A stretch of 28,707 bases of DNA, taken from the IMG/VR virus record IMGVR_UViG_3300011113_000171, positions 1-28,707 of that record, one strand, 5' to 3'. Positions within the stretch are counted from its first letter, which is position 1, and each line of letters opens with the position of its first letter. The notes under the pieces were generated by a model. It was not told the origin of the DNA and ran no database searches. It saw nothing but the letters and a program-made list of their open reading frames with translations. Below, piece by piece: positions 1-28,707 of this stretch. The DNA comes from a virus. Position numbers and translations under genes: made by a program.

Positions 1-162
1 ACGACGTTTGGGTTCCAGCTCGTTGACTGGCGCCGCTTCTTCGGGAGCCGAAGGCGTGTCGGGATTATACCGCTCCCATCCGTTTTGTTCATCAAAATCG
101 GCCTCTAGCGCCATTGTGGCAACTTTGCAGCCGTGAACTGGGTGTCGTAGGTAAATTGTCAT
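1..162 (-). CDS. Small phage protein, cut by the left edge
   Basis: An open frame starts at an ATG (162) and runs off the left edge after 54 codons. It begins MTIYLRHPVHGCKVA and becomes acidic and proline-rich. I recognise this only as a type of small protein that follows the coat and decoration genes in P22-like environmental phages; no function is known to me. No Shine-Dalgarno motif separates the upstream hairpin from the ATG. The start is chosen on the familiar MT(I/V)YLRHP beginning. An internal ATG at 114 is the alternative. Confidence 0.6.
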   Translation of the reverse strand, partial: MTIYLRHPVHGCKVATMALEADFDEQNGWERYNPDTPSAPEEAAPVNELEPKRR

Positions 163-170
163 AGGGTGTA

Positions 171-188
171 TAGGGGCCGAAGCCCCTA
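171..188 (-). other. UUCG-tetraloop hairpin downstream of the 193-603 gene
   Basis: A perfect 7-bp stem closes a TTCG loop in the minus-strand transcript (TAGGGGC-TTCG-GCCCCTA). It lies 5 nt after the stop of the preceding gene and 9 nt before the next ATG. No U-tract follows, so it is more likely an RNA-stability or processing element, or a weak terminator, than a full intrinsic terminator. It is one of three related hairpins. Confidence 0.75.
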
Positions 189-192
189 TTGG

Positions 193-603
193 TTATACGC
201 AGTGGATAACAGCAAAATTAAGCACAACAGCTTCTGACAGCGAGCCGCCAGAAATGTTGCGGACAGTTATCGTAACTGCGCCAGCGCTTAAACCCGAAAC
301 CCAGCAGTTGTACGAACCTGCAGTAGCGTTTGCCGCGATATTTAAGACAACAATATCGTTTGCGCTGATAAGTGAGTTGTTCAAAGTAAACGTCACGTTG
401 GTTGCACCAGCCAACGCAGCGTTATTCATGGTGATTTGTCCAGCAGCTTTGTTCAACGTAACAGCTGTTGATTTGCTGGTGGCTTGCGTAACCGTACCTT
501 GAGCAGCGGAGGTATAGCCAAGTTGTTCATCCGAAAGAATGTACTGGGCACCGACGATGTCTTGGTCTGTATACGCAACACCAATAGGCTTGGTATTAGG
601 CAT
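193..603 (-). CDS. Putative capsid decoration or head-fibre protein
   Basis: 136 residues, rich in Ala, Thr, Val and Asn with a predicted all-beta pattern. The middle (about 36-50, GTVTQATSKSTAVTLNKAAG) resembles small beta-sandwich virion proteins that follow the coat gene in P22-like phages. There is no signal peptide or membrane segment. A strong ribosome site (AAAGGA, 7 nt from the ATG) is present. Position directly after the coat and another small structural gene, plus the separate hairpin after it, suggests a high-copy head surface protein. The exact role is inferred from context and composition. Confidence 0.6.
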   Translation of the reverse strand: MPNTKPIGVAYTDQDIVGAQYILSDEQLGYTSAAQGTVTQATSKSTAVTLNKAAGQITMNNAALAGATNVTFTLNNSLISANDIVVLNIAANATAGSYNCWVSGLSAGAVTITVRNISGGSLSEAVVLNFAVIHCV

Positions 604-621
604 GATCTATCCTTTGCAAGA

Positions 622-639
622 CGGGGGCCGAAGCCCCCG
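622..639 (-). other. UUCG-tetraloop hairpin downstream of the 646-1059 gene
   Basis: A perfect 7-bp stem with a TTCG loop in the minus-strand transcript (CGGGGGC-TTCG-GCCCCCG), 6 nt after the stop codon of the preceding gene. The next ribosome site (AAAGGA) follows it, so the cistrons are separated by an exceptionally stable RNA element. There is no U-tract. Confidence 0.8.
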
Positions 640-645
640 AGATTT

Positions 646-1059
646 TTAACCTCTACGGTAGAGAACCCAAGCACCGGTGCCGCTCTTACGAGCACGGAAG
701 ATTTGCGCCGTGCCAGCAGTTGCAACAACGGTCATTAGACCCACCAGCGTCCAACCAGTGTTAGTTACTAGCGTGATAACGCCAGAACCAGAACCGTCGA
801 CGTTGACTACCGAAAAGTCAAAAGTAACACCTGCTTTGTCTGCACTTGGGAGTGCAGCTTCTAGATCAGCTACAGTCGGCAGCGTGTAGCTGGCGGCTGT
901 TGAGCCTGGGCTGCCTAGCAAAGTGCCGTTGAGCACTTGAGCTGCGGTCAGTGTTGCGGTTGCAGTTGCAGTCGCGGGTGTTGGGGTGACAGTAAAATCA
1001 ACTTCATTGAGGTTGCCATCACCAAGCTGATAGCCGCCTGCGCCATTAGGAAGAGCCAT
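646..1059 (-). CDS. Putative head structural or decoration protein
   Basis: 137 residues with an Ala/Thr-rich N-terminal half, including a run of alternating Ala and Thr near residues 28-37, and a C-terminal part ending FRARKSGTGAWVLYRRG. That ending is common to small capsid-associated proteins encoded just after the coat gene in environmental podoviruses. No catalytic motif, signal or membrane segment is seen. GAAAGGA precedes the ATG. It sits between the coat and another small beta-rich protein, with a UUCG hairpin on each side. A decoration or head-fibre role is inferred from position and composition. Confidence 0.6.
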   Translation of the reverse strand: MALPNGAGGYQLGDGNLNEVDFTVTPTPATATATATLTAAQVLNGTLLGSPGSTAASYTLPTVADLEAALPSADKAGVTFDFSVVNVDGSGSGVITLVTNTGWTLVGLMTVVATAGTAQIFRARKSGTGAWVLYRRG

Positions 1060-1088
1060 GATAATTTCCTTTCAAATAGAGTCGTCAA

Positions 1089-1106
1089 TGGGGGCCGAAA
1101 CCCCCA
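1089..1106 (-). other. UUCG-tetraloop hairpin downstream of the coat gene
   Basis: In the minus-strand transcript this reads TGGGGGT-TTCG-GCCCCCA: a 7-bp stem whose loop-closing pair is U-G. It begins 8 nt after the coat stop codon. It is the first of the three related hairpins that punctuate the capsid genes. No U-tract follows. Confidence 0.7.
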
Positions 1107-1113
1107 CCAGTGC

Positions 1114-2316
1114 TTAGCCCCAGAGGCGGCAAGCCATTTGTGGACGGATGGTGCTGTAACCGTACAGAACGTCGATACGGCAAGGCAGACGGTCGTTGTT
1201 GATGTCGTACTGACGAACAACACGCATTGAAATACCGTTATGAACTTGGCGAGAAGCCATGTCCACGCCTTGTGGCATCAACAGGTCGGCGGTTGCGAAA
1301 GTGATCGCATCCTTGTGATAGACCAAGTTCTGTGGGTACGAAGTTGCAGCCGAACCCAACATGGTGACAACTGCACTAGCTGCTGGCAACGTGGTCACGG
1401 TAGCCAGTGCTTGGCTTGCCGAGTACAGCGCTGGGAAGATCGACAGGGTTGCAGTCGACGAGCCGGTAGCAACAGCAGTTACGGTGAACTGTTGCAGCGA
1501 ACCAGTGGACTCACGGGTCTGTGGGTTAACAGCAAACACGTTAGCAATGGTGAACACGTCGCCGACGTTCCAAGTCTTGCTCGAGCCGGTGAAGCTGATT
1601 GGCAGAGTGGACTGACCTTCGGTCGTGACAGTCGAAGTCACGGTGATCGAAGTACCCCAGTCACCGTTCAAGTGCTGCTTGATCGACTGAGACATGTTGA
1701 CTTCGTCGAAGCCAAGCACGCCCATGCCCATCATGCCGTTCTTGAACTGGCGGCTGATGGTGTCGGTTGGGTTGAACAGACCTTTCATGCCTTCAACCAG
1801 ACCAGCGTTAGCAGCTGGGTTAACGGTTGCGTAGCGTGGTGCCATCACAGCAGCGTTTTCGTTCAGCTTCTGCTGAGCTTGCAACAGAACGAGCGAAGTC
1901 GATGGGGTGGTGCCAGGAGTACCAACCGAGTTACCGATGTTTTTGTATGCGTTAGCAACGTCTGCATCGATGCTGGAAGCCAGCTGCGAAATACGAGGCT
2001 TCAATACACGCTCTGCGAAGTCATCCAACTGCATGGTGAGTTCAGCAGAAGTGAAGTTCACGCCGATGTGCTTCTGCGAAGCAACAGTCAGAGTGGTGAA
2101 CTGTTCGTTGTCGTCCTGCACTTGCAGAGCGGCACCGTCGGTCACCAACGCGCGATCTGGTAAACGGATACGCAGTGTGGAACCAATTTTTGCGCCTTCA
2201 ACGGCGAAAGAATCGTCGTATTGACGATTGACGTTACGAGTGATCACCAGGTTGTTCTCGAGGATTTCGAGAGCCTTGCGGGTGATCATGTCGATGGTAA
2301 GAATCGAGTTTGCCAT
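1114..2316 (-). CDS. Major capsid protein, P22 coat protein family
   Basis: 400 residues, close to the length of P22 gp5. The N-terminus (LTIDMITRKALEILENNLV, then DDSFAVEGAKIGSTLRIR) and the block around residues 80-130 (TVASQKHIGVNFTSAELTM, FAERVLKPRISQLASSIDAD) are the signature I know from the P22 coat family. That family adopts the HK97 fold with an inserted domain; the Thr/Ser/Val-rich segment around 225-320 could be that insertion. It self-assembles on the scaffold into the procapsid. The gene follows scaffold by 22 nt, with AAAGGA upstream, and ends in a UUCG hairpin, which fits high expression. Family assignment is confident; domain borders are estimates. Confidence 0.92.
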   Translation of the reverse strand: MANSILTIDMITRKALEILENNLVITRNVNRQYDDSFAVEGAKIGSTLRIRLPDRALVTDGAALQVQDDNEQFTTLTVASQKHIGVNFTSAELTMQLDDFAERVLKPRISQLASSIDADVANAYKNIGNSVGTPGTTPSTSLVLLQAQQKLNENAAVMAPRYATVNPAANAGLVEGMKGLFNPTDTISRQFKNGMMGMGVLGFDEVNMSQSIKQHLNGDWGTSITVTSTVTTEGQSTLPISFTGSSKTWNVGDVFTIANVFAVNPQTRESTGSLQQFTVTAVATGSSTATLSIFPALYSASQALATVTTLPAASAVVTMLGSAATSYPQNLVYHKDAITFATADLLMPQGVDMASRQVHNGISMRVVRQYDINNDRLPCRIDVLYGYSTIRPQMACRLWG

Positions 2317-2338
2317 GATCTAAAATTCCTTTAAAAAG

Positions 2339-3124
2339 TTAGCGATTACGTTGAGCTTCCCACTTTTTTATCTGCCGCTGGCGCTCCGCCTCAATCCACT
2401 CTGACGTACTCATGTTCTTGATTGAACGAGGGTCAGTCGTGTCGTAAGACGGCGAGCCAGCGCTTCGACCCGATATCGGTGCTATCGGCGGCGGGGCGCT
2501 AGTCGTTTTCTTCAAGACCGGCTCAGAAGCAATCTTTGCTTCAATCTTGCCAATCTCTTTGGCCTGTAATATGGGCGAATTCAGTGCGGCAATACGCGCG
2601 GCTTCTTTCGGATTTGAGCCCAAGTAATACGCAATATCAGGGCCAATATCCGACGCTTGAATCGTCTCAGCCATCACATTAGAGATTGGTAGCTTCGGGT
2701 TGTAGGCGACTTGTTCAAAGTCATCGTACTTACTCCGCGCTTCTTCTTCCCTATCGTGATACGCCTCAAGCAGATCCATCTTCTGCCGTTCGAGTTCACG
2801 CTTGGCCAGCAGCTCTTCTGCTTTACGTGCTGCTAGTGCTTCGGCATACGCATCAACAGAATCAAACTGTTCTGGCGGCGGTAACTCTGCAGGTGCAGGC
2901 GCTGTTTGCGCTTTGCGAGCCTGCTCGCGTTCCCACTTCCTTTGCTCTCTTGCAAGCCGTTTGCCTACGATGGCATCCAATTCTTCTTGTGTGAAGGTCT
3001 TGGTCTGCTGCTCGTTTGGCTGGTCATTCTCCGGCGCTAATGTTTCTTCAGCTACAGGCTCTGCCGTCGGTGCCTGTTCTGGCGCGGGTGAATCCGCTAA
3101 CTGATTTTGAAGCTCGTCTGACAT
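2339..3124 (-). CDS. Head scaffolding protein
   Basis: 261 residues, highly charged and helical. The N-terminal 45 residues are acidic and rich in Pro/Gln/Glu. A KTFTQEELDAIVGKRLARE segment (about 42-60) and a long E/R/K coiled-coil region (about 60-130) follow, and the tail is basic (WIEAERQRQIKKWEAQRNR). This architecture is typical of phage scaffolds, whose basic C-terminal helix docks on the coat protein and which leave the shell before or during DNA entry. Position immediately upstream of the coat gene is the classic scaffold slot. The SD is TAGGA. A 6-bp hairpin (3145-3161) lies in the gap before it. Confidence 0.88.
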   Translation of the reverse strand: MSDELQNQLADSPAPEQAPTAEPVAEETLAPENDQPNEQQTKTFTQEELDAIVGKRLAREQRKWEREQARKAQTAPAPAELPPPEQFDSVDAYAEALAARKAEELLAKRELERQKMDLLEAYHDREEEARSKYDDFEQVAYNPKLPISNVMAETIQASDIGPDIAYYLGSNPKEAARIAALNSPILQAKEIGKIEAKIASEPVLKKTTSAPPPIAPISGRSAGSPSYDTTDPRSIKNMSTSEWIEAERQRQIKKWEAQRNR

Positions 3125-3178
3125 TGTCGATTCCTAAAGAATCCCTAACGTACCGCGTTAGTTCGGTTTGGGGAGAAT

Positions 3179-3445
3179 TTACTCCCAAATTACTGTTGCA
3201 GCAACTGTTCCGCCAATTACCACATAAATTCCGTCTCGGGCGTATGCCCCATCAAGCGGCAGTAGGTACGAGGTAGCCCCCGCCGGGGTGAACACACCCA
3301 GAATAGTTCTGGTTGTCGTGGTGCCCGCAGAGTCGTAGACCGTGATGGTCGGTGTGCTCGATGCGGAGCTGACAAAAATGCCTTTGAGTTTACCGGCTGC
3401 CGGTTTGATGTTGGCAGACGCAGTGATGTAGGTGTAATTGGCCAT
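3179..3445 (-). CDS. Small beta-rich virion-type protein, unknown function
   Basis: 88 residues. It starts MANYTYITASANIKPAAGKLKGIFVSSAS, contains TITVYDSAG-type strand/turn units and ends IGGTVAATVIWE. Composition (Thr, Ala, Val, Gly) suggests a small beta-barrel or sandwich. I have seen such proteins next to portal and scaffold genes in environmental phages but know no tested role. There is no signal peptide, membrane segment or catalytic motif. The gene begins 8 nt after the stop of its upstream neighbour, so it is in the head operon. A minor virion or decoration protein is the most reasonable guess. Confidence 0.55.
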   Translation of the reverse strand: MANYTYITASANIKPAAGKLKGIFVSSASSTPTITVYDSAGTTTTRTILGVFTPAGATSYLLPLDGAYARDGIYVVIGGTVAATVIWE

Positions 3446-3453
3446 GATTTACC

Positions 3454-3816
3454 TCAAGCAAGAAACTTCAATTTGTAAATCGTGGACAGGTACAGCCCAA
3501 CGATCTCATCAATAATGTTTTGCAACGCAGTATCCGTCTTATCGACGACCTTGTACCGCATGTCTTCGATTTCTTCAAGCTGGTCTTGCAAAAACTCCAG
3601 AATGTTGCCTGGCTTCTTGGTCGACTGCAGCGAGATGGCGCCGATTAACCCGTGGCGGCCTTGGTAGGCTTCCGCAAACTTGTCCGCCAGCTCGACGATT
3701 TCGTCGTAAAACGTGTTCAGTGCCATGTGCTTGGAGAAGCTACGGGTGTTCAGGTGCACTGAATGGGCGACATCGCGCCCTAAAAACAGAATGCCTACAA
3801 AGTTTGCGCAGCTCAT
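3454..3816 (-). CDS. Conserved phage helical protein (DUF5856-like)
   Basis: 120 residues, nearly all helix. It starts MSCANFVGILFLGRDVAHSVHLNTRSFSKHMALNTFY, then shows VELADKFAEAYQGRHGLIG and ends in a Leu-rich helix. The spacing of His, Asp and Glu in helices recalls Dps/ferritin-like four-helix bundles. The sequence resembles phage proteins that I recall as DUF5856, from memory. The ATG overlaps the portal stop (ATGA), so translation is coupled to the portal. Its function is unknown to me; the head-operon location suggests a role in virion assembly or a co-expressed accessory. Confidence 0.6.
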   Translation of the reverse strand: MSCANFVGILFLGRDVAHSVHLNTRSFSKHMALNTFYDEIVELADKFAEAYQGRHGLIGAISLQSTKKPGNILEFLQDQLEEIEDMRYKVVDKTDTALQNIIDEIVGLYLSTIYKLKFLA

Positions 3817-6059
3817 AGTGGTTGTCCTTCAGGCGGTATTTCGCCCATTTCTGGCGGTATTTGTTGCATGTCAGGGGGCGTCATGCCCATTTCTTCGCCC
3901 ATTTGGGGCATTTCGCCCGGCAGTTCCAAGCCGCCTTCGCTCATCGCCAAGTCGCCGGTGCTCATAATGTCGCGCAGGGTCTGCATAACGACGTCTTGCA
4001 CCTGATCGGGCGACATGGCCGCGCCGACAGCAGATAGACGTTGTGTCTCGGCTTGGTAGGCCTTGATTTCGGCTTCGAAGTTCTTGCGCTCCAAGTCCTG
4101 CACCTCGACCGATTTGCCGACGTTCTGCAGCATTTGCTGCAACTGTTGCAGCTCTTGGCCCATTGCTTCCATCTGCTGTTTGGCCATCTGCATTTCGGGC
4201 GACTCGTCGCTGCCTTCCATAATCTTCGGATCGATGATCTTGGCAAAGCGTGCTGCCATCTCCTGCGCACCAGGCCAGTCCATGTTCTTGATGAACAAAT
4301 CACCTGCAACCTGCCAGAGCTGCGGGTTGGACTGCAGGATCATGCCCATCGCATCCAGTGCTTCCTGACGCTTGGTCAGGTAGGACGGGCCGGTGGTCAC
4401 CACCACGTCGTACTTACCGACGCCGGGGTTGTAAATCTTGTCGATGACGATGTCGTTTTGGTCGCGAATCTCACGCACCGCTTCTTGCTGCATCGGGTCG
4501 AGCTTGACCATGTCGGTGTCGCCGTCGACGCCAATAATGCGGGCGATGCGCTGGGTGTCGTAAATCTTCGGGATCAGGTCAACAATTTGACGGGTAACGT
4601 GCCTAATAGCCCGCGCCAGATTGTCCACGTAATGATAAGTGCCAGTATCAGACTGACGCTCTCGCGCCATAATCGCCTTGCCGGAGCGCTCGTTAGACGT
4701 TGCACCCAAGCTCGTATCGTACTGGCCAGTCGTTGACTTAATATCATCAGACGCCCCCATCTTGGCTTGGATCAGCCCAGTCTGCGGCAGCGGTGGTGCG
4801 GCGCGTTGCGGTAGCGGCAGCACAGCACCCGAACCATCCGTCACGTCGGGGTTGACCTCCAGATACGGCCAGTTCTGCGTGTTGGCCGTTTTCCACTGCA
4901 TCTCGTAGCCTTCAAACTGGCCACCATACCCAATGAACGGTGCCTTGGGCGCCAAGGCCAGCATCTCGGCTTCTTGGCTTGTCCAGTAGTTGTACATGCG
5001 CTGGGCATCCTTGGCGTTGCGCACCAGACCCGACACGTACAGCTTGCCGTCGACTTCAAATTCGTTGCCGATGACACGGATCACCGGAATCCAGCGGCCT
5101 GCCCAGTCGTTCGACTCGAGCATTTCATAGCCGTTGGTCTTGCACCACTTGACCCGCTTGGCGTTGACCTCGCGGCTGCGGATCGGCTTGATGCCCATCT
5201 GCTTCATCTGCTTGGCCTCGGGCGAGCCTTCGAATGCCGTGATGTTGCCAGGGTACAGGTGCAGCGTCGCGCGGTCGTACTCAATGTAGTAATACTCAGC
5301 GATTCTGACGGTGTCCTGGTTGATCCAGACCGAGATCGACTGGTCGCCCACGCCTTGCGCTTGTAGCGTTGAGAGCGGGCTGGCGTCTGGGAACATGCGC
5401 TCGTAATCCGCGCGCTGCAGGTCTTCGGTAATGAAGCACCACTTGGCATCCGCACCGCATGGGTCTTGGATGGTTGGATCCATGTAGACCGAGAAGCTGT
5501 TGCGAATGCGCGCGATCTTGATGTCCTGATCGAACGTGTCGTCGTCGCAGTATTCCGTCAGGATGCGGATGTAGCCTTCGCCGTAGGCAACTTGGTTCTC
5601 GCAGGCGGTGTCGTAGGCAACGTCGGCGTCCGAGATGTACTCGATGTGCCTGACCATGCCGTTGTAGATTTCGGCGACTTCAGGGTCGGCGCGGTCGTCA
5701 GCGGGTATAACTTTGCCGCTCGGACGGTTTTGTCTTTGGTCATTGGTGACCTGCCGTACGTGCTGGGGCAGCTTGTTAATTGTCAGCGTCGGGCGGGCGT
5801 TGATGGTCTGCCCTTGCACGGCGCCACGCGTTGCCAGCACGTCCGCTGGCCACTGCCAGTGGTTATCAGGTGAGCCTGCATAGAAACGCAGGTCGTCTAG
5901 TTCGTCTTCCCGGCTTTCAGACAGCGCAGAAATGGCCATAGTCAGCCGTTTACGCATGGTCGACAACACATCCTGTGTGTCTTTCTTCATGTCGTCTGAC
6001 GGAGGATTTCCGCCAATATCAGCGACTTTTGCCGCCTTATTTATGCCGGTGTAGTCCAT
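3813..6059 (-). CDS. Portal protein, P22 gp1-like
   Basis: 748 residues, matching P22 gp1 (about 725). Characteristic segments are the N-terminal LRFYAGSPDNHWQWP region, NKLPQHVRQVTNDQRQNRP around residue 95, and the block near 150-200 with ACENQVAYGEGYIRI and NSFSVYMDPTIQDPCGADA. The C-terminal 150 residues hold a coiled-coil Gln/Met/Glu-rich barrel-like segment followed by a Met/Pro/Glu-rich tail. The dodecameric portal forms the vertex through which terminase pumps DNA and to which the tail attaches. The ATG directly abuts the TAA of the small basic gene upstream, and the stop overlaps the next ATG. The family call is firm. Confidence 0.93.
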   Translation of the reverse strand: MDYTGINKAAKVADIGGNPPSDDMKKDTQDVLSTMRKRLTMAISALSESREDELDDLRFYAGSPDNHWQWPADVLATRGAVQGQTINARPTLTINKLPQHVRQVTNDQRQNRPSGKVIPADDRADPEVAEIYNGMVRHIEYISDADVAYDTACENQVAYGEGYIRILTEYCDDDTFDQDIKIARIRNSFSVYMDPTIQDPCGADAKWCFITEDLQRADYERMFPDASPLSTLQAQGVGDQSISVWINQDTVRIAEYYYIEYDRATLHLYPGNITAFEGSPEAKQMKQMGIKPIRSREVNAKRVKWCKTNGYEMLESNDWAGRWIPVIRVIGNEFEVDGKLYVSGLVRNAKDAQRMYNYWTSQEAEMLALAPKAPFIGYGGQFEGYEMQWKTANTQNWPYLEVNPDVTDGSGAVLPLPQRAAPPLPQTGLIQAKMGASDDIKSTTGQYDTSLGATSNERSGKAIMARERQSDTGTYHYVDNLARAIRHVTRQIVDLIPKIYDTQRIARIIGVDGDTDMVKLDPMQQEAVREIRDQNDIVIDKIYNPGVGKYDVVVTTGPSYLTKRQEALDAMGMILQSNPQLWQVAGDLFIKNMDWPGAQEMAARFAKIIDPKIMEGSDESPEMQMAKQQMEAMGQELQQLQQMLQNVGKSVEVQDLERKNFEAEIKAYQAETQRLSAVGAAMSPDQVQDVVMQTLRDIMSTGDLAMSEGGLELPGEMPQMGEEMGMTPPDMQQIPPEMGEIPPEGQPL

Positions 6060-6206
6060 TTATTTCATCTTTTTGGCGGGTTTTGCCGCTGCCCGCTTGG
6101 TTGCGTACGCGATAGCGACGGCCTGTTTGACCGGTTTGCCGCTTTTAACCTCGGTACGGATGTTCTGCTTGAAGGCTTTTTCGGATTTCGACTTTACGAG
6201 CGGCAT
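6060..6206 (-). CDS. Small Lys-rich protein (DUF6496-like)
   Basis: 48 residues, starting MPLVKSKSEKAFKQNIRTE, then SGKPVKQAVAIAYATKRAA and a Lys/Ala tail. About a third of residues are Lys or Arg. This is the small KxxKQAVAIAY family that sits near terminase and portal genes in many phages, which I recall as DUF6496. Function is unknown; strong positive charge suggests nucleic-acid contact. GGGGA lies ahead of the ATG, and its TAA is immediately followed by the portal ATG, so it may serve portal translation by coupling. Confidence 0.75.
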   Translation of the reverse strand: MPLVKSKSEKAFKQNIRTEVKSGKPVKQAVAIAYATKRAAAKPAKKMK

Positions 6207-6207
6207 G

Positions 6208-6369
6208 TCACTTCCCCTTCTTCGCCGTTTTGGCCGATTGCTTAAACGCCTTGGCGGTCGGCGCGCCAGCTGAGCCGGGTTTACGCATCTTTTCGCCGCT
6301 TCCGGCCTTGATGCGCTCGCGTTTAGCGTGAATTGCAGCGTACAGTCCTGGGTCGCCTGGCTTTTTCAT
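6208..6369 (-). CDS. Small basic phage protein, KxRIxAGSGEKMRKPG type
   Basis: 53 residues, starting MKKPGDPGLYAAIHAKRERI, followed by AGSGEKMRKPGSAGAPTAKAF and a Lys-rich tail. I recognise the pattern from a widespread family of tiny basic proteins in marine and freshwater phages; no function has been assigned to my knowledge. The ATG (6369) overlaps the preceding TGA (TGATG), and a GGTGG motif lies 8 nt upstream. An in-frame ATG at 6375 is less well spaced. It forms a tight trio with its neighbours between terL and portal. Confidence 0.75.
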   Translation of the reverse strand: MKKPGDPGLYAAIHAKRERIKAGSGEKMRKPGSAGAPTAKAFKQSAKTAKKGK

Positions 6370-6626
6370 CAGCATTTCCACCTTTTCAATGACGCTTTGG
6401 CGCGCTCGCCATCTTTTGCCTTCGCCGCTACGGCAGACATTCTTGCGCAGAACGATTTTTTCCTGCCCTCATCCGCTTTCGTCTTCGGATTTGGCGCCGG
6501 TGCCTTCAGATTCGAGCCTGTCTCGCGGTTGTACTTCTCACGTCCCTTGGCGGTCAGGCCAGCACCCTTAGATACCGGCAGCTTCTCGCCCCGTCCAACG
6601 CTTAGCGATACGCCTTTCTTAGCCAT
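6369..6626 (-). CDS. Small basic phage protein (DUF6321-like)
   Basis: 85 residues with the recognisable core SLSVGRGEKLPVSKGAGLTAK followed by GREKYNRETGSNLKAPAP and, near the C-terminus, KKSFCARMSAVAAKAK. I recall this conserved pattern as DUF6321, found beside terminase genes in many phages; its role is unknown. Of the possible starts, the ATG at 6626 overlaps the terL stop (TGATG) and is preferred to the GTG one codon upstream. High Lys/Arg content and location between packaging motor and portal make a DNA- or portal-associated role plausible, but this is inference. Confidence 0.75.
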   Translation of the reverse strand: MAKKGVSLSVGRGEKLPVSKGAGLTAKGREKYNRETGSNLKAPAPNPKTKADEGRKKSFCARMSAVAAKAKDGERAKASLKRWKC

Positions 6627-8164
6627 CACGCCCCCATCCAGCCGGTTGCGGCTGTTAAACGCGGCGTGTAGCCATCACTGCGACGCGCCGCACGCTCGTA
6701 ACCCGACTCGCGGCTGGCCACCGGGAACGCGAACGTCACCGCGAGGGCGTCTGCTGCATCCGGCGAGGCGAGGCCGCGTGACTTCATCTCTTTCTTGCCT
6801 TCCAAATAGATCGTGCCTGACGAATCGGGCTTTTTCATCGGGCCGGTCAAGTCCGCTTTCAATTGCCTGTCGTTGGGTATGCTGGCTGTTTTGAGCCACT
6901 CCTTCATCGCACCCCACATCTCGGCGCGCTTGTTACCCCACATGACCGGCTTGCTGGACTTCCAGCCGAAGTTCACTCCCCGCACCTTGTATCGCTGTTC
7001 TTTTAACCTGTCAAGTATGCCGTAACCCAGACCGCCTTCGTCGATGATCGTCAGTGCTGGTCGGTACTCCTCGATGGCGTCGATCACCCGACCCACAGTC
7101 GTCATGGTGTCCTCGCCGTGGTAGCGTTTGATCGCGACTAAATCCCGTCCTTGCCGAACGACGATGACGGTGGCGTCCGCGCCGCCGCGAGCTGGGTCAA
7201 CGCCGATAACAATTGGCGCCGTTTCGTCCTTGTAGCGTGGCCGACTGGCGGCGTCGTCGACAGCACTCGCACCAATAAACTGATCTTCGCCAGCTGATGG
7301 AAACTCTCCGTAGACCTCAACCCTAGCCTGCGGCGAATCCTCGCCATACTCCGCAATGATCTGCTCATATATCTGCTTGTCCGTATCCTCGACCGTGCGT
7401 GAGTCGATGTTCTCCGTCTGCCAGAAGTTGCGCTTGGCGTGGAAGCACTCGTAGAAGTACCCTTGGTTGCGCCGTGGGTTGGAAAACGCGAACCAGTACC
7501 GGTCTAGGATCGGTTCCGTGAAGAAGCCCGCACCGACCGACCAGATCGCGTCCGGTATACCCGAGGCTTCGTCGAAGATCAGCATCATGCCGTCGTGGTT
7601 GTGCACACCGGCGTAGCTGTCCGGATTCTCTTCCGACCACAGCTTGCCTTCCGCCGCCCAGTAGCGCGTACCCTTTTTCAAGTCACGCTCGACCAGCTCG
7701 GTTAGCCACTTGGCAGGTGTGAGCTTGGTTGCGCTGATCTCCCACCAATGGTTGTTGATCACCATCGCCTGCCACTTGGTCAGCTCACCCCATGTGACTG
7801 ATCGGAGCTGCGCCTCACTGTTGGCTGACACGATCACACTAGACCCGATGCGGGTGGTCAACATCCACAGCACTAGCCAGCTGACCAGCGCCGACTTGCC
7901 GATACCCCGGCCAGACGCAACCGCTGTGCGCAGGGCGTCCATGTCGACCTGCCCCTTGTTGGTCTTGATGTGCGTGGCAATGCGTCGCAGTATCTTGCGC
8001 TGCCAAGTGCGCGGCCCTTTGAACTTGGCCAGCGGTGTGTTGGCTTGCCCCCACGGGAACGCAAACAGCACGAACGCTTCGGGGTCGTCAGCTATCTGCG
8101 GCGCCCATAGGCGCGCCATCAGTAACTGTTCGCCCTCGGCGTCATAGATCGGCTGTTGCGCCAT
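6626..8164 (-). CDS. Terminase large subunit (packaging ATPase/nuclease)
   Basis: 512 residues, the usual length. The N-terminal ATPase has Walker A GRGIGKS at 85-91, Walker B MMLIFDEA at 193-200 with the catalytic Glu, and the coupling motif FSNP at 227-230. The C-terminal RNase H-fold nuclease has metal ligands in GVDPARGG (D323), IIDEGG (D375) and SPDAADA (D469/D472). It docks on the portal, cuts concatemeric DNA and pumps it into the head. The start overlaps terS by 23 nt with no good ribosome site, so translation is probably coupled. All catalytic residues are present. Resemblance is to P22 gp2-type large subunits. Confidence 0.95.
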   Translation of the reverse strand: MAQQPIYDAEGEQLLMARLWAPQIADDPEAFVLFAFPWGQANTPLAKFKGPRTWQRKILRRIATHIKTNKGQVDMDALRTAVASGRGIGKSALVSWLVLWMLTTRIGSSVIVSANSEAQLRSVTWGELTKWQAMVINNHWWEISATKLTPAKWLTELVERDLKKGTRYWAAEGKLWSEENPDSYAGVHNHDGMMLIFDEASGIPDAIWSVGAGFFTEPILDRYWFAFSNPRRNQGYFYECFHAKRNFWQTENIDSRTVEDTDKQIYEQIIAEYGEDSPQARVEVYGEFPSAGEDQFIGASAVDDAASRPRYKDETAPIVIGVDPARGGADATVIVVRQGRDLVAIKRYHGEDTMTTVGRVIDAIEEYRPALTIIDEGGLGYGILDRLKEQRYKVRGVNFGWKSSKPVMWGNKRAEMWGAMKEWLKTASIPNDRQLKADLTGPMKKPDSSGTIYLEGKKEMKSRGLASPDAADALAVTFAFPVASRESGYERAARRSDGYTPRLTAATGWMGA

Positions 8165-8591
8165 GTGTCAGTTTAGTGGGCAATGTTTGTGGTTGCTGTT
8201 CGGTAATCAGACCGTCAATGACGCGTTCCTGCGCCTGCTGCAGCGCCTGCGTGATGCTGATCCGGTTCGTGATGTCGACACTAATCTCTTGACGTGCTGT
8301 CCAGCCGTGGCTGTGCTGCAGGATGGCCAGCGCCGCCTTGGCGTCGCCTGCGCGAGCTGCGTTGCGCAGATGCAGGCTAGCCTCCATCTCGGAGTCAGCG
8401 CGGCCCTTTTGTTCTGCCATCGCAGCCGCTGGGTCGAGCTCGCACAGCTGCCGGTACTCGGTTGGCAACATGCCAGCAGCTAACGCCAGCGAGTCGCCCT
8501 TCAGACCCAAAGCCGCTGCGTCATAAATCGCCTGGAGACGCGCTTCGGTCGCCTCCACTTTGCGCGGGGTGAACGGGATGGATTTGAACAT
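8142..8591 (-). CDS. Terminase small subunit
   Basis: 149 residues. The N-terminal 50 (RLQAIYDAAALGLKGDSLALA, then GMLPTEYRQLCELDP) looks like a helix-turn-helix for DNA recognition. The middle is a charged helix, and the C-terminal part has ILQHSHGWTARQEISVDI and ISITQALQQAQERVI, typical of phage small terminases. It would bind the packaging site and hand DNA to TerL, encoded next door with a 23-nt overlap. The start is uncertain: ATG 8591 gives the family-like MFKSIPFTPRK beginning but lacks a ribosome site. An in-frame GTG at 8642 adds a hydrophobic stretch and is disfavoured. Confidence 0.85.
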   Translation of the reverse strand: MFKSIPFTPRKVEATEARLQAIYDAAALGLKGDSLALAAGMLPTEYRQLCELDPAAAMAEQKGRADSEMEASLHLRNAARAGDAKAALAILQHSHGWTARQEISVDITNRISITQALQQAQERVIDGLITEQQPQTLPTKLTHGATADL

Positions 8592-8671
8592 GGCTTGATG
8601 GTAACGGATTTCTACAAAAAATAAAAAAATTTTGTCTGACACCTCCGTGGTCGTGACCGGTTAGGCGCGGG

Positions 8672-8689
8672 CCCCCACCCCCCTCCCCC
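8672..8689 (-). other. G-rich tract (possible G-quadruplex) upstream of terS
   Basis: The minus strand carries three uninterrupted G runs of 5, 6 and 5, separated by single bases. The tract lies between the 16-mer dyad and terS, so it would be in the leader or non-template strand of late transcription. Three rather than four runs means a canonical intramolecular quadruplex is borderline. Confidence 0.5.
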
Positions 8690-8692
8690 AAA

Positions 8693-8800
8693 GTTAGTGA
8701 GCACTTACTTCATGCAGCCAGGTTAGTGAGTACTAAATTACAAGTTAGTGAGTACTAACTTACAGTTATCAGCCTGGCAAGTTAGTAAGCACTCACTAAC
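8693..8800. repeat. 108-bp imperfect dyad with four copies of a 16-mer
   Basis: Copies are at 8693-8708 (GTTAGTGAGCACTTAC), 8722-8737 (GTTAGTGAGTACTAAA), 8744-8759 (GTTAGTGAGTACTAAC, self-palindromic arms GTTAGT/ACTAAC) and inverted at 8800-8785 (GTTAGTGAGTGCTTAC). The outer copies are inverted about a centre near 8747. GCCAGG at 8717-8722 and CCTGGC at 8773-8778 are inverted about almost the same point. The consensus is GTTAGTGAGYRCTWAM. It may be an operator, a TerS recognition (pac) site, or an initiator or resolvase site. Confidence 0.85.
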
Positions 8801-8834
8801 ATCTGTGGGCGGTTTAGGTTGCCAACAAAAAGCG

Positions 8835-8856
8835 AGGGCCGAGGGCCCTTTTTTTT
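8835..8856 (+). terminator. Intrinsic terminator, possibly bidirectional
   Basis: A 6-bp stem (AGGGCC/GGCCCT, loop GAG) is followed on the plus strand by eight T residues. Read on the minus strand, the same stem is followed after CGC by TTTTT (8831-8827). No plus-strand gene precedes it. It may block stray transcription into the early operon, or act on leftward late transcription before terS. Confidence 0.7.
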
Positions 8857-8878
8857 GTTGCTTTTTTGTATATAAATC

Positions 8879-8887
8879 TGTGAATAA
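8879..8887 (-). other. DnaA box match in an AT-rich stretch
   Basis: The minus strand reads TTATTCACA, a full match to the bacterial DnaA box consensus TTATNCACA. It lies in a strongly AT-rich stretch (about 8849-8905) next to the 9-mer repeats. A single 9-mer can occur by chance, so its position gives it weight rather than the match alone. Confidence 0.5.
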
Positions 8888-9174
8888 CTTTTTTGTTGTC
8901 AAAAGGCTATGTAGGCAATGTAGGCAATGTTGTCATGGAAAAAAAGTCGCAGCGCGCGCAGGTATGCGCACGCCATGGCATGGTACTGTTGCCATATAGA
9001 TATCAAAAATAAAGTTCTTAAGATTGGATAGATTAAATAGCCAACATAGCCAACAAAAAGCCAAAAGCCTTGCCAATCCTCGCATCCCACGTTGGCAAAC
9101 CACGCGCCAACAATAGCCAACATTTCACCCAAACCGCCTACAAATCCGCGACGCAAATTAGTGTAAAAGATTCT

Positions 9175-9202
9175 TTTGCATTTCCGTTTTTTGTGCTATT
9201 GT
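9175..9202 (+). promoter_or_regulatory. Candidate sigma70 promoter of the rightward early operon
   Basis: A -35-like TTTGCA (9175-9180) is separated by 16 bp from TATTGT (9197-9202). A TG dinucleotide one base upstream of the hexamer makes an extended -10 (TGCTATTGT). The predicted start is near 9209, about 57 nt ahead of the first good ribosome site. It is the best plus-strand promoter I see before 9266. Confidence 0.5.
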
Positions 9203-9215
9203 GTGCGGGCAGTAA

Positions 9216-9269
9216 ATGATTGTTTTACCAGGTGAATGCCTATTTTTTAATCAAGGGAGCAATAAATGA
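9216..9269 (+). CDS. Possible 17-residue leader peptide
   Basis: An ATG about 7 nt after the predicted transcription start opens a 17-codon frame (MIVLPGECLFFNQGSNK). Its TGA overlaps the ATG of the next gene (ATGA). There is no clear ribosome site, so if translated it would be nearly leaderless and coupled to the first early gene. The only support is geometry; it may be chance. Confidence 0.25.
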   Translation: MIVLPGECLFFNQGSNK

Positions 9270-9466
9270 TTACTTTCGCTGAATACATGGCCTTTTTTGA
9301 TCGTTGGATCAACTATCAATTTCCGCGCGCCGAAGATGCTGCGCATGTCAACGAGATCCTGCAGGCCGTGGGCCGGATCGTGTCTGATCCTGAAGAGTTA
9401 GCGTATTGGGCCGAGCGCGACAATTGGTCAATGTACTACTGCGCAAAAGAGGCTAGCCATGTTTAA
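9266..9466 (+). CDS. Early small acidic protein, unknown
   Basis: 66 residues with many aromatics (MITFAEYMAFFDRWINYQF, later ELAYWAERDNWSMYYC). It looks like a soluble helical protein without a signal peptide or recognised domain. GGGAG lies 6 nt before the ATG. It is the first substantial gene after the candidate early promoter, a position in phages often occupied by host-takeover or anti-defence factors. I do not recognise the family. The last 8 nt overlap the next small gene. Confidence 0.65.
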   Translation: MITFAEYMAFFDRWINYQFPRAEDAAHVNEILQAVGRIVSDPEELAYWAERDNWSMYYCAKEASHV

Positions 9467-9545
9467 AGATGTTCTTACCATTTTCAGCGCACTATTCATC
9501 GGCGCGTGGCTTTACGTGTTGCTTGTTTTCATAATGTCAATGTGA
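9459..9545 (+). CDS. 28-residue single-pass membrane peptide
   Basis: A frame overlapping the previous gene by 8 nt encodes MFKDVLTIFSALFIGAWLYV and then LLVFIMSM: one hydrophobic helix spanning nearly the whole peptide, with a charged N-terminus. It has its own good ribosome site (AGAGG, 6 nt spacing), which argues that it is real despite its size. Such early membrane peptides can be superinfection-exclusion or antiholin-like factors; that is inference. Confidence 0.5.
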   Translation: MFKDVLTIFSALFIGAWLYVLLVFIMSM

Positions 9546-9555
9546 GGTGTGAATC

Positions 9556-9771
9556 ATGAGAGAAACTGAACTATTCGGCCACGAACAATTTGTGTGCTAT
9601 TGGCGCTGCGGTATTGATGACCACGTCACCGAGATTCACGGCGCTGATTTCTTCACCAAAGAAAACGGCTATTCGGCGGACGATATCGAGGCGCTCGCCA
9701 ACATATTGATCGGCGAATCGGCGGACATCAGCGGCCCGACTCAGTCGCACTACGCCCTGCGCATTATGTAA
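9556..9771 (+). CDS. Early small acidic protein, unknown
   Basis: 71 residues, soluble and acidic. The central block (WRCGIDDHVTEIHGADFFTK, then ENGYSADDIEALANI) has a strand-then-helix character. There are two cysteines near the N-terminus but no metal-binding pattern. GAGGTG lies 6 nt before the ATG, and the gene is in tight co-directional array with its neighbours. I recognise no family. Its role is probably in the early takeover phase by position only. Confidence 0.65.
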   Translation: MRETELFGHEQFVCYWRCGIDDHVTEIHGADFFTKENGYSADDIEALANILIGESADISGPTQSHYALRIM

Positions 9772-9792
9772 TCAACTATTAAGGAGCGCATC

Positions 9793-10002
9793 ATGAAAGT
9801 TAAATCCGACAATTTCACGTCAATGAAAGGCCACGTCGCCGATGGCTGCATAGTAGTCGCACCTTCCGGTAAAGAGTTCACCCTTAAAAACACTTTGAAA
9901 GGGTGGATTCTTAACGGGCCGGATGGTTTGCCCTGCTCCGGTAATTTGCCGTCCGCGTTCGACGTCGAATACTTCGTTGTAAACGGTCTGCAAACTCACT
10001 AA
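9793..10002 (+). CDS. Early small protein, unknown
   Basis: 69 residues, with alternating short strands (GCIVVAPSGKEFTLKNTLKG, then WILNGPDGLP) and an aromatic C-terminus. It is possibly a small beta protein. An excellent ribosome site (AAGGAG, 6 nt) fixes the start. No domain, signal or membrane helix is seen. A GC-rich hairpin follows its stop. I do not recognise it. Confidence 0.65.
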   Translation: MKVKSDNFTSMKGHVADGCIVVAPSGKEFTLKNTLKGWILNGPDGLPCSGNLPSAFDVEYFVVNGLQTH

Positions 10003-10009
10003 AACCGCC

Positions 10010-10026
10010 GCCGGACGGCTTCCGGC
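10010..10026 (+). terminator. Weak hairpin between early genes
   Basis: A 5-bp stem GCCGG/CCGGC with a 7-nt loop is followed by TTTACTTTT. The stem is short and an alternative fold (GCCG/CGGC) competes. It may attenuate transcription inside the early operon. Confidence 0.25.
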
Positions 10027-10049
10027 TTTACTTTTGGGAGAATGTAAAC

Positions 10050-10310
10050 ATGGAAAAGCAAACTTATAACGGCTGGACAAACTATGCCACTTGGCGCGTC
10101 AATCTGGAAATGTTCGACGGTTCCGAAGGGACGTGGACAGCGGACTCAGCGCGCGACTTCGTGGAGGACGTCATCATCGACTCCACGCCCGACGGTCTTG
10201 CGCGCGACTATGCGCTCGCCTTCATTGAAGACGTTAATTGGCACGAAATAGCCGCGCACTACGAAGCCGAGCAGGAAGACGACGAAGAAACCGAAACCGA
10301 GGAGGAATAA
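10050..10310 (+). CDS. Conserved small phage protein with NGWTNYATW motif (DUF7249-like)
   Basis: 86 residues, starting MEKQTYNGWTNYATWRVNLE and ending in a strongly acidic tail (QEDDEETETEEE). The (N)GWTNYxTWxVxLW opening is a widespread motif in phage and plasmid small proteins, which I recall as DUF7249; no function is established to my knowledge. The acidic tail could make it a DNA mimic. GGGAG lies 9 nt upstream. It is co-transcribed with the other early genes, and its stop is 4 nt from the next ATG. Confidence 0.75.
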   Translation: MEKQTYNGWTNYATWRVNLEMFDGSEGTWTADSARDFVEDVIIDSTPDGLARDYALAFIEDVNWHEIAAHYEAEQEDDEETETEEE

Positions 10311-10314
10311 GACC

Positions 10315-10602
10315 ATGCAAACAATAAACATCGACGGCACTACATATCGCGTCAAATTCGATCGCGATCCGCTCGAATTAGCCAAGCTTGCGCGCAAACC
10401 TTGGAAACCAAAGAAACCGAAAGACATCCGCAAGTTCCCCCGCGATCGCGGCGTGCCATTGTCAACCGGCGACTATATTCGCCAATTCGAAATTCTTAAT
10501 TTTTTGGTGCCGTGCGATTATGAGCGGATGCCAAATTACTCCGGCACGGCTTTATACGATCCGACAATCCCACTATTTGAGGTGCTCAATGATGACGAAT
10601 AA
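10315..10602 (+). CDS. Early small basic protein, unknown
   Basis: 95 residues. The N-terminus forms short strands (MQTINIDGTTYRVKFDRDPL). A Lys/Pro-rich linker (RKPWKPKKPKDIRKFPRDRG) around residue 27 follows, then a region with aromatic residues. The Lys/Pro linker suggests nucleic-acid contact. A near-perfect ribosome site (GAGGAGG) at the end of the previous gene sets the start. I do not recognise a family. Confidence 0.65.
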   Translation: MQTINIDGTTYRVKFDRDPLELAKLARKPWKPKKPKDIRKFPRDRGVPLSTGDYIRQFEILNFLVPCDYERMPNYSGTALYDPTIPLFEVLNDDE

Positions 10603-10873
10603 CGCACGCGATGACGCCCGCGCTGTCGCTGGCGCAAAAAATCGGCCCTATCCGCACTATTTGGAGCGCGTAGAGCTCTTACTTGACGATGTTATGTTCA
10701 GGCTTTGGGTTGATTTTGAACCGGCCGATCGGGCTGTCGGCGTTAATGCCACCGCTTGGATAGTCCACGCCCACGTGGGCGATAGTCCGGCGGATATAGC
10801 CGATTATCTGAACGAAGCGACTATTCTGCGCTTGGAAAGCGAAGCGGCGGATTATCTATCAGGCGGCGACTGA
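10592..10873 (+). CDS. Early small acidic protein, unknown
   Basis: 93 residues starting MTNNARDDARAVAGAK, with LLLDDVMFRLWVDFEPADR in the middle and an acidic helical C-terminus (LNEATILRLESEAADYLSGG). The ATG at 10592 lies 7 nt from GAGGTG and is preferred; another ATG one codon upstream is possible. An upstream extension of the frame is out of phase with the real neighbouring gene and was rejected. It overlaps the previous gene by 11 nt. No domain is recognised. Confidence 0.6.
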   Translation: MTNNARDDARAVAGAKNRPYPHYLERVELLLDDVMFRLWVDFEPADRAVGVNATAWIVHAHVGDSPADIADYLNEATILRLESEAADYLSGGD

Positions 10874-10932
10874 TGGCCGCGCTCATAGGACTATTACTTG
10901 CCGCTCTAGCTGCAATCCTGCTAGGATTGTGA
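10873..10932 (+). CDS. 19-residue hydrophobic membrane peptide
   Basis: An ATG overlapping the previous TGA (TGATG) opens MAALIGLLLAALAAILLGL, a single uncharged Ala/Leu helix just long enough to span a membrane. It ends directly before the operon's tandem hairpins. Its coupling geometry and pure TM composition suggest a genuine micropeptide, but no independent ribosome site is seen. Confidence 0.4.
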   Translation: MAALIGLLLAALAAILLGL

Positions 10933-10970
10933 CGCCGGAAGCTCCCTCCGGCGGCTAGAAGCGACTTTAG

Positions 10971-10996
10971 GCCCGCCCTCCGGCGGGCTTTTTTTT
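10971..10996 (+). terminator. Strong intrinsic terminator of the early operon
   Basis: A 7-bp stem GCCCGCC/GGCGGGC with a CTCC loop is followed by eight T residues. A second hairpin just upstream (10933-10939 with 10947-10953, CGCCGGA/TCCGGCG) stands in tandem. The U-tract ends inside the stop codon of the converging minus-strand gene. Confidence 0.93.
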
Positions 10997-11582
10997 ACGC
11001 CAGCGCGCCCCATTGATCGGCCATTGCGGCGGCGATCCCTGCAAACGTCGCACTGCGGATTTTCCATCGATCCGGTGACGGCGGCAGGTTGTACCACTCC
11101 GGCAAGCTCCTGCCGCTCTTGGTGACGTGCCGCGCGCCCTTGTCGACGATATTCGTCGGTGTAAGCGGCGGCAGCCCCTGCAACCATAAGCACGTGGTTT
11201 TCGTCGCCTCATGGCCGAACTGCCACGGCTGGATGATCTGATCGGGTTTTCGGATTCGGCTGGAAATGATGCTCACAGGGTTTTCCAGCGCGATACGCGG
11301 TATCGGCGCGGCCAAGAGCTCACGCACGAACTCGAGCGCCTCGGCTTGTTCGGCGTGCTTGTCTTTGAACCACCGCGCACCCGACACGGCCAGATGCGTA
11401 CATGGTGGATGCGCGATCATCAAATCCCAACCATCGGCCAGAATGTCGCGCACGTCGCCCTGATAATGGGGTCCAGGCGCGTCACTCGGCAATAAATCGC
11501 ACGATAACGCATCATGCCCCGCCCGCAGGAACGCATCCCGCACGGCCCCGCTATACTCGCACGCCACTAGCACGCGCATCAT
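10995..11582 (-). CDS. Small cytosine-methyltransferase-like protein
   Basis: 195 residues that read like a compact C5-cytosine methyltransferase core. A motif I-like ACEYSGAVRDAF is at 7-18, an acidic motif II-like region with GDV at 42-44, then HPPCT with the candidate catalytic Cys61 (motif IV) and ENP at 100-102 (motif VI). A C-terminal RSATFAGIAAAMADQW recalls motif X. It is much shorter than classical enzymes (over 300) and has no obvious target-recognition domain. Phage homologues are often annotated as SAM-dependent or DNA cytosine methyltransferases. The ATG overlaps the primase stop (ATGA). It may modify phage DNA or act as a nucleotide-modifying enzyme; activity is unproven. Confidence 0.65.
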   Translation of the reverse strand: MMRVLVACEYSGAVRDAFLRAGHDALSCDLLPSDAPGPHYQGDVRDILADGWDLMIAHPPCTHLAVSGARWFKDKHAEQAEALEFVRELLAAPIPRIALENPVSIISSRIRKPDQIIQPWQFGHEATKTTCLWLQGLPPLTPTNIVDKGARHVTKSGRSLPEWYNLPPSPDRWKIRSATFAGIAAAMADQWGALA

Positions 11583-13885
11583 TTCACCAAACGCACGGCG
11601 GCGGGCGGTGGGATTTCTTCGACCATGCGGCGCAGCTCCGACTTGCTCGCATTCGCCATTTCAGGCGCGCAGAATATATGCTTCTTCGTGCTGAACTCCC
11701 GCGACGCTAAACGGCCCATGTCAACCCAACCGGCCTCACGCAGCGCGTGTAAGAGCGCCTGCTGGTATATCTTCGCGCTGCCCGAGCTTCCCTGCAGGCG
11801 GTCACATAACGCATGGAACGGCCCGCCGATCACGCCTGACGCGAACTCGCCCAGGCGACGCTCCATCATGTCAACAAGGTAGGATTCGCCCGCACTGCGG
11901 CCCTGCTCCACCATAATGATTTTCGCCTCAGTAAGCGGTGGCGTCGCGCCCGGATTGAATCGGCTCACGTCGCGCTTATAAAGCCAATCGGCGGCCACGG
12001 CCAGCCCGCCCGCCTTGTACCAGTCCCAAATGGCCTGCGCGGCGGGCTGCGTCATGCGCTCCGCCTCGGAATACGTCACGAACCAACGCCGATCATCACC
12101 GGCTAACGACAACGGCACGCGCTCATTCGAGAACGCGAGCACGAAAATGCGGTTCAGCGCCTGGTACGGGTGCAAGCTCTTGCGGTTCACTTGCAGGAAC
12201 TCCGGCGGCGCGGCGATGATCGGCTTTAGATGGTTCTCGAGCGCGCGACGGTCTTTCGCTTCGCTCTGGCGCAGCTCTTCGAAGACCATCACCTCGGACT
12301 CGAGCGCATAGCCCCATTGCGACGTGATTTCTTCGTTGCGTACTATCTTGACGTTCGCCAGCGCCTCGCCACCGATGCCCCACAGGAACGGCTGCCACAT
12401 GGTGTCTTTGCCCGAGCCCGGGTGTCCGATATGCAGCACGGCATGGTTGATCTTCTGATTCGGGTGTTGCAGTTTGTACGCCATCACGTTCAAGACGTGC
12501 TCACGCTCGACGTCATCGGGAATCATCCGCTCGACGTGCTCGAGCCACGGCGACGCGTCACCGGCCACCGGCGCGGGTCGCTGATTAATCCAACGGTTGC
12601 CGAATACTTGGCCCTCACGCGACACTAGGACGTTTTCGCCTGCGGCGTATGTGATGCCTGCTAACGCGAGCGCACCCTTGGCCTGTCGGTTCTCGTCAAA
12701 GCATACAGACGCCTCAATTCGGCGTTTCTGTTTGCTCGGGTGGATTGAATAACAGGTGACGTGTCGAAAGAGTGCATTAAAAGTACCGCGCGCAACCTCT
12801 CGCCGATCTTGCAAATCAAAGTAAGCATCATCCTCTTGAATGTATGCAAAGCGCTCATACCAGCCTTCTTTCGTGGTTCTATCCAATTGCTTGCGCTCAA
12901 CCTCGGCAATCACCTCGGCGCCCTTGTCGGGAAATGCCTCAGTCGGTTGCAGCTTCGAGAGCGTCTGATCCATCACGGCGGCCAAGAGCTCATCACGCAA
13001 GCCTGGCGCGTGCTTCGGGCCGCCCTGCGCGGCCACCCAATCGAGAAACGTATGCGAGTCGAGCTCAAGGCAGTGCGAGTGCAGGCAGCAGTAGGCGCGC
13101 ATCGAAGGGTTGTACCGGCCTTCGGGGTTGCCATCGGTATGCTCGCCCGAGTTCGGGCAGATGACACCGGCCCAGCCCTGCGGATTCGGGCGCGAGAGTA
13201 GCAGCCCCTGCCCCGACAACCATGCCATCACGTCGTCCGCGCCATCGTCGGACAATCGGATCGGGCGCAGCGTCAGCGAGTCGGCAGGTGCTGGCGTCAC
13301 GCCAAGCCCTGCGCAGAGCTCATCCAACGTGTACTCGCGCTCGGGGTGGAACTCGACTAAACGGGCTGCAAAGCGGTTCTTGTTGGGTTTCAGGTTGATC
13401 GAACCTGGTAGCCGGAAGTTGCGCACCGGGTTGCAGGCGCCGGGGTCGGTGTAGCCTGCATCCGCTATCGCGCGGATGGCGGCGGCGTACTCGCCCTTCG
13501 TCGGCTGGTCAGAAAAGGTGTAGCCCCACTGGTACGAACCCTCGGACGTCTCGATGATCCACGTCGGCGGCGCAGCAGGCGTGTTGGGTGCCTTCTCGGG
13601 GTCGCCTACGTCATCGAGCACCATCACGAGCACGTACTCGCAATTCGCAGCGGATGCGCTCACATGGCCGTCCTTGAATCGGTCGATGATGAACGACGCC
13701 GTGTTGCCGTAGATGGCCCAATCGGGTTTGATGTTGTGACTTGGTAGGTACGCAGGCCACGTACACTTGATGGCTCCATCGGCGTGGAACTGCAGCTCAC
13801 CGCCTTTGAGTTGTGGTTTCTGGCGCACAATCAGCGCCGTCTCGCCTTCAGGCGCAAGATTCTGGTAGTATTCTAGAAATTCCAT
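11579..13885 (-). CDS. PrimPol-type primase fused to SF3 helicase
   Basis: 768 residues. An archaeo-eukaryotic-type primase/polymerase domain occupies about 1-200, with metal motif LDDVGD (90-95), SYQWGY (117-122) and FRLPGSINLK (157-166). A probable zinc site follows (C243, H249, C266/C267, H269, H271/C272). The C-terminal SF3/D5-type helicase has Walker A GHPGSGKDT (487-495), Walker B VMVFEE (532-537), FSNE (585-588) and DDRRW (597-601). The plan resembles NrS-1-type phage primase-helicases. It would unwind, prime and perhaps initiate at the origin. ATG 13885 has AAGGA 6 nt upstream; a GTG at 13912 lies inside a hairpin and is rejected. The stop overlaps the methyltransferase-like gene. Confidence 0.88.
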   Translation of the reverse strand: MEFLEYYQNLAPEGETALIVRQKPQLKGGELQFHADGAIKCTWPAYLPSHNIKPDWAIYGNTASFIIDRFKDGHVSASAANCEYVLVMVLDDVGDPEKAPNTPAAPPTWIIETSEGSYQWGYTFSDQPTKGEYAAAIRAIADAGYTDPGACNPVRNFRLPGSINLKPNKNRFAARLVEFHPEREYTLDELCAGLGVTPAPADSLTLRPIRLSDDGADDVMAWLSGQGLLLSRPNPQGWAGVICPNSGEHTDGNPEGRYNPSMRAYCCLHSHCLELDSHTFLDWVAAQGGPKHAPGLRDELLAAVMDQTLSKLQPTEAFPDKGAEVIAEVERKQLDRTTKEGWYERFAYIQEDDAYFDLQDRREVARGTFNALFRHVTCYSIHPSKQKRRIEASVCFDENRQAKGALALAGITYAAGENVLVSREGQVFGNRWINQRPAPVAGDASPWLEHVERMIPDDVEREHVLNVMAYKLQHPNQKINHAVLHIGHPGSGKDTMWQPFLWGIGGEALANVKIVRNEEITSQWGYALESEVMVFEELRQSEAKDRRALENHLKPIIAAPPEFLQVNRKSLHPYQALNRIFVLAFSNERVPLSLAGDDRRWFVTYSEAERMTQPAAQAIWDWYKAGGLAVAADWLYKRDVSRFNPGATPPLTEAKIIMVEQGRSAGESYLVDMMERRLGEFASGVIGGPFHALCDRLQGSSGSAKIYQQALLHALREAGWVDMGRLASREFSTKKHIFCAPEMANASKSELRRMVEEIPPPAAVRLVK

Positions 13886-13907
13886 TGCAGTCCTTGTAGT
13901 TGAAGAA

Positions 13908-13925
13908 GCCACCCCGCCAGGTGGC
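13908..13925. terminator. Symmetric hairpin between PP-loop gene and primase
   Basis: Stem GCCACC/GGTGGC with a 6-nt loop, extendable outward by A-T pairs to about 12 bp with one G-T. On the plus strand it is followed by six T residues, a good terminator. On the minus (coding) strand it is followed only by TTCTTC, so it may be an attenuator or RNA-processing element within the replication operon. Confidence 0.6.
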
Positions 13926-13929
13926 TTTT

Positions 13930-14769
13930 TTATTCGACGACGGTTTCGTACACTTCACAAGACTCGGAACAGCCACCGTCTTCATTTATAGCCCCTATAC
14001 GCATAGGCGCGTCTTTTGTCTCCTCATACAGCTTAAACAGGCCCACCGTATCGATGTTTTTTCTGAAAAACACGCGGTCGCCCACCTGCGGGCCGTGCGA
14101 CCGGTATTGCTGTTCCATACGCCGATGAAAATTGTAAATGCTTGGGTCGCGCGCAATTTGCATAAAATGCTTTTTAATTGATTTTTTGTAACATCCTTGG
14201 CAATTACCTTCAAATTCATCAATGCCTAAGTCAAACGACTGCTCTCCCCACCAATCTAAGATTGTATCTTTGTCTGCAGGCCAGACGTCGATCAACGGAT
14301 ACTCAATGTTATTGACGCCAGCGGTTTTACTGACACGGCGCTTTTCATCCTCGCGAATACCAATTGCCGTTGGGATCGTTCGATAGTCATAACCTAGACT
14401 GCGCAGGTATGAGTTCATCGGGTTGATCTTTAACTCGCGCGTGCAATAGGGAAACGCCATGTTCGGGATTCCGTATTTCTTAATGACTTCCTCAAACGGT
14501 TCACCGCACCGCGCTGCCGTTGCGTAATCGACAACCTTATGTGTGCAGGCCACGCGACCTTCATGCACTACGGCCTCGAGCCACACCGTGTTAAATCCAA
14601 AATGCGTGTCGCAGTTATGAATAAACTCCAGCGTCTTTGGGTGCTCCAAGCCCGTATTGGCGAATGTGACAATAAAATCGTATTTGTCTGACCAATTATC
14701 AATTAGCAGTTTGGTCATGTAGGCGCTGGTACGCCCGCCTGAAAACGAGATGTGGTATTTAGGTTTCAT
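13930..14769 (-). CDS. PP-loop enzyme of the PAPS reductase family
   Basis: 279 residues. The PP-loop pyrophosphatase signature SGGRTS is at 10-15, then ANTGLEHP (37-44), YCTRELKI (108-115), GIREDEKRR (137-145), NCQGC (189-193) and a C-terminal GGCSESC (265-271). Family members activate ATP or PAPS; phage versions are often linked to sulfur or base-modification chemistry rather than sulfate reduction. The cysteine pairs could hold an Fe-S cluster or carry sulfur. The ATG overlaps the polymerase stop (ATGA), placing it in the replication operon, so nucleic-acid modification is the likeliest context. The substrate cannot be told from sequence. Confidence 0.8.
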   Translation of the reverse strand: MKPKYHISFSGGRTSAYMTKLLIDNWSDKYDFIVTFANTGLEHPKTLEFIHNCDTHFGFNTVWLEAVVHEGRVACTHKVVDYATAARCGEPFEEVIKKYGIPNMAFPYCTRELKINPMNSYLRSLGYDYRTIPTAIGIREDEKRRVSKTAGVNNIEYPLIDVWPADKDTILDWWGEQSFDLGIDEFEGNCQGCYKKSIKKHFMQIARDPSIYNFHRRMEQQYRSHGPQVGDRVFFRKNIDTVGLFKLYEETKDAPMRIGAINEDGGCSESCEVYETVVE

Positions 14770-16709
14770 TTGCCGTACCTCGTCATCACTTCAACCTCTG
14801 CCGACAATGGCAGACCATTCGCCCAATCGGGCGGCGTACACATCACTTGTTGCAGGGTATTGGGTGCATCGGGATTGGCCGTCTCCAGAACGATCTCATC
14901 ATGTACGTGCAGCACTACCTCATCCAGCTGGCGTAAAGAATGCCGCAGCAGATCGTTGGCGACTGCCTGCGTAATATTCTCACAGGCCAGCCCCCGCCAC
15001 AAGCGAGCACGCGGCCATTCCTTCGCATCCGCTGCCGGTTTCCAAGCGGCCTTGACGTAAGTAATCTCGTCACCCTCAAACTTAGCAAACGGATAGCAAA
15101 GAATGCGACCCGAGGGCAGCGCGTACCAGAGATGCTGCTTGTCATACAGGTACGTCACACGTCCGGCGGAGAACTCGCGTCCAGGGTTGCGCAGAGCGCG
15201 GGTGTACGCCTCTTCGAGCTTGGCCCAGTAGCGCACCGCCCACGCATTCGAGCGGCGCCATGCGTCGACAATCCGACGGGCGTCGGACTCCGGCAGGATG
15301 ACGCCGTAATTGCGACCCATCGCGCTGAAAGCGCCAATAGACCCCCCAAATCCTAAGCTCAAAATTGCCACCTTGCCTACTTGGCGTTGCTCTTTTGATA
15401 CTGTTTCTTCAGCTACGCGGTAGATACCGGCGGCCTCACGCTTGTAGATGTCACGACCATCGCGAAAGACTTGCAGCACCTCATCGGCCTGCGGGTCGGC
15501 GGACGCCCACGCGGTGACACGCGCCTCGACGGCAGACCAGTCAGCGACAACGAATTGTTTACCGGGCGCAGGAATCAGTGCGGGCCGGAGCATTCCCTTG
15601 AGAACATCAGTAACGCGTTTTCCAAATCTTGGGGTGATGCTGTGGCCTCTGACCATAGCGTGCCGTACATCATCGGGCTCTGCTGCGCACTTGCGGGTGA
15701 AGTTGTGGACTTGAGCGCCGTAGCTTGACGCGCGCCCAGTGGCCGAACCTCCTGCGAAGACAAATGCACCTCGTACACGGTGATCAACTTCGTCAGCCAG
15801 CTCGCTAAGGCGGCTGAACTTCGCAACCGACGACGCCCAGAGATCGTCGGCACATTGAATGACGTCCGCAACATGGGTCGGAATCTCATCGGGGTTTTCC
15901 TCTGCAAAAGCCAATAGATTGGCGCGTACCGCCTTATCGATACTGTACTTCAAGTCGCCGTCTTTGTAGACCTCCATCATCTTCAACGCCTGCGGCCCGA
16001 CGCGCTCGAGCACCCACTGGCGCATCTTGGGGCTGCGCACCGACAGAATCTCACCCTCGGTCAGCTCGGCTACCAGCGTCTCGATCTCTTCGAGCTCGGT
16101 CGACGCGTACTTAATGGCGGCCTGCGCAAGTGGCAAGTCCAGCAGCACGCCACGGTCGTTGATGCGCTCGTTGACATGGTAGTCGGCGAGTTCTTGATCT
16201 GAGAGCGGACGCATGGCCTGACTGACTGCGCGCATGGTACGTACGTCCTGCTCGCAGTAGCGGATCATCTCGGCCAGAAGGGCGGGATCGTTATTAAATG
16301 ATCCATCAGCGCGGGGTATAGATAGTGCTCGTATGAGCTGGTTGCCTCGGTGGTCTTTGCGCATGTTGCTGCTGATGGCGCGTCCGACGTCTTCAAGGCT
16401 GCCCGGTAGGCAGTTAGCACGCGCTTGTGCAGCGGTGCAGACGAACTGCTCGAGCCGAAAGTCACACTCAAGGACGTAATAGAAGATGAGCCGCTCGAAC
16501 GCGGCGTTGTGCGCGTATATCGGCCCGGTGTGGTTGCGTACGGCATCAGGGAATGGCTGGTCGGGCGTCCAGGTGACAACGTCATCGTCACCAAACGCAT
16601 AGGACATGCACAGAACATCCGTGCTTGCATCTTGAGCATAGTTATACACTCCCTTGCTTGTGAGATCGCAGCGGCTGCGCGTCTCGAAATCCACGAATAA
16701 TGGTTTCAT
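14766..16709 (-). CDS. Family A DNA polymerase with 3'-5' exonuclease
   Basis: 647 residues. The DEDDy exonuclease has FVDFET (D7, E9), AHNAAFER (66-73) and YCEQDVRTM (Y151, D155). The polymerase domain has motif A VVADWSAVEAR (D390, E395), motif B RQVGKVAILSLGFGGS (R442, K446, F454) and motif C HVHDEIV (D604, E605). There is no 5'-nuclease domain. It is the replicative polymerase, as in T7-type systems. Motif B is diverged from E. coli Pol I: the residue four after the Lys is Leu. ATG 16709 starts directly on MKPLFVDFE as relatives do; it lacks a ribosome site but follows a short frame that stops 2 nt earlier. ATG 16748 would add a 13-residue Arg-rich extension. Confidence 0.93.
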   Translation of the reverse strand: MKPLFVDFETRSRCDLTSKGVYNYAQDASTDVLCMSYAFGDDDVVTWTPDQPFPDAVRNHTGPIYAHNAAFERLIFYYVLECDFRLEQFVCTAAQARANCLPGSLEDVGRAISSNMRKDHRGNQLIRALSIPRADGSFNNDPALLAEMIRYCEQDVRTMRAVSQAMRPLSDQELADYHVNERINDRGVLLDLPLAQAAIKYASTELEEIETLVAELTEGEILSVRSPKMRQWVLERVGPQALKMMEVYKDGDLKYSIDKAVRANLLAFAEENPDEIPTHVADVIQCADDLWASSVAKFSRLSELADEVDHRVRGAFVFAGGSATGRASSYGAQVHNFTRKCAAEPDDVRHAMVRGHSITPRFGKRVTDVLKGMLRPALIPAPGKQFVVADWSAVEARVTAWASADPQADEVLQVFRDGRDIYKREAAGIYRVAEETVSKEQRQVGKVAILSLGFGGSIGAFSAMGRNYGVILPESDARRIVDAWRRSNAWAVRYWAKLEEAYTRALRNPGREFSAGRVTYLYDKQHLWYALPSGRILCYPFAKFEGDEITYVKAAWKPAADAKEWPRARLWRGLACENITQAVANDLLRHSLRQLDEVVLHVHDEIVLETANPDAPNTLQQVMCTPPDWANGLPLSAEVEVMTRYGK

Positions 16710-16711
16710 AG

Positions 16712-16801
16712 TTATAGGTGGGGTACTTCGACTGCGTCTGTGCCGCATTGCATCCAGTTAGTTACCGGCGCGGCGCACACAGCATCCGTCTTTTCCCCCA
16801 T
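16712..16801 (-). CDS. Possible 29-residue ORF coupled to the polymerase gene
   Basis: An ATG 5 nt after the upstream stop opens 29 codons (MGEKTDAVCAAPVTNWMQCG, then TDAVEVPHL) that end 2 nt before the polymerase ATG. The polymerase start has no Shine-Dalgarno, so re-initiation from this frame would explain its translation. No ribosome site is visible for this frame itself, and it could be chance. Confidence 0.35.
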   Translation of the reverse strand: MGEKTDAVCAAPVTNWMQCGTDAVEVPHL

Positions 16802-16806
16802 GTTAC

Positions 16807-17448
16807 TTAGCTGCGACGACGACGTGCTGGTGCAGGCGCTTCTTCTACCTGCGCTGGCGCTTCGGCTTCGTCACGCTCGCCGTCCATGCCGACCCACTCG
16901 ACGATCTCAAAGACCGGCGTGTAGATGCGACCGTACGACTTGTGCTGATAGTGCTCTTTCTTCAAGCGCACCACCGGCACCGGCTTGCTCTGATCCTTTT
17001 CGACCTGCTGAGCAATCGCAACGGCTAACTGCTGTACTGCACGCTTACCGCCAACAGACGTCACGGTGTAACGTGCTTCCATGTCCTTGTCAGCGCCAGA
17101 GAGGCACTTCAACGACATACCGACCTGCGGCTCCCAACCCTTCTTGGCGTTCGGTGGCGCTGCTTCCATCTCTGGTAGCGGCTCGGTGACAGATACCATC
17201 TTCTCACCTAGCACTTCACCTTCGCCCCAGGCGATGAAACCATGCAGGAACGAGAACGGATTAACCGCCCACGTTGCATCGTCCTCGACTTCGGTTTGGT
17301 CAGCACCGAACACCCAGTGACCGGTCTTATCCATTTTCAGGATGACCGTACCGGCTGGCCCGACTTCTGTCTCGAGCGCACGCAGTGCAGTAGAAAGGGT
17401 TGAAACGGCAGGCAGGTTAGCGCCTTTGAAGGTTACGATATTGGACAT
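16807..17448 (-). CDS. Replication-operon protein of unknown function
   Basis: 213 residues. The N-terminal half has beta/aromatic segments (GHWVFGADQTEVEDDATWAV, then NPFSFLHGFIAWGEGEVLGE). A central part with KKGWEPQVGMSLKCLSGAD and a Lys-rich KEHYQHKSYGRIYTP follows, and the tail changes from acidic to a run of four arginines. Placement between the Cas4-like nuclease and PolA is where many phages encode an ssDNA-binding protein (for example DUF2815). The sequence does not look like DUF2815 or a classical OB-fold SSB to me. A strong AAGGAG overlaps the upstream stop. A DNA-binding or recombination-mediator role is inferred from context only. Confidence 0.6.
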   Translation of the reverse strand: MSNIVTFKGANLPAVSTLSTALRALETEVGPAGTVILKMDKTGHWVFGADQTEVEDDATWAVNPFSFLHGFIAWGEGEVLGEKMVSVTEPLPEMEAAPPNAKKGWEPQVGMSLKCLSGADKDMEARYTVTSVGGKRAVQQLAVAIAQQVEKDQSKPVPVVRLKKEHYQHKSYGRIYTPVFEIVEWVGMDGERDEAEAPAQVEEAPAPARRRRS

Positions 17449-17459
17449 TACTGTACTCC

Positions 17460-18581
17460 TTAGTTAAGTTTAGAAAGGGCTGCAGTCAACTGCTTCCCGA
17501 TTTGCAACACCGCTGGCCTCGGATCAGACTCCGGTGCCAACGTACTACCCGACGATACGGCCACGACCAGATCGGCGGGGAAGTCTAGTTTAGCCTTTTT
17601 CAAGACTTTTTCTAACTGCGCAGGCGACTTTATCTTCGTCTCATACGCATCTTCTACACCTTTGGCGTCAACCCACGCCTCAATCGCTTCTTCTTTGACC
17701 CACTGACGACGCGCTTGCTTGGCGACTAACTTGTAGCCAGGCACGGGTTGACCTTGCTCAAGCATCGTCATCGCCAGCTCACGCAAGTCACTCAAGTAAC
17801 TCTCAATCGCGGCAGCCTGCTGCAGTTGCTGACTGATCTGCTCAGCAGGCAAGTTAACCAGCTGCAACTTCAGCGCACGCTCAACCGCGCCCGTCATCTG
17901 CGGGCAGATCGGCTTGGCGGCACACCAGCGGCAGTGGTCGCCCCACTGCATCGGCGCGTTCGGCCAGCTCGACAGTCGCACGGCGTACAGCAGCTCTTGC
18001 TCGAACTCCTTGACGCGCTCGACTGTCGTTATCCAGCGACGGATCGCAGGCGGCTGCACGATGATGCACTCGATCTCGGTGGCACCCTCGAACACCCACT
18101 TAGCTGCTTCGGTACGCATGGCAGCGGCTGCATAGAAGAGCAGCTGCGGATTCTCTTCGGCGTCAACGACTACCCCGTCACCGAACTTCCAATCGATAAC
18201 GAATGCACGGTTATCACGGCGGCCAAGTAGATCAGTGCTGCCGAACACGTCAGGCAGAAAATCGCCAAAATCAACGCGAGTTTCAACCATGTACTCCATT
18301 CGCTTTTCTGGATCAATTTCATCGAGGGCCGCGAGAGCGGGAATAATTTTCTCATCGATTAGCTCCTGGGTAAGTACCTGATCTTTGTAGGTGGCGCCGA
18401 TGCACTGCTGTGGTGGCTTGTCGAACTCGAGCAACTCAGCGATGACGTTGTGCAGCAGCGTGCCACGGTCGGCGTGTTCGCTTGATGGCTTGGGCGGCAT
18501 CTTGGCGCACAGGTTGACTGACGCTGGGCAGTTGATGACGCGCTTGGCGGTGGAACCGCCGACGATGGATGAATGTTGCAC
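17460..18581 (-). CDS. Cas4/RecB-like PD-(D/E)XK nuclease (DUF2800)
   Basis: 373 residues. Motifs of the Cas4/AddB-like nuclease fold are RGTLLHNVIAELL (H44), GSTDLLG (D117), FVIDWKFG (D130, K132) and the Q/Y motif ENPQLLFYA (Q146, Y150). A probable Fe-S cluster is formed by C18, C217, C220 and C226, the 1+3 pattern of Cas4-type enzymes. The sequence matches phage DUF2800 proteins, which lie beside PolA and SNF2/VRR-NUC genes. The likely role is end resection or recombination during replication. It starts with GTG (18581), 6 nt after AAAGGAG, and is the first gene of the leftward replication operon. Confidence 0.88.
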   Translation of the reverse strand: MQHSSIVGGSTAKRVINCPASVNLCAKMPPKPSSEHADRGTLLHNVIAELLEFDKPPQQCIGATYKDQVLTQELIDEKIIPALAALDEIDPEKRMEYMVETRVDFGDFLPDVFGSTDLLGRRDNRAFVIDWKFGDGVVVDAEENPQLLFYAAAAMRTEAAKWVFEGATEIECIIVQPPAIRRWITTVERVKEFEQELLYAVRLSSWPNAPMQWGDHCRWCAAKPICPQMTGAVERALKLQLVNLPAEQISQQLQQAAAIESYLSDLRELAMTMLEQGQPVPGYKLVAKQARRQWVKEEAIEAWVDAKGVEDAYETKIKSPAQLEKVLKKAKLDFPADLVVAVSSGSTLAPESDPRPAVLQIGKQLTAALSKLN

Positions 18582-18610
18582 TGTACGCTCCTTTAGTGTT
18601 TTGAGCCTCG

Positions 18611-18639
18611 ACTGTACCCCCGCAAATAATTCTTGTCAA
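18611..18639 (-). promoter_or_regulatory. Strong sigma70 promoter of the replication operon
   Basis: On the minus strand: consensus -35 TTGACA (18639-18634), a 17-bp spacer and -10 TACAGT (18616-18611). The predicted start is near 18604, giving a leader of about 22 nt with AAAGGAG before the GTG. The -35 box overlaps that of the divergent promoter. Confidence 0.8.
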
Positions 18640-18662
18640 ACACTTTTTTAGGGTGTTATATT
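18633..18662 (+). promoter_or_regulatory. Sigma70 promoter of the VRR-NUC/helicase operon
   Basis: -35 TTGTCA (18633-18638), then TTATAT (18656-18661, 17-bp spacer) or TATATT (18657-18662, 18-bp spacer). The start is expected around 18668-18669, that is on or next to the A of the VRR-NUC ATG. Its -35 shares bases 18634-18638 with the leftward promoter. Confidence 0.75.
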
Positions 18663-18668
18663 TCGGCC

Positions 18669-18962
18669 ATGCGTGAGTCAGAGATCGAGAACTATTTTGT
18701 GTGGGCCGTCGAGCGGGCTGGCGGCAAGACGTACAAGTTCAAGTCTCCCACACAACGCGGGGTTAGTGACCGCTTAGCGTGTATGCCTGATGGCACCACA
18801 TGGTTTGTGGAACTGAAGACGAAAGGTGGCCGACTGTCACCCCTACAGAAACGATTTGCCGCTGATGTTACTGCGCTGCAGCAGAACTACGCGTGCCTAT
18901 GGACGAAAGAACATATTGATGGGTGGATTACAACTCAGGCCGTACCAGGACGAAGCGGCTGA
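18669..18962 (+). CDS. VRR-NUC domain nuclease
   Basis: 97 residues, the size of stand-alone phage VRR-NUC proteins. The PD-(D/E)XK-type core reads GVSDRLACMPDG (D34), then WFVELKTKGGRLSPLQ with E48, K50 and Q60. In phages such proteins usually precede SNF2-type helicases, and the pair is thought to process branched DNA. ATG 18669 is chosen because an upstream alternative start lies within the promoter. No ribosome site precedes it, and the promoter places the transcription start at the ATG, so the mRNA is probably leaderless. It overlaps the helicase gene by 44 nt. Confidence 0.87.
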   Translation: MRESEIENYFVWAVERAGGKTYKFKSPTQRGVSDRLACMPDGTTWFVELKTKGGRLSPLQKRFAADVTALQQNYACLWTKEHIDGWITTQAVPGRSG

Positions 18963-20265
18963 TTTTTTGTACGAGCGTGACCGCGCGATGATCTTGGCGC
19001 CCGTGGGTGCAGGCAAGACCGCGATCACGCTAACCGCCATGCAGGCCATGATCATGGACGGCCACGCCAGTCGCTTTTTCGTACTCGCGCCCAAGCGCGT
19101 CTGCACGGACGTCTGGCCGGTAGAGCAACCGAAGTGGGCATCTCAACTTGAGATTAGCGTAGCCGTTGGGTCACCCAAAGATCGTGCAACAGCACTGGCC
19201 TCGGTTTCGCCGATAGTGGTCACTAACTACGACAACATCCAGTGGCTGGCTGAGCAAGACCTGTCGTCGTTCGATGCCGTGGTGTTCGATGAGCTCACCA
19301 AGCTCAAGAACCCCTCCGGCGCGCGGTTCAAGGCGCTGCACAAGATCATCGACCAGTTCAAGATACGCTGGGGTCTGACCGGCTCGTTCACCAGCAACGG
19401 GCTGGAAGACGTCTTCGGGCAGTGCAAGATCGTCGATGAGAAGCTCTTAGGCCGCGCCAAGGGCGCCTTCCTGCAGCAATACTTTGTATGTATGAACCGC
19501 GACTTCGGCGAGTGGATGCCCCGCCCGAACGCGTTGCAGCAGGTAATGACACGCATCAAGCCAGCGACGTACGTGCTGGAGCCTGGTGAGTACCGCGACA
19601 AGCTGCCGCCCTGCCACGTCGTCGAGCTGCGTTGCCAGCTGGATGACCGCGGGCCATACGAGAAGATGAAACGCGACTTTGCGGTACAGTTTCCGACTGC
19701 CGAGGTGCTGGCCGCCAACGCGGCTGCGGTAACAAGCAAGCTGCAACAGATGGCCAGCGGGTTTGTGTACGACAGTCAGCGGGTGGCGACCGCCGTGCCT
19801 GGGCAGTTCGCGGCGATTAAACAGTCGATCTGGTTTAGCAATCACAAGTTTGAGCGATTGGACGAGTTACTCGAGGAGAACCAACATGCCAATACGATCT
19901 TGGTTTACCAGTTTCAGGAAGAGCTGGCGGAAATTAAGCGTCGCTATCCGAAGGCGCAGACGCTTGATGATGAGAAAGCAATTGAACGCTGGAACGCTGG
20001 ACATATCGAACTGCTGGCCGTCCATCCGAAAAGCGCGGGGCACGGACTCAACTTGCAGCACGGCGGATGCCATATGGTCTTCATCTCGCTCCCGTGGAGC
20101 CTCGAGCTGTACGAGCAGACCATCGGACGTCTGCATCGTTCCGGGCAACTGCGCGACGTATGGGTGTATGCACTTTTGGCCGAAAAAACGGTCGACGAGA
20201 AAATCTACGCAGCATTACACGACAAACGAGCAATCTCAGACATCGCAATGGAGGCGCTGAAATGA
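18919..20265 (+). CDS. SNF2-type SF2 helicase/translocase
   Basis: 448 residues. It starts MGGLQLRPYQDEAADF (Q-motif-like RPYQ), then Walker A APVGAGKT (27-34), the VLAPKR motif Ia (55-60), VVFDE (121-125) in place of DEAH, and LTGSFTSN (153-160). The C-terminal RecA domain carries KSAGHGLNLQHG and QTIGRLHRSGQ (motif VI arginines). Phage SNF2 proteins act as dsDNA translocases in replication or recombination and are typically paired with VRR-NUC, as here. The start is the first ATG in phase with the RPYQ region. Its ribosome site is weak, so coupling to VRR-NUC is likely. All helicase motifs look intact. Confidence 0.9.
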   Translation: MGGLQLRPYQDEAADFLYERDRAMILAPVGAGKTAITLTAMQAMIMDGHASRFFVLAPKRVCTDVWPVEQPKWASQLEISVAVGSPKDRATALASVSPIVVTNYDNIQWLAEQDLSSFDAVVFDELTKLKNPSGARFKALHKIIDQFKIRWGLTGSFTSNGLEDVFGQCKIVDEKLLGRAKGAFLQQYFVCMNRDFGEWMPRPNALQQVMTRIKPATYVLEPGEYRDKLPPCHVVELRCQLDDRGPYEKMKRDFAVQFPTAEVLAANAAAVTSKLQQMASGFVYDSQRVATAVPGQFAAIKQSIWFSNHKFERLDELLEENQHANTILVYQFQEELAEIKRRYPKAQTLDDEKAIERWNAGHIELLAVHPKSAGHGLNLQHGGCHMVFISLPWSLELYEQTIGRLHRSGQLRDVWVYALLAEKTVDEKIYAALHDKRAISDIAMEALK

Positions 20266-20459
20266 ACCTTGCAGAACAACATGCCGAACGCTTGCTAGAC
20301 CGCGCGCGGGATGAGCACGACATCAAGGCGGCAGAGCTGCTGCGCAAGTTTGGACGGGTGCACGCCGTGGCCACCGAAATGGCACGCGCCAAGACGCACG
20401 AACACCGCAACGCGGCGTACAACGAGATGATTGATTTAATCAAAGGTAAAGCTGAATAG
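20262..20459 (+). CDS. Small helical protein, unknown
   Basis: 65 residues of charged amphipathic helix (EQHAERLLDRARDEHDIKAA, then ELLRKFGRVHAVATEMARAK), likely a helical hairpin or short coiled coil. The ATG overlaps the helicase stop (ATGA), and GGAGG lies 7 nt upstream, so it is translated well and coupled to the helicase. No family is recognised; an accessory to the helicase is a positional guess. Confidence 0.7.
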   Translation: MNLAEQHAERLLDRARDEHDIKAAELLRKFGRVHAVATEMARAKTHEHRNAAYNEMIDLIKGKAE

Positions 20460-20468
20460 GAGACGACC

Positions 20469-20753
20469 ATGCCACTACTTACCGCTGCTGTACTCGCTGC
20501 TGCCGGGCACTCGGTTAGCGCCAACAATTACTTAAGCTACACCAACGACATCAGCGTGCAGACCGTGCTCACGCAAGACCGCCCTGACTGGTGCCGAGGG
20601 CGCAAGCTGATGTTCGACATCGACGGGTTGCAGCGTGCCTACTACGGCTGCTGGAATGACTCGCAAGGGTTTGCGCACATTCTGATGGCCGATGGCAGCC
20701 AGCGCATCATGCCGATTACGCAATTTTCTAAACTGACTGGAGACGGGAAATGA
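20469..20753 (+). CDS. Small protein with hydrophobic N-terminus, unknown
   Basis: 94 residues. The first 18 (MPLLTAAVLAAAGHSVSA) are hydrophobic but lack positive charge, so an export signal is doubtful. The rest (DWCRGRKLMFDIDGLQRAYYG, split by an internal turn, then HILMADGSQRIMPITQF) looks like a small beta fold. AGGAGA precedes the ATG. The stop overlaps the next gene (ATGA). I recognise no domain. Confidence 0.65.
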   Translation: MPLLTAAVLAAAGHSVSANNYLSYTNDISVQTVLTQDRPDWCRGRKLMFDIDGLQRAYYGCWNDSQGFAHILMADGSQRIMPITQFSKLTGDGK

Positions 20754-20896
20754 CTGACTTTACCAAATATGAAACACAGCGCGAGATACTGATCGACTAC
20801 CTGCACGTTATGATTGCCCGCTGCGACTGGCACGGCGTGGCCGACGTCGCGATGGACTTGCGTGAACTGGAGGCCGAACACCGTGAGAAGAATTGA
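20750..20896 (+). CDS. 48-residue acidic helical protein
   Basis: The frame MTDFTKYETQREILIDYLHV continues with MIARCDWHGVADVAMDLREL and EAEHREKN. Its ATG overlaps the preceding stop (ATGA), and it shares 14 nt with the following gene. GGAGA lies 7 nt upstream. It is strongly helical with no recognised family. Overlap geometry at both ends supports it as a real gene despite its size. Confidence 0.6.
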   Translation: MTDFTKYETQREILIDYLHVMIARCDWHGVADVAMDLRELEAEHREKN

Positions 20897-21056
20897 TTAC
20901 TGGAAGGCTAAGCTGCCTGCTGCACGCGCCGAAGAGCGGGCGCGGCAGCGCGAGCTAAACCAAATGGAGCGCGCATTCCAGCGCGCAGTTGACGAAGTGA
21001 CACGGATTGAAACAAGGATAGAAAATGAAAAAGTTAAGCTGGCGCGCGTTAAATGA
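20883..21056 (+). CDS. 57-residue coiled-coil protein
   Basis: From a GTG start it encodes (M)RRIDYWKAKLPAARAEERA, then a continuous charged heptad-like helix rich in Arg and Glu. GGAGG lies 9 nt before the GTG. An ATG further upstream would bury most of the previous gene and is rejected. It overlaps both neighbours. It is probably a short coiled coil that binds another protein or DNA; no family is recognised. Confidence 0.5.
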   Translation: MRRIDYWKAKLPAARAEERARQRELNQMERAFQRAVDEVTRIETRIENEKVKLARVK

Positions 21057-21219
21057 TCAGCTGCCCACGCTGACTGAGGAAGAGGTGTTCGCCATGTTGA
21101 CCGATGAGCTCTTGCATGAGAAGCGCAGCTCGATCTTGCAGCGGCTGCACCAGCGCTACTGCGCGTTGCGTGACGCCCGTGAGCGGGTCGAGGTGCTAAG
21201 CCAGGCGGTCAGACCATGA
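21025..21219 (+). CDS. Small helical phage protein, unknown
   Basis: 64 residues, starting MKKLSWRALNDQLPTLTEEE, then a helical part with RLHQRYCALRDARERVEVLS. I have a sense of similar small proteins (LSWRxLNDxLPxLTEEEV) in the accessory operons of related phages but know no function. AAGGA lies 6 nt before the ATG. The stop overlaps the next ATG. There is no membrane segment or metal site. Confidence 0.65.
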   Translation: MKKLSWRALNDQLPTLTEEEVFAMLTDELLHEKRSSILQRLHQRYCALRDARERVEVLSQAVRP

Positions 21220-21461
21220 AATGTATGACCTGTGGCGAGCGTACCTACGTCGTCAATGTTATCCGTATGGCCGGTGGCCTGCGCCGCCAGCGTAAGTGCA
21301 AGTCGTGTGGGGCAGGCGCGTACAGTGCCGAGGTGTGGCTGAAGGCGACCGCTAACGGCGCCGAACCTGTTTATACTAAAGAAGAGGCTGCGTTAATAAA
21401 AAAGAAAGCTGTTGACGCTCGCCGCGCAAATGAAGATAGGAGAAAGAAAGATGCTTCGTGA
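21216..21461 (+). CDS. NrdR-like zinc-ribbon protein
   Basis: 81 residues. Two CxxC knuckles, C3/C6 and C28/C31, frame a short basic ribbon (GGLRRQRKCKSCG), which resembles the N-terminal zinc ribbon of NrdR, the ribonucleotide-reductase repressor. The ATP-cone domain of NrdR is absent; instead the C-terminus is a Lys/Arg/Ala helix. It is probably a small DNA-binding protein. The ATG overlaps the previous stop. Whether it regulates phage or host genes is unknown. Confidence 0.7.
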   Translation: MKCMTCGERTYVVNVIRMAGGLRRQRKCKSCGAGAYSAEVWLKATANGAEPVYTKEEAALIKKKAVDARRANEDRRKKDAS

Positions 21462-21633
21462 CGGTTATTTTATTAAGGAAGAGCCGCCCAAGATTGGGTC
21501 GCATTACACGCCGCAGTTTTATCAGAAACCCACAACGCCCGAAGAGCGCTTTGTGCAAGACGTGATGTTGGGTATCATGCCCTACAAGGAATCGCCGCTC
21601 ACCAAGCTCTTGGGGAGGCTGCTACGGATATGA
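21451..21633 (+). CDS. Small protein, unknown
   Basis: 60 residues, starting MLRDGYFIKEEPPKIGSHYT, then a Pro/Thr-rich turn and a hydrophobic-basic C-terminus (SPLTKLLGRLLRI) that could form an amphipathic membrane-associated helix. AGGAG lies 8 nt before ATG 21451; an in-frame ATG at 21430 is possible. It overlaps both neighbours. No family is recognised. Confidence 0.55.
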   Translation: MLRDGYFIKEEPPKIGSHYTPQFYQKPTTPEERFVQDVMLGIMPYKESPLTKLLGRLLRI

Positions 21634-21812
21634 AAGACCTCGTTGTGGTGTACTACGCGGCCATCGCGGTGGCCACGTTTACCTTTCTTGCCATCGGTCT
21701 GCCGGAGCCTAAGGGGCCATCGCCCACCGAATGCACCGTCAAAGACACGACCATCTGGCAGACGACGCGGGATCGCGTCATTTGCCAGCAGCTGCGCCGT
21801 CGTTTGGTCTAA
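21630..21812 (+). CDS. Small single-pass membrane protein, last gene of the plus operon
   Basis: 60 residues. MKDLVVVYYAAIAVATFTFL and the following IGL form one membrane helix, followed by a soluble tail with two cysteines (TECTVKD, RVICQQL) that could form a disulfide outside the cytoplasm. The ATG overlaps the preceding stop (ATGA). The gene's stop overlaps the stop of the converging endolysin gene by 4 nt, with no terminator between. The role is unknown. Confidence 0.6.
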   Translation: MKDLVVVYYAAIAVATFTFLAIGLPEPKGPSPTECTVKDTTIWQTTRDRVICQQLRRRLV

Positions 21813-22228
21813 GCGATCTTGGCGCCTGCTTGCAGCTGCGCCAACGTCAACCCGCCGGTGTATTGAAAATGGGCCATTTCGCGAAAACGTCGCCAATCAC
21901 CGGCCCATTCCAGTCCTGCTTCTTTACCTAGTCTGCCGACGGTCTGCCAGACAGGGTCTTTGGCATCCCATACGGGTTTGCCATTGCGGATTGGCACCAC
22001 ATCCACAGCACACCGGTGATTATGAAAAGACTGACCAGCGCGTGCATTGGTGACGATCTTCCCTGGTTTGGTACGCCCTTGCGCGTAAAGCGCTTCCTGA
22101 CTGGCGTTGTCACGGTAGGTACTGGTGACCAGCAAGTCGATGCCCTGCGCCTTGGCGTTGCTTAGAAAACAACCGACCCGCTTCCGTACTTCGGGCAGCA
22201 GATCGTCCAGACTGCGGCTGTTGATCAT
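21809..22228 (-). CDS. Endolysin, M15-type L-Ala-D-Glu peptidase
   Basis: 139 residues. Zinc-peptidase motifs of the VanY/M15 group are STYR (36-39), SFHNHRCAVDV with ligands H69 and D76, and REMAHFQ with catalytic E117 and ligand H120. Enzymes of this type cut the L-Ala-D-Glu bond in the peptide stem of peptidoglycan. There is no signal peptide, so it needs the holin encoded directly upstream, whose stop overlaps its ATG (ATGA). The longer frame upstream is the holin read in another phase and is rejected as a start. It is the last gene of the lysis cassette. Confidence 0.9.
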   Translation of the reverse strand: MINSRSLDDLLPEVRKRVGCFLSNAKAQGIDLLVTSTYRDNASQEALYAQGRTKPGKIVTNARAGQSFHNHRCAVDVVPIRNGKPVWDAKDPVWQTVGRLGKEAGLEWAGDWRRFREMAHFQYTGGLTLAQLQAGAKIA

Positions 22229-22389
22229 CCCTTGGTGACCATACCGACGATGCCCGCCAAGGCCAGACCTACGGTAACGATCTGGTCTGCCATCGCTGGC
22301 GCAATGGGCACGCCCATCGCGGTCAAGAACAACAGAACGCCACGCCATGTGGATGGCTCTTTAGCACGATCTAGGATGTAGCTTTTCAT
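22225..22389 (-). CDS. Small holin
   Basis: 54 residues. It starts MKSYILDRAKEPSTWRGVLL, with a first helix up to about residue 32 and a second from about 36 to 50 (QIVTVGLALAGIVGMV), ending TKG. The (L)LDRxKEPSTWRG opening followed by two membrane helices is the pattern of a widespread small phage holin family. It forms the membrane lesion that releases or activates the endolysin encoded next (ATGA overlap). A perfect AGGAGG precedes the ATG. The call is well supported by sequence and context. Confidence 0.82.
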   Translation of the reverse strand: MKSYILDRAKEPSTWRGVLLFLTAMGVPIAPAMADQIVTVGLALAGIVGMVTKG

Positions 22390-22403
22390 AACACCTCCTG
22401 TGG

Positions 22404-22625
22404 TTACTTGTCCTGCTTGTGGTCAAGTTTGTCGAAGATTTTACCCAGCATGTCGCGTATCTCACGCAAATCTTCTTTGTAGTGCTCGCGCGTGACGTAG
22501 GTGTGCGGCATGGCGCGCACGTCAGTATCCAACCGATCTAACGAACGATGGATGTTGTTGAGCACCCAGCCACCGAAGAAGCCCGCGATTGCCACCGCAA
22601 TGTTGAAAAGAACTTGCGTGTCCAT
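22404..22625 (-). CDS. TM plus coiled-coil protein of the lysis cassette
   Basis: 73 residues. The N-terminal membrane helix (TQVLFNIAVAIAGFFGGWVL) is followed by a helical coiled-coil region with VRAMPHTYVTREHYKEDLRE and ending DMLGKIFDKLDHKQDK. This is a common small protein beside holins in phages and resembles XhlA-like or antiholin-type membrane proteins in plan. A spanin is less likely, as there is no paired lipoprotein. It lies 14 nt upstream of the holin. The role as holin partner or regulator is inferred. Confidence 0.65.
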   Translation of the reverse strand: MDTQVLFNIAVAIAGFFGGWVLNNIHRSLDRLDTDVRAMPHTYVTREHYKEDLREIRDMLGKIFDKLDHKQDK

Positions 22626-22627
22626 GA

Positions 22628-23152
22628 CTACTCATAAATGATGTTGATGGTTCCAGCGTCAAAGGTGTCTGTGCCGTTGACTGTGGTAATGCGTACTCGG
22701 TCAAGAACGCCACTTAAAGCCAATGAACCAGTTATTACGCCGCCATAACCAGCCACAGAATTACTATAGTTTGCACTAGCAACCCATGTATTCCCAGTAA
22801 CATTAAGCAAAACTAAACATCCACTATAAGCGGCAGAAGCAGCTTGCTGAACTAACAAAAAGCCTGTTGTATTAGTGTTAGATGCGCCGGATGATCCAGC
22901 TACATACGCATATCCTGACGCATACCCTGTCGTTATAAAAGAACCCGATCCAATCTGAAATAGCAAATTACTTGTGCCGTTCGTACTCATCCCGCTAAAC
23001 ATCAGCGTAATCCGACGCGCCCAACTTGGAATTGACGTAAATTCAATTGCCGTACCAGATGTCGAAGCTACAGCCGTTGCTCTCTGCAAGCTGTCATACA
23101 CCGCACCGCTGTTCGTAGTAACACCTGCGCTACCGTTAATAGTGACTGCCAT
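22628..23152 (-). CDS. Fibre-type protein, paralogue 1 (receptor-binding candidate)
   Basis: 174 residues. It shares with its two neighbours the block EFTSIPSWARRITLMFSGMS near 40-60, an IGSGSF motif, a variable middle, and the C-terminal LDRVRITTVNGTDTFDAGTI. The composition is Ser/Thr/Gly/Ala-rich and beta-like, as in phage fibre tips or head/tail appendages. I recall similar modules at the ends of tail fibres, but a stand-alone role is not established. Its SD overlaps the end of the preceding gene. Position between tail genes and lysis genes suits adhesins. Confidence 0.65.
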   Translation of the reverse strand: MAVTINGSAGVTTNSGAVYDSLQRATAVASTSGTAIEFTSIPSWARRITLMFSGMSTNGTSNLLFQIGSGSFITTGYASGYAYVAGSSGASNTNTTGFLLVQQAASAAYSGCLVLLNVTGNTWVASANYSNSVAGYGGVITGSLALSGVLDRVRITTVNGTDTFDAGTINIIYE

Positions 23153-23154
23153 AA

Positions 23155-23754
23155 TCAGCCCTCGTAAAGAATGTTGATGGTTCCGGCGTCGAAGGTGTCG
23201 GTTCCGTTGACCATTATCATGCGAACACGGTCTAGCGTTCCAGAAAGCGCGAGGCTTCCTGTTAAGGTATAGCCGCTATTAGCACCACTTATGCTGGCGC
23301 CTCCAAAAGCGACCCAGGTATTTCCGCTGATGTTTAGTAACTGAACAACGCCGTTATAAGCACTAGCCGCAGCAAACGCTTGCCCAAGTATGACAAACCC
23401 GCTTGTGTTTGCGGTAGCCGTTATCGAGTTTGCGTTTGCACCGCCGATAACAGTTGAAGCATACCCGCTTGTCGTAAAGGAGCCGCTACCGATTTGCACT
23501 TGAGCAATACTGGTTCCGCTAGTTGATATGGCGCTAAACGCTACCGTAATTCGTCTGACCCACGACGGTAAACTTGTAAACTCAACGCTTGTACCAGACG
23601 CGGTAACCGCAGTACCTGCTTTTAGCTGCCCATACGCGCCGGTAGACGCAACTGTAAACTGCGTCGTGCCATTACTTTGGAGCGCCAGATCGCCGCTGGT
23701 GTCAGCGGTCTGGATATAGCCTGTTGAAGTTGATGCGTTAAGAGTGACCGCCAT
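23155..23754 (-). CDS. Fibre-type protein, paralogue 2
   Basis: 199 residues. After an N-terminal part different from paralogue 1 (about 1-50, with GDLALQSNGTTQFTVASTGA typical of fibre-associated proteins) come the shared blocks EFTSLPSWVRRITVAFSAIS, IGSGSFTTSGYAS and LDRVRMIMVNGTDTFDAGTI. The middle differs strongly from its paralogues, which is what one expects of a specificity region. SD CGGAG sits at the end of the small gene before it. An adhesin or appendage role is inferred. Confidence 0.65.
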   Translation of the reverse strand: MAVTLNASTSTGYIQTADTSGDLALQSNGTTQFTVASTGAYGQLKAGTAVTASGTSVEFTSLPSWVRRITVAFSAISTSGTSIAQVQIGSGSFTTSGYASTVIGGANANSITATANTSGFVILGQAFAAASAYNGVVQLLNISGNTWVAFGGASISGANSGYTLTGSLALSGTLDRVRMIMVNGTDTFDAGTINILYEG

Positions 23755-23759
23755 AATGT

Positions 23760-23900
23760 TTACTCCGCAGGTTGTTCAGCTTGTGGTTCAGCAGGCGACT
23801 CAGCAGGCGCTTGCGCAGCTTGAATCGCTGCAATTTCTTCAGCAGTCAGTTCTACTTGGGTAACTTCACCAGTCTGAACATTGACAACGATTCTATGCAT
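23760..23900 (-). CDS. 46-residue protein, possible fibre chaperone
   Basis: MHRIVVNVQTGEVTQVELTA continues with EEIAAIQAAQAPAESPAEPQ and AEQPAE: a short strand pair, one helix and an Ala/Pro/Glu-rich tail. The 'NVxTGExTxxxLTxEEIAAxxAA' plan is common in small tail-assembly or fibre-assembly proteins. A clear SD (AGAGG, 6 nt) precedes the ATG. It sits between two fibre paralogues. The role is inferred. Confidence 0.65.
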   Translation of the reverse strand: MHRIVVNVQTGEVTQVELTAEEIAAIQAAQAPAESPAEPQAEQPAE

Positions 23901-23910
23901 GATTTACCTC

Positions 23911-24498
23911 TTACTCGTAAAGGATGTTGATTGTGCCAGCGGACGGCGTTGTATCAAAGGTGTCTGTGCCGTTGACTGTAGTTATGCGGATTTGATCTAG
24001 CGTTCCAGATATGGCTGTTGCTGATGTTCCTGCCGAAGATTGACCACTAACTCCGCCACTTGGAAGTAACACACTTGACGCAACCCATATATTCCCTGAG
24101 ATGTTTGTGATAACAACGTGTCCGTTATAAGTAGAACCCGCTACGTTTGCCTGAGTTAAGACAAATCCAGCAGTACTAGTGTTTTGAGTATTTGCATAAG
24201 ATGAAGCAACGCTTGCATAGTTTGCAGTTGCTATGCTACCGGATCCAATTCGTATTAAAAAACTACTTGTACCACTCGTACTTACCCCATTAAACATTAC
24301 CGTAATCCGCTTAACCCATGATGGAATTCCGGTAAAGTCAATCGATGTTTGACCAGCGCAAGTAACAGAAGTACCACTCACAACCGGAGCCAGCGTACCT
24401 GTTACCGCCACTAACGTCTGTGTCGTGCTACCTGCTACCGCAGGAGCAGATACCGTAATCGAACCGGATGTATCGCCTGATAGAACTAAAGAAGCCAT
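23911..24498 (-). CDS. Fibre-type protein, paralogue 3
   Basis: 195 residues starting MASLVLSGDTSGSITVSAPA. The shared blocks are SIDFTGIPSWVKRITVMFNG, IGSGSI and LDQIRITTVNGTDTF, with a short insertion before the common ending (TTPSAGTINILYE). The N-terminal region is distinct from both paralogues. ATG 24498 is set by AAAGGA 6 nt upstream; a longer frame extends into the HNH gene and is rejected. It is probably a fibre or appendage subunit. Confidence 0.65.
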   Translation of the reverse strand: MASLVLSGDTSGSITVSAPAVAGSTTQTLVAVTGTLAPVVSGTSVTCAGQTSIDFTGIPSWVKRITVMFNGVSTSGTSSFLIRIGSGSIATANYASVASSYANTQNTSTAGFVLTQANVAGSTYNGHVVITNISGNIWVASSVLLPSGGVSGQSSAGTSATAISGTLDQIRITTVNGTDTFDTTPSAGTINILYE

Positions 24499-24508
24499 GA
24501 TTAATCCT

Positions 24509-25039
24509 TTACATATATGACTGAAGATTGGCAAAATCTCCGTGCATCTCTTTTGCGGCGGTAACTCTGGCTTGCACCGCTTCACTTTCAGACTTAAAAG
24601 TACCTAAAGTGTATGCTTTCCCGTCTTTCCAAATCTGCGCCGTCCAATAATCGCCGTAGTTTCTTTTGTACACACCTTTATTCTTGCGCCCCGTTTTTCC
24701 AAACCGCCGGTTTTGGCATTGCTGTGCTCTTGTTGCTTTTCGCAAATTACTAATTGCATGGTTCTGCGGGTTGCAATCAATATGGTCTATTTCGGACTTT
24801 GGGTCTTCTCCGTAAAAAATCATCCAAGCGGCTTTTCCGCAAGGATACCCTCTATATTTTTTATCGTAGAGCAAATAACAAGTCTGATGCCCATTTTTCG
24901 CTGTCACTACCCCAACTTTATCGCCTTGTTTAACGCCAGCTCCGCCGTTGCGTTTCCAGTAAAAAATACCATCGTCGCCAACAACCCATGCTTGTTGAAT
25001 ATATGCTATCTCATCCGCAGGCACAAATCGTCTTCTCAT
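24509..25039 (-). CDS. HNH endonuclease with AP2 DNA-binding domain
   Basis: 176 residues. The HNH nuclease core is EIDHIDCNPQNHAISNLRKA (D85, H86, N93, N98), preceded by conserved KAAWMIFYG. An AP2/ERF-like domain follows at about 118-165 (GVYKRNYGDYWTAQIWKDGK, then TLGTFKSESEAVQAR). This is the architecture of free-standing phage homing endonucleases. It is wedged between a tail fibre gene and a fibre paralogue, with the next SD starting right after its stop. It is probably a selfish element that nicks related phages lacking it; the target is probably nearby sequence. Confidence 0.85.
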   Translation of the reverse strand: MRRRFVPADEIAYIQQAWVVGDDGIFYWKRNGGAGVKQGDKVGVVTAKNGHQTCYLLYDKKYRGYPCGKAAWMIFYGEDPKSEIDHIDCNPQNHAISNLRKATRAQQCQNRRFGKTGRKNKGVYKRNYGDYWTAQIWKDGKAYTLGTFKSESEAVQARVTAAKEMHGDFANLQSYM

Positions 25040-25042
25040 GGG

Positions 25043-25933
25043 TTAGATTACCACCCAGCGTGAGCCGGTAGAGACGGTGACAATCACTGGCGCGGTGATC
25101 GCGGTCAGCGACACCGACTGCGAGTTATTGATCGTGTACGTACCTTGGCCACCTGTGCCGGTGCCCAACACCGTGATCGTCGTGTTGGCACTAATGCCCG
25201 AACCCAAGATCACCGAACCCACACCCACAGCCCCTGAGGTGACGCTATCAATCGTCAGCGTCGTGCCTGCGATACTGCCGGTGCCAACAAAACCTGCGCC
25301 CAGCGTAATCGGGCCGGTCGTCATGGCATTCTTGGTCGAAGGGATTGTATAGCTGATCGTGACGATTTGGTCGTTCTCGATGAACACCTCATCCGGCCCA
25401 CCGCCTGTAGCACCCGCGTCGCCGCCCACCTGACCCCAGGCACCATTAACGTAGCCTTCGAACAGATCCAACGTGCTGTTGTAGCGGAACATGCCGTCCG
25501 TTGGGGCGGCTGGTCGGTCAGTCGTTGCCCCCACGGGCATCTGCACGTAACCGGTGCCGGAGAAGGTGACGTTCTGCGTGGCGGAGAGCGTGGTGAACGC
25601 GCCTGTGTTCGGTGCCACGTCGCCAATCGGTGGCGGCGAGCCGAACGACAGGTTGTCCACCGGCACCAAGATATTGTCGGTGGTGTACTGCAAGACGTCG
25701 TTCTCGTCGGTGACGACAAACTTGTACGCGATGGTCGGCTGCAGCCAGATGTTGGCCATGCCGCGCGAGTCAAGAATGATCGGGTTGGTGTTAGCAGTCG
25801 CACCCGTCTGGCTGGTGTACGTCGCAATGGGCGTCGTCGTGCCGCCAGCGTAGGTGTAGACCTTACCGGCAACGAGCGGGTCGCCGTTAGCGTCGAAGAA
25901 TTGCTGCTTGGGTGTTGGGGTCAAGGATGCCAT
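25043..25933 (-). CDS. Tail fibre or appendage protein
   Basis: 296 residues. The N-terminal domain ([51 protein letters not shown]) is a common virion-attachment domain of phage fibres. The middle has the [12 protein letters not shown]-like and [14 protein letters not shown] segments found in fibre proteins. The C-terminal third is a Gly/Thr/Ser-rich repeat ([32 protein letters not shown]). No catalytic residues of a depolymerase are evident. AAGGAAG precedes the ATG. It probably forms the trimeric adsorption fibre, perhaps with the paralogues downstream. Confidence 0.78.
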
Positions 25934-25937
25934 GTAA

Positions 25938-27872
25938 TCACTTCCTTAGATTGTTCTGACTTTCGGCAGCTAACGCGTTCGTTACCTGTACACCGCCCAA
26001 TGTAAGCGGGCTGCGCCCAGCTTCATACACCGCGCGGCCTGCTTTCTTAAATGGCTCAGCAAGTTTCTCACCCTTGGCCTGGCGCTCCAATGCTTTTTCC
26101 ATCGCCGCTGCCGCAAGTTTAGGGTCAAGCATCTCGGTTGCCAACTCTAACGCAAGCTTCTTGTCGATCTTGCCTTGTAGCTTGGTTATGATCGTATTCG
26201 CAACCGACGCAACCCGGCTCATCAAGTTAGGCAGACGCGCTGCGTCGGTAGCGGGGAATACCTCGCCTGCCTTGCCGCCTTCACGCGCTTGCTTGGTAAA
26301 CTCGGCCTCACGCGCCAAATCTTTGCGGATGCCTTCGACAACCTTTACTTGGTCAGGCGCTAAGATTTGATCTAGGTTTGTAAACCGGCTTTCGCCAGTC
26401 GAGCGTTTGATTGTCGTAGGCGCATTTTTTACTGCTTCAGAAAACACACCCGCACGCTCGCCAACAGACGTTTCAATCGCAGGTTTTAGCTTACCTTCCA
26501 AATACTGCCCAACCTGCATGACGTTAATCGGTTTGCTGGCCTCGGCAAAAGTTTCCTGCGCTGTGCGGTAGCCCGGCACAGCGTCAGTCAGCAACTCGCG
26601 AACATCGCGCAGTTTGCCTTTAATAAACTTAGTGTCTTCTTTAGCAAGCCGTGTTTTGATGCCGTCAATCACAGACACGATTTCGCCTGCATCCGACCGC
26701 AAAGTACCCGTCTTCTTATCTGCAATCAAATCGTCGCGGATTTGACGCATCTCGCGCACCAACTCACGGTTACCTGGGTTTTTGGCAATCAAATCGTCTA
26801 GCACAGGAATAACGCCGCTGACATCTGCCGTGCCTTGTTTAGCCGCTGTATACAGCGGTGTGCTTACGCCAGAACGCGCGCGCTCAGCGGCAGCTAATGC
26901 GGTTTGGTCTTGTGCGACTGTGCCCAACGCTTTACTGCGTGCAGCTACGTTCGCAGCTTCGCGCTCCATATATTCGCGAGGTTTGAGCTGAGACACCTGC
27001 TGTTGCAAGGCTGCGTAACGCGGTGCGGTCAACTCGCCCGCAACTACCACGCCAGCGGTAGGCATCCCAGACGCCACGTATTGATCGTAATTACGCAGTG
27101 CGTTGACGATCTCTTGGCCTTGGCCTTCAGCAGCTGCTAACAGCCCGGCTTCTTTAGGCGCCAATACGTTACGCACATAACCGACACCTTGTGCAGCGGC
27201 TTTAACAGGCACCGCAGCTGCTTTAACCACAGGAGTCAACGGGTTGGTGTATGCAGAAACTGCACCTAGACCCGTAGCGGTTTTAACCATACCTGCTTTT
27301 CCAGCAAGACCTGCAGCGCCGCCCACCAACGTAGAGAAGTCGGCCAGCACGCCGACTGGGTCTTCAGCAACTGCACGTTTAAAACCGTCCGTAGTACCGT
27401 AGCGTTGCTTGTAGAAGTCGCCTACTGCACCTGCGCTATCAATGGCTTGTTGCACGCTGGCGGGGTCATACGAGTTACTGACAATGGTTTTCTGCACTGA
27501 CTCAGGCAGCGCTTTAAGGCCAGCGCCACCAATTAAGCGCAACAGATCGCGCGTTGTGTCGATGGGGCTAGACACAGCCGTCGCCAGCCCTTCCACCTGC
27601 CGCGCAAAGCTGCCAGGAATATTTGAAATTGCTGCGCCGGGCACTTCCTCCAAAGAGTATTTGCGAGGCCCTGGCACTTCGCTGACCGTCATGCTGTCAG
27701 GCGTAACCGTTACTTCCGGCAATGACGCTTCGTCAGTTAGCCATTGTTCACCGACAAGATACGCTTTCTTACCCTCTTTATTAGTGGCTGTTTGCGCGAT
27801 AGGCTGCCACTGGCCGTTGACCAGTGCAACACGTTCACCAGTATTAGGGTTAGTTGCCGTCTCAAGAGCCAT
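25938..27872 (-). CDS. Large Ala-rich virion protein, possible ejection protein
   Basis: 644 residues. The N-terminal 50 contain [17 protein letters not shown] and a similar second unit. The remainder is long Ala/Lys/Glu-rich helices with two Gly/Ala-rich hydrophobic stretches (about 110-125 and 175-195). This composition, and location just ahead of the fibre gene in the late operon, is typical of internal or ejection proteins that enter the host envelope with the DNA. No lytic transglycosylase or peptidase motif is seen. The ATG overlaps the previous TAA (TAATG). The ejection role is an inference. Confidence 0.6.
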
Positions 27873-28707
27873 TATTTTTTATCCGGTACGAATCCAGCAG
27901 GTGGAGGTGGAGCGGCTCGACGTTGTTCAGGCGACATATCCATACCTTCACCTGCAAATTGGCCCTTACGCTCTCTCATCAAACGCAAAATAGTTAACCC
28001 TGCTTCTTTACGAAGTTTTGGCGGCAGCGTTGAATCCGCCAATTGACCTGCAGCTTCTTTGTACGACTGCGTATCTTTGTCTGACTGCGGGCCTTCAAAA
28101 CGAGGCACCATTTTCAACACCATATCCGCAATCGGCTTTAGTTTTGCCGACGCAATATCACCTTTCGTAGCCATGCCAATAGTACGCGCGGCAATGTCAA
28201 CCGCTTTACCTGCATAACTTCCAGTTGACTGATCAATCAAACCACCTTCTTTAGTGATTTCTGCAAGCTCTTTGGTAGTACGGTCAATATCGCGGCCTAA
28301 ATTTTTCTCGGCTTGCTCAGCTTTAATTAAGTTAGGACTACGTTTGCCAGCATTAGCTTGTGTGCGGATAATTTGCCCAAACGCGTTGTAGAACGTGACG
28401 TTGCCTTGGTCATCTGTTGATGTGTGCGCAACTTTATTTGGGTTGTCGCCTTGCGCTGGTGCGCGCCCTGCGCGGGCAACCGCTTCTTTAAAGTCCAACA
28501 ACGAGCCTTTAAACTGCTGTTTGCCCCGCGCTGGATCGGTTGCAAACTTGTACTCTTTAACAAGTTCGGGGTCAGTCGGCGCTTTTGGTTCTGCAGAGAA
28601 TATGACGTCGCCGGTAGGCGACACAAGTTTATCGCCGACAACTACAGGCTTATTGGCCTCGCGTTCTTCTCTAGCTCTATTGCGCGCTATTTCAGCAATT
28701 TCTTTTG
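27872..28707 (-). CDS. Helical virion protein, 5' part beyond the right edge
   Basis: The frame stays open to the window edge, so the visible 277 residues are the C-terminal part. A GTG at 28624 is merely internal, as upstream codons (KPVVVGDKLVSPTG) continue without a stop. The sequence is charged and helical (coiled-coil-like near KAEQAEKNLGRDIDRTTKEL) and ends in a Pro-rich tail (RRAAPPPPAGFVPDKK). The segment before the helices, VVVGDKLVSPTGDVIFS, occurs in several tail-associated phage proteins I recall, without known role. It is the first visible gene of the right-hand late block. Confidence 0.65.
   Translation of the reverse strand, partial: KEIAEIARNRAREEREANKPVVVGDKLVSPTGDVIFSAEPKAPTDPELVKEYKFATDPARGKQQFKGSLLDFKEAVARAGRAPAQGDNPNKVAHTSTDDQGNVTFYNAFGQIIRTQANAGKRSPNLIKAEQAEKNLGRDIDRTTKELAEITKEGGLIDQSTGSYAGKAVDIAARTIGMATKGDIASAKLKPIADMVLKMVPRFEGPQSDKDTQSYKEAAGQLADSTLPPKLRKEAGLTILRLMRERKGQFAGEGMDMSPEQRRAAPPPPAGFVPDKK

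Follow-up and report, generated by a model that had tools for sequence, protein, structure and literature searches.

The window analysed here, i.e., the whole 28.7-kb stretch of a virus record, is a phage fragment (contigs of its relatives span ~36–38 kb) encoding a P22-type portal protein, a terminase, a family A polymerase, a VapE/DUF5906 helicase, DUF2800- and SNF2-type proteins, and a protein which we take to be of the DUF2815 type, no Pfam match having been obtained for it. The gap at 8643–9265, bounded by the leftward terS gene (8142–8642) and by a rightward cluster of small genes starting at 9266, is occupied by an array of short repeats (Table 1). The DNA of this gap gave no match in a DNA search against phage records. 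Relatives were collected from viral contigs via the helicase and the large terminase, and the terS-anchored gap was then cut out; no relative of the helicase was detected in 84,980 GTDB genomes, so no host or prophage was found.

Table 1. Features of the array region and of the helicase gene (positions in the window).
Feature	Position	Strand	Remark
Single iteron TGTTGGCAA	8819-8827	-	Exact TGTWGGCWA; left of core
Terminator-like hairpin, T runs on both sides	8834-8858	.	Left of core; consensus match only
DnaA-box-like TGTGAATAA / TTATTCACA	8879-8887	+	
Degenerate iteron TGTTGTCAA	8894-8902	+	One mismatch; adjoins DnaA box
Plus tandem, two head-to-tail iterons TGTAGGCAA	8910-8918, 8919-8927	+	Exact; same position in relatives
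Degenerate third copy TGTTGTCAT after plus tandem	8928-8936		
Spacer between the two arrays	8937-9037	.	Right half (~8984-9037) at 70-72% AT (AT profile)
Minus tandem, two head-to-tail iterons TGTTGGCTA	9038-9046, 9047-9055	-	Exact
Single degenerate iteron CGTTGGCAA	9090-9098	+	One mismatch; relatives carry their own word here
Single iteron TGTTGGCTA	9114-9122	-	Exact
VapE/DUF5906 SF3-type helicase, proposed initiator	11579-13912	-	777 aa
C-terminal winged-helix domain	11669-11893	-	Residues 674-748; AlphaFold model of last 120 residues
Wing loop ASREFSTK	11684-11707	-	Residues 736-743; co-varies with iteron word

Six exact copies of the 9-mer TGTWGGCWA and two copies with one mismatch fall within 8819–9122. 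The first-pass annotation had counted at least eight copies in ~300 bp, a figure that is reached with one mismatch allowed (eight) and not with exact copies only (six). Its description of tandem pairs in opposite orientations (8910–8927 on the plus strand, 9038–9055 on the minus strand), differing from each other at the W positions (TGTAGGCAA vs. TGTTGGCTA), was borne out, both pairs being exact and 128 bp apart from start to start. Against the six exact copies in 8643–9265, 2,000 dinucleotide shuffles contained 0.06 on average and never more than 2, and throughout the window, all exact head-to-tail 9-bp tandems belong to the array except one at 5196.

In ~150 relatives, the layout persists while the 9-mer itself differs. 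The shared order often comprises a DnaA box, two to three tandem copies on the plus strand, an AT-rich spacer of ~108 bp, and two copies on the minus strand, along with single copies. The word of the window is kept by many relatives; others carry, in the same frame, TGTGGACAA, TGTGGGCAA, TGTGGGTCA, TTTGGGTCA, TGTTAGTCA, GCACGTCA/TGMMGGCAA, or TGAGGGCAA. Hence, it is the arrangement that is conserved and not the exact repeat. For most word classes, the density in the gap exceeds that in the remainder of the loci 17- to >1,000-fold, with a much weaker enrichment of TGMMGGCAA (1.2-fold) and GCACGTCA (3.8-fold). Both tandems were measurable in 64 of the 141 genomes, yielding a median gap of 108 bp, a median spacer AT content of 62% (vs. 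46% for the whole loci) and, in 27 of these 64, a start-to-start distance of 126–129 bp from the plus to the minus tandem. The array-to-array distances cluster, but 9-bp steps resulting from lost copies confound them, so no claim of helical phasing is made. The annotated genome MW202483, which is complete and has a helicase of 50% identity, shows TGTTGGTAG tandems, an inverted set, and a DnaA-like TGTTGATAA box at the same place; in a few relatives, the array was not found. The label of each genome is its majority word, mixtures being present in some genomes. A strict caller of perfect tandems missed most of the arrays, and another caller was used instead.

The AT-rich right half of the spacer is a candidate unwinding element. 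At the place of the DnaA-box-like element, most close relatives bear the perfect box TGTGGATAA, the plus-strand occurrences of which number 42 in the terS-gap regions and 3 elsewhere in the loci. TGTGRATAAC is present in 34 of the 40 close and 6 of the 107 distant relatives. As for an origin of the oriC type, recognized by DnaA boxes TTATNCACA, the window has a single TTATTCACA, and the DnaA of the host is unknown.

The helicase matches Pfam PF19263 (DUF5906) at 40.9 bits, above the curated cut-off of 27.6 (E 3.7e-10), and has the SF3/AAA+ core with the Walker A motif GHPGSGKDT at residues 496–504, where G499, G501, and K502 are invariant. Among solved structures, Foldseek placed the C-terminal region of the NrS-1 polymerase (6k9c, E 2e-12) nearest to the helicase half of the model; the fold relatives also include the SaPI5 primase-helicase (7ola, E 1.3e-6), D5-type helicases, and PriRep1 with dsDNA (7pds). 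The full-length model has a mean pLDDT of 74.6 and a pTM of 0.38. Support for the primase half is limited to RepB_primase at E 0.0079, below the Pfam cut-off, and the "DNA primase" PHROG matches cover mostly the helicase part of the protein. Rep-type iteron plasmid origins have iterons of 17–22 bp; here, the repeat unit is 9 bp, and no Pfam match to a Rep_3/RepA-type initiator was found among the proteins scanned, so the window does not qualify as an origin of that type.

In a model of the last 120 residues (mean pLDDT of 83), the C-terminal domain forms a winged helix, with a pLDDT mostly >90 within the domain; structure modelling also drew on an alignment comprising the loci only. Helix 717–726 takes the position of the classical recognition helix and is nearly invariant, and the wing is composed in the model of strand 730–735, loop 736–743, and strand 744–748. 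A PDB search with the domain returned no significant match, only non-significant ones of the RTP, RFX5, PadR, and MarR types; hence, the inference that the wing reads the word rests on the model and on the covariation described below.

The association of the iteron word with individual helicase residues was scanned in 141 labelled genomes, pairs being compared inside bins of overall helicase distance. The top four of the 777 columns were residues 736 (0.60), 741 (0.53), 735 (0.36), and 738 (0.33), with a standard deviation of 0.069. By the model, the co-varying residues are located at the wing. When used to predict the word in distant phages, the 12-residue segment 734–745 scored 0.86, 0.76, and 0.51 at identity limits of 0.95, 0.85, and 0.75, respectively; the rest of the helicase did less well (0.62, 0.35, and 0.14). 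In a clade with near-identical helicases, the fixed VapE differences between the TGTGGACAA phages (L036, L037, L038, L042, L045, L046) and the GCACGTCA/TGMMGGCAA phages (L040, L041, L064) are confined to six columns, all of them in an eight-column stretch of this same segment (770–777 of 813). No column above 0.29 was found in the controls, i.e., portal, TerL, TerS, p95, PolA, DUF2815, DUF2800, and SNF2; p66, p71, p86, the 10995–11582 protein, and the PAPS-reductase-like protein were left out of the control scan due to too few loci. Comparison thus shows, as far as can be judged from sequences, that the bases of the iteron are matched to residues 735–743 at the wing.

On a tree built without the helicase C-terminus, 37 word changes were inferred, or 31 with the GGAC and GGGC words merged and L200 assigned to TTTGGGTCA (32 if not). 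Residue 736 changed on word-change branches in 21–22 of its 29 changes (p ~1e-17); the tree counts are not fully independent, which leaves the contrast between columns unaffected. Of the 31 word changes, 6 lacked a wing change on their branch; conversely, the wing changed without the word on 54 other branches. The A736/S741 wing is paired with TGTGGGTCA in L125 and L189, so the map from wing to word is not one to one. The gap of L200 holds two words: its core arrays are of TTTGGGTCA, in agreement with the TTTGGGTCA-type wing of its helicase, and the copies to their left, which do not match the wing, are of TGTGGAC; this origin looks like a mosaic, its core following the wing.

Two further scans reached more divergent phages, in which the arrays were called without the helicase, previously known contigs were removed, and the wing classes were carried over from the first set. 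In these later loci, K736/D741 occurred with TGTGGRC or TGTGGAT in 19 of 23 and M736 with AGTCA in 7 of 9; for the A/non-R wing class, the exact TTTGGGTCA was met in 0 of 12, and only the non-G at position 2 held. At the level of single bases, G at position 2 was seen in 28/31 loci having Arg738 and in 0/13 lacking it; for A at position 6, the counts were 18/19 with Asp/Glu741 and 0/25 without, and for A at position 5, they were 6/8 with Met736 and 4/36 without. Since these base rules, drawn from the first-set table, and the addition of TGTGGAT were settled after the later units were known, the result is a check on new loci rather than a blind prediction. For a few loci, the automatic procedure set the frame of the unit wrongly (e.g., TATCCACAA instead of TGTGGATAT), and the array of L332 appears to be spurious.

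Overall, it appears highly probable that replication of this freshwater P22-portal-type phage starts at the array, with the 9-mers acting as iterons bound by the C-terminal winged helix of its own SF3 helicase; no binding or replication data are at hand. The first-pass annotation had read the array as a candidate iteron origin with a nearby PrimPol-SF3 helicase as its possible initiator. This reading is supported by the array position and layout kept in relatives with the same replisome genes and by the word changing with the helicase wing; it holds for the SF3 helicase part, the primase half remaining weakly supported. Absence of the repeats from relatives had been named as a refutation. Taken literally, it is met, for many relatives lack TGTWGGCWA, but a different 9-mer, matched to their own helicase, stands there. 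GC skew, suggested as a check, marks no origin at the array: neither a minimum nor a maximum was seen there in the window or in the complete relative MW202483. Being dominated by gene orientation, the skew is uninformative on the origin.

The mechanism proposed is inferred at each step. Helicase subunits would occupy both tandem arrays, which point in opposite directions, two helicase rings would assemble across the AT-rich spacer, and the spacer would melt, possibly with the help of host DnaA at the neighbouring box in the close clade; the family A polymerase and the other replisome proteins of the phage would follow. The conserved frame of the word is presumably set by the invariant portion of the domain, to which the classical recognition helix belongs, and the variable positions of the word would be read by the wing. 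We lean, if only slightly, towards the wing being an exchangeable reading head in which residues 736, 738, and 741 contact bases 2 and 4–7, and the joint changes of wing and arrays having repeatedly switched origin specificity, perhaps in escape from satellites or origin-directed nucleases using the old word. By analogy with PLE and Odn, such nucleases or satellites could drive the switching, for which there is no test here.

The location of the array between divergent genes would also suit a set of operators through which the helicase or its winged helix regulates the leftward and rightward units, replication starting elsewhere; indeed, covariation demonstrates only binding and not origin function. 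Such a role seems improbable, given that a sigma-70-like promoter was sought in the gap and none was found, that two inverted arrays around an AT-rich spacer together with a DnaA box represent the anatomy of an origin, that the binder is a replicative helicase, and that the window has no other 9-mer tandem arrays. Even less can be said for an origin driven by host DnaA with the 9-mers as degenerate DnaA boxes. Some words are one base off the box (TGTGGACAA vs. TGTGGATAA), and the box adjoins the array in 34/40 close relatives, but TGTTAGTCA, TTTGGGTCA, and GCACGTCA are far from it, most distant relatives lack it (6/107 have it), and it is a phage protein that is tracked by the word.

The adjacency to terS brings to mind a packaging (pac/cos-like) site read by the neighbouring small terminase, yet the columns of TerS do not track the word (maximum 0.19, 66 loci) and those of the helicase do, which makes this option very hard to uphold. 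We attach just as little weight to the possibility that the covariation merely reflects common descent, or recombination carrying neighbouring genes together, without contact. Many of the loci are related, and only a few kb separate the helicase gene from the array; however, the signal is limited to one segment of 777 residues and is absent from the other testable genes, including terS beside the array, the changes are repeated on the tree, and M736 recurs with TGTNAGTCA words in divergent clades.

The preferred scheme of binding and opening by the phage's own helicase would, by analogy, resemble the mode of action proposed for the self-loading initiators SaPI Rep and SCCmec Cch2. Several short iterons are recognised by the C-terminal domain of SaPI Rep (PMC7581432 citing Ubeda 2007), and Cch2 is a 3'-5' helicase, the isolated C-terminal domain of which binds short direct repeats, three AAGTG (PMC7581432); in the available text of that source, no family of switched words is described for Cch2. 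SaPI Rep/Pri-Rep belong to the same structural helicase class as the protein of the window (7ola, 7pds). At the same time, the window represents a phage genome and not an island; its 9-bp iterons form tandems without intervening bases that flank a spacer on either side, the natural words are numerous, and specificity has been traced to the wing. In SaPIs, the origin is found directly downstream of rep, unlike the array, which ends at 9122, ~2.5 kb beyond the helicase gene end (11579). An iteron-specific C-terminal dsDNA domain is characteristic of SF3/D5-like initiators; in the window, the winged helix is predicted and its specificity inferred from covariation. For the primase-polymerase of phage NrS-1, Head and Tail domains with novel folds and an 8-nt recognition sequence in two copies are reported, the accessible part of the source making no mention of tandem iterons (PMC7102993). 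In PLE, covariation links the DNA-binding domain of the initiator RepA to the iterons, the two being exchanged as one module (PMC8263062), and the origin faces the origin-directed nuclease Odn. The likeness to the window is in this covariation; PLE differs in its RepA_N domain, ~30-bp semi-palindromic iterons, satellite nature, and few specificities.

Initiator–iteron pairs rarely offer many natural specificities; the case found in the open-access literature, as far as its accessible text allows, is PLE RepA, with only a few. What is new here is the phage group, the tandem 9-mers, the repeated switching, and the placing of specificity in the wing. From the large phage set, a residue-to-base map was obtained that also applied to clades fetched later, and a likely initiator can be named for a VapE/DUF5906 phage group whose protein carries the annotation "virulence associated protein E". 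Origins in metagenomic phages would become predictable from the helicase alone, and why origins switch specificity so often becomes a testable question.

Several other elements were noted in these genomes. A second repeat family, by terS (8690–8801), consists of four copies of the palindrome-like GTTAGTRAGYACTNACTAAC. Counted on both strands, its core TTAGTRRGYRCTHA has 218 occurrences in the gaps of relatives, compared with 0 elsewhere in their loci; in MW202483, palindromes resembling GTTTAYRTAAAC are located at the same place. In L279, a different 9-bp tandem, TGTAAGGTT, is present in several copies by the palindrome region, at ~170–230 of the extracted terS-anchored gap. Near the helicase of a distant relative, a small gene (L286 7083–7379; MW202483 31423–31719) bears the annotation "dnaa protein helix-turn-helix". 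In the window, an HNH endonuclease that weakly matches an AP2-like domain is encoded between structural genes at 24509–25039, and three adjacent proteins with related "GTDTFD...AGTINILYE"-like ends, possibly duplicated tail proteins, are encoded at 22628–24585.
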